Assembly: GCF_001677435.1 (NCBI RefSeq)
Contig: NZ_CP016268.1
Coordinates: 981,001 to 1,045,000 of the forward strand
DNA length: 64,000 nt
Source: Woeseia oceani
GTDB lineage: Bacteria; Pseudomonadota; Gammaproteobacteria; Steroidobacterales; Woeseiaceae
Direction of reading: 5' to 3'
The notes under the pieces were generated by a model. That model was not told the DNA's origin. It ran no database searches and worked only from the letters and a program-made list of their open reading frames with translations. Position numbers and translations under genes: made by a program. Shown piece after piece: positions 1 through 64,000 of this stretch. Numbering within the stretch: position 1 is the first letter of the stretch; the number at the start of each line of letters is the position of its first letter.

Positions 1-1
1 T

Positions 2-436
2 TACATGGTGTGTAATGACGTAAGTGTGCGGGATTGGCAACTACGATCGCCAACCTCGACGCTCGGTAAATCATTCGACACCCACGGCCCTACCGGACCA
101 TGGTTGACTACACGTGATGAGGTACCAGACCCTCACCGGTTGTCGCTGAAAACCTGGGTCAATGGCGAGCTGCGGATGGACGGCCGCAGCGATGAATTTC
201 TGCATAACATCGACACGATGATTGCTGAACTATCCACTGTTTTCACGCTGGAGCCCGGGGACATACTTGCGACGGGTTCGCCCGCTGGAGTCGGAGCATT
301 GATGACACCGCCAGCGTTCCTTCGCAGTGGAGATGTGGTCAGGGTCGAGGTCGAAGGTCTCGGTGCGATCGAGAACAAAGTGCTGGATGAACCAGACGGC
401 TACGTCTACGTCCCGCTTCTCTCCAGCGACGGGTAG
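2..436 (+). CDS. Fumarylacetoacetate hydrolase family protein, C-terminal part
   Basis: The gene enters from the left edge, so only about 145 C-terminal residues are visible; the frame is open to the first base and the stop is TAG. The fragment has the family signature NDVSVRDWQ followed by a GPW segment and a GDILATGSPAGVG loop, which line the active site of FAH-fold hydrolases and decarboxylases that cleave C-C bonds in beta-diketo acids. It is clearly paralogous to the complete FAH gene at 3333, which shows the same blocks in the same order. The next gene starts 8 bp downstream, so it belongs to the operon. The substrate is unknown; a ring-cleavage product hydrolase or isomerase is the natural inference. 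Confidence 0.9.
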   Translation, partial: YMVCNDVSVRDWQLRSPTSTLGKSFDTHGPTGPWLTTRDEVPDPHRLSLKTWVNGELRMDGRSDEFLHNIDTMIAELSTVFTLEPGDILATGSPAGVGALMTPPAFLRSGDVVRVEVEGLGAIENKVLDEPDGYVYVPLLSSDG

Positions 437-444
437 TTCGTTCA

Positions 445-1533
445 ATGCGCGCAATAGTCATAGAAAAGTACGGCGCCGCGGCCGATGTACTCTTGTACAA
501 GACGGATATTCCAACCCCAACAATTGCTGATAACGAAGTTCTGATCGAAGTGCATGCATCCGCACTCAATCCGGTGGATTGCGCAGCCAGAGCCGGCTAC
601 GGGCAAAACATTTTCAAAACAATGTGGGGGGAACTACCTTTGGTGCTCGGCCGTGATGCGGCGGGAGTGATTGTGCAGGTCGGAAAAAATGTCGCTGGCT
701 TCAAGTGTGGCGACGAGGTATACGCGGCGCCCCACATCGGCTGTCACGCAGAATACGTCGCCGTCGACGCGTCGTACATCGCTAAAAAACCGCGCAACCT
801 CAGTTATCTGGAAGCCGCGAGTTTGCCATTCGTAGCGCTGACGGCGTGGACAGCACTCGTGGACAACGCCGGTTTCAGTGCTGAAAACGCGGCTGGCAAG
901 AAAGTTGTGATACCGCGGGCGGCCGGCGGTGTAGGCAGTTTCGCGGTGCAGTTGATGAAAGCGTGGGGTGCCTACGTAGTCGGGCTCTGCAGCGAACGAA
1001 ATTTCGATTTTGTACGCGCGCTCGGCGCCGATGAAGTTATCGACTATACGAAGGCCGATTTCTCGGCACAGCTGACGGCTTTTGATTGCGCCTTCGATAC
1101 CGTCGGCCGAAGCAGTGACTTTGAATCGGCCGACTTGCGAGGCGCTACCGATCCCGCGGGCGAACATTTCGACGAGAAATTGATGTCAATGCTCAAACGA
1201 GACAGCGGTGCTGCGTATGTCACTGTCTGTTCGCCAAAGATGGCGCTGACAGATCGCCACGGTCTGGACGAAGGTATTGAACGCGCACGTGTCATCTTTG
1301 AAGAAAGATCGGCTGCACAGGAAAAGCTGGGTCGACGATATTACTGGTCGTTCTGCAACCCAAGCGGTGCTGCGTTGACTGAAATCAGCCAGTTATTGGA
1401 GCAGGGCAAGATTCTCCCATTGATAGACAAAGTCTATCGATTGGAACATATGGTCGCTGCTCACGAATACTGCGAGTCGAAACAGGCTCAGGGCAAGATC
1501 GCTATAGACATCCGGGAAGACGGAAAGCCGTAA
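445..1533 (+). CDS. MDR-superfamily zinc-independent alcohol dehydrogenase / quinone oxidoreductase
   Basis: 362 residues, close to the usual length for quinone-oxidoreductase-like MDR proteins. The N-terminal GroES-like domain shows ALNPVDCAARAG and the LGRDAAGVI block; the Rossmann domain begins with AAGGVGSFAVQLMKAWGA near residue 155 and continues to GADEVIDY. The cysteine pattern of structural zinc is absent, which fits the NAD(P)H:quinone reductase/RTN4IP1 branch. The likely role is NAD(P)H-dependent reduction of an enone or quinone intermediate in the surrounding catabolic pathway (inference). An ATG 8 bp after the preceding stop is the first sensible start. The family call is secure, the substrate is not. 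Confidence 0.9.
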   Translation: MRAIVIEKYGAAADVLLYKTDIPTPTIADNEVLIEVHASALNPVDCAARAGYGQNIFKTMWGELPLVLGRDAAGVIVQVGKNVAGFKCGDEVYAAPHIGCHAEYVAVDASYIAKKPRNLSYLEAASLPFVALTAWTALVDNAGFSAENAAGKKVVIPRAAGGVGSFAVQLMKAWGAYVVGLCSERNFDFVRALGADEVIDYTKADFSAQLTAFDCAFDTVGRSSDFESADLRGATDPAGEHFDEKLMSMLKRDSGAAYVTVCSPKMALTDRHGLDEGIERARVIFEERSAAQEKLGRRYYWSFCNPSGAALTEISQLLEQGKILPLIDKVYRLEHMVAAHEYCESKQAQGKIAIDIREDGKP

Positions 1534-1551
1534 TTGTTGAGGTGACAGGAT

Positions 1552-2160
1552 ATGGAAAAGTTTAATGCAAAACTGGCTGTGCCCGCCAGAGAGCGAGGCA
1601 AGCTGGCTCCGATCAGAATGTCTCATGTCGTAATTGGCACGAACCCGGAGAACTACGAAGCGATGGTGGAGTGGTACCTCACCTATTTTGAGGGCGAAAT
1701 CGCTTACGCGAATGACGATGTGGCCTTCATCGGCTTCGACGAAGAGCATCACCGGGTTGCTATTGCCGCGATACCGGGCCTTGTGCGGCCGCCGGCCAAT
1801 AGCACAGGCGTCAATCATTTTGCATTCACTTACAACGATCTGGATGAGCTGCTGGCGACTTACGTCAGGCTTAAGAAAGAGGGCATCGAGCCCTATTGGC
1901 CGATCCTGCACGGTCCGACGACTTCCTTGTACTACAAAGATCCGGATCAGAATCGAGTGGAGATTTTGTGTGACAACCTGAAGGGTGAAGAGCTACTGGA
2001 GTTTTTCACATCCGGCGCCTTTGACGAAAATTTCATGGGCATCATATTCGATCCCGATGACTGGATAGAGCAACGCAAGAACGGCGTCAGTGCAGAGGAG
2101 CTTACCAGCAGGGATAAATTGCCTGAAGGCAAGACAGCCTGGGACATGTTCCGGGATTAA
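1552..2160 (+). CDS. VOC-family protein, extradiol-dioxygenase-like, with intact metal triad
   Basis: 202 residues with a strong GAGGTGA ribosome site before the ATG. The single VOC module carries His25 (in RMSHVVIGT), His89 (in GVNHFAFTY) and Glu137 (in NRVEILCDN), the 2-His-1-carboxylate set that binds Fe(II) or Mn(II) in extradiol ring-cleavage dioxygenases. A C-terminal tail of about 55 residues extends beyond the usual fold. One-module proteins of this kind are often labelled biphenyl-2,3-diol dioxygenase-related, though many remain untested. Its position between an oxidoreductase and FAH hydrolases, with a flavin hydroxylase downstream, makes a ring-cleaving role plausible but unproved. 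Confidence 0.85.
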   Translation: MEKFNAKLAVPARERGKLAPIRMSHVVIGTNPENYEAMVEWYLTYFEGEIAYANDDVAFIGFDEEHHRVAIAAIPGLVRPPANSTGVNHFAFTYNDLDELLATYVRLKKEGIEPYWPILHGPTTSLYYKDPDQNRVEILCDNLKGEELLEFFTSGAFDENFMGIIFDPDDWIEQRKNGVSAEELTSRDKLPEGKTAWDMFRD

Positions 2161-2163
2161 GAA

Positions 2164-2715
2164 ATGACCTTTGCAAGCCGGCCAAGATTGAGCCATGTGG
2201 GCATCTTTGTGCAGAACATGGCGCCCATGCTGGAGTTTTACCTTGGCGTGTTCGGGTTCGTGGTGAGTGACGAAGGCTACGGAACGGTGATGCCCGTGAA
2301 ACTGGTGTTCCTGACCGGCGATTCGTCGATGCACCATCAACTCGTACTGGCGTCCGGCCGGCCTGCCGAGGCTGCATTTTCCACCGTCAACCAGCTCTCC
2401 TTCACGGTGACAGACCTGGATCAACTACGGGCTATCCGGCTGCGATTGCTTGAGTATGGCGCGACGGACATTCGCGGCGTCAATCACGGCAATGCGTGGT
2501 CAGTTTATGCGCACGATCCGGAAGGAAATACGATCGAGGTGTATCTCGACAGTCCGTTTTATGTTCCTCAACCGCATTACGATCCACTGGACCTCAATTT
2601 GACTGACGAGGAGATCCTCGAGCAGACGGAACAAGCTTGCCGTCAAGACTCGGCCTTTATGCTGCGTGAAGACTGGCAGCGGGAGCTGGCGAAAAAACTG
2701 GAGGAGGCATCCTGA
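2164..2715 (+). CDS. VOC-family protein, second copy, incomplete triad
   Basis: 183 residues, starting 3 bp after the previous stop. It begins with LSHVGIFVQNM and ends its fold with HDPEGNTIEVYLD, so His11 and Glu125 are present. The position of the middle histidine reads NQLSFTV instead of NHxAF, so the canonical triad is not complete. His57, His58 or His108 might substitute. Together with the preceding gene it could form a two-protein enzyme, or it could serve as an isomerase or lyase subunit. The last base of its stop codon is shared with the next ATG, so the genes are translationally coupled. Confidence 0.85.
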   Translation: MTFASRPRLSHVGIFVQNMAPMLEFYLGVFGFVVSDEGYGTVMPVKLVFLTGDSSMHHQLVLASGRPAEAAFSTVNQLSFTVTDLDQLRAIRLRLLEYGATDIRGVNHGNAWSVYAHDPEGNTIEVYLDSPFYVPQPHYDPLDLNLTDEEILEQTEQACRQDSAFMLREDWQRELAKKLEEAS

Positions 2716-3290
2716 TGCCGGAGATTCGCAAAACGATCCTGACGGTTGAAGAAATTCATCATGAAGGCGGGCCAGCAGTTGCACGACCTTTACGGCTCGG
2801 GTCCATCGCTGCGGTTGTGAAGAACCCGTTCGCCGGCGGCTACGAAGCCGACCTCGTGGGTTTTATGCAAGCACTCAAACCGCTGGGTCGGGAACTGGCC
2901 GAGCGATTGATTGCGGCACTCGGTGACAGTGGAGAGATTCAGTCCTATGGAAAAGGTGCAATTGTAGGTGGCGACGGCGAGATCGAGCACGGCGCCATGT
3001 GGCACGAGCCCGGTGGCTGGGGAATGCGAGAAGCACTCGGTGGCACGCTGGCAATTGTTCCGTCCAACAAAGTCGTTGGTGCCATAGGCACACGACTCAT
3101 GGTGCCTTTGTCCCACATCAATGCCGCGTATGTCCGGGGCCACTTCGCCAGTGCGGAAATCGGCATCTACGACGCTCCGCGCCGGGACGAAATTGTCTAC
3201 GGCCTTGTGATGGCAACGGGCGGACGAATTCACGACAGATTAGGCGGACTTGCTGTCGCTGATATTAAAGGCGAGGACGGTCTGCGCTGA
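2715..3290 (+). CDS. AA_synth / DUF1185 family protein
   Basis: 191 residues; its ATG overlaps the previous stop (TGATG). The sequence matches the family often annotated as amino acid synthesis protein (DUF1185, PF06684): an N-terminal RKTILTVEEIHHEGG block, KNPFAGGYEADL, a YGKGAIVGGDGEIEHGAM segment and a C-terminal RDEIVYGLVMATGGRIHDR block. The biochemical role of the family is not firmly established. Members commonly occur in degradation clusters for aromatic or heterocyclic acids, as here between VOC and FAH genes. The function should be treated as unknown, with a probable catalytic role in ring-product processing inferred from context only. Confidence 0.85.
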   Translation: MPEIRKTILTVEEIHHEGGPAVARPLRLGSIAAVVKNPFAGGYEADLVGFMQALKPLGRELAERLIAALGDSGEIQSYGKGAIVGGDGEIEHGAMWHEPGGWGMREALGGTLAIVPSNKVVGAIGTRLMVPLSHINAAYVRGHFASAEIGIYDAPRRDEIVYGLVMATGGRIHDRLGGLAVADIKGEDGLR

Positions 3291-3332
3291 CAGCAAGACC
3301 TATCCCGCGAAACTGAATATGAGGAGTATGCA

Positions 3333-4181
3333 ATGAGACTGGTTTCCTATGAGTCGAACGGTTCGGCGGCCTACGGAGCAGTAATAGAAGGTGGGATCGT
3401 GAATCTTTCCCGACAAATGGGCAGCGAGTACCCGGGCCTGGCATCGATACTGGAAACGCAACTGGATCGTGCCCGCGACATAGTCGCATCGGCGAGTCCC
3501 GATGTTTCACTCGACGACATAACATTTCTGCCGGTAATTCCGCGGCCGTCGAAAATACTGCTGGCAGCTGTCAACTACGCCGATCACATGAAAGAAGCCA
3601 ATCGGGACCATACCGAGAATCCCGTGCTGTTCATTCGGCTCGCCGATTCGCAGACGGGTCATCGTCAGGCCATTATCCGCCCGCGGGTGTCGGAACGACT
3701 CGATTACGAAGGTGAACTTGCACTCGTTATTGGCAAGCCAGGACGACATATCTTGCAGGACGATGCGATGTTGCACGTTGCCGGCTATTCTTGCTACAAC
3801 GACGCCAGTGTACGGGACTGGCAGCGACACACCAGTCAGTTTACGGCGGGTAAGAACTTTGCGTCGACCGGAGCATTCGGGCCATGGCTGGTGACGTCGG
3901 ACGAAATTAAAGACCCGTTCAATCTGGATCTGATGACTCGAATTAACGGCAAGGAACTCCAGCGTAGCAACACCTCATTGTTAATCCACTCCATGCAAAA
4001 GCTGATTTCCTACATTTCCGATTTCACACCGTTGTTCCCTGGGGACGTCATTGTCACCGGTACCTGTGGTGGCGTGGGCTTCTTGCGCGAACCACCGATT
4101 TTTCTGAAACCCGGCGATACCGTCGAAGTGGAAGTTTCCGAGGTGGGCACGCTGGTCAACTCGGTTGCCGACGAGGCGTGA
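3333..4181 (+). CDS. Fumarylacetoacetate hydrolase family protein
   Basis: 282 residues with an AGGAG ribosome site 9 bp before the ATG. After an N-terminal domain of about 65 residues comes the FAH fold. Metal ligands Glu126 and Glu128 lie in DYEGELALVIG, and Asp157 in CYNDASVRDWQ, the usual Mg/Mn-binding E-E-D set. The GDVIVTGTCGGVG loop follows near residue 240. This set predicts a metal-dependent C-C hydrolase, decarboxylase or isomerase acting on a diketo acid. It is the full-length paralogue of the truncated gene at the left edge. Two FAH genes in one operon suggest two successive steps or two entry substrates. Confidence 0.92.
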   Translation: MRLVSYESNGSAAYGAVIEGGIVNLSRQMGSEYPGLASILETQLDRARDIVASASPDVSLDDITFLPVIPRPSKILLAAVNYADHMKEANRDHTENPVLFIRLADSQTGHRQAIIRPRVSERLDYEGELALVIGKPGRHILQDDAMLHVAGYSCYNDASVRDWQRHTSQFTAGKNFASTGAFGPWLVTSDEIKDPFNLDLMTRINGKELQRSNTSLLIHSMQKLISYISDFTPLFPGDVIVTGTCGGVGFLREPPIFLKPGDTVEVEVSEVGTLVNSVADEA

Positions 4182-4226
4182 TGGTTTGCGTGCCTTGCTG
4201 TTGTTCAGTACCAGTTAGCAAGCAAC

Positions 4227-5336
4227 GTGGCTGATGTTCGCCTTGTGGTCGTTGGCGCCGGGGTTATCGGGCTGGCGGTGGCCAGGGAGGCTGCAATGCG
4301 CGGTATCGAGACCATCGTTCTCGAAGCTGGGACCAATATCGGCAGCGAAACGTCGTCGCGCAACAGTGAGGTAATACACGGCGGTATCTACTATGCCGCC
4401 GGCAGTCTGAAGGCCTTGCACTGTCTTGCAGGGCGCAAGCGACTTTATCGCTACGCCGAAGAACGCAATATTCCGTTCAGCCGCTGTGGCAAGCTGATTG
4501 TGGCGAACAGCGAGGGCGAAGACAGTGTTCTGCGGGGGCTGCTTGATCGTTCCATCAAGAACGGGCTCACTGGCGACGATGCGCTGCGCTACCTGAACGC
4601 GCGGGAAGTCAATAGGCTGGAACCCAATGTGCACGCAGTCTCAGCTTTGTTGTCGCCGTCCACCGGTATTATTGACAGCCACTCCCTGATGCTGGCGATG
4701 CAGGCCGATGCTGAGGCAGCGGGCGCCGATCTGGTTCTGCGCAGCCGGGTTGATCAACTCGTTCCCGGTGCGCCGCATACATTAAGTGGTAACAACGACG
4801 GCGACGAGTGGCAGCTAACGGCTGACAACGTGGTGGTATCGGCCGGACTGCACTCGACGCACCTCATGCAGGGCAACGACTGGCTGCGCCCTTTGGCGCC
4901 GCAGGTCCGGATGGTGAAAGGCAATTACTTTGCCCTGTCGGGGAAAAGCCCGTTCCGGCATCTCGTGTATCCCGTCCCCGTGGAGAAAGGGCTTGGAATT
5001 CACGCAACGCTGGACCTCAGCGGTAGCACACGATTCGGTCCGGATACTGAGGACGTGGTCGACATCGACTATCGCGTGGACGAGCGTCGGCAGGCTGTAT
5101 TCGAATCGTCGATTCGCCGTTACTGGCCTGACTTGCCGGCAGACCGATTGCTGCCAGCCTATGCCGGCATACGACCGAAAGTTCAGCTCGCAGGTGCCGA
5201 AGCCGATTTTCTGATTCAGGGCCCGGACGAACTGGCTACAGCCGGTCTCGCTTTTTTGCACGGGATCGAAAGCCCTGGGTTGACCGCGTCTTTGTCACTT
5301 GCGAGCAGTGTCTGCGATCGCTTGTCACTGACCTAA
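4227..5336 (+). CDS. FAD-dependent oxidoreductase, DAO superfamily (LhgO-like)
   Basis: 369 residues from a GTG start; no in-frame ATG lies nearby. The N-terminus has the dinucleotide motif VVGAGVIGLAVAR, followed by SETSSRNSEVIHGGIYY, the block characteristic of L-2-hydroxyglutarate oxidase-like members of the D-amino-acid-oxidase superfamily; the length also fits. The C-terminus has PAYAGIRPKVQ and HGIESPGLTASLS, again as in LhgO-type enzymes. The likely reaction is FAD-linked oxidation of a 2-hydroxy acid to a 2-oxo acid with transfer to quinone or oxygen. In this operon the substrate is probably a hydroxy-acid intermediate rather than hydroxyglutarate itself (inference). Confidence 0.88.
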   Translation: MADVRLVVVGAGVIGLAVAREAAMRGIETIVLEAGTNIGSETSSRNSEVIHGGIYYAAGSLKALHCLAGRKRLYRYAEERNIPFSRCGKLIVANSEGEDSVLRGLLDRSIKNGLTGDDALRYLNAREVNRLEPNVHAVSALLSPSTGIIDSHSLMLAMQADAEAAGADLVLRSRVDQLVPGAPHTLSGNNDGDEWQLTADNVVVSAGLHSTHLMQGNDWLRPLAPQVRMVKGNYFALSGKSPFRHLVYPVPVEKGLGIHATLDLSGSTRFGPDTEDVVDIDYRVDERRQAVFESSIRRYWPDLPADRLLPAYAGIRPKVQLAGAEADFLIQGPDELATAGLAFLHGIESPGLTASLSLASSVCDRLSLT

Positions 5337-5357
5337 TACATTAAGGAGAAAGAACAG

Positions 5358-6257
5358 ATGCCGACAGTAGGCTTTTTGGGTCTTGGTCGCATGGGGCAGG
5401 CAATGGCGCCGCGTTTGCTTGAAGCCGGTTTCGACCTGACGGTGTGGAACCGTTCGTCGGCGACGACTGACAGTCTGCGCGACGCTGGTGCGAGAGTCGT
5501 TGCACAGCCCGCGGACATCTGGCGGCACACCGATGTCGCCATTAGCATGTTACGTGACTACAACGCTACGCGTTCGGTCATGGAAGATGAGAGCGGATTG
5601 TTGGCTGAGGGTTGCGTCGGCAAACTGATTTGTGACATGGCAACGTATGCGCCAGCGGATACGCTGGCACTTGCAGCGCTGGCAAATGAGCGAGGCGCGC
5701 GCTACGTGGACGCGCCGGTTGGCGGAACTGTCGATCCCGCCCGCTCGGGCAAGCTCGTGGTCTTCACTGGCGGCTCAGCTGATGACACTGATCAACTGCA
5801 GCCAATCCTGTCGCCCTTGTCCAGACGCGTCTTCAACATGGGACAGCAGGGCAACGGCGCGAAAATGAAAATGGTCATGAACCTTGTGTTGACAGTCTAC
5901 TGGGAGGCTATCGCTGAAGGTCTGGCGATGGCGGAGGGCGGCGGCCTTGATCCGGGTGCAGTCCTCGACGTGCTGGCAGAAACGCCGGCTGCCTTACCGA
6001 TATTGCTCAGCAAAAAGGAACTGCTGCTGGGCCAGTCGGATACCGTGGGTTTCGATATCAACGGCGTGCAAAAAGACATGCGAGCCGTCATGCGCACGGT
6101 GGCTGAACTGGGTTTGTCTGCACCGGCCGCCTCCGGAACTCTGGACGCCGTGAGCGCTGCAGCGAGTTGCGGCGCCTACGGCGATCAAGACGTCGCCAAG
6201 CTTGCGTCTTACCGACGCGGGCAACTCTTTAGCTGGGACCGGAAGAATGAACCGTGA
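5358..6257 (+). CDS. NAD(P)-dependent oxidoreductase, 3-hydroxyisobutyrate dehydrogenase family
   Basis: 299 residues, typical for beta-hydroxyacid dehydrogenases, with AAGGAGAAAG before the ATG. The Rossmann motif FLGLGRMGQAMAPRLLEAG opens the protein and is followed by TVWNRS. The substrate loop is DAPVGGTVDPARSGK, where most relatives have DAPVSGG. The catalytic lysine sits in GNGAKMKMVMN near residue 170. The expected reaction is reversible oxidation of a beta-hydroxy acid to its semialdehyde or keto acid. Its stop overlaps the start of the following flavoprotein gene by 11 bp, so the two are co-translated. Confidence 0.9.
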   Translation: MPTVGFLGLGRMGQAMAPRLLEAGFDLTVWNRSSATTDSLRDAGARVVAQPADIWRHTDVAISMLRDYNATRSVMEDESGLLAEGCVGKLICDMATYAPADTLALAALANERGARYVDAPVGGTVDPARSGKLVVFTGGSADDTDQLQPILSPLSRRVFNMGQQGNGAKMKMVMNLVLTVYWEAIAEGLAMAEGGGLDPGAVLDVLAETPAALPILLSKKELLLGQSDTVGFDINGVQKDMRAVMRTVAELGLSAPAASGTLDAVSAAASCGAYGDQDVAKLASYRRGQLFSWDRKNEP

Positions 6258-7842
6258 AGTGAACGACAACAGCGCGGCAACACTTCCTGCCAGTACTGAG
6301 GTCTTGATCGTTGGAGCGGGCCCCACCGGGCTGCTGGCGGCAAATTTACTGGCTGCTTACGGCCGAGATGTTGTACTCGTGGAGCGCAACGCGGGCCCGG
6401 TGCAGGAACCGCGTGCGATCATCCTCGATGATGAATTTTCCCGGGTGCTGGCTACATTGGGTGTGGAACCCGAATTGCGTGAGCACAGTTTCGGTCCCGT
6501 CGGCGTGCATTACCTGTCGCCACTGGGGTTCGCGATACTGAAGGTGGCCGGTTTTCAGACGCCCAACGGCTTTGCCAATCGCACCACAATCTGGCAACCC
6601 AAGCTGGAAGAGGCGCTGGCGCAGAACTTCGGTCGACGGTCGCCCGGCCGATTACTCTTTCGACACGAACTGAGCAGCTTCAGTCAATCGGACGACGGTG
6701 TTGTAGCCGAGGTCAAAGGCAGCTCTGGTGTGGTTCATACAATCAGTGCGCGCTACCTGCTGGCTGCCGATGGCGCGAGCAGCCTGGTTCGCGAACGCCT
6801 CGGGTTGAAGTTCGAGGGCTACTCTGCCGCCGACCAACCGCACGTCGTGGTGGATGTGGCCGATGATCCGGATGGCAGCCTGCCGTATACCAAGTTCTAT
6901 TGCGATCCGAGTCGACCCTGCACTTGTGTGCCGTTGCCCTATGGCATGCGTCGCTTCGAATTTTTCCTGTTTCCGGATGAAGACCCCCAGGCCATGCTGG
7001 AACCCGAGAATCTTGCGCGGCTGTTTCGTCCGTACCGCGACTTCTCAAAGGTTGAGGTGGTGCGCAAAGCGGTTTACGTCTTTCATTCGCGGCTGGTGGA
7101 CCGCATGCAGGTGGGCCGCGTGTTTCTTCTGGGTGATTCAGCGCATCTCATGCCGCCCTTCGGCGCGCAAGGCATGAACTCCGGCGCGAGGGACGCCAAC
7201 AATCTGGCCTGGAAGATTTCTGCCGTGCTAGCCGGTTGTGGTAATGAACGTGTATTGCAAAGCTACGATCGTGAACGACGTGACCACGTATCACGGATCA
7301 TCCGCTATTCCGTGCGCATGGGGCGGCTAAGCAATATAACTTCCCGACCGCTGGGTTTGTTGCGCGACGGAATGTTTGCGCTGCTCAATTTTTCGCCGCC
7401 AGTACGGCGCTATTTTCGTAGCATGCGACACATGCCGAAACCCGATGTCAGCGCAGGGCTGGTTGCTGGTCCAGGTGTGGGCGGTTTGACGGGACGACCC
7501 ATTCCGCGCCTGGAGTTGGTTTTAGGCGACGGCAGTTACACTAATCTGGACGACGCGATGGGAACGGGCTTTGCAGTGGTGAATATTGATGCAAATGGCG
7601 ACATGGGTGGTCCGGTTATCAATGCCAGACCATATGATCCCGCGACGCGGAGTATTCCTATTGGTCCGGATAGCAGCGCAGTGTATTCCCCGGCAGACGA
7701 GTTCGGGCAGCATTGGTGTCGCGAGAACAGCGGCAAGGTTCTGTTGGTGCGACCGGACCGCTATGTGGCTGTAGCCGCGAACGAGGCGAAGTTTGATGAG
7801 GCGTTGCAGGAGTTTCGGGTAGCAGCGGGGCAGGTAAGTTGA
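6247..7842 (+). CDS. FAD-dependent aromatic hydroxylase, MhpA / PheA-TfdB family
   Basis: 531 residues from the ATG at 6247, which has GGAAG directly upstream and overlaps the preceding gene by 11 bp. A frame open from 6202 would add a tail without family similarity. The FAD motif GAGPTG lies at about residues 23-28, the DG motif in LLAADGASSLVRERLG near residue 175, and the GD motif in FLLGDSAHLMPPFGAQGMNSG near residue 295. This is the group of single-component flavin hydroxylases that includes 3-(3-hydroxyphenyl)propionate hydroxylase. It would insert oxygen into a phenolic ring using NAD(P)H and O2, the natural first step for the downstream-type enzymes encoded before it. Confidence 0.9.
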   Translation: MNREVNDNSAATLPASTEVLIVGAGPTGLLAANLLAAYGRDVVLVERNAGPVQEPRAIILDDEFSRVLATLGVEPELREHSFGPVGVHYLSPLGFAILKVAGFQTPNGFANRTTIWQPKLEEALAQNFGRRSPGRLLFRHELSSFSQSDDGVVAEVKGSSGVVHTISARYLLAADGASSLVRERLGLKFEGYSAADQPHVVVDVADDPDGSLPYTKFYCDPSRPCTCVPLPYGMRRFEFFLFPDEDPQAMLEPENLARLFRPYRDFSKVEVVRKAVYVFHSRLVDRMQVGRVFLLGDSAHLMPPFGAQGMNSGARDANNLAWKISAVLAGCGNERVLQSYDRERRDHVSRIIRYSVRMGRLSNITSRPLGLLRDGMFALLNFSPPVRRYFRSMRHMPKPDVSAGLVAGPGVGGLTGRPIPRLELVLGDGSYTNLDDAMGTGFAVVNIDANGDMGGPVINARPYDPATRSIPIGPDSSAVYSPADEFGQHWCRENSGKVLLVRPDRYVAVAANEAKFDEALQEFRVAAGQVS

Positions 7843-8113
7843 GCGAGTCGACAGATTGCCGGGAGCGTGCTTCGCTTTAGCGTCGGGTCTTCACGTCGGT
7901 TGGCAGCGCCACGCGTATCACCGCCGCTGGTATTCGCTTGGCATTCGATTTATTGCAGACCCGGTATCCCGGGACAATACTCGGCGAACTGTTTCACGGC
8001 GCGGGTCGGAGTTCATCAACTAAAATTCAACGCCTTCCAGTTTGTTCGTCTACGTCTGCTGCTGCGTTGGCAGAGAGGTCACAGGCGCGCGGAGGTTGTA
8101 TGGCCGGTCAGAG

Positions 8114-10213
8114 TTATTCGGTTGAACTGTCACTGCCTTGCAGCCTACCCAGCGATTGTTCGAGCAGCACAAAATCCCGGCCGGGTCGCGAATGGTGGTG
8201 CATCTTCTGCGCCACGGTACGCGCAGCTTCAACCTTGCCGCGGTCACGTAACATGGTTGCCAATGCCCAGCCGATATCTGCTTGTTCCGGAAAGTCCTCA
8301 TGGGCCTGTTGCATTAGCTCAAGGGCCGCCTTCTCCAGCCCCAGCGAGTTTAAGGCGATTCCATAGACGTACACGTAGCGGCTATTGGCAGGCATTCCAA
8401 CCGCTGCCTTCTCAAAGTATTCCAGAGCAGCAGTAGCCTGCCCGCTGCGCACGAGAAACAAGCCATAGGCATGCTGTGCAACTGCAGAACCCGGGTCGCG
8501 CTGAATGGCGTACTGCAGATACTGTCCCGCCGGATCTGAATTGCCCAGCCGGGATTCGAATTCTGCGAGGTTCGTCAGCGATTCCGTCAGGCTTGCTGAC
8601 GCTAACATCGCTGCCCGGTATTCATCGGCGACTTCGTCGAATACGGCAAGATCTTCACGAGGTAGCAAGTCACGTACTTCCAGATAAGTTGCAACCGCTT
8701 CTATGCGTACGCCGCGTACGGTGTCACGCAGCAGATGACTGCCATAACTCAAGAGGTCATTGGCCGGCAGATTACGCAGGGCACGCAATGCGCCGATCCG
8801 CACCAATGGCTCCGGATCATCGAGACTGTCTGCCAACAACCGCTGTCCCTCGGAACTGAGCGGTGGCTGCAACAGTGTGAGCAGAGTCGCGCGGGCTATG
8901 GCTGGATAGTCTGTGTTGCGCAGGCCTTCCAGCAACAATGCGTTGGCCGGTTGGCTGCGAGCAGTCGCTATGATCTGGCCGTAATGGGTAGCCGCGTCGC
9001 CTGCTCCCGGTATGCGAAAGCTGTGATCGCGACGGTCATCAACACCCATGTAAGTCGTCGCCGGCATGTGACAATCAACGCAGCCTGAGCCTGAGTCGCC
9101 GTAGTGGCTGTCGGCGGCGAATCGGGCCGGTAAGTGGCATTGGGAGCACAGCTCGTCCGGCTGCAGGTCGTTTCGCAACCCGGCAGTATGCGGGTTGTGG
9201 CAGTCGGTGCACGCGACGCCTTTCGCGTACATTTTGCTTTGCAGAAACGAGCCGTAAACATAGACTTCTTCGCGGATTCGGCCATCGGCGTGGTAAAGGC
9301 CGGCTTCGAGCAATGCCGGCATATGCGTGTCATTCAACGGTTGGCCGTACTCATAGTCTTCAGCGATTACGCTGCGTCGTGCGTGGCAGCGGCCGCAAGC
9401 TTCCGTTTGCGGGTGAGCGCGGGTGTCGCCTTGTCGTTCGGCGATTCCTGTTTCCGGATTCATTAGCCAGGCGGCAAGCCCTGTTGTTTTCAAGTCAACC
9501 GGAAAGCCGGAGCCTGGGCCGTCTGCTTTGTTTTCGTGTTTCTCGATATGCAGTGAGCCAGGTCCGTGGCACGCTTCGCAACCCACCGACACTTCACTAT
9601 ACGTTGTCGAAAATGTGTCGCTTGCAAGGTCGTAGCCGACATCCACATTGCTTGAATGACATTCTGCGCACATCTGATTCCAGTTGAAGTAAGGGCCTGT
9701 CCAGTGCAGCGGATTTCCGGGTGTAATGTGTTCATCGGGGTACAAGTGATACCAACGTTGACCGCCCTTATTCTCCGGCCGAGTGTCCCACAGATAGGGC
9801 AGTGCCTGTTTTCGGCCACCGGGGAGGTCAACGAGATATTGCTGCAGCGGTCGTACGCCAAATGTGTACGTAACCTCGTACTCTTGCCGTTGGCCCTGCG
9901 CATCTTGGATAACGACTAAATATCGCTCACCGTCTTTCTCGAAAGTCGCGTGGGTCGTGTAGTAGTCGAAACTCGCGCCGTCAAAATTACCGAGTACCGA
10001 CTGATTACTGGCTGGTTGCATCGCGAGCTGGTGGTCTGAACCCTGCCAGCCCGCAAACTCGTTCTCATGGCAGGAGGCGCATCGGTCGCTGCCTGCAAAC
10101 TCCGCGACGGGCTGGCTGACGTTGTCGGGCGAGGGCGCATCACAGCCCGCCACTAGCCATAGCAGGACAATGCCCACCTGCCAGCGGCGTGCGCAAGGCA
10201 CGCTCAGTCGCAT
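8114..10213 (-). CDS. Multihaem c-type cytochrome lipoprotein with TPR tail
   Basis: 699 residues. A lipoprotein signal peptide ends at LLWLVAGC, so the protein is probably tethered in the periplasm. Seven CxxCH haem motifs can be counted: CASCH, CAECH, CEACH, CGRCH, CTDCH, CSQCH and CVDCH, all within the first 390 residues, in the cytochrome c554 / doubled-CXXCH style. From about residue 410 the sequence becomes alpha-helical with HEAT-like repeats (LADSLDDPEPLVRIGALRAL), then at least three TPR-like units to the end. Fusion of a haem domain to protein-interaction repeats suggests docking to a partner. It stands alone, convergent with the catabolic operon, and its redox partner is not evident here. 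Confidence 0.92.
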   Translation of the reverse strand: MRLSVPCARRWQVGIVLLWLVAGCDAPSPDNVSQPVAEFAGSDRCASCHENEFAGWQGSDHQLAMQPASNQSVLGNFDGASFDYYTTHATFEKDGERYLVVIQDAQGQRQEYEVTYTFGVRPLQQYLVDLPGGRKQALPYLWDTRPENKGGQRWYHLYPDEHITPGNPLHWTGPYFNWNQMCAECHSSNVDVGYDLASDTFSTTYSEVSVGCEACHGPGSLHIEKHENKADGPGSGFPVDLKTTGLAAWLMNPETGIAERQGDTRAHPQTEACGRCHARRSVIAEDYEYGQPLNDTHMPALLEAGLYHADGRIREEVYVYGSFLQSKMYAKGVACTDCHNPHTAGLRNDLQPDELCSQCHLPARFAADSHYGDSGSGCVDCHMPATTYMGVDDRRDHSFRIPGAGDAATHYGQIIATARSQPANALLLEGLRNTDYPAIARATLLTLLQPPLSSEGQRLLADSLDDPEPLVRIGALRALRNLPANDLLSYGSHLLRDTVRGVRIEAVATYLEVRDLLPREDLAVFDEVADEYRAAMLASASLTESLTNLAEFESRLGNSDPAGQYLQYAIQRDPGSAVAQHAYGLFLVRSGQATAALEYFEKAAVGMPANSRYVYVYGIALNSLGLEKAALELMQQAHEDFPEQADIGWALATMLRDRGKVEAARTVAQKMHHHSRPGRDFVLLEQSLGRLQGSDSSTE

Positions 10214-10721
10214 GACGTATACAAGTTAACCGTGGGCAAACGCCGGTCCTTGCCATAACGTTGCTTCCGGCGTTCCCGTGCCAATGCTGGTTTCATTACT
10301 GGTCCAGGGTGCGGTAGTGCAGAGCGTCGTCGAGAAGTATCTGAGCGAAAGGGCTTGCAACAAACGGCGTATTCTGCGCGGCTCCATGATTCATGAGGTT
10401 ACTTGTCCAGCTTGGTCACGGTCGTAAAGTTTAAAGACACGATCCTGTCGATTCGCAGTGAAGGACCGATTGCGTTCTGATATCTCAAAGTTTATCGCAG
10501 GAAATGCCGCAAGGCACCGAGAGTGCGCAATGATCTCTGACGAGATCCAGCGCAAAGTGTACCTGGCTCGGCCGGACGAGTCGCATCAGGCACGCTGATT
10601 CCGATTGGTGCATTGCCCGTGCGGGCAATGCACAAAACACGTGCGCTGCGGCATAGAATAATGCTGCGGGTTCGTGCAGCTGAGAATGGCGACCGGCATT
10701 GAGGTCACGCAACGATTGGTA
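10214..10721. other. Intergenic stretch without a gene
   Basis: About 500 bp between two minus-strand genes. No open frame here has recognisable protein similarity. The only clear structure is the inverted repeat at 10609-10632, described separately. The promoter of the multihaem cytochrome presumably lies in the left half. Confidence 0.6.
10609..10632. repeat. Perfect 11-bp inverted repeat
   Basis: Arms TGCATTGCCCG and CGGGCAATGCA are separated by 2 bp. It lies about 90 bp downstream of the diguanylate cyclase stop. No T-run follows on either strand, so a classical intrinsic terminator is unlikely; an operator or RNA hairpin is possible. Confidence 0.6.
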
Positions 10722-11948
10722 TCAGGAGTCGCTCGCATTGAACGCGCCGGTCTCGAGTATTTCGTAAGAATCCTGACCGTGTACAACGAAACCATTGCGG
10801 CCGGCAGTCTTGGCATCGTAGAGAGTCTCGTCGGCGAGCTGCAACAAACCGGCCGGTGACCGGTTGATCATCGGTTGTGCAAGTCCGACGCCAATGCTGA
10901 TCGTCACGTGCGGGCTGCAGGCAGAGCCAGCGTGCTCGATTTGCAGTGATTCAACCGCCTCGCACAAGCGTTTGGCAATGTCTGTCACAGCGTCATCGGC
11001 CAGATCGAACGCTACTATCGCGAATTCTTCACCGCCATAGCGCGCGGCGATATCCAGCGGCCGGCGAGCAAACCCGGCAATGACGGCCGAGACTTGCTGC
11101 AGTGCCTGGTCGCCTGCCTGGTGGCCGTAGTGATCGTTGTAACGCTTGAAGTAGTCGATATCGATCAGTAAAACCGCAAGACGGGCATGACTGCGCATCG
11201 ACTGTTGCCACACGCGTGATAAATGTTCATCGAATGCGCGCCGGTTGCGTAGCCCGGTCAAGCCATCACGATCGGCGAGTTCGATCATCAATTCGTGACT
11301 GAGAAAGCGGCGTCGATACGAATGTTCTACTTCATAGCCGATGGTCGCGCCGAGCGCGAATGCGAAGCCGAGAAGGCCGACTGACTTCAGCAGTAACGGC
11401 GTGGTGACATCGCTCATCAATGCGGCTATTGCGTAGCTAAGCAGAATGCTTGCGCCGGCAATGACGGCGGCACGGAATTGCAGGCCCATGAAAAAGAAAG
11501 TCGCGATCAACAATAATGTCAGTGACGCCAGTTCTTCGGCATTACCGCTTGCCACCGAATTGGCAACGGCAAAGGCTACGGCCGCGCCGAGCAGTGCAGC
11601 CAACGGTTCGGCAATTCGCAGATAGGTGCGCATGCGGCCCTTGCTCCAGGCGAGCCACGCAAGCGTGATACTCGTCGGCAAGATGACCAACAGGTGGCCC
11701 AGCACGATTGCGTTCAGTGTGGCATGGGTGACAACCTGCGCAATCGTAAAGCCTGTGCCCAGAAGGGCGGCAATGCCGGTCCAGGTCCGTACGCGCGGTT
11801 GCACACGGCGCAAGTGTTCATCCAGATACTCTGCTTCCAGCTCAGGAGCCATACGCAGGTGTTTGCGGCGATCACGCAATTCACGCGCGTATACGGAATC
11901 GGGGAACTTGTCGAGGTCCAGGCGTTTGGTCATTGTTTTACTTGTCAC
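10722..11948 (-). CDS. Membrane diguanylate cyclase (GGDEF protein)
   Basis: 408 residues. About six hydrophobic segments between residues 55 and 205 form a membrane sensor region of unassigned type, followed by a GGDEF domain. The active-site signature is YGGEEF, and the domain start ADRDGLTGLRNRR is canonical. An RPLD motif lies five residues before GGEEF, matching the RxxD inhibitory site that binds the c-di-GMP product, so feedback inhibition is expected. The enzyme should make c-di-GMP from two GTP at the inner membrane. The neighbouring signalling genes (MHYT kinase, HD-GYP-like protein) support a local c-di-GMP theme. M6 is an alternative start. Confidence 0.93.
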   Translation of the reverse strand: MTSKTMTKRLDLDKFPDSVYARELRDRRKHLRMAPELEAEYLDEHLRRVQPRVRTWTGIAALLGTGFTIAQVVTHATLNAIVLGHLLVILPTSITLAWLAWSKGRMRTYLRIAEPLAALLGAAVAFAVANSVASGNAEELASLTLLLIATFFFMGLQFRAAVIAGASILLSYAIAALMSDVTTPLLLKSVGLLGFAFALGATIGYEVEHSYRRRFLSHELMIELADRDGLTGLRNRRAFDEHLSRVWQQSMRSHARLAVLLIDIDYFKRYNDHYGHQAGDQALQQVSAVIAGFARRPLDIAARYGGEEFAIVAFDLADDAVTDIAKRLCEAVESLQIEHAGSACSPHVTISIGVGLAQPMINRSPAGLLQLADETLYDAKTAGRNGFVVHGQDSYEILETGAFNASDS

Positions 11949-12064
11949 GGAATCCGCAACAAACCTGCCGATTGGCCAGTGAATGACGATAACGATACGC
12001 CACGGAACAGTTGATCGATAGTAAAGACGTCGTATTTTCGACCGGAAGTTGTGTGCCGCCGGTG

Positions 12065-12080
12065 ACCCTGCCGGCAGGGT
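12065..12080. promoter_or_regulatory. Perfect 16-bp palindrome, possible operator
   Basis: ACCCTGCC followed directly by GGCAGGGT, with no spacer. It sits in the divergent region upstream of both the diguanylate cyclase and the MHYT-kinase operon. Its role is inferred from position only. Confidence 0.4.
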
Positions 12081-12207
12081 TCGATATCGCTTCAGAGGTT
12101 TGTCGCGTCTCTCTCACCCGGCGTAGATGCGGCTGTCATGTGACTGGCACTCAGGCCGTTCGGTCGACCTGTGTCTTGCCAATGTGAATCACACTGAACG
12201 TGTTCCA

Positions 12208-12230
12208 GGCGCCGGAGGGGGCGTTTTTTT
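12208..12230 (+). terminator. Weak terminator-like hairpin in the kinase leader
   Basis: CGCC, a six-base loop GGAGGG, then GGCG followed by seven T. The stem is only 4-5 bp, so this is tentative. If real it would end a short leader transcript about 265 bp before the MHYT kinase start. Confidence 0.3.
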
Positions 12231-12494
12231 CGGCTGCTGAAACGGCTATGCGTCGCGTACGAATCCCGGTCGTATCCCCGCCTGTTATGTTCGAAAGGGA
12301 TAAAAAAAGACCAAATATGGTAATTGATCGAGTAAGTCAGCCGAATTCGCCAAGAAATTCCCGCTTCTGGATTGTTGGTTCCTGGGGAAACTAAAGATTG
12401 GAGGCCATCCGCCGATACACGTCAAAGCATAGGGTGCATTACTGCCCAGCCTGGATCGCAAAACGGCGCAATCCACCTCTGTCAAGGAAGACTG

Positions 12495-14483
12495 ATGCAC
12501 ACCACCTACAACCTACCGCTGGTCGCGTTGTCGTTCATCGTGGCGATTGCGGCCTCGTACACAGCACTCGAACTCAGTCGTCGGGTTTCACATGCGGATG
12601 GCATCGGTTCTCGCCGGTGGCTGACAGCGGGCTCCTTTTCGATGGGTTTCGGCATCTGGACGATGCACTTTGTCGGCATGTTGGCATTATCCATGTCATT
12701 GCCGCACAGCTACGATATCGCTCTTACCGGCTTGTCTTTATTGATTGCGATCGGCGCCAGTGCATTTGCAATCTACATTGCAACTCGATCAGGAATTTCG
12801 CTTGCACACATCGGGATGAGCGGACTGTTGCTCGGTGCCGGCATCGTCACCATGCACTATCTCGGTATGCTGGCCATGATCATGGAGGCCGACGTTCAAT
12901 ACGATCAGGCTATGGTCCTCGCCTCGATTGTGATCGCAATTGTTGCCGCCACTGCGGCGATATGGATCATTTTCACACTGATCAGTACAGCAAAAAGACC
13001 TTCGCTGCCGTTAAGAATGCTTGCCGCGACAATCATGGGGGGCGGTATCTGTGGCATGCATTATACCGGCATGGCTGCTGCCAGTTACACACCGTGGGTG
13101 GCAACATCCGGAGACCTTGGTGGTAGCGACAAGACTATGCAGGCCCTGGTCATCGGTACCGCCGCGCTGGTCATACTTGCCGTTACCCTGTTGGTGATCT
13201 TGTTTGACGACCGGTTGACAGCGGAGCGTGTTCAGCGTGAAAAATCCGTCCAACGGGCGATGCATCTGAGTCAGATTCTGGACGAATCGACCAACGAAAT
13301 TTACCTGTTCGATGCGGACAACTTTCGCTTTTCCCACGTCAATCGAGGTGCGCTCGAAAACCTCGGTTACAGCAACAGCGAACTTACCAACATGACTCCA
13401 ATGGAGGTGAGCCCAGGTCTTAGCAAGCAAGAGCTGGAAAATCTTTTGCTTCCTCTTCGTGAGGGCAAGCGCAAAGATATGTTGATCAATCTCATGCATC
13501 GCCGCAAAGATGGTTCAGAGTATCCGGTGCGTGCGCATTTGCAGTTGCACACAGCAAGTCAGCCACCACTTTTCGTTGGTATTGTTAACGACATTACGTC
13601 AATGGTTGATCTGGAAAGCCAGCTCGCGCAGGCGAAAAAAATGGAGTCGATTGGCCAGCTGGCAGCCGGTGTTGCTCACGAGATCAACACGCCTGCGCAA
13701 TACGTGGGTGACAACACGAAATTTGTACAAGACGCATTTGCCGACTTGATGCCGCTGCTTGATCGCTATGCGGACTTGGCCGAAGCAGTGCGTGGCAAAG
13801 ACAGCAAGAATGAACATCTGCAGCGGATTGACAGCGCCGTGGAAGATGCGGACGCCGAGTATTTACGTGAGCAGATTCCGCTGGCCATCGAACAATCATT
13901 GGAAGGCATATCACGGATATCCGGGATCGTCCGTGCGATGAAGGAATTCTCCCATCCCGGGTCGAAATTTCGCGAATCGACCGACCTGAACAGCGCGATC
14001 CGAAACACCGTGCTGGTCGCATCCAATGAATGGCGCTATGTAGCGGATGTCAGAACTGAACTGGACGAGAATTTGCCGCCGGTTAGCTGCTATGCACACG
14101 AAATTAACCAGGTTCTGCTAAACCTGATTGTCAACGCGGCCCATGCGATAGAGATGGGCAACAAAGGTGCAGATACCGGGAAAGGGACGATAACGATTAC
14201 GACCAGTTGCGATGAAAAGATGGCTTCCATCACCATCACAGACACCGGCTGTGGTATCAAAAAAGAGCATCTTGATCGAGTGTTCGACCCGTTTTTTACG
14301 ACTAAAGATGTTGGCAAGGGCACGGGCCAGGGTCTCGCGATGGCATACAGATCCATCGTGGATATGCACGGCGGTACGCTGACGGTTGCTTCCGAAGTAG
14401 GTCGCGGCACAACGTTTACTATTCGCCTTTCGTTGACTGGCACCAGCGCCGACGTCGCTGAGATTGAGGGCCGAGTCGCATGA
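12495..14483 (+). CDS. MHYT-PAS sensor histidine kinase
   Basis: 662 residues from the ATG at 12495, chosen because AAGGAAG lies 4 bp upstream and the MHYT domain begins at once. The membrane part has the three diagnostic motifs MHFVGM, MHYLGM and MHYTGM, proposed to bind copper and sense O2, CO or NO. A PAS domain follows at about residues 255-375 (LDESTNEIYLFDADNFRF). The H-box is AAGVAHEINTPAQY near residue 395, and the catalytic domain has N-box QVLLNLIVNAAHAI and G-box DTGCGIKKEHLDRVFDPFF. Its stop overlaps the next start (ATGATG), so phosphotransfer to the two downstream REC proteins is likely. Confidence 0.94.
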   Translation: MHTTYNLPLVALSFIVAIAASYTALELSRRVSHADGIGSRRWLTAGSFSMGFGIWTMHFVGMLALSMSLPHSYDIALTGLSLLIAIGASAFAIYIATRSGISLAHIGMSGLLLGAGIVTMHYLGMLAMIMEADVQYDQAMVLASIVIAIVAATAAIWIIFTLISTAKRPSLPLRMLAATIMGGGICGMHYTGMAAASYTPWVATSGDLGGSDKTMQALVIGTAALVILAVTLLVILFDDRLTAERVQREKSVQRAMHLSQILDESTNEIYLFDADNFRFSHVNRGALENLGYSNSELTNMTPMEVSPGLSKQELENLLLPLREGKRKDMLINLMHRRKDGSEYPVRAHLQLHTASQPPLFVGIVNDITSMVDLESQLAQAKKMESIGQLAAGVAHEINTPAQYVGDNTKFVQDAFADLMPLLDRYADLAEAVRGKDSKNEHLQRIDSAVEDADAEYLREQIPLAIEQSLEGISRISGIVRAMKEFSHPGSKFRESTDLNSAIRNTVLVASNEWRYVADVRTELDENLPPVSCYAHEINQVLLNLIVNAAHAIEMGNKGADTGKGTITITTSCDEKMASITITDTGCGIKKEHLDRVFDPFFTTKDVGKGTGQGLAMAYRSIVDMHGGTLTVASEVGRGTTFTIRLSLTGTSADVAEIEGRVA

Positions 14484-15685
14484 TGCGAGTACTGTTTGTA
14501 GACGATGAACCGAATATTCTGGATGGCCTGAGGCGCAGCCTGCGGCCGCTGCGTAATGAGTGGGATACCGAGTTTTTGACCAGCGCGGAAGCCGCGCTCG
14601 CCTACCTGGCTGAGAACAGCTGCGATGTCATAGTGAGCGACATGAAGATGCCGGGTATGGATGGCGCCGACTTCCTGCAGAAGGTTCGCGAGCGGTATCC
14701 CGAATGCATACGCATAGCACTATCCGGCGAAACCGATAACCACCTTATCTACCGTTGTGTTCAGAATGCGCATCAGTACATTGCGAAGCCTTGTGATGCG
14801 GCGGTGCTTGCTGCGACTGTGCGACGGGCAACATTGCTGCGTGAACTGATGACTGACGCGTCCTTGAAAACTCTTGTTTCCCGACTTTCGACGTTGCCAA
14901 GCATGCCGAGGCAATACCAGCAAGTTATGCAGGAGCTTCAATCGGACGATCCATCGCTGCAAAAGATCGGCGAGATCATAGAGTCGGACGCTGCTATGAC
15001 GGCGAAGATTCTGCAGCTGGTGAATTCGGCCTTTTTCGGCCTTGTGCGACAAGTATCATCCCCCTCCGAGGCGGCCAACTATCTGGGCCTGGATGTAATC
15101 AGGACGCTGGTTCTCTCCACCGGAATTTTTTCGCAATTTGACGGCGAGAAAGCTCAAGGCGCCATGCTGCACAAGATCTGGAACGACAGCATGCGGGTGG
15201 CTACGCTGGCTCGCAGCATTGCGGCTCGTTACTGTCAGGAACCGTTGGCCGAAGACTACGCGTACATGGGAGGAATGTTGGCCAGCATCGGCAAGCTGGT
15301 CTTTCTGGAAAACCTACCGGAGAGTTACGCCACCATCGAACGGCGTCACGCTACCGAAGCGGCCGGCTACGAATACATTGAACGCAATGTCATCGGCCAT
15401 ACGCACACCGAAGTGGGTGCATACCTGGCCAGTTTGTGGGGCCTGCCAAACCCAGTCGTGGAGTGTGTTGCGTTCTATGCGCACCCGGCGAACAGTGTCG
15501 CAACTGACGTCACCTCGTTGGCGGCAGTACACATTGCCCATGCAATTGTTCACGGTAACGGTGAAGACAAGCTGGACTTGCTGGACTACGGGTTTGTCAG
15601 AAAACACGGTCTGATCGAAAATTTGCCGCAAATGACAGCGCTGTACAAAAATAACGATAACCTTTCGGAATCCAATCATGACTGA
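14480..15685 (+). CDS. Response regulator with HDOD output domain
   Basis: 401 residues, overlapping the kinase gene by 4 bp. The receiver domain has the acidic pair in LFVDDEPN, the phospho-acceptor aspartate in VSDMKMPGMDG and a KP pair near residue 105. The HDOD domain starts near residue 140 (LSTLPSMPRQYQQVM) and contains SDAAMTAKILQLVNSAFFG. HDOD proteins resemble HD domains but lack a demonstrated phosphodiesterase activity and act as signalling scaffolds. There is no DNA-binding domain, so output is probably through protein contact. The stop overlaps the next gene by 8 bp. Confidence 0.93.
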   Translation: MMRVLFVDDEPNILDGLRRSLRPLRNEWDTEFLTSAEAALAYLAENSCDVIVSDMKMPGMDGADFLQKVRERYPECIRIALSGETDNHLIYRCVQNAHQYIAKPCDAAVLAATVRRATLLRELMTDASLKTLVSRLSTLPSMPRQYQQVMQELQSDDPSLQKIGEIIESDAAMTAKILQLVNSAFFGLVRQVSSPSEAANYLGLDVIRTLVLSTGIFSQFDGEKAQGAMLHKIWNDSMRVATLARSIAARYCQEPLAEDYAYMGGMLASIGKLVFLENLPESYATIERRHATEAAGYEYIERNVIGHTHTEVGAYLASLWGLPNPVVECVAFYAHPANSVATDVTSLAAVHIAHAIVHGNGEDKLDLLDYGFVRKHGLIENLPQMTALYKNNDNLSESNHD

Positions 15686-16820
15686 CAAGATACTTTTCGT
15701 TGACGACGAACCGAATGTCCTGAATTCGATTCGTCGAAGTCTTCGTAACAAGTTTGATATTGATACGGCTGAGAGCGGCAATGAAGCGCTGCGCAAGATC
15801 AAGACGGGAGGCGGCTATGCGGTGATCGTGTCGGATATGCGGATGCCGGAAATGAACGGGATAGAATTTCTCGCCAGGGCCAAAGAAGTGGCGCCGGATA
15901 CGGTGCGTATGATGTTGACTGGCAATGCGGATCAACAAACTGCTGTTGATGCGATGAACGTCGGCGATGTCTTTTGCTTTCTCAACAAGCCATGCAACGC
16001 GGAGAAGATGAACAGTGCGGTCGCAGCGGCGCTGCATCAACACCAACTCATAATCGCTGAGAAGGAGCTGTTGGAGGAAACCCTGCGAGGCAGTATCAAG
16101 GCCCTGACCGAGGTACTTGCGCTCAATAAGCCGGAAGTTTTTGGTCGGGCGACACGCCTCAAGAGTCACATGAGGCGACTCGCCATGCAGCTCAAACTTG
16201 ATGATCTATGGCGCCATGAAAGTACCGCGCTATTGTCGCAAATCGGCTGTACCGGCATTTCAGAGGAGCTGGTCAAGCGGCGTGTCAGCGGTGATCGGCT
16301 CAATGATGCCGAGATGGCCGAATTTGCCGAGCACGCCAGTCTTGGTGCGAACCTTTTGTCATCAATACCGCGGATGGAAGCTATTGCCGATGCCATACGC
16401 TATCAAGAGAAGAACTTCGACGGATCAGGTTATCCTGCCGATGCACGCAAAGGCGAGCAGATTCCAATGGGTGCCCGGCTACTCAAGGTCGTACTGGATT
16501 TCGACGCACTGGAAGCGGCTGGTCACAACGCGAGCGACAGTCTGGAGCAATTACGCCAACAGGCCGCATGGTATGACTCCGCCGTTCTTGCTGCTTTCGA
16601 GAACAGTCTTTCCTTGGGTGCGGATGTCACGGTCAAATCGGTCGATGTTCTGAGACTGGCGGATACGATGGTGCTTGCACAGGATGTGCGTACGGACACT
16701 GATTTGCTCCTGGTCGCCAAGGGCCAGGAAACGACGGTATCCGTGCAACGCCGGCTTCGCGCATTCCTGGAAAACGGCACCATTCCATCGTCCGTGAAAG
16801 TGTGGGTTCGCGAGGGATAG
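15678..16820 (+). CDS. Response regulator with degenerate HD-GYP domain
   Basis: 380 residues. The receiver domain is complete (LFVDDEPNVL, VSDMRMPEMNG). The C-terminal half follows the HD-GYP layout: DGSGYP near residue 252 and LDFDALEA near residue 277 are preserved. The HDxGK motif is replaced by LLSQIGCTG, and the double histidine before DGSGYP is replaced by YQEKNF. A histidine in EHASLGANLL remains. With most metal ligands missing, c-di-GMP hydrolysis is unlikely; a c-di-GMP-binding or scaffold role is the better guess. It completes a kinase/REC-HDOD/REC-HD operon. Confidence 0.9.
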   Translation: MTDKILFVDDEPNVLNSIRRSLRNKFDIDTAESGNEALRKIKTGGGYAVIVSDMRMPEMNGIEFLARAKEVAPDTVRMMLTGNADQQTAVDAMNVGDVFCFLNKPCNAEKMNSAVAAALHQHQLIIAEKELLEETLRGSIKALTEVLALNKPEVFGRATRLKSHMRRLAMQLKLDDLWRHESTALLSQIGCTGISEELVKRRVSGDRLNDAEMAEFAEHASLGANLLSSIPRMEAIADAIRYQEKNFDGSGYPADARKGEQIPMGARLLKVVLDFDALEAAGHNASDSLEQLRQQAAWYDSAVLAAFENSLSLGADVTVKSVDVLRLADTMVLAQDVRTDTDLLLVAKGQETTVSVQRRLRAFLENGTIPSSVKVWVREG

Positions 16821-16976
16821 TTGGCTCAACAGCAGTATCCGTATCGCGCGGTGACCGCAGTTCGTTGAACGTACGGACTTATTTGTGGTCAGAACTGCCA
16901 GCGGCTCGACCGCACAGAGCGGAAGTGCGTCCGGAACAGGCCGCGCCCGGCACACGATCAGAATAAGGTGTAGGCA

Positions 16977-17885
16977 ATGATGTTGCCCATTCGTACGGTT
17001 CTTGCTTTGGCAGTACCTGTTCTTTTCATCGTCTACAGTGCTGCGCAGGCGGCGGAGCACAGCGCAGCCGCCGCTAACTCACCACAGTTGTTTTTGCCCG
17101 GTATCGTCTCGTCGGAGCTTCCGGAGTTTGCGGTCACCTTTGCTCCGGATGGCAAAGAAATCTATTTCAACCGGACCGACGAGGACCGCACAGAACTGAA
17201 GATCTACAGCAGCCGGAAGTTGGATGGGCGCTGGTCAATACCGACTGTCGTGTCTTTTTCCGGTGAGCACCGCGATGTAGATCCGTTCATCACGGCGGAT
17301 GGCAAGCGGCTCTACTTCTCGTCCAATCGCCCGCGGCAGGGAATTGTTGAGGCATCGTTCAGTACCTGGTACGTGGAGCGGACGGTTGATGGTTGGTCTG
17401 AACCGATAGACCCCGGCCCGCCGCTCAATTCGACCGCAACAGATATATACGTAACGGCCACGCGCGATGGCGTGCTGGTGTTCAATTCACAGCGTGACGG
17501 TGTGAACCGCGTTTACACGTCGCGGGAAGTTGAGGGCACCTGGCAGGAACCGCTGCCATTGCAATTCGGTAGCGTCCAATCGGCTGGCAACCCGCGAATC
17601 AGTGCCGACGGTAACTACGTGTTGCTGGTGCAGGTGCAGGAGGGCACCGGGCCGGACCTGTTCTATTCTTGTAGATACGCTAATGGCTGGCGGGAACCTG
17701 TAGCGCTGTCCGGTAGCGTCAATTCGGCATTCGCCGATTTCGCGCCGGCTATCGACCCCGCTGATGAGTACTTGTTATTCACGTCGGAACGTCCTGGTGT
17801 GGTTGGACCTCAGCCTGCGGGAGTGAGACCACCGGGCGACATCTACATGATTTCCCTGACGGCGGCCGGAATTCGTTGCGAGTAA
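16977..17885 (+). CDS. Secreted PD40/TolB-like beta-propeller protein
   Basis: 302 residues with a Sec signal peptide ending near AAQAAEH. The body consists of WD40-like/PD40 repeats: TFAPDGKEIYFNRT, FITADGKRLYFSSNRP, RISADGNYVLLV and AIDPADEYLLFTSERPG, roughly one every 45-55 residues, enough for an incomplete or closed propeller. Such periplasmic proteins are often binding domains without enzyme activity. It is separated by 156 bp from the signalling operon and may be transcribed alone. No ligand can be named. Confidence 0.85.
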   Translation: MMLPIRTVLALAVPVLFIVYSAAQAAEHSAAAANSPQLFLPGIVSSELPEFAVTFAPDGKEIYFNRTDEDRTELKIYSSRKLDGRWSIPTVVSFSGEHRDVDPFITADGKRLYFSSNRPRQGIVEASFSTWYVERTVDGWSEPIDPGPPLNSTATDIYVTATRDGVLVFNSQRDGVNRVYTSREVEGTWQEPLPLQFGSVQSAGNPRISADGNYVLLVQVQEGTGPDLFYSCRYANGWREPVALSGSVNSAFADFAPAIDPADEYLLFTSERPGVVGPQPAGVRPPGDIYMISLTAAGIRCE

Positions 17886-18110
17886 CGACGGCAAGGGCGG
17901 CGCAACCGGCACGACACCAGTATTAACAGTAAACCGTGAGCCCCGTTGACGACGGTACTGGCGCAGGCGGGGGGGCAGGCGTTGCATCAAAGCCGTTCAA
18001 TTCTGGCGTGGGTAAGCGACCTGTTGGTGTCGTCGTCGAATCCAGTCCGACAGCCACTCAGTTCGGTGGCTGATTAGATCGATGGCCTGAAAATAGCCAT
18101 TCAACAGCAA

Positions 18111-21100
18111 CTATGCACTCGCCGGTACTAGTGTCTTTCGCAGGCTGTAAAAAAGTACCGGAATAACCAGCAGCGTCAGCAACGTCGATATCAGGATGCC
18201 AAATATCAGCGCAATCGCGAGGCCGTTGAAGATCGGGTCGTCAACGATAAAGAACGCACCCAGCATGGCGGCGAGGGCGGTCAGTACGATGGGTTTCGCA
18301 CGCACAGCCGAGGCGTTGACGACGGCCTCATCGAGTGTACGACCTGCTCGCAATTCCAGCATGATGAAGTCCACAAGCAGTATCGAGTTGCGGACGATGA
18401 TGCCGGCGAGCGCAATCATGCCGATCATCGACGTTGCGGTGAAGCTCGCGCCGAACAAGGCGTGGCCGGGCATTACCCCGATGATCGTAAGCGGTATCGG
18501 CGCCATGATGACCAACGGCAACAAATAGGAACGGAAATGGGCAACAACCAGCAAGTAGATAAGTAACATGCCCACCGAGTAAGCAATGCCCATGTCGCGA
18601 AAGGTCTCGTAAGTAATCTGCCACTCGCCGTCCCATTTCAGGGCAAAGTAAAACGGGTTGGGTGGCTGGCTGATGTAGCGCTGCTCGATATCGATACCTT
18701 CAGCGCTTAGTTTGTCGATGCGCCCGGAAAGATCAAACATGCCGTACAACGGGCTATCGAGACTGCCGGCCATGTCGGCGGTAACGTAGACAACCGGTAA
18801 CAGGTCTTTGTGATGAATGGCGCTGTCCCACGGCACGAGCCGCACGCTCGCAATCTCAGCGATAGGCACACGCTGGCCGCTTAGGCTCCGAACTTCCAGG
18901 CCGAGCAAACTGTCCAGATGGGACTTCTCTGCCACCGGTACCTCGAGACGAACCGGGATTGGGTATTTTTCGAGGCCACGGTGCACATAGGTGACGTCTT
19001 CGCCACTCAGAGCCATGTTGATGGCGCTGCTGACTTGCTGTTGCGATACGCCGAGCAATGCCGCGCGTTGCTGGTCAATATCAATGACATAGCGTTCGGC
19101 GTGGGCTTCAACCGTGCTGTCGATATCAACAATGTCGTCGGTGGCGGCAAACAGCGTGGTCAGGCGTCGGCCGAGGTCCCGCTGTTGCGAGTAATCCGGA
19201 CCGTACAATTCTGCGACGATCGGTGCGAGCACTGGCGGCCCTGGTGGCACTTCGACAACCTTCGTCAATGCACCAAGCTCGGCACCAATGCCGCGAATGC
19301 GTTCCCGCAGGTCGCGCGCAATATCGTGGCTGGCGCGATCACGGTCGTGTTTGTCAACCAGGTTGATCTGAAGGTCGCCGACGTTGTTGCCCTCGCGCAG
19401 GTAGTACTGCCGAACCAGGCCATTGAAGTTGATGGGTGCAGAGGTACCGGCGTAGGCCTGGTAGTCGATCACTTCCGGCAACGTTTCGACGATGCTGCCG
19501 AGTTCATCGAGCACGCGTGCCGTAGTTTCAATCGTTGTTCCTTCGGGCATATCGACGACGAGTTGCAGTTCCGATTTATTATCAAACGGCAGCATTTTAA
19601 GCACGACAAGTTGCAGTGCGACGAGCAGCATCGCGATGCCAATTACAGCGGTCAGGCCGCCGTACAACAGGGTCCGTGCGCGCTTGCCGCGATCGCCGCC
19701 GATGAACGGCGTCATCAGGCGCGAAAAAAATTGGTGCAAGCGGGAGTCGTGTCCGACTTCCTCAATGTGCAGCGGTGCGTTGGCCAGAAGCTTGTTACTC
19801 ATCCACGGAGTCAGCACCAACGCGACAGCGAGGGAGATGAGCATGCCGGCGCTGGCGTTGATCGGGATCGGGCTCATGTACGGACCCATCAGGCCGGTCA
19901 CAAAGGCCATGGGTAACAACGCCGCGATAACAGTAAAGGTTGCCAGCACGGTCGGTCCGCCGACTTCGTTGACAGCCGGTGGAATCAGGTCGATTAATTT
20001 ACCCTTATTCAGGCCGCGATGGCGGTGAATGTTTTCGACAACAACGATGGCATCGTCGACCAGGATGCCGATAGAGAAAATCAATGCGAACAGGGAAACC
20101 CGGTTAATCGTAAAACCCCACGCCCAGGACGCGAATAGCGTAGTCGCAAGCGTCACGATGACGGCGGCACCAATAACGACGGCCTCGCGCCAGCCGATGG
20201 CGACCAGTGCCAGCAGGATCACAGACAGTGTCGCGAAGCTGAGCTTCTGGATCAGTTTGGTGGCTTTGTCGTTGGCGGTTTTTCCGTAGTTCCGCGTGAT
20301 CGTCACTTCGACGCCGTCGGGAATTACTGTGGCTTGCAACTGTGCCAGCCGCGCTTTGACGGCATTGGCGATATCGGAGGCATTAGTGCCCGGCTTCTTG
20401 GCGATGGCGATAGTGACGGCGGGCGCGTAGGCGACCCGGTCCGCGGCGGCTACGGCCGCACCGGTCGCGTACCAGCTGTACTGTTCCGGCTGGTCGGCGC
20501 CGGCGGTCACGCTGGCGATGTCTTCGAGATACACTGGCTTGCCGTCGACCACCCCAACCACGAGTTGCGCAACATCGTCACGGTTGCTGAGAAAAGTGCC
20601 GGCCTGTACGGGGATATTGCTATTGGCAACCACCAGCCTGCCCGCGTGGGCAACGGTGTTGCTTGCGGTCAGCGCCTGGCGCAAGTCATCGAGAGTCAGG
20701 CCGAAGCCGGCGACGCGTTGCGGATCGAGCTGCACGTGCACGATGTCCTGCGCTCCGCCTATCGTGTACACGTCGCGTGTACCCGGCACGCGCTTTAGTT
20801 CGGCTTCCAGTGCGTGGGCAATTTGCAGAAGTTCGTGGGTCGCGCGTTCAGTATCTTCTGTCCACAGGGTTGCGCTGACGATAGGCACGTCATCGATACT
20901 GCGTGGTTTGACTATGGGCGGCAGAATGCCCGAGTTGGGTGGCCGCCAGTCCTGGTTCGAATAAATGGCGTTGTACAGCCGCACCAGTGCTTCCGTGCGC
21001 TTTTCACCGACGATGAACTGCACCGTCAGCACGCCCATGCCGGGCGTTGAAACCGAATATACGTGCTTCACGCCTTCGATTTCCGAGAGTACTTGCTCCA

Positions 21101-21341
21101 TCGGAATCGAAACGAGATTCTCCACTTCCACCGAGGAGGCGCCGGGAAAAGCGACAAACACGTTGGCAAACGTCACTTCGATCTGCGGCTCTTCTTCGCG
21201 CGGCGTTACCAGTACCGCGAACGCGCCCATCAACAGGGCTGCAAGTGCCAGCAGCGGGGTCAGCGCATTGTTCTGAAAGTACCGCGCGATGGCGCCGGTA
21301 GCGCCCAAAGAGCTGCCGGTGTCGTTACTCGACATACTCAC
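18111..21341 (-). CDS. RND efflux permease
   Basis: 1076 residues, the normal size for an RND inner-membrane pump. The N-terminal membrane helix (NNALTPLLALAALLMGAF) is followed by a large periplasmic loop. The central helix block contains SIGILVDDAIVVVENIHRH, which carries the acidic proton-relay residues of the family. The second periplasmic loop and C-terminal helices (MIGMIALAGIIVRNSILLVD) are complete. It overlaps the adaptor gene by 17 bp and is last in the sqr-tolC-arsR-adaptor-pump operon. The pump should export a compound from periplasm or membrane through TolC using proton motive force; the operon partner SQR suggests a sulfur-linked or redox-reactive substrate (inference). Confidence 0.95.
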   Translation of the reverse strand: MSMSSNDTGSSLGATGAIARYFQNNALTPLLALAALLMGAFAVLVTPREEEPQIEVTFANVFVAFPGASSVEVENLVSIPMEQVLSEIEGVKHVYSVSTPGMGVLTVQFIVGEKRTEALVRLYNAIYSNQDWRPPNSGILPPIVKPRSIDDVPIVSATLWTEDTERATHELLQIAHALEAELKRVPGTRDVYTIGGAQDIVHVQLDPQRVAGFGLTLDDLRQALTASNTVAHAGRLVVANSNIPVQAGTFLSNRDDVAQLVVGVVDGKPVYLEDIASVTAGADQPEQYSWYATGAAVAAADRVAYAPAVTIAIAKKPGTNASDIANAVKARLAQLQATVIPDGVEVTITRNYGKTANDKATKLIQKLSFATLSVILLALVAIGWREAVVIGAAVIVTLATTLFASWAWGFTINRVSLFALIFSIGILVDDAIVVVENIHRHRGLNKGKLIDLIPPAVNEVGGPTVLATFTVIAALLPMAFVTGLMGPYMSPIPINASAGMLISLAVALVLTPWMSNKLLANAPLHIEEVGHDSRLHQFFSRLMTPFIGGDRGKRARTLLYGGLTAVIGIAMLLVALQLVVLKMLPFDNKSELQLVVDMPEGTTIETTARVLDELGSIVETLPEVIDYQAYAGTSAPINFNGLVRQYYLREGNNVGDLQINLVDKHDRDRASHDIARDLRERIRGIGAELGALTKVVEVPPGPPVLAPIVAELYGPDYSQQRDLGRRLTTLFAATDDIVDIDSTVEAHAERYVIDIDQQRAALLGVSQQQVSSAINMALSGEDVTYVHRGLEKYPIPVRLEVPVAEKSHLDSLLGLEVRSLSGQRVPIAEIASVRLVPWDSAIHHKDLLPVVYVTADMAGSLDSPLYGMFDLSGRIDKLSAEGIDIEQRYISQPPNPFYFALKWDGEWQITYETFRDMGIAYSVGMLLIYLLVVAHFRSYLLPLVIMAPIPLTIIGVMPGHALFGASFTATSMIGMIALAGIIVRNSILLVDFIMLELRAGRTLDEAVVNASAVRAKPIVLTALAAMLGAFFIVDDPIFNGLAIALIFGILISTLLTLLVIPVLFYSLRKTLVPASA

Positions 21342-22398
21342 TACTCATCTGTGTTTTGACCTGAATACCGGCCTTCACCGGGTCAAGTGCGATTCTTTCG
21401 CCCGCTTCGAGGCCGGCGAGAACTTCGATGCTGTCGCCTGGCCGGTTGCCCGTACGTACCTGACGCAGCCGCAGTTTGCCGTTGGCATCCATGACATACA
21501 CGGCGCTAACCTCGCTGCGGCGCACTAGTGCCGTTGCCGGGATGAGCAGGCGCTGCACAGTGCCTTTGTTGACCACGACTTTTGTGTACATGCCCGGGTA
21601 CAGGTTGAACTGGCCGTCCGGCAGGCTAAGGCGCGCGCGAAATGTATTGGTGGTCGCGTCCGCATAAGGGAAAACGACGATCTCCGTCGGTACGATGCGT
21701 CCGGCGCTCGTTACCACTGCCGCTTCGCGTTCTTTACGAAGTGCGCTGGCAGCATCCTGTGGCAAGTCCACAATGACGCGCAGCGATTCAAGTGACAGGC
21801 CGCTCATCAGCGGCTGGCCGGCATTGACGGACTCGCCCGCCTCGACATGCCGTTCGGTAACGATACCGGCGTACGGCGCACGAACTTCGGTGTAGTCCAC
21901 TTGCTGCTGAGCGCGGGCGACAGCGGAGCGCGCGGCTACTACGCGCGCTTTTGCAGAGTCGCGTGCCGCTTCCGCCTGATCGAACTCGCGTCGCGAGCCG
22001 GAGCCCAGATTCAGCAGACTCTTGGCACGGGAAAATTCTTCTTCGCTCGCCCGGGCGCGTGCCAGTGCTTCCGTAAGCGAAGCTTGTGCTTCCGCAAGTG
22101 CTGCCATTTGCTCCACGCTGGTGAAACGCATTAGCAGGGTGCCGGCCTCGGCGTAATCGTCAACGTCGACCAGTATCTCGGCAATGCGCCCGGAGGTTTG
22201 TGCCGATACCGTGGCCTGATTGACCGCTTCGACGGTACCGTCGTAGTAACGCTCTAGCGGCGCTTCGGCAAGCTTGACAGTCATGGTCTCGAGGGGCGCT
22301 TGTTGGGCGCTCGCGGGCAAGCTCGCCGCCAGCGACAGGCATAGACTGGCGCTCAGCGCCGCGGCCTGTAACCAGCGGGATGTGCATTGCTGATGCAT
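21325..22398 (-). CDS. RND periplasmic adaptor (membrane fusion protein)
   Basis: 357 residues with a signal peptide ending near LPASAQQ. The first half-lipoyl segment (EAVNQATVSAQTSGRIAEI), a helical hairpin rich in Ala/Glu/Arg (residues about 100-170) and the returning half (VDYTEVRAPYAGIVTERHV) are followed by beta-barrel and membrane-proximal domains. The layout is that of HlyD/AcrA-type adaptors, linking pump and outer-membrane channel. The gene lies 26 bp after arsR and overlaps the pump gene. No metal-binding His/Met-rich tail as in CusB is visible, which argues against a copper or silver system. Confidence 0.94.
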   Translation of the reverse strand: MHQQCTSRWLQAAALSASLCLSLAASLPASAQQAPLETMTVKLAEAPLERYYDGTVEAVNQATVSAQTSGRIAEILVDVDDYAEAGTLLMRFTSVEQMAALAEAQASLTEALARARASEEEFSRAKSLLNLGSGSRREFDQAEAARDSAKARVVAARSAVARAQQQVDYTEVRAPYAGIVTERHVEAGESVNAGQPLMSGLSLESLRVIVDLPQDAASALRKEREAAVVTSAGRIVPTEIVVFPYADATTNTFRARLSLPDGQFNLYPGMYTKVVVNKGTVQRLLIPATALVRRSEVSAVYVMDANGKLRLRQVRTGNRPGDSIEVLAGLEAGERIALDPVKAGIQVKTQMSSEYVE

Positions 22399-22424
22399 AA
22401 GAATGTGTGTCCCTGAGTTTGCCG

Positions 22425-22748
22425 TTATTGCTCGGCGGGTTGTGGCTCGCAGTACAGCGAGTGCAGTGTATTAAGTACCGCACGCGCTTCATCACCGGCC
22501 AACGAATAGTAGAGGGTTTGCGCATCGCGGCGAGGGTTGACGAAGCCGTCCTTTCGCAGCAGAGCGAGATGCTGTGAAACGGTTGATGGCCGTACTTCCA
22601 GTGCTTCTGCAAGTTCGCCAACCGAGCATTCTCTCTCAAACAGCTGGCACAGAATCAGCAGGCGTTTTTCGTTCGCCATTGCGCCAAGTAGTGAGCTCGC
22701 TCGTCCCGCGTTCTCGCGCATGGTGTCGATGTCCATCTTCTTCGTCAT
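22425..22748 (-). CDS. ArsR-family repressor, SqrR/BigR-type persulfide sensor candidate
   Basis: 107 residues, a single winged-helix domain. The recognition helix region is RPSTVSQHLALLRKDG. Cysteines lie at 34, 41 (in ERECSVGEL) and 100 (in LYCEP). Cys41 and Cys100 sit where SqrR and BigR have the pair that forms a tetrasulfide bridge on exposure to reactive sulfur. The classical ArsR ELCVCDL metal box is absent. The gene is inside the operon that starts with sulfide:quinone oxidoreductase, as expected for an autoregulated sulfide-responsive repressor. Function is inferred from the cysteine pattern and context. Confidence 0.85.
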   Translation of the reverse strand: MTKKMDIDTMRENAGRASSLLGAMANEKRLLILCQLFERECSVGELAEALEVRPSTVSQHLALLRKDGFVNPRRDAQTLYYSLAGDEARAVLNTLHSLYCEPQPAEQ

Positions 22749-22782
22749 AGTTTATTCCTGGGTATTGCGGCGGCTGGCCTGT

Positions 22783-24081
22783 TCACAACTGACCGCTCGC
22801 GCGGGCCAGTCGCAATTTTGCCAGTGCGGCATCAAAGTTCGCACCGTCGATGTTGTTCAGAGCCTGCTCCATTAATGCTTGTGCGCCGAGTACTTCCGTG
22901 TTGGTGCCAGCACCGGCTTTATAGCGGTCCCGCGCGACGCGAAGGTTTTCCTCGGCCTGGATTACGGCGGCTTCAGCGACCTGGATGCGTTGCTCTGCTT
23001 CCTGCGCATCGAGCCATGCGCTACGCACCTCAAGCTGAATATCCGCCGACATATCACTCAGGCGGTGATTGACAGCCTGTGCCTGACGACGAATAGCCGC
23101 CACACGGTTGCTGTTGCGGCCGGCATCAAAAGGGTTCCAGCTTACGGCCAGCCCGACCATCCAGAACTCGTCGTCAGCCAGCACTGCCGTTTCAAGCCGG
23201 GTGTAATTGCTGATCAGCATCAGTTGCGGCCGCGAGCGTGCACGTTCCGCGGCCGCCTGTGCCTGCAGGGCGTCAGCCCGCGCGGCTATGCTGTCTATCT
23301 CGGCCCGTTGTTCGAGAGCGATGCCGAGCAGTTGGTCGAGGTTGTTCAACGAGGGCAGCAACGCTGTCACGTTGAGAAGGGGATCGAGCGCCACCGTCGT
23401 ACCCTGCGGTCTGCCAAGGAAACGGTTGTAGGTGGCTTGTGCGAGTTCGAGCTGGTTCTCGGCGCGCAGTTCGCGTTGCCGCGCGTCTGCCAGCTGCACA
23501 CTCGCTGCCAGATAATCATTGCGCGCAACGTCACCAATATTGAACCGATTTTCTGCATCCGCAGTGTGGCTTTCCAGCATTGCAACGTTGGCGCGCGCGA
23601 CGGTTAGTGCCCGTTCGTTGCGCAGCACCGCGATGTAGTGCACTGCCGCGCCGAGTTTTACGTCGGCACGAACAGCGTCAACCTGGCCACTGGCGGCGTC
23701 AGCTTGCGAGCGGGCGGCGTCGATACCGCGACTCACCGCACCACTGGTGTAGAGCGGCAGGCTGACCTGCGCGTTCGCCATACTGAAGTTATCGCCGGAG
23801 AAAATACGCGGAGAGACAAAGTTATCGCCAAACGAAAAACGCGGTGCACTGTCGAGTTGCGTGTAGCCACCCGATACGTCCAGCCGCGGCATGCGCTCGG
23901 CGCGTGCACTCGCGAGTCCGAAGTGGGCGGCTTCCCGCTCGGCTTCTGCAGCGGCAAGTTGCTGGTGCGAAGTGAGCGCCGCCGTCCAGGCATCGGAGAG
24001 TGTCTCCGTTGCCTGGGCGGGTGAGGTCAACGCAAGTATTAACGTGGCGCACAGCAGCCACCTTGCGAATACTTCAGTCAT
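22783..24081 (-). CDS. TolC-family outer-membrane efflux channel
   Basis: 432 residues from the ATG at 24081, which overlaps the sqr stop in the string ATGACTGA and so fixes translational coupling; an upstream in-frame ATG at 24108 lies inside sqr and is less likely. A signal peptide ends near SPAQATE. The two internally repeated halves of outer-membrane efflux proteins are visible, each with long Ala/Gln/Arg-rich helices (AVRADVKLGAAVHYIAVLR; DIQLEVRSAWLDAQEAEQR) and the closing KAGAGTNTEVLGAQ. It supplies the exit duct for the RND pump in the same operon. Confidence 0.93.
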   Translation of the reverse strand: MTEVFARWLLCATLILALTSPAQATETLSDAWTAALTSHQQLAAAEAEREAAHFGLASARAERMPRLDVSGGYTQLDSAPRFSFGDNFVSPRIFSGDNFSMANAQVSLPLYTSGAVSRGIDAARSQADAASGQVDAVRADVKLGAAVHYIAVLRNERALTVARANVAMLESHTADAENRFNIGDVARNDYLAASVQLADARQRELRAENQLELAQATYNRFLGRPQGTTVALDPLLNVTALLPSLNNLDQLLGIALEQRAEIDSIAARADALQAQAAAERARSRPQLMLISNYTRLETAVLADDEFWMVGLAVSWNPFDAGRNSNRVAAIRRQAQAVNHRLSDMSADIQLEVRSAWLDAQEAEQRIQVAEAAVIQAEENLRVARDRYKAGAGTNTEVLGAQALMEQALNNIDGANFDAALAKLRLARASGQL

Positions 24082-25363
24082 CGCCGCGTTTTGGCGCCAG
24101 GCGCTCAATACCGAGGGCTTTCAGGACGTAGCGTTCGTACACGGGATCGACGTTGCCGGAGCGAACCTTGTGCAGAAAGTACTTTTCAAAGGCGATCTTC
24201 GCGACATGCACCCACTTACCTTTCTTGGCCCACGTGACATTGCGTGGCGGAATTTGCGGCAGGGCGACGAATGCCACACCGGTATCACCCATGTCAGCCA
24301 GGCAGATCGCATTCCAGGTGGCTTTGTGCGAAAGGGTTTTGCCGGCCATGTCCTCGGTGATGTTCTCAACGATTGCTGAGACCATCGATTCGATCATGTA
24401 ACCGGTCTTTGGTGCACCCGTTGGGACCGGTGTTTTCTCAACAGGCGGAATTGCAACACAAACGCCGGCCGAGTAAATGGACGGGTAGGTCGGGTTACGC
24501 TGGAATTCATCGATCAGCACGAAGCCGCGCGGGTTACACAAACCCTCGACGCCCGCGACCGCATCGACACCCCTAAATGCGGGCAGCATCATCGAGAACT
24601 TAAACGGCACGGTTTCCTCGCCGCTTTCTTTGCCAGCGTCGTCATGCAAGGTCAGGTGCATGTTGCCGGCTTCGACAGATTTCACGCTGGCGTTGGTATG
24701 CCACTTGATGTGGTGCTGGCGGAATTCGCTTTCCATGATGCCTTTCGAATCGCCAACGCCGCCTAGACCCATGTGGCCGATGTACGGTTCGCTGGTGACG
24801 AAGGTCATGGGCACCTTGTCGCGCAGCTTGCGTTTACGAAGATCGGCGTCGAGCGTCAGGATGAATTCGTAGGCGGGGCCGAAACAGCTCGCACCCTGTA
24901 CAGCACCGACTACGATAGGGCCGGGGTTGTCGAGAAATTTCTGGTACGCAGTCCACGCGGTTAGCGAGTGGTCGAGGGCGCAGATGGAATGAGTATGGCC
25001 GTTGTCGGGGCCGAGGCCGGGAATTTCATCGAAGGCCAGCTTAGGGCCGGTCGTGATGACCAGGTAATCGTAGTCAACACGCGTATCGTCCGCGAGCGTC
25101 AGGAATTTTTCCTTGGCGTCGATGGACATTGCGAGTTCAGAGATAAAATTGATGCCGTGTTTTGCGAGTCGTAGTTCGAGATCAACGGTGATGTCTTTCG
25201 ACTCGCGCCAGCCAACCGCGATCCATGGGTTGGACGGTACGAACTGGAAGTTTGGACGTTCGTTGATCAGGGTGACCTCGTGGTCCGTACCCAATTTATC
25301 GCGGAGCTCGTACGCGGCCGGTACGCCGCCGGTTCCTGCTCCAAGCACTACAACATGACTCAT
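24074..25363 (-). CDS. sqr: Sulfide:quinone oxidoreductase, type I
   Basis: 429 residues. The FAD motif VVVLGAGTGGVPAAYEL opens the protein. Three cysteines, Cys128, Cys160 (in GASCFGPAYEF) and Cys354 (in NAICLADMGD), fall almost exactly where Rhodobacter capsulatus SQR has its three essential cysteines (127, 159, 353 from memory). This separates it from flavocytochrome c and plain NDH-2 relatives. It should oxidise sulfide to polysulfide at the inner membrane and pass electrons to quinone. It is first gene of the efflux operon and starts 74 bp from a perfect palindrome shared with the divergent DUF2892 gene. Confidence 0.92.
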   Translation of the reverse strand: MSHVVVLGAGTGGVPAAYELRDKLGTDHEVTLINERPNFQFVPSNPWIAVGWRESKDITVDLELRLAKHGINFISELAMSIDAKEKFLTLADDTRVDYDYLVITTGPKLAFDEIPGLGPDNGHTHSICALDHSLTAWTAYQKFLDNPGPIVVGAVQGASCFGPAYEFILTLDADLRKRKLRDKVPMTFVTSEPYIGHMGLGGVGDSKGIMESEFRQHHIKWHTNASVKSVEAGNMHLTLHDDAGKESGEETVPFKFSMMLPAFRGVDAVAGVEGLCNPRGFVLIDEFQRNPTYPSIYSAGVCVAIPPVEKTPVPTGAPKTGYMIESMVSAIVENITEDMAGKTLSHKATWNAICLADMGDTGVAFVALPQIPPRNVTWAKKGKWVHVAKIAFEKYFLHKVRSGNVDPVYERYVLKALGIERLAPKRGDD

Positions 25364-25436
25364 GACTTCTACTCCCTGGCGTGGGTACGCCGCCGTGATG
25401 CCTTAATATCAGTTCGTGGAAGTGTATTCGAACCTT

Positions 25437-25454
25437 CGTATATTAGAATATACG
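25437..25454. promoter_or_regulatory. Perfect palindrome, probable ArsR/BigR-type operator
   Basis: CGTATATT, spacer AG, AATATACG. It lies between the divergent starts of sqr (25363) and the DUF2892 gene (25547). The AT-rich TATATT/AATATA form is like that reported for BigR-type repressors, and it can overlap -10 elements in both directions. Confidence 0.65.
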
Positions 25455-25546
25455 TGAATGTGCGTATGTCCCGGAGGCTGCTGAGAGGGAACACTGGGTG
25501 CCTCTAAAGCCCGCGCTCAGGCGCGATTTTCAGAAGGAGTTCAACC

Positions 25547-25762
25547 ATGTCTCTCGAACGATCCGTTACGGCGTTTGCCGGTTTTATGGTGCTGTTGTCA
25601 TTGGTCCTGACCTACTGGGTACATCCTCTGTTCGTCTGGCTGACAGCATTTGTCGGCGCCAATCTGTTGCAGAGTGCGTTCACCGGGTTCTGTCCGGCTG
25701 CCATTGTTATGCGCAAGATGGGCATTCGCAGTGATCGTGAGCAGGCGGCGGCTACGCGGTAA
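25547..25762 (+). CDS. DUF2892 (YgaP-type) small membrane protein
   Basis: 71 residues with AAGGAG upstream of the ATG. It shows the family layout: a start SLERSVTAFAGFMVLLS, two membrane helices, and a GANLLQSAFTGFCPAAIVMRKMGI block. The FxGFCP motif places a cysteine at the membrane edge. In YgaP this segment is fused to a rhodanese domain, and free-standing copies are common beside sulfur-oxidation genes and BigR/YgaV-type regulators. Its divergence from sqr across one operator supports a role in handling sulfide or sulfane sulfur at the membrane. Confidence 0.9.
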   Translation: MSLERSVTAFAGFMVLLSLVLTYWVHPLFVWLTAFVGANLLQSAFTGFCPAAIVMRKMGIRSDREQAAATR

Positions 25763-25798
25763 ATTCGTACGACTGTGCAGGTAGAAAGGGAGCGAGTC

Positions 25799-26407
25799 GT
25801 GAACAAGTTTTCGAGCGACGCCGCGGCAGTTGTATTGATTCTGGCGCTGGCGGCTGGCCTGTCATCGGCACAAGAGCCAGCGGAGACTGTTGAGTCGGCA
25901 CTTACCGAGAGCAGGGTGTTGGTCAAGCGCTTTGCCGACGAGTTGCAAACCGCCCTGATTAACGCGATGGCCGAGGGCGGGCCGCAACGGGCAATCACGG
26001 TCTGCAAAGACATTGCACCGGAAATAGCCTCGCGATTATCACGTGAGTCGGGCGCGGCCGTTGGCCGTACCAGTCTGCGCTTGCGCAACCCGCAAAACCT
26101 GCCGCGCGAGTGGCAGGAGCCGGTACTGCAGGATTTTGACGCGAAAGCGGCGGCCGGCAGTGAGGCGTTGGCACTCGATCATTTCAGCGCTGCCGACAAC
26201 AGCAATGGTGCGCGTTACATGAAGGCCATACCAACGGGCGGGCTGTGCCTGGCCTGTCATGGCACTGAGCTGGCACCGGAAGTACGTGAGCTGCTGAATA
26301 CGCAGTACCCGCACGATCGTGCGACCGGCTACACCACCGGTGAGGTTCGCGGTGCGTTCAGTGTGGTTTGGCCGCGGGAAGAGGATGTGAAGGCGATCAG
26401 TGAGTGA
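25799..26407 (+). CDS. DUF3365 (Tll0287-like) periplasmic haem protein
   Basis: 202 residues from a GTG at 25799, preferred because AAGGGAG lies 6 bp upstream and a signal peptide (VVLILALAAGLSSAQ) follows at once; a frame open to 25775 adds eight charged residues. The haem-c motif is CLACH near residue 153. RSLRN-like and RAITVCKDIAPEIA blocks match DUF3365 proteins, PAS-like periplasmic domains that bind c-type haem. It lies 36 bp after the DUF2892 gene and is probably co-transcribed, suggesting redox or gas sensing, or electron transfer, in the sulfide response. Confidence 0.85.
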   Translation: MNKFSSDAAAVVLILALAAGLSSAQEPAETVESALTESRVLVKRFADELQTALINAMAEGGPQRAITVCKDIAPEIASRLSRESGAAVGRTSLRLRNPQNLPREWQEPVLQDFDAKAAAGSEALALDHFSAADNSNGARYMKAIPTGGLCLACHGTELAPEVRELLNTQYPHDRATGYTTGEVRGAFSVVWPREEDVKAISE

Positions 26408-26625
26408 CGGGTTCTTGCCAAAACTGGTGAGAAACCGCTGAGCGATTGCACAGCGCCTGTACAGTTCTGAGCATTACAATGGAGTGAACCGCCGGGCCGG
26501 GCATAGCCATCTCGCGCAGAATATTGGTGTTTCACTGTTTGTAATTCACGGCGAGCAGGTTAGACTCCGCCTTCGTCTGGCACAGGTGCCAGCCGACATT
26601 CGGCAATCGCCGATGGACAGATAAT

Positions 26626-26702
26626 GCGCCCGTAGCTCAGCTGGATAGAGTACCTGGCTTCGAACCAGGTGGTCGGAGGTTCGAATCCTTCCGGGCGCGC
26701 CA
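26626..26702 (+). tRNA. tRNA-Arg (anticodon TCG)
   Basis: 77 nt with encoded CCA. Acceptor arms GCGCCCG and CGGGCGC pair; the D-arm starts TAGCTCAGCTGGATAGAG; the anticodon stem CCTGG/CCAGG encloses loop CTTCGAA, giving anticodon TCG (reads CGA); the T-arm is GGAGG TTCGAAT CCTTC with the standard TTCGA. Its last 19 nt recur downstream as the start of each 178-bp repeat. Confidence 0.97.
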
Positions 26703-27345
26703 AATATAAAAGGGTCCCCAACGGGGGCCCTTTTTTATTTGCGGTATCGACAAGGTTCGAAGCTCATGCGGCCCGAAGGGCCGCCGGTTCGACAAACAGG
26801 CGCAGCCTGTTTGGACGCGCGCAGCGCGCCCGAAGGGCAAGTCGCCGCTGGCGACGCCGTCAATCCTTCCGGGCGCGCCAAATATAAAAGGGTCCCCAAC
26901 GGGGGCCCTTTTTTATTTGCGGTATCGACAAGGTTCGAAGCTCATGCGGCCCGAAGGGCCGCCGGTTCGACAAACAGGCGCAGCCTGTTTGGACGCGCGC
27001 AGCGCGCCCGAAGGGCAAGTCGCCGCTGGCGACGCCGTCAATCCTTCCGGGCGCGCCAAATAAAACAGGGTCCCCAACGGGGGCCCTTTTTATTTGCGGT
27101 ATCGACATGGTTCGAAGCTCATGCGGCCCGCAGGGCCGCCGGTTCGACAAACAGGCGTAGCCTGTTTGGACGCGCGTAGCGCGCCCGCAGGGCAAGTCGC
27201 CGCAGGCGACGCCGTCAATCCTTCCGGGCGCGCCAAATAAAACAGGGTCCCCAACGGGGGCCCTTTTTTATTTGCGGTATCGACAAGGTTCGAAGCTCAT
27301 GCGGCCCGCAGGACCGCCGGTTCGACAATGGGGCGCAGCCTGTCC
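26684..27345 (+). repeat. 178-bp tandem repeat array carrying the tRNA 3' end (about 3.7 copies)
   Basis: Units start at 26684, 26862, 27040 and 27217 (lengths 178, 178, 177, then about 129 before divergence). Each starts with the last 19 nt of tRNA-Arg including CCA, then a terminator hairpin with a T-run, then a chain of hairpins with 3-nt loops. In unit 1 these lie at 26768-26784, 26793-26813, 26816-26828, 26828-26838 and 26841-26855. Units 1 and 2 are identical. Unit 3 differs in all five loops while the stems stay intact. Unit 4 breaks off after GGTTCGACAA. No protein-coding signal is credible because 178 is not a multiple of three. Confidence 0.95.
26708..26737 (+). terminator. Rho-independent terminator after tRNA-Arg
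   Basis: GGGTCCCC, loop AAC, GGGGGCCC (one T-G wobble), preceded by A-rich and followed by TTTTTT. The same element returns in each repeat unit near 26886-26915, 27066-27093 and 27243-27272. Confidence 0.92.
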
Positions 27346-27636
27346 CGACAGGCAACAATCGGAGGGCAGTTGTACAGTAAATTGTTGTCGCAACTTACGT
27401 TATCGATCTGCATTATCGGCGGCCAATATTTGTTAGCCCGGCCGTTAGGGCATACAGATAATTCGCGGATGTACTTGGCTGTATATTCTTGACGTGTCTT
27501 GCGCTCTATCTTCGAGCTATTCGATGATCCGGATTCGCACCATCTTCTGGAGTTGCTGTGTCGAGTCGAACACGCCGGCAGCCAGCAACTCGTGTCGAGA
27601 TAACCGTCCTAGTTAGTCACCATCTAACGTCTTCGC

Positions 27637-28605
27637 TTATTCTTCGCGCAGGGTGGGCCGCGATAGACCCACGGTAAGCTTTTCTCCCAGTACTTCACGG
27701 CGAAAGCGAAATAATTCAGCGGGTCGGCCGCGACCTACCGCTACCGTGCGACCGATAGCCTCGACCAGATCCGCGTTCATGACCAGACGGCGAAAGTTTT
27801 GCTTGTGAAGGTGTGCGCCACTCAAAGCTTCGGCAACCTGTTGTAACTGGAACAAGGTAAACTCGCCTGGCAGTAATTCGAAAACCACCGGGCGATATGC
27901 AAGTTTGCCGCGAATGCGTCCCAGCGCCGTAGCCAGAACCCTCCGGTGGTCGCAGCTCATTGGCACACCGATATCTGTGGGTAGGGGAGCCAAGGGTTCA
28001 TTGGCCAAAATGCGAGTGTCACGGTCGGACTCAGCCAGAATGCCCGAGTCGTAAAGTAGCTCGAGGCGTTCGAGCGTGAGGACCGCGTCCAATTCTGCGG
28101 CTCCGGGGTAACCGAAACTGACATTGACCCGCTCAGTCCGCTTGTGCTTGATTTCCCGCTTCGAAGTACGTGAGCACCATTTCTTGAGGCGCGGCTCAAC
28201 TATTGTATCCAGCATTGCCGGACGACCATCGCGCCAATCTTCCCACGGCAGGTGCTCATACAAGTCAACCCAGCGAGTTCCGCCTGTCAGTAACTCCTCT
28301 TCGTGGGCGAGAGCTACGTAGGCTACCGACAGTGTGCGAGGTCCTCCTCGCATTTCGTCCTCGGTTCTGTATCGGTTGCCAAACGTGTAGAGCTGTTCTA
28401 CGTAATTCAGATCGAGCCCGGCTTGAGCTTCGATCATTCGCCGAAATCCTTCTTCCAGACTGGCGTTCGCCTTCGGGTCGAACGGGCCGCTGGGGAGTGC
28501 TCTGTCATGGCCGCCGTCGGCAACCAGGATGCGCGGTATCTGGTCTGTTACGGCGACTATAACGCCGAGCAGATTGACGACAGTGTCAGCTTGGGTAGTG
28601 GTCAT
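27637..28605 (-). CDS. nrtR: NrtR-type regulator of NAD metabolism
   Basis: 322 residues: an N-terminal Nudix-like domain (residues about 8-150) fused to a C-terminal winged helix (about 165-250 and beyond). The Nudix box region (NASLEEGFRRMIEAQAGL) lacks the full REUxEE catalytic set, as usual in NrtR, where the domain senses ADP-ribose or related metabolites instead of hydrolysing them. The helix-turn-helix part contains FTLFQLQQVAEALSGAHLHKQNFRR, a strong NrtR hallmark when read as separate halves. It diverges from nadA with two palindromic boxes between them, so it should repress nadA and itself. Confidence 0.88.
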   Translation of the reverse strand: MTTTQADTVVNLLGVIVAVTDQIPRILVADGGHDRALPSGPFDPKANASLEEGFRRMIEAQAGLDLNYVEQLYTFGNRYRTEDEMRGGPRTLSVAYVALAHEEELLTGGTRWVDLYEHLPWEDWRDGRPAMLDTIVEPRLKKWCSRTSKREIKHKRTERVNVSFGYPGAAELDAVLTLERLELLYDSGILAESDRDTRILANEPLAPLPTDIGVPMSCDHRRVLATALGRIRGKLAYRPVVFELLPGEFTLFQLQQVAEALSGAHLHKQNFRRLVMNADLVEAIGRTVAVGRGRPAELFRFRREVLGEKLTVGLSRPTLREE

Positions 28606-28661
28606 TCATTCATTCGTTTCTGTGAGTGGCGTGCAAAGTAATCGACTCGATAGTTGAACAA

Positions 28662-28680
28662 TATGCTCTGCTTGAGCATA
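28662..28680. promoter_or_regulatory. NrtR-type operator, box 1 (perfect)
   Basis: TATGCTC, spacer TGCTT, GAGCATA: a perfect 7-bp inverted repeat in a 19-bp site, located 57 bp from the nrtR start and 42 bp from the nadA start. Confidence 0.75.
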
Positions 28681-28685
28681 ATACA

Positions 28686-28704
28686 TATACTCCAAATGAG
28701 CATT
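28686..28704. promoter_or_regulatory. NrtR-type operator, box 2 (imperfect)
   Basis: TATACTC, spacer CAAAT, GAGCATT: same 7-5-7 architecture as box 1 with its start 24 bp further on. It ends 17 bp before the nadA ATG, so bound repressor would cover the promoter or ribosome site. Confidence 0.65.
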
Positions 28705-28721
28705 AATTGACCAGGTGCATT

Positions 28722-29753
28722 ATGCCAAGCAATCACACTACAGAGATGGTTCGAAACAAGGTGGCGCCGCTGTACGAACGCGTCAAGAAGTTTATTCCCG
28801 AAATGGAATGGCCCGTTCATGCCGACCACATTGCAGCGATCAATCAACTCAAGAAGTCTCGCAATGCGGTAATCCTTGCGCATAATTATCAGACTCCGGA
28901 AATTTTCCACTGTGTCGCCGATATCACCGGTGATTCCCTTGCACTGGCTCAGCGCGCGGTTGATACAGACGCGGATGTTATTGTCCTCGCCGGCGTTCAC
29001 TTCATGGCCGAAACTGCCAAGCTTCTGAACCCTGGCAAGACTGTACTCATGCCTGATCTCAATGCGGGCTGTTCGCTTGCAGATTCGATCACAGCCGCCG
29101 ACGTGCGCAAACTTCGCGAGCAATACCCGGGTGTGCCTGTCGTTACTTACGTAAATACCTCCGCCGAAGTGAAGGCGGAGTGCGACATCTGTTGTACTTC
29201 CGGCAATGCCGTTGCCATCGTGGAATCGCTGGGAAGCGACAAGGTCATCTTCGTGCCCGATGAGTACCTTGCCGCCTACGTTGCAGAGCACACCGACGTT
29301 GAGATTATTAGCTGGAAAGGACATTGCGAAGTGCACGAGCGATTTACGGCAGCTGAGATTGACTCATTTCGAGAAGGGCATGCCGGCCTGAAAGTAATCG
29401 CTCACCCCGAATGTCCGCCTGACGTTTTGGCCTCTGCCGATTTCGTTGGCTCCACCGCGCAAATGCAGGATTATGTGGTTAATGAACGCCCCGACAAGGT
29501 CTTGATGCTCACAGAGTGCTCCATGAGCGATAACGTGTCGATCAGCGTAGAGGACGTGGAGTTCATTCGCCCCTGCAATCTATGTCCGCACATGAAGCGC
29601 ATCACCCTGGCGAATATTCAGCAATCACTGGAAACACTCACGCCGGCCGTCGAAATTGACGAGTCGGTGGCGATTCGGGCGCGCGCTGCTGTGGAACGGA
29701 TGCTGGCTGTGGGTCGGTCTCAGTTGACTAAAGTTGCTGCTTTGTCCGGCTGA
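28722..29753 (+). CDS. nadA: Quinolinate synthase
   Basis: 343 residues. The start at 28722 has AGGTG upstream; a TTG-initiated extension to 28707 is not needed. Family marks are [26 protein letters not shown], and three cysteine regions that hold the 4Fe-4S cluster: [17 protein letters not shown] and CNLCPHM. NadA condenses iminoaspartate with dihydroxyacetone phosphate to quinolinate, the first committed pyridine-ring step of NAD synthesis. nadB and nadC are not in this window. Control by the adjacent nrtR through the two boxes is expected. Confidence 0.96.
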
Positions 29754-29830
29754 TAATGCACAAGTGACACCCGGTGAGAAGTACATCCAGTTGCCTACCG
29801 ATACTCAGCGAAGAAACGAACTCAGCAAGT

Positions 29831-30058
29831 TAGTGGGAAAAGGGCGACTGGAAAATCTTCAATGACCCTTTCGACGAAGTTCTGGAACCAAGCGTTGCTG
29901 GAATCAAATCGAATCAGTGGCAATTATATAATCTGGCGGAGGATCCGACAGAGTTAAACGACCTGTCGCAGCGAAACCCCGCGAAACTGGCCGAAATGAT
30001 AGAGCATTAGAATGAGTATGTTGCTGAAGCGGGTCTGGTGATTCCTGATAGTCGATGA
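29831..30058 (+). pseudogene. Arylsulfatase C-terminal remnant
   Basis: In one frame (tgg at 29918) the translation reads WQLYNLAEDPTELNDLS, then NPAKLAEMIEH, a TAG at 30008, then NEYVAEAGLVIPD, which is the typical end of sulfatases (usually W-x-EY at the stop position). GDWKIFNDP upstream is also sulfatase-like, and another in-frame TAG precedes it at 29831. No N-terminal catalytic Cys/Ser motif exists nearby. It is therefore a decayed fragment. The remaining 270 bp up to the LysR remnant holds nothing recognisable. Confidence 0.75.
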
Positions 30059-30324
30059 GCTGATTCCTCAAGGGACCCTGCGTCTAATATGGGTTCAAGG
30101 CGACCTCTCCCCGGCACCAATCGTGCATAATAGAATATCGTACTTACAAGTTGGCCAAGGGAAAATAGTCTCGTCTTGTGACTACCGTTTTCAGGTGAAT
30201 GTAAGTGAGAAGTCTTGGCTACATCGAGTCCGTCTACGACTCGTAGAGGTAAGGAACGACAAATGCACCCAGGCAGAAGCAGTCGGCCTTCGCGCAACCG
30301 TCCATGGTTTCGGCGTCAATCTCG

Positions 30325-31229
30325 TTAATTCTTTCCGGTAACAACCTCGCACAACACCCGTGCTTGCGCTTCAATTTCCTTCCTGCGGGAACAGATTGCA
30401 AACCAATGTACGAGGAGACCTTTTTTCGTCAGCGGCAAGCTTGCTGTTTTGCGTGTCGGACGCCATGATCCGGCGTGTGTCGATGTTCGTGCCGATCCCG
30501 GCTGCCACGAGCTCAATAATTGCCCCTGTGAAGCCCACTTGAACTACTCGCTCCGGATACATCGAGTTCGGTTGAAAAAACAATTCGTACTCACGGTACT
30601 TTTCTGGCAACGCGCTGTTAGTAATGTAGGTCTCATCGACAAAATCTTGGGCGACGAGAAACGGTCGGCCGGCCTTGCTGTGGTTGGTGGGCAAAAGCGC
30701 GACAAATTCGTCGTGAATAAGCCTTCGACATAGAAACCGGCTCGCATCGACCTGCAACTGTGCGTCCGGGCTTGAGACAATGGCGACATCAACTTCATCT
30801 CGCACCAGGACGTGTCGCGGCTGTAATGCAGCTGCAGAGACGGTCTCTATTGCAACGTTTTGGGAAAAGCGATTCGAATCTTCTGACTGCTTCAGGTAAC
30901 CACGAAAACGATGCGTACTGAGGCATTCCGATTCGAAACGATTGTGCGACCTATTCGGGGAGATGCATGAGTTCGTTCTCGACTCTTGCAAGCTCCTCGA
31001 GGACGGTCCTTGCCGATCGCAGCAGCAGTTGCCCTGCTGGCGAGATTGACAGACGTCTACCGCGGCGAATGAACAGCTGCGTTCCAAGAGCTGTCTCAGC
31101 GTCGCGCAGACGGCTACTGAGGGCCGGTTGGCTGATACTCAGCATTTCGGCCCCACGAGTAGATGATTGTGCTGTATCGATGGCGTGCACCATCTCCAAG
31201 TGTTTGATTGTAAAACGAGATCTCAACAT
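30325..31229 (-). pseudogene. LysR-family regulator, inactivated (MetR-like)
   Basis: The helix-turn-helix part reads normally (FTIKHLEMVHAI through SISQPALSSRLRDAE). A TAG at 30951-30953 interrupts the frame after HLPE; the same frame then continues with FRIGMPQYASFSWLPEAVRRF. A one-base insertion in or near the T4 run at 30858-30861 moves the reading to another frame (NVAIETVSAAALQ to GTNIDTRRIMASD). A second shift near 30435-30450 is needed to reach LPLTKKGLLVHWFAIC. One nonsense and two frameshifts indicate a dead gene. When intact it would have faced the kynurenine genes and probably controlled them. Confidence 0.85.
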
Positions 31230-31241
31230 ACAAAAATTGTT

Positions 31242-31288
31242 TTTTGATAAATCCAATGTAGATTTGTTTTATGGATAACTCATCAAAA
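31242..31288. promoter_or_regulatory. AT-rich promoter region with inverted repeat upstream of haaO
   Basis: TTTTGAT at 31242-31248 and ATCAAAA at 31282-31288 are separated by 33 bp in the divergent region between the LysR remnant and haaO. The spacing is that of LysR-type binding sites, but the assignment is tentative. Confidence 0.35.
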
Positions 31289-31317
31289 GATAAAATAACT
31301 TGAACAATGACATTTGA

Positions 31318-31893
<576 letters not shown>

Positions 31894-31894
31894 G

Positions 31895-33172
31895 ATGCAG
31901 TATCAGTCAAGCTTGGAGTTCGCGAAAGCGCAGGATCAAAAAGATCCGTTAAGAACGTATCGTGACCGTTTCCACTTCCCGTCACTTGGTACCGCCGAAC
32001 TGGCATATTTCACCGGCCATTCGCTCGGGCTTCAGCCGAAGTCGGTTCGTGCTGCAGTTAGCCTGGAACTTGATGAATGGGCAAAGTACGGTGTGGAAGG
32101 GCATTTTCATTCAACGAATCCCTGGTACAGCTACCATGAGCGCTTGACGCCGGCTATGGCAGAAATTGTCGGCGCAAAAGACTCCGAAGTTGTCTGCATG
32201 AACTCTCTGACGACCAATATTCATCTGTTGTTCGTGTCGTTCTATCGGCCAACGGCGTCGCGCTATAAGATCATAAGCGAGGCGAAAATGTTTCCTTCCG
32301 ATCGATACATGCTGGAAACGCAAGTTCGCTTTCACGGATTTGACCCGGATGATGCCATCATTGAGGTGCCACCGAGGGCAGGTGAGAGCCTGATTCGGGA
32401 AGAAGACATTCTCGCTGCTATTGAATCTAATGCGGATGAGTTAGCGATGGTGTTCTTCGGTGGCGTCAACTATTTAACGGGACAGTTGTTCGACATGCAG
32501 AGCTTGACCAAGGCGGCGCATGCAGTTGGCGCCATTGCCGGGTTCGATCTCGCCCATGCGGCGGGAAACGTGCTTTTGTCACTACACGAATGGGATGTTG
32601 ACTTCGCGGCCTGGTGTTCCTACAAGTACTTGAATTCGAGTCCGGGCAATGTTGGGGCGATATTCGTTCACGAACGGCATGGTCGGAATTTTGACCTGCC
32701 ACGTTTCGGTGGCTGGTGGGGGCACGACAAGACGACCCGCTTTCAGATGAAGAACGATTTTCAACCGATGGAGGGCGCGGATGGCTGGCAACTGAGTAAT
32801 GCACCGATTCTCGGTATGTCCGCGGCGAAAGCGTCCCTCGATGTATTTGCCGAAGTTGGGATGGCCGCATTAAGAAAGAAGAGCGAAATGCTCACAGGCT
32901 ACCTCGAATACACGGTGGGCCTGCTGGCAGATGAATTTCCGGATGCAGAAATCAGTGTCATAACGCCGCGTGATCCAGATCAACGTGGCTGTCAGCTATC
33001 AATCGATATTGCCGGACGCGAGCGCCAGCTATTTGATGACATGATTGCCGCTGGCGTCATCGCCGATTTTCGCGAGCCCTGCATCATTCGGGTAGCACCC
33101 GTACCGCTCTACAATTCGTTTGAAGACGTTTTCACGTTCGGCAAAATAATGCGTAAGCTACTGCCAAAGTGA
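31895..33172 (+). CDS. kynU: Kynureninase
   Basis: 425 residues from the ATG at 31895, which has GGGGAG upstream and follows the haaO stop by one base; the frame is open further upstream within haaO, but that part is a shadow. Typical segments are [13 protein letters not shown], the [10 protein letters not shown] phosphate-binding region, [10 protein letters not shown], and the PLP lysine in [11 protein letters not shown]. It hydrolyses kynurenine or 3-hydroxykynurenine to anthranilate or 3-hydroxyanthranilate plus alanine, feeding haaO. Tryptophan dioxygenase and formamidase genes are not seen here. Confidence 0.95.
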
Positions 33173-33181
33173 GGAATATTG

Positions 33182-34547
33182 ATGCCTCAGAAGGCCTTTA
33201 CTGTAAGTAGGAGGTGGGCCGGTAGGTACTTTACTAGCCATATCTCTGGCTCGAAATGGTTACAAAGTCGGACTCTATGAGGGTAGGCCGGATTCACGCA
33301 AGACGTGTATCTACCAAGGTAAGTCGATCGACATTGCACTGTCTGATCGTGGATGGAATTCACTGGAAAGAATCGGCGTTAGGTCTGATATAAAGACGCA
33401 CGCCGTCCCAATGAGCCACAGAGCCATACACAGTGTTCATGGAGAGGTCAGCATTCTTCCTTACGGCCGGGAGGGCGATGCTATCTGGTCGGTTTCCCGC
33501 GGCGGCATCAATGACCAGTTGCTAGATTTTGCCGATGACGAGGCGAACATCACGACCTATTTCGGGCATCGATTGGCCGATATTGACTTCGAGACTTCGA
33601 CGACAACGTTCAAGGTGGCGAACGGGACAGAACTTGTTGTCGAGTCAGACTTTGTTTTCGGCGCAGACGGAGCCAATTCAAAAGTACGGCGGCTGGCACA
33701 AAGTTTACCTAGAGTCAGCTACAGTAAGACCTATATGCAGCAGTGCTATATCGAGCTGAATATTCCCGCGAATGCTGACGGCACGCACCAACTCGACAAG
33801 AACGCACTGCATATCTGGCCGCGAAACGACCTCATGCTTATCGCATTGCCAAACTCCGACGGTACATTTACCTGCACGTTGTTCTTGAACTTTTCAGGCG
33901 AGCCATCGTTTGAATCGCTACGCGAGCCGCAGGCTGTGGAGACGTTTTTTGCGACGTATTTCGCCGATGCGCTGCCGTACCTGGATAACCCGGTGGACTC
34001 CTTTATGGCGAAAACGGCTGCACCACTGTTCCTCGTGCAAGTTTTCCCATGGTCCTTCAACAACAAGGTTGGACTGATAGGCGACGCGGCGCATGCAATT
34101 GTGCCCTTCTACGGTCAAGGCATGAATTGCGGTTTCGAGGACTGCGCGGAACTTGATGCATTGATAGGACTTTACGAGCACGACTGGGATCAGATTGTCC
34201 CGGTCTATGAAAAGTCCCGAAAAGAAAACGCCGATGCTATCGCCGAATTATCGAAGCGGAACTTTGCAGAGATGAGTCATCTGTCGGGCGACCCGAAATT
34301 CCAGCTACGCAAGAGGATTGAAGCGAAGTTTAGCAATCAGTTTCCCTCCCTCTGGACACCACTTTACTCAATGGTGACTTTTTCTCCGGACGTGATGTAT
34401 TCAGATGCGTTGCGGATAGGTGATAGGCAGGAAAGAATAATGGAACAAATCATGTCGCTGCCGAATATTGAGGATGACTGGGATAAGCAGATCATCATGG
34501 ATCAGCTGTTGTGCTTCGCATCTGCCGAGTTCGGCGACAAATCATGA
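33182..34547 (+). pseudogene. kmo: Kynurenine 3-monooxygenase with a one-base frameshift near its start
   Basis: The ATG at 33182, ten bases after kynU, gives MPQKAFTV, then the frame runs astray. One extra A at 33205-33206 (CTGTAAGTAGGAGG) separates it from the frame that continues VGGGPVGTLLAISLARNG and on through GRPDSRKT, the FAD-binding start of the enzyme, to the normal C-terminus. The downstream frame has TAA at 33204 and no good start before the ATG at 33411, which would omit the FAD motif. The rest (GLIGDAAHAIVPFYGQGMN; RKENADAIAELSKRNF) is intact. It is therefore a recent lesion, a sequencing error, or less likely a programmed shift. Confidence 0.85.
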
Positions 34548-34566
34548 TATTTTTTCATTAGAGTCA

Positions 34567-34591
34567 TCGAGAACGTGAAGACAGTTCTCGA
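34567..34591. repeat. Hairpin between convergent genes
   Basis: TCGAGAAC, nine-base loop, GTTCTCGA, lying between the ends of kmo and the aldehyde dehydrogenase gene. It lacks a clear T-run, so it may be a weak bidirectional terminator or only an RNA stem. Confidence 0.45.
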
Positions 34592-34685
34592 ATTGATCAA
34601 AAGGGTCGCAGGTCAGCTACGCAGTACATGCGCATGAATCAGGGGTACTGTACGCGCAGAATTTACTTTCTTTGGAGCATAATAC

Positions 34686-36122
34686 CTAGACGATTGACAT
34701 GCTGTGCGAGACGTTCTTTGTAATCATGTAGTTGTGCAGTCCTTCCGTGCCGCCTTCGCGGCCGAATCCGCTGGATTTTACACCTCCAAATGGCGTCTCC
34801 GGGAGCGATGCCTCCAGCGTGTTGATTGAAACGTTGCCTGCCTCAATAAGTTCCACCATGCGGTCGGCATAGTCTGCGCGGTTAGTGAATCCGTATGCCG
34901 CGAGACCAAAGGGCACGGAATTAGCTTTGTCAATGCCCTCGTCAAGAGAAGCAATCGGGTTGATGATGGCCAGAGGGCCAAATGGTTCTTCCTGCATGAC
35001 ACGCGCATTGTCCGGGACATTGACCAGTACTGTAGGCGCAAAGAAGTAGCCTTTGTCACCTATCCTGCCTCCGCCGGTCTTGACTTCTGCGCCGCAGCGC
35101 CTCGCGTCTTCAACCAGATCTGTCAGCACGGCGAGTCTGCGCTCATGGGCGACAGGTCCCATTTCTACGCCAGCGGTTACACCGTTGCCGACGACCGTTT
35201 CGGCGGCACGCTTTACAAATATCTCGGTATATTCGTCAAAAATACTTTCATGCACGAAGAATCGTGTCGGGGACGTACAGACCTGACCCGCATTGCGCAT
35301 TTTTCTGATTGCGCCACTGATTGCGGCCGACTGAACATTGGTGTCCTCGCATACAATAACTGGTGCGTGACCACCCAACTCCATCAGAACCGGTGTCATG
35401 TACTGTGCAGCCAGTGTAGTAAGTAGCTTGCCAACAGCCGTAGAGCCAGTCAGCGCGACCAGGCGAACCTGTTCCTTCCGTATCAAATGATCGGAAATCT
35501 CCGCGGGCGTACCAAACACCAAATTCAATACGCCCGGAGGCAAGCCTGCATCGTGCAGTGCCCTCGCAATGTGAACCGCACCGGCCGGGGTCTCTTCGGC
35601 CGCCTTGAGAATGATTGAGCATCCTGAAGCGATGGCGCCAGCTATTTTTCGGCAAGGCTGGCTCATTGGAAAGTTCCAGGGCGAAAAGGCGGCAACTATA
35701 CCGATTGGCTGTTGATGCACGATGTAGCGAATACCGGGAGCACTGGGAATCACACGGCCATAAGTTCGCGTCGCTTCACCTGCGTCCCATTCCAGGAATT
35801 CGCAACCACGAATGACCTCAAGTCGAGCTTGATCGAGCGGCTTTCCATGTTCGGCGGTTATGGCTGCGGCGATGTCTTCCTGCCGTTCGCGCATCAGTGC
35901 GGCGGCTTTCAGCAGGACGTTCGCTCGTTTAATGGGTGGTGTCCGGCGCCAAATCTGGAAGCCCGCAGCAGCCGATTCGAGCGCGTCGTCCAGATCGCTT
36001 ATTGACGCGTGAGGTACGCGCCCGATTTCTTCTTCGGTTGCCGGGTTCAGCACAGGCAAATCGTCAACGGTCTTACGCCATTGGCCGTTGATGTAGAGCA
36101 TAATTTCCGGGTAGGTGTTCAT
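34686..36122 (-). CDS. NAD(P)-dependent aldehyde dehydrogenase, succinate-semialdehyde type
   Basis: 478 residues, the usual length. The cofactor region shows FSPWNFPMSQPCRKIAGA and the LTGSTAVGKLL block; the general base Glu is in LMELGGHAP; the catalytic cysteine is in NAGQVCTSPTRFFVH; the C-terminal EEPFGP and NTLEASLPETPFGGVKSSG blocks are as in GabD-like enzymes. It should oxidise a semialdehyde to its acid. The gene lies 108 bp downstream of a LysR gene and an L-aspartate dehydrogenase-like gene on the same strand, so it may belong to that regulator's targets. Substrate uncertain. Confidence 0.92.
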   Translation of the reverse strand: MNTYPEIMLYINGQWRKTVDDLPVLNPATEEEIGRVPHASISDLDDALESAAAGFQIWRRTPPIKRANVLLKAAALMRERQEDIAAAITAEHGKPLDQARLEVIRGCEFLEWDAGEATRTYGRVIPSAPGIRYIVHQQPIGIVAAFSPWNFPMSQPCRKIAGAIASGCSIILKAAEETPAGAVHIARALHDAGLPPGVLNLVFGTPAEISDHLIRKEQVRLVALTGSTAVGKLLTTLAAQYMTPVLMELGGHAPVIVCEDTNVQSAAISGAIRKMRNAGQVCTSPTRFFVHESIFDEYTEIFVKRAAETVVGNGVTAGVEMGPVAHERRLAVLTDLVEDARRCGAEVKTGGGRIGDKGYFFAPTVLVNVPDNARVMQEEPFGPLAIINPIASLDEGIDKANSVPFGLAAYGFTNRADYADRMVELIEAGNVSINTLEASLPETPFGGVKSSGFGREGGTEGLHNYMITKNVSHSMSIV

Positions 36123-36230
36123 TGCCAGTGTCTCTCTTGCGGTATGCCGTGTCTGGGTATATTAGAAGTCTTCCATATGATGACCTGAATTAGGGGAATC
36201 CAGCTATCGGAAAAGCGGATATCAATGGGG

Positions 36231-37184
36231 TCAGCTCTTGCTCATCAGCTGCGCTGTCCGACGCAGTGCATGGAGAAACTCGGCACCGGCCGGCGACAGG
36301 CTGTCGGGCCCTCGATAGGAAACGCCGACCGGGCCATTGCCAAACGGCACAGACCAGTTTAATCGGGCAAGCACGCCAATGGCGATATCGTTTGACACGA
36401 CATGCTCTGGCATCAGCCCGATAAGGTTGCGCGTTTGCAAGAGCGAGCGATTGGTAAGGTAGGAAACCGATTCGAGAACGGCCGGCGGTATAAACTGTTC
36501 CTGGCTGACAAAAAACTGATCGATCTGGCGGCGCAGGGTCGTTTCCAGCGGTGGCAATATCCAGCCGAACGACTTTAGTTCGTCGAAAGAAACCGATGAC
36601 TTTGCGACAAGCGGGTGTTGCGTGCCAATTACAGCAAGAATGTGATCATCAAGCAGTTCTTCCTGAACCAGCCTGGCTTTAGCGCGGTAGGCAGGCAAGC
36701 GCCCCACGATCATGTCGATTTCACCCGAAAACAATGCTGGAATTAGCGCATCATTTGTTCCCTCAACCACTTTGATTGCTACGTTGGGACGGTTGGTAAG
36801 CACCGATTCGATGGCCTTTGGTAACAAACTGGGCGCAGCTGCCAACAGCGTACCGATGACAACTCGGCCGCTGTTGCCCTCGGTGAGATCGTCCAGTTCC
36901 TGAGCGGCGTTTGACACCTGCGCCAGTATCAATTTGCCGTGGCGGATCAGCGCTTCGCCGTATGCGGTCGGGACGACGCCTCGATTCGTCCGCTCGAATA
37001 ATTTCACTTCAAAATCGAGCTCCAGATCCTGAATCAATTTCGTGGCGGCGGGTTGCGATATCTGGAGTTCGCGAGAGGCGTTCTGGATGCTTCCGTATTG
37101 CCCGACGGCAACCAGCAATCGAAGTTGCTTCAACTTCAGGCGAGTAATCGCACGGTCCACTATGCGGGCATGACGGGCAATCAA
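36231..37184 (-). CDS. LysR-family transcriptional regulator
   Basis: 317 residues. The N-terminal helix-turn-helix reads LKLKQLRLLVAVGQYGS then ELQISQPAATKLIQDLE, and the effector domain follows (GRVVIGTLLAAAPSLLPKAI; GEIDMIVGRLPAY), resembling the GbpR/Cbl-like branch that controls sugar- or aromatic-acid genes. The start lies 1 bp after the stop of the aspartate-dehydrogenase-like gene, so the two form an operon. Unlike the LysR gene at 30.3-31.2 kb it is fully intact. Likely targets are the surrounding aldehyde dehydrogenase and the divergent DapA-like gene. Confidence 0.92.
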   Translation of the reverse strand: MIARHARIVDRAITRLKLKQLRLLVAVGQYGSIQNASRELQISQPAATKLIQDLELDFEVKLFERTNRGVVPTAYGEALIRHGKLILAQVSNAAQELDDLTEGNSGRVVIGTLLAAAPSLLPKAIESVLTNRPNVAIKVVEGTNDALIPALFSGEIDMIVGRLPAYRAKARLVQEELLDDHILAVIGTQHPLVAKSSVSFDELKSFGWILPPLETTLRRQIDQFFVSQEQFIPPAVLESVSYLTNRSLLQTRNLIGLMPEHVVSNDIAIGVLARLNWSVPFGNGPVGVSYRGPDSLSPAGAEFLHALRRTAQLMSKS

Positions 37185-37185
37185 A

Positions 37186-37977
37186 TCAGAAACCTATGGC
37201 CTTTGCTTCTTCTGCAAGCCTGCTCACTACGCTCATCGCAGCGAGTGCAGAGCTTTTTGGATTGTCGGGCAGAGAGCGTCCCCTGATTTCAAAAGAAAAG
37301 CGACCGAAATCGCCGACTGCCTGAATTTCGTGAACATTCTCAAAAACACCAGGATCGGCGATAAGTTTGACCTGTGTAAGATCGAATCCAATTCCCGCGA
37401 GCGCGACTGCGGCGGCGACATTGGCGTTCTTTGGGTATTCGGTAGCCGCCAACCGCGCCGAACCTTCAAAGTGTACTTCGGCGCCGGCCTTAAGATTGTC
37501 GAGGTCCAGCCTCTTGTCCGCGAGTGACCCTTTCCAGCTAAGCGGCGGCTTCCTGCCAATATAGGTGACGCTTTGCAAGCTTCCGACACGGGCGGCCCGT
37601 AGGCAGTCCAGCGCTCCAATCGCGCCGCTGGCGAGGTGCAGCCGTGTGTTGCCCTCAGTCGCGGCCTGTTCCAATTCGCGGTAAAGGTCCGGATCTGCCA
37701 GTGCGCCGATTGACACGGTGGTCAGAGCAGTACCGCGCCGCAGAATATCCGGCCCATGCGTACGTAACGCGGTGTGGCCGGCGCAGTCGATCATATGGTC
37801 TATGTCATCCGGCAAGTTCGCGACCGATGCAACGCATTCGGTTCCGGGGTACGACTTTTGACCGTTCTGTAACAATTGTGGTGGCAACAATATGGCCCTC
37901 AAAGTGTGGCCTTGCTCGACTAATTTGTCGCAGACATAGCTACCGATTGCGCCTACACCGATTATTGCGATGTTCAT
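37186..37977 (-). CDS. nadX: L-aspartate dehydrogenase-like oxidoreductase
   Basis: 263 residues, the normal length for NadX. The Rossmann motif is IAIIGVGAIGSYVCDKL; the family marks IDCAGHTALRTHG, HLASGAIGALDCLRAAR and ATEYPKNANVAAAVALAG (includes the conserved P-K-N-x-N-V) are all present. Characterised members oxidise L-aspartate to iminoaspartate, the substrate of NadA, but many homologues sit in catabolic clusters and act on other amino acids or amines. Here it is grouped with an aldehyde dehydrogenase, a LysR regulator and a DapA-like enzyme, so a catabolic role is as likely as NAD supply. Confidence 0.85.
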   Translation of the reverse strand: MNIAIIGVGAIGSYVCDKLVEQGHTLRAILLPPQLLQNGQKSYPGTECVASVANLPDDIDHMIDCAGHTALRTHGPDILRRGTALTTVSIGALADPDLYRELEQAATEGNTRLHLASGAIGALDCLRAARVGSLQSVTYIGRKPPLSWKGSLADKRLDLDNLKAGAEVHFEGSARLAATEYPKNANVAAAVALAGIGFDLTQVKLIADPGVFENVHEIQAVGDFGRFSFEIRGRSLPDNPKSSALAAMSVVSRLAEEAKAIGF

Positions 37978-38110
37978 GAGTTCCTCCGTAATGGCATTTC
38001 CATTATCGCAAGTTCAAGGCGCTTAGCTATCGTTTTTTACTATACCTAATTCTCGTCATTCGTATCGCCATTCCAGTATTGTTCGCGAAACAACGAAGGA
38101 GTTTACGGCT

Positions 38111-39064
38111 ATCAAATACTCTAAACTGGACGCCAAAGACTATGCCCGCGAGCACATGCGTGGCATTTGGGCAGCTGCGCTCAATCCGTTCAATAAGGAT
38201 CTTTCGCTCAACGAGGCAGGCCTGCGGGCGAACATCCGGCACTGGATTGATGACCTCGACATTAAAGGGCTGTTCATCGCCGGGAAGCAGGGCGAGTTCT
38301 TTTCGATGAGCCTCGATGAACGCAAGCGAAACTTTGAGGTTGCGGTTGACGAATGTGCCGGTAAGGCAGGAGTCATCATCTCGGTCTCGGACCAGAACTT
38401 CGACACAGTGCTTAAGCTCGCATTGCACGCTCAGAATTGTGGGGCTGACTACATCGTGGTTCACGCGCCGGTACTTAGTTTTGTCTACGATCGCGGCGAG
38501 GTTTTGTATCAATACTACAAGGCATTGTGCGATCGGCTGGATATCGGCATCGCCATGTGGAGCCATCCGGATTCTGGCTACATAATGACGCCGGAAGAGT
38601 GTGCGCGTATTGCCGAGCTACCCAATATTGTAGCAATCAAGTATTCGGTACCCCGTGAGATGTATGCTCAGTTGACCCGTATGGTTGGCGACAAGATTCA
38701 TGTTTCGACGGCATCAGAGGATGAATGGCTCGACAACATCGAAGAGCTGGGATGGCAGCTCTATTTATGTTCCTCACCGCCATACCATTATCAGACGAAG
38801 AACGACAAACGTATGGATGAGTATACGCGTCTGGCATTTGCAGGTAAGTTCGACGAGGCTCGACGCGTGCGCGATAGCCTTAATCCAGTTCGTGAGGCTG
38901 TATCGAAGTCGAGACCGGCGGATAAGCCGCAAGCGTTTGGCAAGTATTGGCAGGAACTGCTTGGGCAGGTTGGCGGGCATGTCCGACCACCAATGCTCGA
39001 GTTAACCGATGCTGAGAAAGCTGCGATCCGGACGGCTTTTGAAGGTTGCGGATTACGTACGTGA
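38111..39064 (+). CDS. Dihydrodipicolinate synthase/N-acetylneuraminate lyase superfamily enzyme
   Basis: The conventional ATG is at 38156 (302 residues). Upstream the same frame codes for KYSKLDAKDYAREH, a family-like leader, and the only good ribosome site (AAGGAG, 38096-38101) is placed for an ATC codon at 38111, giving 317 residues. No ATG, GTG or TTG lies there, so a rare AUC start or a point-mutated ATG is suggested. The barrel has GLFIAGKQGEFFSM, a tyrosine in DYIVVHAPVLSFVYDRGE and the Schiff-base lysine in NIVAIKYSVPREMY. It probably cleaves or dehydrates a 2-oxo acid. It diverges from the nadX operon. Confidence 0.85.
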   Translation: MKYSKLDAKDYAREHMRGIWAAALNPFNKDLSLNEAGLRANIRHWIDDLDIKGLFIAGKQGEFFSMSLDERKRNFEVAVDECAGKAGVIISVSDQNFDTVLKLALHAQNCGADYIVVHAPVLSFVYDRGEVLYQYYKALCDRLDIGIAMWSHPDSGYIMTPEECARIAELPNIVAIKYSVPREMYAQLTRMVGDKIHVSTASEDEWLDNIEELGWQLYLCSSPPYHYQTKNDKRMDEYTRLAFAGKFDEARRVRDSLNPVREAVSKSRPADKPQAFGKYWQELLGQVGGHVRPPMLELTDAEKAAIRTAFEGCGLRT

Positions 39065-39408
39065 ACCGGTAGATTGGTCACCGACAGTTCGGATACATGG
39101 TCGTTTAGCCGTACCTGAACCACTAAGACGGCAAATCCAAGAAGACAATGAAGAGCACGAGCGGCACGATTTCGCTCAGACGCAGCGGAATCGTGCCGGC
39201 ACATTCGAGCCGCCGCTGGTGATGAAGCACCAGCCCACACGGTCTCCGACTGAGTCCGACCCTGCACTCACGGCTGCCTGAGCCGATCTAAGCGACGCCG
39301 CCCGACAGGGAATGGACTGGATACGTACTCGCAAATCGTGCGAAGCTCAACGTTGATCCGCGCGGTAATAGTTTACCGGCGCCGGAAAATTTCACTGGAG
39401 ACTAATCA
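39065..39408. other. Intergenic stretch without a gene
   Basis: About 340 bp between the DapA-like gene and the dipeptidase. Short open frames overlap the upstream gene out of frame. No tRNA, repeat or convincing hairpin was seen. Confidence 0.5.
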
Positions 39409-41154
39409 ATGAGCTGGAACTCGATCCTGCAGAGAGCGGGACTGCGTGCTGTTGCATGTGCCTTGCTACTGTCAAGTTGCACCCTTGCGTTCGCGGATAT
39501 GGACAAGTCCGTAGCCGACACATTTTCCGTGGAGCTTTCTGGCGGTTCCTACGCGGGCTTCGATGAGTTCCTGCAAGCAGCGGAAACGCTCGACGTCGGG
39601 AAAGGCGTCGATATCAAGACACTGCGCAATGGCTACCGCGACGAGCAGGGCTTGACGGCCTCGCAGCGCAATACGCTGTACCGATTGCTCGGCATCTACG
39701 CCCGGCTTAAGTACGGCGATGAGGCGATGCAAATGTTGGCTGAACTGGTCGCCATCCCGACCTTCGAAGTCGAATCGCTGCCGCAGACCGAGAACCCCGA
39801 GTTCCAGCGGTTTGCCAAAGCGCTTGAAAACATTGCAAAAGACTTTGGCCTGGCGTTCCGCAATGTCGGCGGTCAGGTCTATGAAGTCACACTCGGCGAA
39901 CCACGCGGTGAATTGATCGGCTTGCATGCTCATGCGGATGTGGTGCCGGTTAATCCCGATCTCTGGGTACTTGATGACGGCACACGGCTCGACCCGTTCA
40001 AAGTGACGCGCATTGGCAATCGCATGTACGGACGCGGCACGCAGGATGACAAGAACGGCATCGTGGTCACTCTTTACGCGATGCGGATAGTTCAGGATGA
40101 GCAGTTGCCACTCCTGCACCACTTCCGCCTGCTGGTGGATACTCGCGAAGAGACCGGAGGCGACGCCATACCCTGGTACTTTGAGAGCAACCCGGTGCCG
40201 GACTACAACATTGCCCTGGACGGGGACTACCCGGTTGTAATCGCCGAAAAGGGCTATGGCGTGGTCATGGCCAGTTTCCCTGCGCGAGCGACCACTCCCG
40301 AAGGCGCGGCTGTGGTTGAAGTAACCGGTGGTCTGGCGACCAACCAGATTCCTGCGCAATCGACTGCGTGGATTCGCACAGCAGCGCCCGAGGTGCTGGT
40401 TACAACGCTCAAGCCGCTCGGTGACAGTTTCGCCGCGGAACACGGCGGCAATTTCAGCGTGGGTGCAAGTGTTGATTCGCGCGGTGTGCGCCTGGATGTC
40501 ATCGGCGTGTCCGCCCATTCATCCGACCCGGGTAGCGGCATAAACCCGGTGTCGAGAATGTTCGCCCTGTTGGACAAACTGCGTTCGGAAGGCGTCCTCG
40601 AAGCAAATCACTATACCGACGCGGCGCGGTACGCCACTGAGAACTGGGGCCTGGACTACCTCGGGACGCGTGCCGGCATTGCTTATTCCGACCCGTTCAT
40701 GGGGCCTCTCACGGCCGCGCAGACATTTGTTTCGAGTGAAGATGATCAATTGCGCACCGCAGTAAATCTGCGTTTGCCAATCGGTCGGCAACCGGGCGAA
40801 CTGGTCAGCGATTTGCAAGGCAGGCTCGAGACGTGGGCCGCAAGCAACGATATCGACGTAGAGTTTCAAACGGGCGCCCGTGATCCGATGTACCGCAATC
40901 CGGAGGGCGCCTGGGTCAATGCACTGCTGGACGTCGCCGTGGAGAATCTGAATATTCCCCGCGAGTTCGGTTCGTCCGCCGGCGGCACTTCGATTCACGA
41001 TCTGCCAAACGGCGTGCAATTTGGTTTGTCCCGGTCAGACGAGAAGTACACCGGGCACAATGCCGGTGAGTTCAAAACGGTGGATCAGTTCCTGCTCGAC
41101 CTTTCCATTGTTACCGAGATGATCGCGAGGCTAGGTGGCATGCGGGAGCTGTAA
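39409..41154 (+). CDS. Exported M20 dipeptidase (PepV-like)
   Basis: 581 residues, longer than cytoplasmic PepV because of an N-terminal extension of about 100 residues after the signal. The signal contains LLLSSC, a possible lipobox, although cleavage at LAFA is also possible. Zinc ligands of the M20 family are visible: HAHAD near residue 180, RGTQDDKNG near 210, the catalytic acidic pair in REETGG near 250, and a late histidine in YTGHNAGEF. It should cleave dipeptides in the periplasm or at the outer surface, consistent with the amino-acid theme of the flanking genes. It appears to be monocistronic. Confidence 0.9.
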   Translation: MSWNSILQRAGLRAVACALLLSSCTLAFADMDKSVADTFSVELSGGSYAGFDEFLQAAETLDVGKGVDIKTLRNGYRDEQGLTASQRNTLYRLLGIYARLKYGDEAMQMLAELVAIPTFEVESLPQTENPEFQRFAKALENIAKDFGLAFRNVGGQVYEVTLGEPRGELIGLHAHADVVPVNPDLWVLDDGTRLDPFKVTRIGNRMYGRGTQDDKNGIVVTLYAMRIVQDEQLPLLHHFRLLVDTREETGGDAIPWYFESNPVPDYNIALDGDYPVVIAEKGYGVVMASFPARATTPEGAAVVEVTGGLATNQIPAQSTAWIRTAAPEVLVTTLKPLGDSFAAEHGGNFSVGASVDSRGVRLDVIGVSAHSSDPGSGINPVSRMFALLDKLRSEGVLEANHYTDAARYATENWGLDYLGTRAGIAYSDPFMGPLTAAQTFVSSEDDQLRTAVNLRLPIGRQPGELVSDLQGRLETWAASNDIDVEFQTGARDPMYRNPEGAWVNALLDVAVENLNIPREFGSSAGGTSIHDLPNGVQFGLSRSDEKYTGHNAGEFKTVDQFLLDLSIVTEMIARLGGMREL

Positions 41155-41233
41155 CGTTGTGTTGACGGGCTGATACGGTGAACGAGAGTGGGGTCTGGTT
41201 GGAGATCGAAGGCTTCGCCTGACCGTAAGCAGC

Positions 41234-42706
41234 CTAAAAGGTACTGATCCCGCTCCACTCCATGAATCGGTACAGGCGGCGTCGCCAGAACGACCTATCT
41301 TCATAACGTTCGTAGGGCAAGCTGTAGATTCGGTCGTCAGTATTCTTCCAGCTTTCTTCAAAGTACTCGTGTGCCGCGACGAACACGGAATCCGAGTGGT
41401 GGCCCCTGACCACTACATCGGTTTCCAGATTGTAGTCATCCAGGTTGCGGCGCGTGAAGTTGGCTGAGCCGGTCACAATCACGTTGCGGCCGGTGTCGTC
41501 CTGAGCCAGCAACATCTTGCTGTGGCATTGCTCGCCCATGGAACTGCACCAGCGGATGGGAATACCGGCAGCGGTCAGTTCATGCGCGACCGGGCGGTTC
41601 GGGATCCCGTTTTTTTCCCGCCCGAATGCATCTTTGTTCGGATCCAGCAGCAATCGCAGCTTTGCACCGCGTTCGTGTGCTTGCTTCAGGGCTGCGATGA
41701 CCTCGCGATCCGACAGGTAAAACATCATCAAATCCAGCTTGTCGCCGACGGCTGCGCGGTTGATTTCTGCAAGGACCACGTCTTCTATCTTGCCTTCGGT
41801 GACTACCTGTACGGAGGTCGTGGCGTTCACATGATCACGCGGGATGTCGATCTCCACCGGTGCGTGGCCGGAAAGTTCGAGTACCGCGTTCTCGGACTGC
41901 AACAGATCGGCAACTGCCTCTCCTGTAAACCGAATAGCTGCATTTCGATGCGCGCTGCTGCCGTCGTGCGGATTGGCAGATGAGACGAAGCCGACGTAGG
42001 TCGAACCATGGTCAGCAATCAGTACCTTGCGATGATTCGCCTTGAAATTAAGCAGTTCAAGGTAACTGCGGATCGAAACACAGCCTGCACCTATGGGGTT
42101 CGGCAGTGTGTTTGCCGCAGAGTTGCCGAACGGTTTGAACAAAAGCCGCCAGAAAAAAGAATACACCGCATTACTGTCATGGAGCTTGCGCAAGTCGGTG
42201 ACCACCACCCGAATGCCGGCTTGTTCGAGTTGCTCGAAATAGGGCGATTGCAACCCACCATAGAGTTCATTGACGGGGTCAGTGATGACGACGATCAGCA
42301 TGTCCGGTTGTTGTTTCTTCTTGTCGATCAGCGCGTTCGTCAGCTCGCCAGCAAGCGGTCGGGTAGTTTCCGGTACAGGGCCCTGGAAGTCGTTGTAGAG
42401 GAACATGTCCAAAACGATGACTTCCTGAGCTTTATCAATGATCCGAAACAGGTCGTCAAAGAGCGCTTGTTCTACCTGCCGCTGGCCATTCTCATCGATC
42501 CAGCTTGTATCAGCGATGAAAGCCACTTCAGAGCTTGGGAATTCCCCACCTTGCAACGATAGACCGTCAGGCAGTGGCTTCAGATTCTGACAGCCGGAGA
42601 TGAGTGGAAAGGCCAGTATTGCCACCAGGATCAGGTGGAATCGTATGCTTGCCACTGTGTTTGTTGTTCGGTTCAAGATAGTTCGTACGTCCTGTCGTTC
42701 GTGCAT
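41234..42706 (-). CDS. Phospholipase D-like lipoprotein
   Basis: 490 residues with a lipoprotein signal ending in PLISGC. Two HKD half-sites are present: HRKVLIADHGSTYVGFVSSAN near residue 225 if read in parts (HxK, then D and GSxN-like), and CHSKMLLAQDD followed by GSANFTRRN near residue 395. Such enzymes cleave or transfer phosphodiester head groups, as in phospholipase D and cardiolipin synthase. The anchor places it at the periplasmic face of a membrane. It starts 27 bp after the stop of a patatin/beta-barrel gene on the same strand, so two phospholipid-active proteins appear co-expressed. Confidence 0.88.
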   Translation of the reverse strand: MHERQDVRTILNRTTNTVASIRFHLILVAILAFPLISGCQNLKPLPDGLSLQGGEFPSSEVAFIADTSWIDENGQRQVEQALFDDLFRIIDKAQEVIVLDMFLYNDFQGPVPETTRPLAGELTNALIDKKKQQPDMLIVVITDPVNELYGGLQSPYFEQLEQAGIRVVVTDLRKLHDSNAVYSFFWRLLFKPFGNSAANTLPNPIGAGCVSIRSYLELLNFKANHRKVLIADHGSTYVGFVSSANPHDGSSAHRNAAIRFTGEAVADLLQSENAVLELSGHAPVEIDIPRDHVNATTSVQVVTEGKIEDVVLAEINRAAVGDKLDLMMFYLSDREVIAALKQAHERGAKLRLLLDPNKDAFGREKNGIPNRPVAHELTAAGIPIRWCSSMGEQCHSKMLLAQDDTGRNVIVTGSANFTRRNLDDYNLETDVVVRGHHSDSVFVAAHEYFEESWKNTDDRIYSLPYERYEDRSFWRRRLYRFMEWSGISTF

Positions 42707-42733
42707 GATTTGGGAGTCTGGTCTTTCGGCACC

Positions 42734-44959
42734 TCAGAACGGCTGACCCAGGAAAAAATACCAGCCACGACGCCCGCCTTCTGCTTGACCGTAGGCGAGG
42801 TAGGCTGGGCCGAAAAACGTGTCCGCGCCGAGCCAAACCGAACCGGCAAACAGGCTGTCTTTGAAGGAAATGTCCCGGCGCGATGCCCACACATTGCCGT
42901 GCTCCAAAGTCACCCCCGCGTAAATGGGCAGGGTAGCATCTCGATTCAGGTGCCGATACGCGGCCAATACACCGAGAGTCGAGTGCTGCCCCCGCCTTTC
43001 ATCAGCGGAGAGCCCGGAAAGTTGACCGAAGCCACCGAGCGCGTAAACGTTTTGCAACGGTGCATTACCGCTCATCGTTGTCTTGTAGCGTGCAACCGCC
43101 AGCAGTGTGTTGGCACCGCGCGTGATTGCAGCGCCAGCCGACACTCGTAACTGATCGAACGACGTATCGGCACCGAGTCCCTTGTGCGAGCCGAGCCATT
43201 CGACCGTCGCGGACGTGCCCGTTCGTGGAAAGTTGAGACTGTCGAGTTCATCCAGTGAAAAGCGCAAATAGGTTTCGGCCCGTTTGAACGAATAGTCGAT
43301 CAAGCCCGGATCACCGATACGAACGCTTGACTCGCCACTGCCGTAACGCACGCCCGCACGAACCTCGCCCCAGGTACCTAGCTCCCGGCCGGCAGCGAGT
43401 TCAGCGATGGTCTCTTTCACGTCCAGCGACGCAATAACGTCTTCATCCCGAACAACGCTGAAAATTCTCTCCCGGTAGCCGATGCTTGGGTTCACGAAAT
43501 ACATGAGACTATCGCCAAGCGGCTGGTGAAACTCAGTGAATATGGCCGGTTCACTGCCTATCTGCAATCCGGTACGCCACTCGCCGCCACTCGGGTTTAT
43601 TGCGGTACTGATGTAACTGCCTGCCAGATTGAAAAGATTCTCACCATTGGTATTGGAGTCGTACTCCGCGCCGAGCTGCAGATACGCAGGGCCCCAGCTG
43701 CGATCATCGACGGTTATTTCCAGCGAGGTGTCGGTGCCATTCTTGTCCACGCTGTACTGCACCGTCTGAAACAGGTCCGTGCCATAGACATCGCTGATAC
43801 GGGACTCCAGCTCGCCTATGTCAAGCGGTTGCCCCGACTCAAGTGTGCCTAACCGCGCACGAATGTAGTCATCGGAAACGGCTGAACGATTCACAAGCTC
43901 GACTCGATTGATCACCGGCATTTTATCGTCCGGCGAGTGCCGTCCGGCGCGGTAGTCGCGATAGTCGTCGTCACTGAGGGATAAGGGCCGAATGCGATCG
44001 CGCTGTTCGTCAGCCGCCTGCCAGCCGGACGGAATCGCCAGTGCATAGTCGGCGAAATCTGCAGTGGCGATATCAGTGAGCGAGGGCACGATAAGTATGT
44101 CGCTGGAATCCAGCGACTCGATCTGTTCCTCCACGTTTCTGCGGGTGAGCAGTCCCGTGAGTTGTTTGGTGACAGCGAGAACCGAATCGATGGCGGATCT
44201 CTCAGCCAGTGGTGTACTGATATCGACTGCGATGACTATGTCCGCGCCCATTGCCCGAACGACATCGACCGGCAGGTTGTTGGCGACCCCACCATCGACC
44301 AGCAGTTGGCCGTTGATTTCCACCGGCGTGATGACAGTGGGAATCGACATGCTGGCACGGATCGCTTCCGCAAGGTTGCCAGAGTCAAGTACCACGGCGT
44401 TGCCCGTGACGATGTCGCTGGCGACAGCGCGAAACGGGATCGTGAGATCATCGAATTTCGTGATGGAAGCAACGTCGATCAGCGCCCGTGACAGGGTTCG
44501 CGCAATTTTCTGCCCCTGCACAAGGCCCATTGCAAAAGTCAGCTTGCCATCGTTGAACCCGGGTTTGTGCTTGATCAGGTACAGATCATCATCACGTTTA
44601 CGCCGAAAGGTGCGGTGCGTACGGGAAGACTGATCGATGAAGACGTCGGTCCAATCGATATCGTCCAGCTCTTCCTCGATTTCAGAGGGCGTCATACCAG
44701 CGGCATAGAAACCACCGACAACGGCACCTACACTGGTCCCTGCGATGAAGTCTATCGGCACCTGTTGTTCTTCCAGAAACCGGATAACGCCGATATGCGC
44801 CGCGCCGCGTGCGCCACCACCGCTGAGCGCGAGACCGATTTTCGGCCGTTCGCCCAAATGCTTGCCGTTGGCAGCGCTCGCCGGGTTACCGCCGCCGAGG
44901 GCGATGAAACCGAGGATGACTGCCCACATCACTGTTCGCGTCTGGGCCACTGAAATCAT
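42734..44959 (-). CDS. Patatin-like phospholipase with POTRA and outer-membrane barrel (PlpD-like)
   Basis: 741 residues, the size of type Vd autotransporters. After a signal peptide (ending near PASAANG) the patatin domain shows the oxyanion loop SGGGARGAAHIG, nucleophile serine in IAGTSVGAVVGG and catalytic aspartate in VDGGVANNLP. A POTRA-like segment (VELVNRSAVSDDYIRARLG; GTDLFQTVQYSVD) leads into about 16 amphipathic beta strands, ending with aromatic GWYFFLGQPF as expected for barrel insertion. The protein should act as a lipolytic esterase exposed by its own barrel. Upstream is a divergent membrane-protein gene. Confidence 0.92.
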   Translation of the reverse strand: MISVAQTRTVMWAVILGFIALGGGNPASAANGKHLGERPKIGLALSGGGARGAAHIGVIRFLEEQQVPIDFIAGTSVGAVVGGFYAAGMTPSEIEEELDDIDWTDVFIDQSSRTHRTFRRKRDDDLYLIKHKPGFNDGKLTFAMGLVQGQKIARTLSRALIDVASITKFDDLTIPFRAVASDIVTGNAVVLDSGNLAEAIRASMSIPTVITPVEINGQLLVDGGVANNLPVDVVRAMGADIVIAVDISTPLAERSAIDSVLAVTKQLTGLLTRRNVEEQIESLDSSDILIVPSLTDIATADFADYALAIPSGWQAADEQRDRIRPLSLSDDDYRDYRAGRHSPDDKMPVINRVELVNRSAVSDDYIRARLGTLESGQPLDIGELESRISDVYGTDLFQTVQYSVDKNGTDTSLEITVDDRSWGPAYLQLGAEYDSNTNGENLFNLAGSYISTAINPSGGEWRTGLQIGSEPAIFTEFHQPLGDSLMYFVNPSIGYRERIFSVVRDEDVIASLDVKETIAELAAGRELGTWGEVRAGVRYGSGESSVRIGDPGLIDYSFKRAETYLRFSLDELDSLNFPRTGTSATVEWLGSHKGLGADTSFDQLRVSAGAAITRGANTLLAVARYKTTMSGNAPLQNVYALGGFGQLSGLSADERRGQHSTLGVLAAYRHLNRDATLPIYAGVTLEHGNVWASRRDISFKDSLFAGSVWLGADTFFGPAYLAYGQAEGGRRGWYFFLGQPF

Positions 44960-45360
44960 GACAATCCACTCCCTGAGGGCGTCAGCAGCTGAACTGCTGG
45001 CGCTGTAGTTATCCGGTCCGGTATTTTATTGCTCCTACAGACGTGCTGCAGTCGCTCGCGATCCGGCCCTGACCATCGTACTTCTCCGACACAATATTGT
45101 CTGAGTTCAGATTACAACGAAAAAATCCCGGGAGAACTATTCGGGGTCTGGCGCTGAGATGGCTGCCGCGGTCCAAATCTGAATCGCAATATCGCGGAAG
45201 TATGTCGGATCCATTGCGGGATAGGCGCCGCAGTGTTGCCGACTGCACCAATCTCATCTGTATCCGAACGACCCCAGAATCGGATATTCTCGAGCCAGCC
45301 AGGCTTCTGCCCCGTCCGGCAGAAAACAAGATACATAATTAACGACGAGGCGAGGTTACG
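44960..45360. other. Divergent intergenic region
   Basis: About 400 bp between the patatin gene and the YjdF-like gene, presumably holding both promoters. The 10-bp palindrome ACAATATTGT near 45091 is the only structure noted. No gene is supported. Confidence 0.45.
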
Positions 45361-46032
45361 ATGCCTGAAAAGCAGGACTCAGCAACAAGGATCAAACGGT
45401 GGATAGTTGTCATTATCGTTGCGCTTATGACGATAGATTTCATCGTCGTCGTTGCTGAGGCGCAGTGGTTGAGTGCGTTTCTGATTCTGACCATCGCGAC
45501 CTTGATCTTGTTCGTTACCGTATTCAGTGACCGGCTGGGTGTGCAGATTCCAGCAGAGTTTCAGATACTCGCATTGGTCTTCGTTTTCTCCGCGCTGTTC
45601 CTTGGCGAAGTCCGAAGTTACTACGAGCGAATCTGGTGGTGGGACATCGCATTGCACAGCACCTCCGGGTTGTTGATGGGTATTCTGGGTTTTCTGCTGA
45701 TCTACGTGCTTAACGAAAGCAAGAAAATTGCATTGTCGATGACTCCGCATTTCATGGCGTTTTTCGCGTTTATGTTTGCTGTAGCTGTTGGTTCTCTCTG
45801 GGAGATTTTCGAGTTTTCTATGGATTCAATTTTCGCAACGCGCATGCAAAAACCTATGTTCGGTGATCTGTCGGGGCTGACAGATACGATGTGGGATATG
45901 ATTGTCAATACGGTAGGCGCGATGCTGATCAGCCTGTTGGGTTGGTGGTATATGAAACGGGATAGGCCGTCATTTATCGACGCGTGGATAGATAAATTTA
46001 TAGAACGTAATCCCGACCGGTTTCACTCTTGA
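45361..46032 (+). CDS. YjdF/DUF2238-like membrane protein
   Basis: 223 residues with GAGG before the ATG. Six hydrophobic segments can be traced. Conserved polar residues inside helices, WWDIALHSTSGLLMG, GSLWEIFEFSMDS and DTMWDMIVNTVGA, match the DUF2238/YjdF family. These histidine, glutamate and aspartate residues in the membrane suggest ion or metal binding, but no function is established. It stands alone between a divergent lipase gene and an empty stretch. Confidence 0.8.
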   Translation: MPEKQDSATRIKRWIVVIIVALMTIDFIVVVAEAQWLSAFLILTIATLILFVTVFSDRLGVQIPAEFQILALVFVFSALFLGEVRSYYERIWWWDIALHSTSGLLMGILGFLLIYVLNESKKIALSMTPHFMAFFAFMFAVAVGSLWEIFEFSMDSIFATRMQKPMFGDLSGLTDTMWDMIVNTVGAMLISLLGWWYMKRDRPSFIDAWIDKFIERNPDRFHS

Positions 46033-46657
46033 TGGTAACCTGCTTGGTTCCCGGCTTGGTTTCACCACGGAGCCGTCATCTTGATGCATTGCGGTAAGTC
46101 GATTCTCGTAGCGCTAAATCGGTTTCCCCATTGATTTCTTCGCTGGTTTCTGGTTGAAGACTAGGGCGGCAGGCATGAGTGTCATTGTCAGACGCGTACG
46201 TATTGTGGGTGAAGTTAGTGTGCGTGTATCTGAACAGGGGGATAAGCCGATGAACGAAAAGCAGAGAGTTCAATTCGCCAGAGACGGAGGTAGAAGCGCA
46301 ATTAATGATCTCGGCATGCCCCAATGTCGACATTCCGGTCAATATGGAGCTCGCAGCAACGGGTGTCGCGTTTATCGCGAGGCAACGGAACACCGGGCTG
46401 CATGTCATGAGGGTTCATCGGCGGCTGCCTTTCAAGAAGCAGCTCACTGGTTGGCCGATCGGATTATTCGCGCCACTCCCGCAACCCGATGATTTTTGCA
46501 TCGGCAGGTAGGAAAGTCACCACGATCAAGCGTGTCAATTGATTGTGCGGCCTCGATCGTTAGTGTTCATGTTGGAGATTTGAGTCGCGGTTTGCGGTTG
46601 ATTGAACGAGTAGGCAGCCGGGTTGCCGGCTGCCTTTAAAATGTACGGTTTAGATGC
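46033..46657. other. Stretch without a recognisable gene
   Basis: About 620 bp. Overlapping short frames exist (for example from ATG 46251 to 46492 on the plus strand, 80 codons), but none has a good ribosome site or known similarity. It may be a degraded gene. No RNA gene or repeat was noticed. Confidence 0.4.
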
Positions 46658-47668
46658 CTACGAAACGTTGTAAGTGCATGAGTCTTGCTTCTCAAATTCG
46701 TTCATTTTGGGAGTCGGGAGTTGTGCTCGTTCGGGCGCTTTCACTATCAGGAACGAACGATCGGATCTTGACAGTACTTTCTCGGCGGTATTGCCAATCC
46801 ACAGTCCCGAGAGGCCGGTTCGAGCGGCAGTGCCCATGACAATCAATCCGGCGCCCAGTCTATCAGCAAGTTCCGGTACAACGTTCTCGGTGTGGCCTTT
46901 AATGATATGCAGATGCGGTGCAAGAAAGTCTGTCGCAATGCGCGCCGACTCGGACGTTGTTGCTTCAATAGCACGTCGGAGGCCGTTAGTACGCAGGGCA
47001 GCTTCGCGGGCAATCATCCGATCAACTTCGAGATTGGCTGCTTTTGTACCAAAAGATCGCATGTGACCTTCATGGCTCAGCTGCCAAGCGTGCACTACAT
47101 GCAGTTCGCGAAATTCGGCGAGTGCGATGGCGGCGGCTTTTGCCAAGATGTAACTATCCAGTTCAGTCAAGAGGGGGCCACGGTCCGGCATGCCTATAGC
47201 GGCAAGGATGCAGCCCTGGTCGAAACCATCTGCCGAACTAACGAGCCAGACTGGGCATGGGCTGAATCGCAAGAGGTCTCTGTCCTCCCGATGAGCGGCA
47301 AGCGACCGTAGCGTGCGTCGACCACAGGTGGACTTGATGATCAAGTCATGCCCGTTTAGCCGAGCTGCGCGCGAAACTACGCTGTGAGGTCTGCCAACGA
47401 GCACCTTGATCGAGATCGATAAGTCTTTGGCGTCGAGCGTTTTGACCAGTTTTTTCAATCGCTCGCGTTCAATTTCAACAGCGATGTCTGTTAGTTCTCG
47501 GAACGTGACGACCATCATATTTCGAATGTAGTCTGTGGGCACCGAATTAACCACGCCACAAACGGTTAATGCTGCACCCTCGTTTCTGGCGAGTGCGGCA
47601 GCGCGGTCCAACGCGCGCATATGACCATTGGTAGAATCGAGCAGTAATAGAATATTGGCAAATCTCAC
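46658..47668 (-). CDS. Tandem universal stress protein (UspE-like)
   Basis: 336 residues formed by two Usp domains, about 1-145 and 155-310. The second has the nucleotide-binding signature near its end (VMGTAARTGLSGLWIGNTAEKVL in the order G-x-G-x9-G-N/S), and the first lacks a clean copy. Two-domain Usp proteins of this type respond to stress or anaerobiosis. The gene is divergent from a FixL-like kinase, with an FNR-like site between them, suggesting oxygen or redox control. A C-terminal tail with a CTYNVS ending is unusual. Confidence 0.9.
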   Translation of the reverse strand: MRFANILLLLDSTNGHMRALDRAAALARNEGAALTVCGVVNSVPTDYIRNMMVVTFRELTDIAVEIERERLKKLVKTLDAKDLSISIKVLVGRPHSVVSRAARLNGHDLIIKSTCGRRTLRSLAAHREDRDLLRFSPCPVWLVSSADGFDQGCILAAIGMPDRGPLLTELDSYILAKAAAIALAEFRELHVVHAWQLSHEGHMRSFGTKAANLEVDRMIAREAALRTNGLRRAIEATTSESARIATDFLAPHLHIIKGHTENVVPELADRLGAGLIVMGTAARTGLSGLWIGNTAEKVLSRSDRSFLIVKAPERAQLPTPKMNEFEKQDSCTYNVS

Positions 47669-47796
47669 GGCTTCAATACCTCCGGTTGAAGCTATTCTGA
47701 CGCAAGCGGGTGCTTGCCTAGCTGTAGCTAGTATCGTGCAGTGTCCTGACCATAGCGATGGGGAGTAGCCGACCCCAGATTGTGGGTAACCCGTAG

Positions 47797-47810
47797 TTGA
47801 TGCTGGTCAT
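47797..47810. promoter_or_regulatory. Weak FNR/Anr-like site
   Basis: TTGAT, spacer GCTG, GTCAT, compared with TTGAT-N4-ATCAA: a full left half and 3 of 5 in the right half. It lies between the usp gene and the FixL-like gene. Confidence 0.3.
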
Positions 47811-47858
47811 TCATGTGCGAGAATACTTTGTGCACTCTTACCCTTCGGTAGCTTGAAT

Positions 47859-49058
47859 ATGGCTGAATACAGCAACAACAACGGTCGCCTGACCGCTCGT
47901 TATCGAATCAACGAATCCTTGTTAAATAATCTACCGGGCATGGTTTACCGATGCGCCAATGATTTGCCGTGGACGATGAAATTCGTAAGTGCAGGTTGCG
48001 AAGCGTTGACCGGCTACAAGGCGGAGTTTATTGAGAGCAGCCAGCTTGGCTGGTCGAGCTTCATCCTGCCTGATGACCTCCATGTCACAAGGGTGACTGT
48101 GAATACTGCGTTGGTTGCCGGTGAGCAATTCGACGTTCAGTACCGGATTACCGATAAGAGTGGCCGGCAAAAGTGGGTTAGAGAGCAAGGCACTGGCATT
48201 TACGGCAGCGATGGCACAGTCGAGGCTATTGAAGGCTACATTGATGACATTACGCCGTTGAAAACTGCGGTCCGGGCGCTCGCGCGCTCGGAAGCCTGGT
48301 ACGAAGAGAAGATCCGACCGGAGCTTCGGCGGCAGCGAGAGCAACTTGCTCATGCAGACCGTTTGCATACGCTGGGCGAGATGGCGACGGGAATTGCGCA
48401 TGAAATTAATCAGCCGCTGGCAGCAATATCGCTGTTTGCTCAGGCCGGTCGGCTCCTGCTGGAAGCAGGCGACTACGCCAAGCTGACCGGAGTATTCGAT
48501 AAGCTGAGCAAACATGCTCACCGCGCCGGTGCGATTGTTGAGCGAATGCAGGACATGGCACGTAGTCAGGAACGCGCGCGACAGTTAGTGGACTTGAATG
48601 TATTGGTTGGAGGCGTTGTTGAGTTGGCAGAAATTGATGCGCAAGCAAATAATGTTGCTATCGAAGTGACGTCTGGTCAAGATCTACCGCACGTCCAAGT
48701 TGATACTGTGCAGATTCAGCAGGTCATTCTCAATTTGTTGCGCAATGGTTTGGACGCGATGAGGTCGATTCACTTCGGAAATGGCAGGACTATTCAGCTT
48801 GTGACACAGCAAAGCGCCAGCAGCTTTCTCCAGGTGGATGTAATAGACAGCGGCTGCGGTGTTTCGAGCGACATAGCAGACAAAATTTTCGAATCTTTTT
48901 CAACCAGTAAGGTAACTGGGCTCGGCATGGGCTTGCCGATTAGTAAAGCAATTGTAGTGGCACATGGAGGTCAACTGATGTTCCGCAACAATGAGGAAGG
49001 TGGCGCAACTTTTTCGATGATCTTGCCGGTCGCCGCTACTGGTGATCAAGGTGAGTAG
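47859..49058 (+). CDS. Soluble PAS histidine kinase (FixL-like)
   Basis: 399 residues from the ATG at 47859 (a TTG at 47853 would add two). No membrane segment is seen. One PAS domain of the PAS_3 type occupies about residues 20-130 (LPGMVYRCANDL; YIDDITPLKTAVR). A short coiled-coil linker leads to H-box LGEMATGIAHEINQPLAAIS, then N-box QVILNLLRNGLDAM and G-boxes DSGCGVSSDI and GLGMGLPISKAIV. The histidine proximal to haem in FixL is not evident, so the signal is unknown. It overlaps the response-regulator gene by 17 bp. Confidence 0.92.
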   Translation: MAEYSNNNGRLTARYRINESLLNNLPGMVYRCANDLPWTMKFVSAGCEALTGYKAEFIESSQLGWSSFILPDDLHVTRVTVNTALVAGEQFDVQYRITDKSGRQKWVREQGTGIYGSDGTVEAIEGYIDDITPLKTAVRALARSEAWYEEKIRPELRRQREQLAHADRLHTLGEMATGIAHEINQPLAAISLFAQAGRLLLEAGDYAKLTGVFDKLSKHAHRAGAIVERMQDMARSQERARQLVDLNVLVGGVVELAEIDAQANNVAIEVTSGQDLPHVQVDTVQIQQVILNLLRNGLDAMRSIHFGNGRTIQLVTQQSASSFLQVDVIDSGCGVSSDIADKIFESFSTSKVTGLGMGLPISKAIVVAHGGQLMFRNNEEGGATFSMILPVAATGDQGE

Positions 49059-49656
49059 GGTACCTACAGTTTATGTCGTTGACGACGACGAAGGAATACG
49101 GGACGGCTTGAGCGCTTTGCTGGAAGCGGTTGATCAGACTTTTCAGACATTTTCGTCGGCGATGGAGTTTCTTGAGCACTACACGGACGATATGCGCGGC
49201 TGCCTGATTTTGGATATTCGTATGCCACGCGTATCCGGACTCGAACTGCAGGAGATTCTTAACGAGAGGGAATCAAACTTGCCAATAATCTTCGTGACCG
49301 GTCACGGCGATATTCCGATGGCCGTTGAGGCTATGCGGCGCGGCGCATTGGATTTTATTCGTAAGCCCTTCCGAGAGCAGGAATTGCTGGACCGTGTTAA
49401 TGAGGCGCTTGATATCGAGTCAGTCCGTCGCAAGAGGGCCATAGATCAACAGGAGCTGTTGGCGCGGGTCAGTTTGCTAACTGAGCGTGAGAAAGCAGTA
49501 TTTAACGGTGCTGCCGAGGGCACCATGAATAAGGTGATCGGTTTCGACCTTGGCATCAGCGAGCGCACCGTGGAGGTTCATCGGGCGAATCTGATGAAAA
49601 AGCTCGGTGTGCGTTCGTTGGCTGAACTGATTCGTATCAAGATCGCCCTCGAGTAG
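49042..49656 (+). CDS. FixJ/LuxR-type response regulator
   Basis: 204 residues from GTG; a second GTG at 49051 is possible. The receiver has VYVVDDDEGIRDGL, phospho-aspartate in LILDIRMPRVSG, and the FVTGHGDIPMAVEAM and RKPF blocks that are characteristic of the FixJ/NarL-like group. The C-terminal LuxR helix-turn-helix is LTEREKAVFNGAAEG followed by SERTVEVHRANLMKKLG. It should bind DNA when phosphorylated by the upstream kinase. Likely targets include the divergent stress-protein gene and perhaps rnk, by proximity only. Confidence 0.93.
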   Translation: MIKVSRVPTVYVVDDDEGIRDGLSALLEAVDQTFQTFSSAMEFLEHYTDDMRGCLILDIRMPRVSGLELQEILNERESNLPIIFVTGHGDIPMAVEAMRRGALDFIRKPFREQELLDRVNEALDIESVRRKRAIDQQELLARVSLLTEREKAVFNGAAEGTMNKVIGFDLGISERTVEVHRANLMKKLGVRSLAELIRIKIALE

Positions 49657-49845
49657 GGTGGATACGAGGACTGAGCGACGTTGAGCGCTACTACGTGCTG
49701 ACCACAGCATGCTAAGCGCTACTCCTGATAGTACTAACAGAGTTAATCCCGCATTGTCTCGGTTTGACAGCATTCAATGCCACGGCGTGCAATGTCGTCG
49801 CCCGTCTATTCTGTAAAAATATTTCTATTAAGAGGTTTGCGACCA

Positions 49846-50253
49846 ATGGAAACGACGCCAATTACAATTACGCGGACAGACCTCGAAAGGCTGGAATGTC
49901 TGCTCGAGACTGATTCGATTCGTGCACTGCCGGGGGCCGGAATGTTGCGTGAAGAGCTTACTCGATCAAATGTTGTCGAGCCGGGTGACATCGGGCCGGA
50001 TATCATCACGATGAATTCGACTGCGAAATTCGTGAACGAGCGGACGAATACGTCCTATCAGATGACCCTTGTGTATCCGAGTAACGCAGGAACTCCTGGG
50101 ACCGTGTCGGTCATCGCGCCGGTTGGTAGTGCGCTATTGGGTATGTCAGTCGGCCAGACCATCAATTGGCAAGTACCGGGCGGCCGACAGCTTCGATTGA
50201 GTGTCGTAGACGTGACGAATCAACCGGAGGCTCAGAAGCAGTTTCATCAGTAA
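49846..50253 (+). CDS. rnk: Rnk-like regulator (GreA/GreB C-terminal domain)
   Basis: 135 residues from the ATG at 49846, chosen over an earlier in-frame ATG (49777) because AAGAGG lies upstream and the length then equals E. coli Rnk. Family blocks are ITRTDLERLECLL near the start and TLVYPSNAGTPGTVSVIAPVG with SALLGMSVGQTI in the FKBP-like domain. Rnk binds RNA polymerase and influences nucleoside diphosphate kinase levels. The short N-terminal coiled coil differs from GreA. A small FPASD protein gene follows at 35 bp. Confidence 0.9.
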   Translation: METTPITITRTDLERLECLLETDSIRALPGAGMLREELTRSNVVEPGDIGPDIITMNSTAKFVNERTNTSYQMTLVYPSNAGTPGTVSVIAPVGSALLGMSVGQTINWQVPGGRQLRLSVVDVTNQPEAQKQFHQ

Positions 50254-50287
50254 ATCGATCTATTCTGCGAAAATATGGGAGACAAAT

Positions 50288-50479
50288 ATGATAAGGGCTA
50301 CATCAGACCCAAACGGAATATCTAGGGATAAGGAAGTGCAGACAGACACGATGGGTGCAACAGATATGTTGCGGGTGAAAAGCCGCAGTCCAAGCAAGGC
50401 GAGGGCGTCAACGTACGACGCATTGGACTATCGTCTGATGGCGACATTCCCTGCGAGTGACGCTGTCGCGAAATATTAG
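50288..50479 (+). CDS. Small protein with FPASD motif
   Basis: 63 residues with GGGAGA seven bases before the ATG. The C-terminal part reads ALDYRLMATFPASDAVAKY; the F-P-A-S-D motif recurs in short uncharacterised proteobacterial proteins, often near stress-response genes. The N-terminal half is polar and Ser/Arg-rich. There is no signal peptide or membrane helix. It probably belongs to the rnk transcript. The IS remnant begins a dozen bases after its stop, so the gene may be close to the breakpoint. No function can be assigned. Confidence 0.65.
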   Translation: MIRATSDPNGISRDKEVQTDTMGATDMLRVKSRSPSKARASTYDALDYRLMATFPASDAVAKY

Positions 50480-50491
50480 TTCGACTGTAAA

Positions 50492-50913
50492 TGTAGTGGT
50501 CAACAAATTCCGGACACTTTGTTAAGGCACTTTGCGTAATTCATTGGCGTCGTTTATCCGAGCGTCGAGTGCAGGCGCCTGGAGTTGTAATAAACCGCCA
50601 CATATTCTCGCACATCAGCGACCGCTTCCTGACGAGTTTGGTACCAGCGATCACTGGTCCATTCGCGTTTCAGGCTGCTGAAGAATCGTTCCACCGGCGC
50701 ATTATCTCAGCAATTGCCTTTGCGACTCATGCTGCAAATCATTTTGTGCTGCTTGAGTAGTTTCTGATAATCGTAACTGGCGTACTGGCTGCCGCGGTCG
50801 GAATGATGGATCAGGCCGCCGGCGGTCTTCTTAGATTGATCGCCATCATCAAGGCCCGGATTACCAGCGCTTTTTTCATGCGCTGGTCGATCGACCAGCC
50901 GACCACACTTTCC
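50492..50913 (-). mobile_element. IS3-family remnant (C-terminal part of transposase OrfB)
   Basis: The right end resembles an IS3-family terminus (TGTAGTGGTCAAC near 50492). Reading leftwards from 50913, [24 protein letters not shown] is followed, after a frameshift near 50840, by [19 protein letters not shown] and MSRKGNC, then TGA in place of the tryptophan of CWDNAPVERFF, then WTSDRWYQTRQEAV and a normal C-terminus (stop at 50500). The first half of the transposase and orfA are absent. The element is therefore dead, and its left boundary joins a truncated dehydrogenase gene. Confidence 0.88.
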
Positions 50914-51298
50914 TTCGTTGCAGCATGAAGTATTTGGTGCGGCCGGGATAATGGTGGAATGCAAAGACGTGGCGGAAATGAAAGCGATTGCCGAAGCTCT
51001 GGAAGGGCAGTTGACAGCGACGTTGCATCTTGAGAGCGCTGACTTTGAACTCGCACGTGAGTTAACCATCATTCTCGAAGAGAAAGCGGGCCGATTGCTT
51101 TGCAACGGCTTCCCAACCGGCGTTGAAGTTGGTGCGGCCATGATACATGGCGGGCCATTTCCTGCGAGCACGGACGTACGAACCACATCGGTGGGCACCC
51201 TCGCAATTGACCGCTGGCTCCGCCCGGTCGCATACCAGGACTTCCCTACGGTTTTGCTGCATGCTGAACTACAGGCTGGTGATCAACCCGCTGGCTAG
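50914..51298 (+). pseudogene. Aldehyde dehydrogenase (NADP+, ketoglutarate-semialdehyde type), 3' fragment
   Basis: About 125 residues from [16 protein letters not shown] through [40 protein letters not shown] and [20 protein letters not shown] to the stop: the end of a type III alpha-ketoglutaric semialdehyde dehydrogenase. The catalytic cysteine region and everything upstream is missing because the IS3 remnant abuts it at about 50913. The remaining residues are undamaged, so the truncation is probably not very old or the fragment is short enough to have escaped further change. Confidence 0.88.
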
Positions 51299-51424
51299 AG
51301 CATGTCCGTAACCCGAATCGGCGCGCTGCCGATTTCGTGTTACGGATCTTGGGGACTTCGACATAGTTGCCAAATACGCAAGCAGCAAGTGTCAGATCGT
51401 TCGGTGTTGCTCCAAAGGATCACC

Positions 51425-52414
51425 CTAGCGATTGCCCCAGAATCCGCGTCCAACCGGCGACAGCATGCCGTTGTCGGCGGTAACGCCATTTGGCCGGTCT
51501 TCTTTCATCCACAGAGGACCATCGAGGTCTACGTAGTCGGCTTGTGCGGCGATGTAGTAAGCGGGTGCAATGGACAGTGACGTGCAGATCATGCAGCCGA
51601 CCATGACGCCGAAGTCACGTTCGCGGGCTGCTTGCAGTGTGCGGACCGCTTCCGTCAAGCCGCCGGTTTTGTCCAGCTTGATATTGACGATATCGTAAAC
51701 ACCAACCAGGCGATCGAGATCCGCTGACGTATGACAAGACTCATCGGCGCAGTTGGGAACGAGTGCGTCAAGGTCCGCGAGGCTGGCATCGTTATCGGCC
51801 GGCAGCGGTTGTTCGACAAAGTCGACCCGCAGCTCTTTCAGGAGTGGCTGCAACTCGCTAAGCAAGCCGATATCCCAGCTTTCGTTAGGGTCCACGATTA
51901 ACTTCGCGTCAGGCGCAGCGGCCCGAACGGCGCGCAGGCAATCCGCCGGTGCGCTTGCATCGACTTTTATCTTTAGCAGCGGTGACGTTGCTACCAGTGC
52001 GGTTTCGGCAGCCATCTTCTCCGGCGTATCAAGGCCGATAGTAATCGCGGTCACCAGTGGTGCCAAGGCTGGCTGCCCAAGCGTGGTAGCGACAGACGTT
52101 CCGGAGAGGGCGCTTTCCAGATCCCACAACGCGCAGTCCACGGCATTGCGAGCGGCACCCGGCGGCAACAAGTTGGCGAGTTCCGTGCGCGTCAGGCCAT
52201 TCGCGACAGCGTCATAGACGCTTGCGATCTGCGCCTGTACCGACTCGCCGGTTTCACCGTAACGCGGGTAGGGTGCGGATTCGCCGCGGCCCGTTGCGCC
52301 TGCATCGGAGATTACTACCGATATCAGTTCGGCAGCGTCGCGAACGCCTCGCGAAATTCGAAACAGCCGCGCCAGCGGCCAACGTTCTACGCTGCTTTGG
52401 ATTTGTCGACGCAT
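51425..52414 (-). CDS. dgcA: N-acetyl-D-glutamate racemase / dipeptide epimerase family
   Basis: 329 residues, enolase superfamily, muconate-lactonizing subgroup. Catalytic and metal residues are visible: KIKVD (base lysine), DPNESW, EQPLP and ADES (metal ligands) and KLDKTGG (second base). By itself it would be called an L-Ala-D/L-Glu epimerase. The adjacent DUF1611 gene, overlapping by 28 bp upstream, is the partner found in the DgcN-DgcA pair, where DgcA racemises N-acetyl-D-glutamate. The symbol rests on that pairing. Confidence 0.85.
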   Translation of the reverse strand: MRRQIQSSVERWPLARLFRISRGVRDAAELISVVISDAGATGRGESAPYPRYGETGESVQAQIASVYDAVANGLTRTELANLLPPGAARNAVDCALWDLESALSGTSVATTLGQPALAPLVTAITIGLDTPEKMAAETALVATSPLLKIKVDASAPADCLRAVRAAAPDAKLIVDPNESWDIGLLSELQPLLKELRVDFVEQPLPADNDASLADLDALVPNCADESCHTSADLDRLVGVYDIVNIKLDKTGGLTEAVRTLQAARERDFGVMVGCMICTSLSIAPAYYIAAQADYVDLDGPLWMKEDRPNGVTADNGMLSPVGRGFWGNR

Positions 52415-53409
52415 TTAATCAGGTTATCCGTAATTTTCTTAACGCCCGTTGCCACCGGATCTTCGCACGGTAGGTTCAACAGGTCTTCTATCGAATCAAA
52501 GCAACGCTGCCGTTGTTCCGGGTCGAGCCGCGACGTATTCACGGCCACACCAGCCGCTACGATGTCGGGGTTGGTCAGGCGACCCGCTTCGAGATTGGCA
52601 TTCAGGCAATCTTGTAAGCTCGGGAGAGCACGACTGGCGATGCCACGCATGTGCGGGCGCTCGGGCGCGTGACACAGCACTATCGCGTCGGGCTGTGAGC
52701 CGTGCAGAAGCCCCAAGGACACTCCGGCAAACGACGGATGAAACAATGAACCCTGACCCTCAATCAGGTCCCAGCCATCGTCATCGCGCGCTGGCGAGAG
52801 CCGTTCCGCTGCGCCGGATATAAAATCGGCAACGACAGCGTCAACGGCAATGCCGGACTGTGCGATCAGGATGCCGGTCTGCCCCGTTGCCCTGAAGTTG
52901 GCCTTAATGTTGCGACTGTGCATTTCGCGTTCAATCGCAAGCGTTGCGTACATTTTGCCGACCGAACAATCGGATCCGACCGTAAGCATGCGCAGGCCGC
53001 GGCGCGGTACGCCCGTGCCCACACCCAGGTCCTCGGGCGGGTGGCGCAGGTCGTGCAGTTCGACACCTTTCAATGCCGCTTCCTTGGCGATTGTCGGGTG
53101 TGTACGCAGGCGTTGATGCAGGCCGGACGCAACATTTAATCCAGCTCTGATAGCTTCAAGTATGTGCTCGATCAGCTGCGGGTTCATGACGCCGCCAGCG
53201 TTGGTGACGCCCAGTACTACCGTTTGCACACCAGCAGCGGCAGCCTGCTCAAAGTCCATGCGCGGCAGGTTGAGCGTAACGGTACAGCCTTCCGATTGAA
53301 ACTCGCCGATGCAGAGTTCCGGCCGCCATGCGGCAACGCCTATGGCTGTTTTAACGGACAGATCATCCGTGGCACTGCCAAGGTAAAGCAGATAGGGAGA
53401 CGAGATCAT
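52387..53409 (-). CDS. dgcN: DUF1611 protein, D-glutamate N-acetyltransferase candidate
   Basis: 340 residues. DUF1611 is composed of an N-terminal Rossmann-like part (ELCIGEFQSEGCTVTLNLP; GVTNAGGVM) and a P-loop domain with VGSDCSVGKMYATLAIERE near residue 145 and GQGSLFHPSFAGVSLGLLHG near 225. DgcN was reported to act with DgcA in D-glutamate use, through N-acetyl-D-glutamate. The two overlapping genes here match that arrangement, and a D-aminoacylase-like gene lies 10 kb away on the opposite strand. The exact reaction is recalled from literature, not deduced from sequence. Confidence 0.85.
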   Translation of the reverse strand: MISSPYLLYLGSATDDLSVKTAIGVAAWRPELCIGEFQSEGCTVTLNLPRMDFEQAAAAGVQTVVLGVTNAGGVMNPQLIEHILEAIRAGLNVASGLHQRLRTHPTIAKEAALKGVELHDLRHPPEDLGVGTGVPRRGLRMLTVGSDCSVGKMYATLAIEREMHSRNIKANFRATGQTGILIAQSGIAVDAVVADFISGAAERLSPARDDDGWDLIEGQGSLFHPSFAGVSLGLLHGSQPDAIVLCHAPERPHMRGIASRALPSLQDCLNANLEAGRLTNPDIVAAGVAVNTSRLDPEQRQRCFDSIEDLLNLPCEDPVATGVKKITDNLIKCVDKSKAA

Positions 53410-55071
53410 AAGTTTGCTTCTGTTTCCAGTCAGTTGACGGCAAATGACTATAGTGCCGGTGTTTATACAGAATGAAAGTGCAAATGTCTGCGACTCTCAT
53501 AGATAACGTTTATACCTGTTATTTGATGCGCGCCATGGTCCTGGAGGTGCGTCATTTCATCACAATGAATATACCCAGTGGGGCTTAGGCAGGGAGCCGC
53601 TGAACTGGCGGTCCAGCCAGATTTGACGAAGGCCGGCAAGCGAAGCAGCGCAACGCTTGTTGGTCCGCAACTGTGTAGTCCAAGAAGGGAGCCGAAACAT
53701 CCTTGGAGTGGGGCGAATTGGGGACGAGCTGCGCGCCGCGGGTGAGACAGCGAGCCAGGATCGCATGGACAGTCTAAGGCACGTGGACGACCTGTAGAGT
53801 ATTCCATGTGAAACCTTCTTCTGCATGCTGAAACGCGAACGCGTCAGTCGTCGTCCATACGCCTCGCGTGCGAATGCAGGAGCGGACATCTTCGGCTGGC
53901 TTTTTGCACTTATCCGAGCCGATACCAACGGGAGAAGTTCCGTGCATTATAAGAATCGAAATTAACGGTCCGTTGTACTGGGGTAAAACCCATGCCCGCA
54001 GGAAGATCAAAGAATCTTGCCGCAGTCAAGTCACCAGCGTTCCAATCTACTGCAACCGAAAGCAAAGCGCGGGTGTCTGAATACGGCAGCCTTGTATTGC
54101 TAAAGTGCGGCAGAAACCGAGTTATCACATAGGAAAAATGTGCAGACCTTGCCTACGAAAGTTCCGCAGCGAGAAAAAGACTATATGCGTCGACAATGGT
54201 TCGGAATCTATCTCGCAGGTAAAGACAGAACTGCGCGAAATATACAGCATTAGCTTGGGTGACCTACAGCTGGATAAATGCGAACCGGAAGGCGTACAGC
54301 CAACGCTTCGAGTGCACGAACCCCCATGAAGTGCTACCTGCTCGCGAGTTCGAATCGTTGCCGCAGTTTAGAAAATTTACGCAAGCCGGGAAAATCGAAC
54401 ACTACGAAGTAGGAATGCATGTCAGCTTCAAAAAAATAACACCGGTCACATCCCGCCAGTAAGTTGAGAATGACGTGCAGTTGCACTTTGTATACGGCGA
54501 ACTGGGTATGCATAGAGGTTATGGGTTGGCAACAACTATTGGTTAGTTAAATCGTGATCGGGCAACTAGACTCCTTGAATCAAATGCATCTCGCGCGCAA
54601 CGAGAAGCTTCTAACTTGCTCCTTGGAGAAAAAATTAGACTAGCTTCTGTTCACTATGAAACAGCACTTGAGAATTGGGCGGTTCTATTTCGTAACGTCG
54701 AGACGTGACCGATCGCAGCATCGGGCTGCGCGCGAAATAATGCGCTATCTCTTGAAGGTTTTCTTATTCGCTTTACTGGGGCTCGCCTGTATGACCCGTT
54801 TGTTGTGACAGTTCGAATGCATCGCACCGGCATTGCTGCGTTTTGTGTCGGCTTCTTGTTCAGATTCTTTGTGAGTCTTTGTCGCGATCTGGGGTGGCCC
54901 TGTGATCCACCATACCAGGCGACCGATGTCGGCAGACGATTCATTGCTAAACGGACATTACTGAATTCAGCTTACTTTGGAGAACTGAGTGAGAGCATTT
55001 TAGCTTTCACTGACCCACTCACCGCCAATCGAAATCTAATAATCGCTCAAATTAGTTGAAGAGGAGATCTT
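53410..55071. other. Long stretch (1.66 kb) without an intact gene
   Basis: The overlapping frames have low-complexity or mixed translations with no ribosome sites and no known domains. A string KTICVDNGSESIS at about 54180-54218 faintly recalls the catalytic-core motif of IS3-type transposases, but nothing around it supports one. The region is richer in A+T than its surroundings. It may be decayed genes or a breakpoint scar. The promoter for the TonB receptor at 55072 must lie at its right end. Confidence 0.5.
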
Positions 55072-57846
55072 ATGAGCACCAAGTTCGTTCGCAACTCTGC
55101 AAATACTCTATTGCTGGTGATTACGACTGCCATTGCTTGCCAGTCTCTATGGGCTCAGGAAAACCCGAATGCTGAAGCCGATCTGGAAGGCGACGATGAT
55201 GCAATCGAGATGATTGTTGTAACCGGATCATTATTGTCGCGCAGTGGATTTGATACACCGACACCGGTCACTTCGATCGGTGAAGAGGATATTCAACGTA
55301 TCGGCGGTCAGGACATCGCAATCGTCATTCGCCAACTTCCGGCAGTTCGCGATTCGCTCAATCCTGCAGCGGCAAGCAATAATTCGACGTATGCGGCCGG
55401 AAGTTATTTCGACTTACGCGGCATAGGTTTCGCTCGAACACTGACCTTGGTGGACGGCCGGCGGTATGTGCCCACTCTCGCGTCCGGTGCAGTAAATTCC
55501 TCGACGTTGCCGCAAGTCCTGATTCGCGGCGTTGACGTTGTCACCGGCGGTGCCTCGGCAACCTACGGCGCGGATGCTGTAGCCGGAGTGGTGAACTTCC
55601 TTATGGACGACGATTTCAGAGGCGTAAAGGGAAAAATCCAGGCCGGCATATCAGATTACAATGACTACGGTGGATATCTCACGTCGCTGGCCTTTGGAAC
55701 TGACTTCCTCGATGGCCGGGTAGGTCTAACTCTGGCGGGCGAAATCTTTGAGAATGAAGGAATCGAGTTTATCGGCGACAGGCCTTGGGCGGAAGGCGCA
55801 GGACTCATATCGAATCCTGCTTATACGCCGACCAACGACGAGCCACGCTTGTTAATGGTCTCGAATATCAGAAACTCGAACGCAAGTGACGGGGGGGTTA
55901 TCACCAGTCCCAGCCTCTTGACAGGGATACAGTTTACGCCCGATGGAAGTCCGGTTCCCTTCGAATACGGAACACTAGTGTCATCGTCGAGTATGGTCGG
56001 CGGTGGCGGCAGGTATGGCGCTGGCAAAAGCAACGGGTCCAATCCTTATGAACGTCAGTCGTTCTTCGGACGTCTGACATTCGAGGCGACGGACAAGGTG
56101 GAGTTGTTTGCCGAACTCAGCTATGCGCTCGCAGAAGCGAATTACCCGAATATCTCTGTATCGGAGCAGCTTACGATAATGCAGGACAATCCATTCGTCC
56201 CGGAGTCAATTCGTAATGTGATGATTGCTGAGAATATTCCGAGTTTCCGCCTGGGCCGGGCGATCGAAGACAATGCTCGTGAAACTCTCGACATCAGTAA
56301 CGAAACGATTCAGGCAGTCGTTGGGGCAGAAGGTGACTTCGGTGGCACATGGGGTTGGAATGTGTACTACAGCAACGGCAGGACGACCGTTGACCGAGCA
56401 AACCTGGATTCGCGCATCACAGCCAATTTCAATCTCGCACTCGATGCAGTCCTCGATCCCTCCACCGGTACAATAGTCTGTCGCTCAACGCTAACGGACC
56501 CTACCAACGGGTGCATTCCGATCAATTTGATCGGTGAGGGGCGGGCAACCCAGTCCGCGCTCAATTACGTAACGGGTAACGGTTGGCGGCAAACGCTGCT
56601 CAAACAAAATGTCCTCGCAGGCACGGTTATGGGCGAAGTCTTTTCCACCTGGGCGGGGCCCGTGGACTTCGCGTTCGGCCTTGAGCACCGGGAGTTCAGC
56701 GCAGACATCACCTCAGATGCAATATCACAGCAGTTTGGCTTCCGTTTCGGTGGCGCGATTCCGTATTCCGGCAAGGTGACGGTTAAGGAAGCGTTCAGTG
56801 AAGTCAATATTCCTCTGGCCGCTGACACTAGTTGGGCTCGAGACTTAAGTCTGAACCTGTCAGGTCGTCGAACCGACTACAGCACGTCCGGCCCGGTCAA
56901 TACCTGGAAAACCGGGTTGAATTACACGATTAACGATTCGGTTCGATTGCGCGCAACCCGCTCGCGGGACATCCGGGCGCCAGGTCTGGATGAACTTTTT
57001 GCGGCCGGTTCGACCAGTCTTCTTTCAGCTTACGATCCTGTTCGGGAAGAATCGTATACAGTGACGGCGCTCAACGTGGGTAACCCGGAGCTGACGCCGG
57101 AAGAGGCTGACACGATCACAGCGGGTATCGTGTTCACGCCGGAATCTCTTGCTGGTATCAGCGCTTCGCTCGATTACTATGACATCAAGATCGAAGACGC
57201 AATAATTGGTTTGACGCCGGCAACCATTGTTGCAGAGTGCTATAACGGCTCGCCCAACCTTTGCGCGTCAATTAATCGTCCCAGCCCCGGTGAACGAATC
57301 GAAAGCGTACGCAATGGTCCTGTGAACTTCCAGGAGGTATCGATAAGCGGTGTCGATCTTGAGCTCGCTTATACCACTTCGTTGTGGTCCGGCGATCTTG
57401 ACGTCCGAAGTCTTGTGTCGTACATCCATGAGGCAAAAATTGAAGACCCATTGACCGTTAGCAAGCTGGATGATGCGGTGCATCAACCGACCATCGCGGC
57501 GGTTGGTGGCAATCCAACCTGGAAGTCAAATCTGAGGCTTACCTACAGCCAAAACGACGCAATGATCAGTACTGCGGCGCGATATGTCGGCGGCGGATTG
57601 ATCAATCCAAACTATACAACGAAAGATCTGGCAGACCTGCGCGTCGACGGAGTCTGGTACCTGGATATCTCCGGTGAATACCCGCTCAGATCAGGGGACG
57701 ATAGCTCCATTGTCTTGTACGGCAGCATCCGCAATTTGCTGGACCAAGACCCACCAATCACGGGTGTGGGTGGCCACGGAACCACACGCGCGCTCTATGA
57801 CACGATTGGCCGACTCTACAACGTCGGAGTGCGAGCTCGATTCTGA
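55072..57846 (+). CDS. TonB-dependent receptor, Oar/Caulobacter type
   Basis: 924 residues with GAGGAG upstream. A signal peptide ends near SLWAQEN; an acidic segment precedes the TonB box (IEMIVVTGS). The plug domain shows TPTPVTSIGEEDIQ, FDLRGIGFARTLTLVDGRR and GASATYGADAVAGVVNF. The barrel follows and closes with YNVGVRARF. NPELTPEEADT near the C-terminal third is typical of this group. The receptor should import a larger organic compound (peptide or glycan fragment) using TonB energy. A strong terminator lies 9 bp after the stop. Confidence 0.95.
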   Translation: MSTKFVRNSANTLLLVITTAIACQSLWAQENPNAEADLEGDDDAIEMIVVTGSLLSRSGFDTPTPVTSIGEEDIQRIGGQDIAIVIRQLPAVRDSLNPAAASNNSTYAAGSYFDLRGIGFARTLTLVDGRRYVPTLASGAVNSSTLPQVLIRGVDVVTGGASATYGADAVAGVVNFLMDDDFRGVKGKIQAGISDYNDYGGYLTSLAFGTDFLDGRVGLTLAGEIFENEGIEFIGDRPWAEGAGLISNPAYTPTNDEPRLLMVSNIRNSNASDGGVITSPSLLTGIQFTPDGSPVPFEYGTLVSSSSMVGGGGRYGAGKSNGSNPYERQSFFGRLTFEATDKVELFAELSYALAEANYPNISVSEQLTIMQDNPFVPESIRNVMIAENIPSFRLGRAIEDNARETLDISNETIQAVVGAEGDFGGTWGWNVYYSNGRTTVDRANLDSRITANFNLALDAVLDPSTGTIVCRSTLTDPTNGCIPINLIGEGRATQSALNYVTGNGWRQTLLKQNVLAGTVMGEVFSTWAGPVDFAFGLEHREFSADITSDAISQQFGFRFGGAIPYSGKVTVKEAFSEVNIPLAADTSWARDLSLNLSGRRTDYSTSGPVNTWKTGLNYTINDSVRLRATRSRDIRAPGLDELFAAGSTSLLSAYDPVREESYTVTALNVGNPELTPEEADTITAGIVFTPESLAGISASLDYYDIKIEDAIIGLTPATIVAECYNGSPNLCASINRPSPGERIESVRNGPVNFQEVSISGVDLELAYTTSLWSGDLDVRSLVSYIHEAKIEDPLTVSKLDDAVHQPTIAAVGGNPTWKSNLRLTYSQNDAMISTAARYVGGGLINPNYTTKDLADLRVDGVWYLDISGEYPLRSGDDSSIVLYGSIRNLLDQDPPITGVGGHGTTRALYDTIGRLYNVGVRARF

Positions 57847-57854
57847 GCTGGACA

Positions 57855-57888
57855 AGCAGCCCGCAGCAACGCTGCGGGCTGCTCTCTT
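57855..57888 (+). terminator. Strong intrinsic terminator
   Basis: AGCAGCCCGCAGC, loop AAC, GCTGCGGGCTGCT: a perfect 13-bp stem followed by CTCTT. It closes the receptor transcript. The weak T-run is the only imperfect element. Confidence 0.9.
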
Positions 57889-58085
57889 AACGTGAGTGCA
57901 CGCGTAACTTGCGACAGAGAAAGAAATTGTATTCCTGTTTGAATGCTCGATAAGGCAAGTACCGAAGCCTGATCTTTGCAGGTAGCCGACCACTGCTGCG
58001 TCAGAACGAATTAGCTTAGGGTGAAACACGCATCGCCTGCGTCCGTACGTGCACCGACACTCGATATCATAAGGAGATTGTTTTC

Positions 58086-59447
58086 ATGGGACGACGTGCT
58101 TTAAATCTTCCATTGCTCACAATTGTGGCTGTTGCTGGATTGGCATTTTCGCAAACAGAGGCTGAGGAGCGAATAAGGGCTGCGCTCCCCGAGTCGATCG
58201 ATGATTCCTTTCCGGGTTGTGCGGTAGGCGTGTTCAGCAATGGCAAGGTTGTCACTTCCGACTTTGTCGGCTTGGCCGATGTGGCTGGCAAGCGGCCTAT
58301 AAACGCCGATACTCAATTCTATGCAGCGTCGGTCTCGAAGCAGTTCACCGCGGTTGCGGTTATGCAGCTTGTTATCCAGGGGAAACTGAAGCTCAGTGAT
58401 GACATACGCAAGTATCTGCCCGAAATGCCGCAATATCAGCGACCAGTCACAGTTCAAATGTTGCTGAACCACACGAGTGGTATTCGCGATTCGCTCAATT
58501 TGCTTAGGGCCGCAGGCTACGATTACGCATCCAGGTCATCGCGATCTCATGCACTGCAGTTGACCATGGATCAGGAGCAGACCAACTTTGATCCCGGTAC
58601 CCGCTATGCGTATAGCAACGGCGGTTATCTGTTATTGGCGGAGATCGTTGCGCGGGTCGCGGAGCAGCCGTTTGGCGAATACGTTGAACAGTACGTCCTG
58701 GCGCCTACGGGGATGACTCGCAGTTTCGTCCTTGACGGAAGTCCTGCGGCGGATCCGAATCTTGCGCTTGGATATGTAGTCAAGGATGGCAAGATCAAGC
58801 AATCAAACGAGTATCCGTTGTTTGGCGGATCGGGAGGCTTGATAACGACCGTTAATGATCTTGCGAAATGGGACTACGATCTGGATCAAGGGCAAAAGGT
58901 GTGGACGCCCGAATTGCTGCGGCTGATGACCCAGCTCAGTACCTTCAATAGTGGCGTTAAGGTCGCAAGTCCCAATGGGATTTACTATGCAAATGGCTTG
59001 CTGGTCGGTCCTCATTGGATTGGCCATAGCGGGGGAGCAAGCGGATTCAAGACGTACTATGCGCGTCATTCGGAGAGCCGAATTGGAATCGCAATGCTGT
59101 GTAACCGGGGTGAAATCAATCCGCTTTATCACGTAGATCAAATTATTCTCGCTCTCGAAAAAGGGCTGCCGCCAGCAAGTGAACGCTCCGTCGAAGCGGC
59201 TGCGATCAATGGGCGTTATCGCTCGGAGAGTCTGAACGTCACTTATCTTGTCGAAATGAATTCTGATGGAAATCTCAACCTTTCGATTCTGGCGCCCGAC
59301 GAAAGCATCCGGGAAACGATGACATTGGAGCCTACGGACGCGGGAAGCTATAAGTCCAGTGGTATGGAGATAACCCCCGACAGCGATGGGCGCGGCTTTT
59401 CTCTCAAAATGAGTCGATTCAGCCTCTCCTTTGGCCGCGTTTCCTGA
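58086..59447 (+). CDS. Serine hydrolase, beta-lactamase / class C PBP family
   Basis: 453 residues with AAGGAG nine bases before the ATG and a signal peptide (ending near AFSQTEA). The catalytic triad elements are SVSK near residue 84 (nucleophile serine and lysine), YSN near 178 (in RYAYSNGGYLL) and HSG near 315 (in WIGHSGGASG), the class C order. A separate C-terminal domain of about 90 beta-rich residues (INGRYRSESLNV; SYKSSGMEITPDSDG) resembles the lipocalin-like tail of D-aminopeptidases. It may release D- or L-residues from peptides entering via the receptors on either side. Confidence 0.92.
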   Translation: MGRRALNLPLLTIVAVAGLAFSQTEAEERIRAALPESIDDSFPGCAVGVFSNGKVVTSDFVGLADVAGKRPINADTQFYAASVSKQFTAVAVMQLVIQGKLKLSDDIRKYLPEMPQYQRPVTVQMLLNHTSGIRDSLNLLRAAGYDYASRSSRSHALQLTMDQEQTNFDPGTRYAYSNGGYLLLAEIVARVAEQPFGEYVEQYVLAPTGMTRSFVLDGSPAADPNLALGYVVKDGKIKQSNEYPLFGGSGGLITTVNDLAKWDYDLDQGQKVWTPELLRLMTQLSTFNSGVKVASPNGIYYANGLLVGPHWIGHSGGASGFKTYYARHSESRIGIAMLCNRGEINPLYHVDQIILALEKGLPPASERSVEAAAINGRYRSESLNVTYLVEMNSDGNLNLSILAPDESIRETMTLEPTDAGSYKSSGMEITPDSDGRGFSLKMSRFSLSFGRVS

Positions 59448-60304
59448 GGTGCTTTCCAGCTTGAATACATGCCAATCCGCGTACCATGCAATCCACAAGT
59501 GGTCCCGCAAGCAATGACCCGCCGTTCGGTGACTATTGCCGCCCAAAGGCGCCAGGGTTGGCATGCTGTTGCGGCGGCGACGGTTTAGTCGGGACAGTGG
59601 CATCGGGAGTGACGAAAAGTCGCGACAAGGCTGGCCTCTTCGGCAGTCAAAGTGGGAATGCGATCCGGTTTGCCGGTATATAGTGCCCGCCGGTTCAGCG
59701 AAAAAGGCCTGGATCTTAAAGATTGTTCAACCAGAACGCAGCAGGCTTCACAGGAGGGGCCGATACTTATTCATGGGTATGCTTGATTTCTTCTGGTCGC
59801 AGTCGTGATTTCTAAACTCCGCAGTTCACGACAAAAATAGACGCAAAGGTATAGACCAACATCCGCAAGGTCAGCGAGCATTTGCAGCACGAGGTTGTAT
59901 CAGCAATAAAGTCCGATTCGGGATTTTGCGCCAGCATTCCAGACCAACAGTGCGGCTATGAAGGCTATCGGCTCTCACGCGGCGGGATACTGGAGACTCC
60001 TACTTTTTGCGGTGCACAAATTTGGTGCCAAAACACCTTGCATCGACAATTCGGCCGATTTTCCATGCCTTCAAGCTATAGGCGAACAAAGTCTTTGAAA
60101 CGGTGCTTTGTTGACGATACCGAATGACTTGTCTCTAATGAAGTAATGAGGCAGGCGTGGGGGCGCATTTTGGTTCGGTTAAAATCAGTTCCGGCCACTC
60201 CTCATTCCCGTCCATTGATTCGTTGTTGCTGCTGTGACAAAAAGGTCGCTCAGTACTTAACGTATCCAGAACACGAATAACTCACTAGCTACACCGGAGC
60301 TGGA
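59448..60304. other. Stretch without a recognisable gene
   Basis: About 860 bp. A frame at 59882-60127 (81 codons) has no ribosome site and no known similarity. The right end should hold the promoter of the second receptor. Nothing else structural was identified. Confidence 0.45.
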
Positions 60305-63190
60305 ATGAATATGCCAAGCAAATCCGTTTCAAGAAATCTGATCGAGCGTCAGAAACTTAACCCCACTCAGCAGCGGAATCGATCGGAGGTTTGGCCCTTA
60401 CTCGTAATTCTGTCTGTCGCGACTGCCCCGTCGGCGCAAGCACAGACTGCGGCTGCATCGGGAAGTACCGAGCCGGCCGCCATAGAAGAGGTTGTCGTCA
60501 CGGGTTCGCGTATCGTACGCGACGGTTACGAAACACCGACTGCGCTGACGATTATCAGTGAAGACGAGATTCAGGCGACTGCACCGACCAACGTTGCTGA
60601 CTTCGTCAACCAGATTCCTTCGGTAGTCGGCAGTAGTACTCCGGCCAACAGCAACACCTCGGCAAGTAGCGGGCGCGCAGGCCTGAACGTTCTCAATCTG
60701 CGTTCATTCGGCGCGTCGCGTACCCTGGTGTTGCTGGATGGCAAGCGCTCGGCCGGTTCTGCGCTTGATGGAGCGGTCGACATCAATACGTTCCCACAGG
60801 GCCTGGTCAAAGGTGTGGAGATCGTCACCGGCGGTGCTTCGGCGGCCTACGGTTCAGACGCCGTTTCGGGCGTCGTAAACTTCATTCTTGACGATGATCT
60901 TACGGGTATCAGGGGCTCAATCGTTGCTGGTGAGACCACCTACGGCGACGACCGTCGCTGGAAATTCAATCTTGCCGGCGGCAAAGAATTTGCCGGCGGC
61001 CGCGGACATGCTGTGTTTGACGTCGAAATCACCGATCGGGAAGGTATCTATGGGGTACCGCGTGAATGGAACAACGACGGTTGGTACATCATGAACAACC
61101 CGGCGTACGTTGCCGGCAATGGTGAACCGGAACGCCTGCTGATGAACAATATCGGTCTCAGCAATGCCGCGCCGGGCGGCATTATTACCAACACTGATCT
61201 GCGCGGTATCTATTTTGGCCAGAATGGAACGGTTAATCAGTTCGCGTATGGTGAAACCCGTGATCCCTGGATGATTGGTGGCGATTGGGAAATGGTGCAG
61301 GTAAACGATCGCCAGTCACTGCATGCCGATGAAGAGCGTCGCGGATTTTTCGGCAAGGTTAGGTACGAACTGACCGACAATGTTGAAGCATTCGCTCAGG
61401 CTTCCTGGAATCAGCATGCTTCACTGGGCTATATCGGCATTCAGTTCAATCAGGCCAACATTCCGATCGAGTCTGACAATGCGTTCATTCCGGAGTCCGT
61501 TCGAACCCAGTTGAATGACCTCGGCATTACGCAATTCAGGCTTGGCTCAAGTAACGCCGGTCTACCGGTGCGCAAGAGCGACAACCAGCGGGAATCGACC
61601 CGTTTGCTGGTCGGTCTGGAAGGCAATTTTGAAGCATTTGGACGGCCAGTCACCTGGGACGCCTATATGCAGCACGGCGAAACCAACACCGATGAAATGT
61701 TGCGAGACATCACCAACAACGCGCGGCTTGCGGCAGCACAGGATGCGGTTTTTCATCCAGTGACAAACGAGATTGTTTGCCGGTCATCCATAGCTGATCC
61801 CGGCAATGGTTGTATTCCGCTGAACCGCCTCGGTCTTGGCGTTGCCGATCCCGCCGCAGTTGCTGCGGTAATCGGCAACCCGCTGCGTAATCAGACATTC
61901 ACTCAGAAAGTGGCCGCCGCAAACTTCCGCTTTGACGTGTTCGACACATGGACAGCACCTGTTTCGGTTGCGACTGGTATTGAATACCGTGAAGAAGAAG
62001 CTTCCGGTTCCGTTGCTGAAGAATTTCAGTCCGGCTGGTTCGTCGGTAACTTCAAACCGACGTTCGGCAAATACGACGTTACAGAAGCTTATGTTGAAAC
62101 CGTAGTGCCGGTTCTCGAAGGGCTCGACGTCAACGGTGCGGTTCGCGCGACGGACTACAGTACGTCAGGCAACGTTACGACCTGGAAGCTTGGCGTGACT
62201 TACTCGCCGATCGATGACCTGCGGTTCCGCGCTACACGCTCACGCGACATTCGTGCGCCGAACCTGCAAGAACTGTTTGAAGGCGGCGGAAGCCGCACCA
62301 ATACGCTGATCGATCCGTTCAATGCCAATACCAGCATTCAGTTTACTGAGATTCGTACCGGCAACATTGCGTTGACTCCGGAAGAAGCCGACACTTGGGG
62401 TATTGGTGCGGTATTCCAACCTACCTTCCTGCCAGGCTTTGGTTTGTCGGTTGACTACTACGAAATCACGCTTGAGGGGGCTATCGGTTCGGTCGACGCG
62501 CAAACCATCGTCAATCGTTGCTTCGAAGGGCTGCAACAGTATTGCGCAGCCATCAGCCGTGACAATTCGACCGGCGTCAATCTTATTTCGCAGATCAGTG
62601 TCAGTCCGTTCAACTTCGCGGTACGCGAAGCTCGCGGTATCGACTATGAAGCTTCGTACAGAATTTCGCTGGCTGATTTCGCGGGCGGACTGGACGGCGA
62701 TCTGACGTTACGCGCTCTCGCGACCAACTACCTCGAGAACTATGAGAACAACGGCATCGATACGCCAACCGACTCTGCTGGCCAGAATAATGAGGGCGGT
62801 CCGCCGGATTGGTTGTACCGCCTGGTTGCGACTTATCAGGACGGACCGGTTACGCTGAATCTCATCGGTCGTGGTATCAGTGACGGTGTATACGACAACT
62901 CGTTTGTAGAGTGCACCTCAGGTTGTCCGGAATCGACAATTGACAACCGGACAATCAACTCAAACCACATTGACGGTGCGTTCTATATCGATTTTTCAAT
63001 GGCCTATGCCTTTGAGATGGCAGGAAGCGAATCGGAAGCATTCTTGTCAATCACCAACCTTGGCAATCGGGACCCGGCGATTGTTGCCAACGGTCCTGGC
63101 GGCAGTGCGTACGGCAATATCTCAACAAACCAGACGCTGTACGATATTCTCGGTCGTAACTTCAATCTTGGCCTGCGTTTCCGCTTCTGA
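60305..63190 (+). CDS. TonB-dependent receptor, Oar/Caulobacter type, second copy
   Basis: 961 residues; GGAG precedes the ATG and a second ATG lies two codons on. The signal is extended (WPLLVILSVATAPSAQAQ). TonB box IEEVVVTGSRI; plug with ETPTALTIISEDEIQ, NLRSFGASRTLVLLDGKRS and GASAAYGSDAVSGVVNF; barrel to FNLGLRFRF. It matches the receptor at 55072 block by block (IPESVRTQLNDLGI versus VPESIRNVMIAENI), so the two are paralogues. The D-aminoacylase-like gene starts 40 bp later and is likely in the same transcript. Confidence 0.95.
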   Translation: MNMPSKSVSRNLIERQKLNPTQQRNRSEVWPLLVILSVATAPSAQAQTAAASGSTEPAAIEEVVVTGSRIVRDGYETPTALTIISEDEIQATAPTNVADFVNQIPSVVGSSTPANSNTSASSGRAGLNVLNLRSFGASRTLVLLDGKRSAGSALDGAVDINTFPQGLVKGVEIVTGGASAAYGSDAVSGVVNFILDDDLTGIRGSIVAGETTYGDDRRWKFNLAGGKEFAGGRGHAVFDVEITDREGIYGVPREWNNDGWYIMNNPAYVAGNGEPERLLMNNIGLSNAAPGGIITNTDLRGIYFGQNGTVNQFAYGETRDPWMIGGDWEMVQVNDRQSLHADEERRGFFGKVRYELTDNVEAFAQASWNQHASLGYIGIQFNQANIPIESDNAFIPESVRTQLNDLGITQFRLGSSNAGLPVRKSDNQRESTRLLVGLEGNFEAFGRPVTWDAYMQHGETNTDEMLRDITNNARLAAAQDAVFHPVTNEIVCRSSIADPGNGCIPLNRLGLGVADPAAVAAVIGNPLRNQTFTQKVAAANFRFDVFDTWTAPVSVATGIEYREEEASGSVAEEFQSGWFVGNFKPTFGKYDVTEAYVETVVPVLEGLDVNGAVRATDYSTSGNVTTWKLGVTYSPIDDLRFRATRSRDIRAPNLQELFEGGGSRTNTLIDPFNANTSIQFTEIRTGNIALTPEEADTWGIGAVFQPTFLPGFGLSVDYYEITLEGAIGSVDAQTIVNRCFEGLQQYCAAISRDNSTGVNLISQISVSPFNFAVREARGIDYEASYRISLADFAGGLDGDLTLRALATNYLENYENNGIDTPTDSAGQNNEGGPPDWLYRLVATYQDGPVTLNLIGRGISDGVYDNSFVECTSGCPESTIDNRTINSNHIDGAFYIDFSMAYAFEMAGSESEAFLSITNLGNRDPAIVANGPGGSAYGNISTNQTLYDILGRNFNLGLRFRF

Positions 63191-63230
63191 TTCGTTGCAA
63201 GCAATTAAGACAAACTCCTGAGGACCAAAG

Positions 63231-64000
63231 ATGGCTATAAATGCAATGTTGAAATCCGCTGTTAGTAACACATTCCGGCGCTTGCCGACCGCTCTGTTGT
63301 GTATTGGCATGGCGCTCCCTGGTGCGGCGTTGGCGGAGGATTTTGACATTCTTATCAAAGGTGGTGTCGTCGTGGATGGTTCCGGCGCACCGCGTTTTGA
63401 TGCAGATGTAGCCATCCGCGGTGATCGCATAGTTTTTGTTGGCGAAGTACCGGCGGATGCGACAGCCGACAAAGTCATCGACGCGACGGGAAGAATCATC
63501 GCTCCCGGGTTTATCGACCCGCATTCCCACGCCGCGCCGGGCATCGAAACGGCAGAGCTTGCCGCTGCCGAGCCGATTTTGTACCAGGGAATAACCACCG
63601 TCATGATCAACCCCGACGGCGGTGGCCCGGCGGACCTCAAGCCGCAAATCGATAACATCAATCGCATCAAGCCGGGCGTCAACGTGGTGCCGACGATCGG
63701 GCACAACGGCGTACGTCGTGCGGTCATGCAGACGGACGACCGTTCACCGACCGATGCAGAACAAGCTGAAATGGAGCGTCTGGTCAGGGCCGCCATGGAA
63801 GCGGGTGCTTTTGGTTTGTCGACCGGGCCGTTCTACGTGCCAGGCAAATACTCGACAACGGAAGAGTTGGTTGGATTGGCACGGGTTGCAGCGGAATTTC
63901 CGAACTCGTTTCATATCAGCCATATTCGGGACGAATCAAGTTATGACGTTGGTGTCATCGGGGCCATCGAGGAAGTCATACGCATTACGCGGGAGACTGG
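63231..64000 (+). CDS. N-acyl-D-amino-acid deacylase family amidohydrolase, N-terminal part
   Basis: 256 residues visible; the gene continues past the right edge. TGAGGA lies upstream of the ATG and a signal peptide ends near AALAED. The amidohydrolase start is ILIKGGVVVDGSGAPRFD, followed by metal-binding HSH in APGFIDPHSHA and the AFGLSTGPFYVPGKYS segment of the D-aminoacylase subgroup; FHISHIRDES carries a further histidine pair. It should deacylate N-acyl-D-amino acids (or related dipeptides) in the periplasm, matching the D-glutamate genes at 51-53 kb. Confidence 0.92.
   Translation, partial: MAINAMLKSAVSNTFRRLPTALLCIGMALPGAALAEDFDILIKGGVVVDGSGAPRFDADVAIRGDRIVFVGEVPADATADKVIDATGRIIAPGFIDPHSHAAPGIETAELAAAEPILYQGITTVMINPDGGGPADLKPQIDNINRIKPGVNVVPTIGHNGVRRAVMQTDDRSPTDAEQAEMERLVRAAMEAGAFGLSTGPFYVPGKYSTTEELVGLARVAAEFPNSFHISHIRDESSYDVGVIGAIEEVIRITRET

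Follow-up and report, generated by a model that had tools for sequence, protein, structure and literature searches.

A tandem array behind tRNA-Arg(TCG) in Woeseia oceani as a member of the TLR family known from Escherichia coli

What kind of element copies the end of a tRNA gene again and again behind that gene, and does such an array in Woeseia oceani share more than its appearance with the one behind the tyrT locus of E. coli? The question is raised by a locus in the window, the 64,000-nucleotide stretch of the W. oceani genome analysed here. A tRNA-Arg(TCG) gene with encoded CCA (26626–26702, plus strand; found by ARAGORN, 69.6 bits with the Rfam tRNA model) is followed on the same strand by repeats for which Tandem Repeats Finder reported a single array at 26684–27343, with a period of 178, 3.7 copies, 96% matches and a score of 1208. 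Together with the alignment, this gave four units. Unit 1 (26684–26861, 178 bp) starts with the tRNA's own last 19 nt, unit 2 (26862–27039, 178 bp) is identical to it, unit 3 (27040–27216, 177 bp) is 95% identical to unit 1, and unit 4 (27217–27343) is a 127-bp stump, broken off inside the hairpin core described below, with 94% identity over its 127 bp. The 19-nt tRNA-end core, AATCCTTCCGGGCGCGCCA, is identical in all four units, the copies lying at 26862–26880, 27040–27058 and 27217–27235. Intrinsic terminators were found by pattern match on the plus strand at 26708–26734 (serving the tRNA and unit 1), 26886–26912 (unit 2), 27067–27087 (unit 3) and 27244–27264 (unit 4); these four terminator-like hairpins, one per unit, compare with a mean of 1.6 (sd 1.2) in shuffled sequences. 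The original prediction had placed the four unit starts exactly and had each unit open with the last 19 nt of the tRNA and its CCA ahead of a terminator, and both points were borne out; its spacing of 178 bp applies to the first two intervals, whereas the third is 177 bp. An assembly duplication as the source of the array was judged unlikely, because separate arrays are present in many genomes and in E. coli MG1655.

The stretch 26300–27700 showed no sigma-70-like promoter. The array is flanked by a Tll0287-like ORF, whose end is at 26407, a minus-strand ORF (27637–28605) that encodes an NrtR-type DNA-binding domain, and NadA (28707–29753, plus strand; Pfam PF02445, 381.8 bits). The NadA gene lies 3' of the array with the NrtR-like regulator between them, and E. 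coli nadA likewise lies 3' of the TLR-bearing lysT operon, a shared neighbourhood that is possibly a coincidence.

Across arrays, the units follow one order: the tRNA core, a terminator, an inverted copy of the tRNA end, GGTTCGA, a core of about 70 nt with four hairpins, AATC, and the next tRNA core. GGTTCGA is the 5' half of a T-arm, and the hairpin core occupies the place of the T-loop; units of tRNA-Phe resemble almost complete pseudo-tRNAs whose T-loop holds the hairpin core. A covariance model of the unit core, R1, was built from 24 core sequences without E. coli rows (the seed row labelled L020b is the sequence of L115). At E≤0.01 its search gave 109 matches, spread over 82 sources. At least four of the matches are opposite-strand readings of palindromic copies, and the 109 together, again without E. 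coli rows, formed a second model, R2. Scored with both models, the latter cited second, the four-hairpin cores of the window lie on the plus strand at 26787–26865 in unit 1 and 26965–27043 in unit 2 (68.4 and 73.7 bits each) and at 27142–27220 in unit 3 (66.7 and 73.1 bits), one row of unit 1 being part of the R1 seed. In unit 1 the core sits in the T-loop between GTTCGA and AATC (R2 match at G000:C1:1007787).

The core structure was assessed on the R1 alignment of 102 distinct rows, in which identical rows were counted once and which includes several contig-derived loci that duplicate genome-survey loci (e.g. L114/L020 and L129/L012). Paired bases filled 92.4% of 2044 cells, compared with 66.6% in column shuffles and 39–48% with sliding partners, and two-sided changes were seen in 504 cells against 136 in column shuffles; as the alignment was fitted to the structure, the pairing and two-sided counts lean towards it. 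G-U pairs were rare, making up 29 of about 1889 paired cells, and folding gave 58 of 1693 pairs in core hairpins. For terminators the figure was 52 of 1007, and for the duplexes (P1) that the inverted copy can form with the following tRNA core, leaving a 3' CCA overhang, it was 126 of 846. P1 is rich in wobbles, though duplex folding itself favours them. The scarcity of G-U pairs in the core fits better with DNA palindromes than with a slowly evolving RNA, and points to palindromes maintained at the DNA level or to rapid replacement of hairpins. A strict RNA reading from G-U wobbles was rejected, since the wobble data give no support for upkeep of the core at the RNA level.

The inverted copy is often degenerate and is weak in the window. 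Its duplex energy was lower than that of shuffles, with z<−2, in 28 of 68 units (six of 74 having been left out for want of a recognised core start), and in the window's units it was not beyond shuffles (z of −1.1 and −0.4). For the P2 partner strand, an automatic scan was confounded by G-T pairs and terminators, and a plain motif count was used instead; GAGAA occurred in 37 and TCGAA in 31 of 106 rows, with one row carrying both, against 4.3 and 3.2 in shuffles.

The relation to E. coli could be addressed with the two models. E. coli K-12 carries 22 copies of the tRNA-linked repeats (TLRs) at ten loci, with 18–19 bp of the upstream tRNA or rRNA 3' end (PMC8144298, which cites Egan and Landy 1978 and Rudd 1999 for TLRs in E. 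coli). In E. coli MG1655, units of 178 bp with 19-nt tRNA-end cores lie behind tyrV and are matched by the Rfam RtT model, and in this the resemblance to tyrT put forward in the original prediction is real. The agreement in period and in length of the tRNA end is correct, but the coincidence of 178 with 178 is nothing special, the median period over the 104 loci surveyed below being 174. On the tyrT locus, the four top R1 matches were these units and one between tyrT and tyrV, at 14.0–18.8 bits, and at E≤0.01 R1 had no match there, although the locus was among the sources searched. With R2, run with filters off over nine E. coli regions (24.5 kb), the four tyrT/tyrV units scored 25.8–32.0 bits, and the best match was RrB behind rrfB (50.7 bits, E 4.9e-12). 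Five, one and three matches were found at lysT, lysV and the arg loci, at E 1.6e-5 to 0.0099; several of those at lysT and arg begin in the tRNA's own T-arm. At metZWV, glyVXY, leuQPV, argX-proM and alaWX nothing better than E 1 appeared (one match, in the glyVXY region).

Rfam family membership was tried as a route to identification and discarded: besides tRNA, 32 matches at E≤10 were all under the gathering scores of their families. The RtT model (RF00391) gave no match in 26600–27500 of the window even at E≤10, so its gathering score was not reached. This null result would suit a convergent origin, which the original prediction had named as a possibility; tyrT and the window array would then have come to look alike by chance through a constraint on tRNA trailers. 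The same Rfam model, in contrast, reached its cut-off at the lysT operon and, beyond E. coli, at the two loci L207 and L213, while missing it at RrB and at most of the 20 sources scanned, and R1 and R2 recovered E. coli TLRs, the tyrT units included, from alignments without E. coli rows. Convergence is therefore rejected and, in our judgement, hardly credible. By these sequence models, the window array and E. coli tyrT are one family, the TLRs. The interval between the two terminators T1 and T2 of E. coli rrnB (L216 534–615), with GGA in its first and last hairpins, is likewise a typical member of it.

The window array is one of several in the genome of W. oceani, a single contig of 4.06 Mb with 42 tRNA genes. 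When about 1.5 kb was scanned after each, five of the 42 were followed by copies of their own 3' end, which is more than chance. Besides the Arg-TCG array (period 178 bp, core 19 nt), these are a Phe-GAA array (period 183, core 19 nt), an Asn-GTT array (L033, G000:C1:2186272-2188000; period 179, core 25 nt) and two Met-CAT arrays at 2773700-2775424 (L044) and 2240400-2242167 (L049), one with periods 176/177 and one with periods 180/179, both with 25-nt cores. In the Asn-GTT array and both Met-CAT arrays the insert differs from that of the others (it reads about CTGAAGATCAATC..GATTG); it is of a second type, in which R2 found no match. A second Arg locus (G000:C1:3068704-3069036) consists of a decapitated tRNA-Arg, with only the 3' part left, and two units, the second of which matched over 155 of 178 bases. 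Three further core matches lie upstream of tRNA-Ser(GGA) (L146, G000:C1:2340336-2340741), where two identical units are made of the 5' half of tRNA-Ser with the hairpin core in the anticodon loop, and a third has a different left side. In total, all nine R2 core matches in this genome are at tRNA genes or at a tRNA fragment.

Outside W. oceani, the R2 core was present in 129 of 274 genomes of an even sample of the class Gammaproteobacteria and in 55 of 200 of a Pseudomonadota sample (both at E≤1e-4). When one genome per species was searched for a tandem pattern of Arg ends in which the second copy does not belong to a tRNA, 59 stretches came up, by title mostly Gammaproteobacteria or subgroups of it, some given as Proteobacteria only and one as Oligoflexia. 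On reading, L121, L132 and L138 were left out as not of this type; the two oddest titles, Desulfobulbaceae and Hakubella, were among the stretches dropped as another type. Over 104 distinct tRNA loci with arrays, those of E. coli among them, the median period was 174 (quartiles 164–182), with periods limited to 95–260 and many of the Arg loci coming from a pattern that allowed about 160–190. The tRNA-end core measured 18–19 nt in 100 of the 104. Eleven tRNA isotypes carried arrays, namely Arg, Ser, Lys, Tyr, Met, Glu, Gln, Asn, Phe, Val and Pro, with Arg over-represented because it was searched for. In three loci (L075, L081 and L214), the copied 3' end of the arrays or cores resembles that of tmRNA. 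In a search of the open literature, neither TLRs beyond enteric bacteria nor GGA loops in TLRs behind tRNA genes were found described. As far as found, the breadth of TLRs across Pseudomonadota is new relative to the open literature.

In the 30 best-scoring loci, taken one per genome from the best-ranked genomes, 27 had a tRNA within 250 nt, in 26 cases upstream of the core, and none of the listed tRNAs had the reverse orientation relative to the core. L167, L175 and L190, which lack a tRNA gene, have an end that reads, by eye, as a tRNA 3' end with CCA. Among 20 loci picked from the phylum search, a tRNA gene was in view in 12 and absent from view in eight. The fixed orientation bears on the reading of the element as selfish DNA, a mobile multi-palindrome of the REP or MITE kind that enters hairpin loops, chiefly the T-loop of spare tRNA ends, and leaves arrays, through insertion and unequal crossing over, as by-products with no RNA function. 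Several observations speak for this. The core stems are almost purely Watson-Crick. One relative, G026, holds dispersed, SINE-like copies (L147, G026:C7; L148, G026:C33) in which a tRNA-Phe 3' fragment down to CCA carries the core in its T-loop; by reading, its dispersed cores occur in either orientation, and their neighbours are transporter, metabolic and regulatory genes (Pfam). Two such copies exist in G012. Cores also sit in the D loop (L077) and the anticodon loop (L146) of partial tRNAs, head to tail, and inside other hairpins, as in five dispersed cores of G026 (L066–L070) whose outer stems vary and yet, by eye, stay partly self-complementary. Moreover, a tRNA-Glu(CTC) array (L083, G001:C227) contains tRNA-Arg cores, which we read as a sign of exchange between tRNA loci. 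On the other hand, random insertion would not leave the 30 best loci without a single listed tRNA opposite to the core, the hairpin-specific GGA loops described below have no obvious role in DNA, and the W. oceani genome showed neither a match to the Y1 (RAYT) transposase PF01797 nor a dispersed copy among its nine core matches. A link of the core to RAYT/Y1 was rejected, as Y1 matches occurred in six of eight genomes, with none in G000 (W. oceani) and G390. In G338, which has 23 core matches, none of the three that were read had a tRNA in view. The sequences thus suggest that the core element can spread in some lineages, while a purely selfish origin of the arrays is somewhat unlikely. The mobile organisation raised in the original prediction finds its counterpart in the mixing across loci and the dispersed copies of relatives; it does not describe W. 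oceani, where all nine cores stay with tRNA genes or a tRNA fragment.

The tRNA ends might instead be scars of integrative elements, the 19-nt cores being copies of the attachment sites of elements that integrated at a tRNA 3' end and then shrank. The 18–25 nt at the 3' end of a tRNA are a usual target of integrases, and some arrays have a different terminator, or none, after the last core. In G012 (L161, G012:C96:6879-9856), two tRNA-Phe 3' ends with cores lie about 2.9 kb apart in the same orientation and enclose an ORF whose product has the AbiEii toxin domain of type IV toxin-antitoxin systems, an arrangement that resembles a cassette between direct repeats. This origin is nevertheless quite improbable, in view of the same core at 11 amino-acid types of tRNA and of the absence of a Pfam integrase among 24 ORFs around dispersed copies in relatives, a scan that covered the longer ORFs there. 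Of these 24 ORFs, 20 are from G026, where nested islands at tRNA-Phe had been considered.

The loops of the core carry a recurrent motif. Within the loop or its two closing pairs, GGA was present in the first hairpin of 23 of 29 folded loci, in the last hairpin of 24 and in both of 23, while only 4 of 50 middle hairpins had it. These loci are the top R2 scorers of 30, L193 being left out because it folded into two hairpins, and four of them, including the locus of the window (L179, with L169, L186 and L187), overlap rows of the models. Because R2 could favour such loops, the count was repeated on Arg arrays chosen by the tRNA core alone, with 45 Arg units that had a recognised start and at least three hairpins. 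Among those with titles other than Woeseia or Woeseiaceae, GGA was found in the first hairpin of 19 of 37, in the last of 17, in both of 15 and in 2 of 68 middle hairpins, and none of the eight units titled Woeseiaceae had GGA in an outer loop; the split follows record titles, so that some MAGs in the larger group may belong to Woeseiaceae. With loci taken as independent, Fisher tests gave 3e-15 (29 loci) and 1e-10 (Arg arrays). On the R1 alignment, the first-hairpin loop region held GGA in 32 of 102 rows, the last in 35 and both in 27. As far as found, the presence of GGA in the outer-hairpin loops of TLRs, as read from these folds, is also new relative to the open literature.

GGA in a hairpin loop is a signature of CsrA binding. 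In vitro binding has been demonstrated for E. coli RrB, whose first and last hairpins carry GGA, and it is clearly reduced when three of the five GGA, among them the two loop motifs, are changed (PMC8144298). Many last-hairpin loops resemble the CsrB repeat CAGGA(U/A/C)G or the selected CsrA consensus RUACARGGAUGU (PMC7652899), for example ACAGGGATGT in L169. Very stable stems may disfavour CsrA binding according to the same source, and the stems of the TLR core hairpins are long. Not all members have the motif. Of 11 folded matches from E. coli tRNA operons, none had GGA in both the first and the last hairpin and one had it in the first; the 2021 study gives a CsrA-binding probability below 0.01 for all 19 tRNA-operon TLRs and calls RrA, RrB and RrF unique among TLRs (PMC8144298). 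In the window, GGA is absent from the outer loops of the three full Arg units (by alignment, unit 1 also folded as L179), whereas the Ser-GGA units of the same genome include two identical copies with GGA in the first and last hairpins (from the sequence, two of three units being folded). We infer that units of the GGA type may bind CsrA, and that the window's Arg RNA probably no longer does so, because its outer GGA loops are absent.

W. oceani has a csrA gene (G000:C1:3084989-3085144, 89.5 bits). The presence of csrA was considered as a test of the GGA loops and set aside as uninformative, since 26 of 28 and 28 of 31 genomes have the gene, with absences mostly in incomplete assemblies. In several genomes (G026:C6:65539-66391, G068:C114:74393-75141 and G017:C10:1943-3064) a csrA gene and tRNA-linked cores are no more than a few hundred bases apart, and E. 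coli csrA adjoins serV-argVYZQ with its TLRs.

The repetition of a terminator in every unit admits another account, in which the array was selected for ending transcription past a strong gene for a stable RNA, and the remainder of each unit would be filler. In the window, all four tRNA-end copies lead into a terminator-like hairpin, as do many of the units listed for relatives. Minimum-energy folds of the E. coli tyrT units, however, have no strong hairpin right after the core, and the covarying four-hairpin core and the tRNA-end copies are left unexplained; we regard this account as unlikely.

Starting from the observed layout, family identity, tRNA link, orientation, core structure and loop motif, we consider the window array to be, with good probability, a TLR array of three whole units and the stump of a structured element that is reached only by terminator read-through. 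Some tRNA transcripts would read through a terminator, as shown for the E. coli rrn TLRs (PMC8144298). Processing of the tRNA 3' end would then cut at each CCA and release the unit RNA. The release of an RNA from each unit, which the original prediction had allowed for, is plausible in view of E. coli RttR, whose annotated end falls at the CCA of the second core. GGA presented by the two outer hairpins, whose loop motif was computed, could titrate CsrA in much of the family, with binding extrapolated from RrB; the GGA-less Arg array of the window would be at most a stack of terminators. A strong terminator before every unit should starve the later units, which would make tandem copies a poor device for raising RNA dose. 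The number of units may change by recombination between the direct repeats. TLR copy number is described as variable in E. coli, and annotated RtT copies under the best place ranged from none to six among 50 of 5391 E. coli records listed, where a place showing no copy may cover only part of the locus. A comparison of Salmonella serovars in a table of PMC2658671 seems to include a VNTR in rtT RNA.

A more tentative proposal, possible rather than probable in our estimation, is that tRNA-linked repeats are Pseudomonadota-wide CsrA sponges of tRNA operons, with four hairpins, two GGA loops and release by tail processing, which would couple free CsrA to tRNA transcription. RrA, RrB and RrF would then be survivors, and tyrT and the window's Arg array derivatives that lost GGA.

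The array in the window is, taken by itself, a further member of a family already known from E. coli. The survey indicates one TLR family across Pseudomonadota, with a fixed orientation to tRNA genes in the best-scoring loci, and the CsrA-type loops in 23 of the 29 best-scoring loci turn a curiosity known since 1978 into a direct question of binding. CsrA binding by TLRs, if true, would link tRNA output to a global regulator. By the 2021 study, TLRs had no known function before it, and only three rRNA TLRs were judged likely CsrA binders (PMC8144298).

Compared with known systems, the TLRs share with REP/BIME elements and their RAYT that they are short multi-palindromic repeats, dispersed in some genomes (PMC2817692), but the cores in the window's genome are bound to tRNAs and without a Y1 transposase match. 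Like the CsrA antagonists of the CsrB/CsrC type, they have GGA in hairpin loops, in the two outer loops per unit in most of the 29 loci. CsrB has 22 GGA (PMC7652899), however, against about two loop sites per TLR unit plus the tRNA 3' end, and the surroundings of the window's array, in contrast to this type, yielded no promoter-like site. With RtT/RttR of tyrT, the array shares 178-bp units, a 19-nt core, an inverted core that pairs with the core, a CCCGAAGGG hairpin and a putative RNA end at CCA, as annotated for RttR; it differs in that a strong hairpin directly after the core is missing from the minimum-energy folds of the tyrT units. RrA, RrB and RrF, located between the two terminators of rrnA, rrnB and rrnD, have the same succession of gene end, T1, structured RNA, 3'-end copy and T2, but consist of one unit only, stand behind 5S rRNA and have been shown to bind CsrA and Hfq (PMC8144298). 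That study, as far as its text was available, describes conservation of TLRs for Enterobacteriales and for rrn members only. The closest relation is to the TLRs of E. coli K-12 as a whole: both lie directly behind a tRNA or rRNA gene, both copy 18–19 bp of its 3' end (19 nt in all window copies), both have one to five units per locus, and both show the four-hairpin core by R2 at the loci tested, while the window array stands apart in its host lineage, in its tRNA and in the terminator that it carries in every unit.
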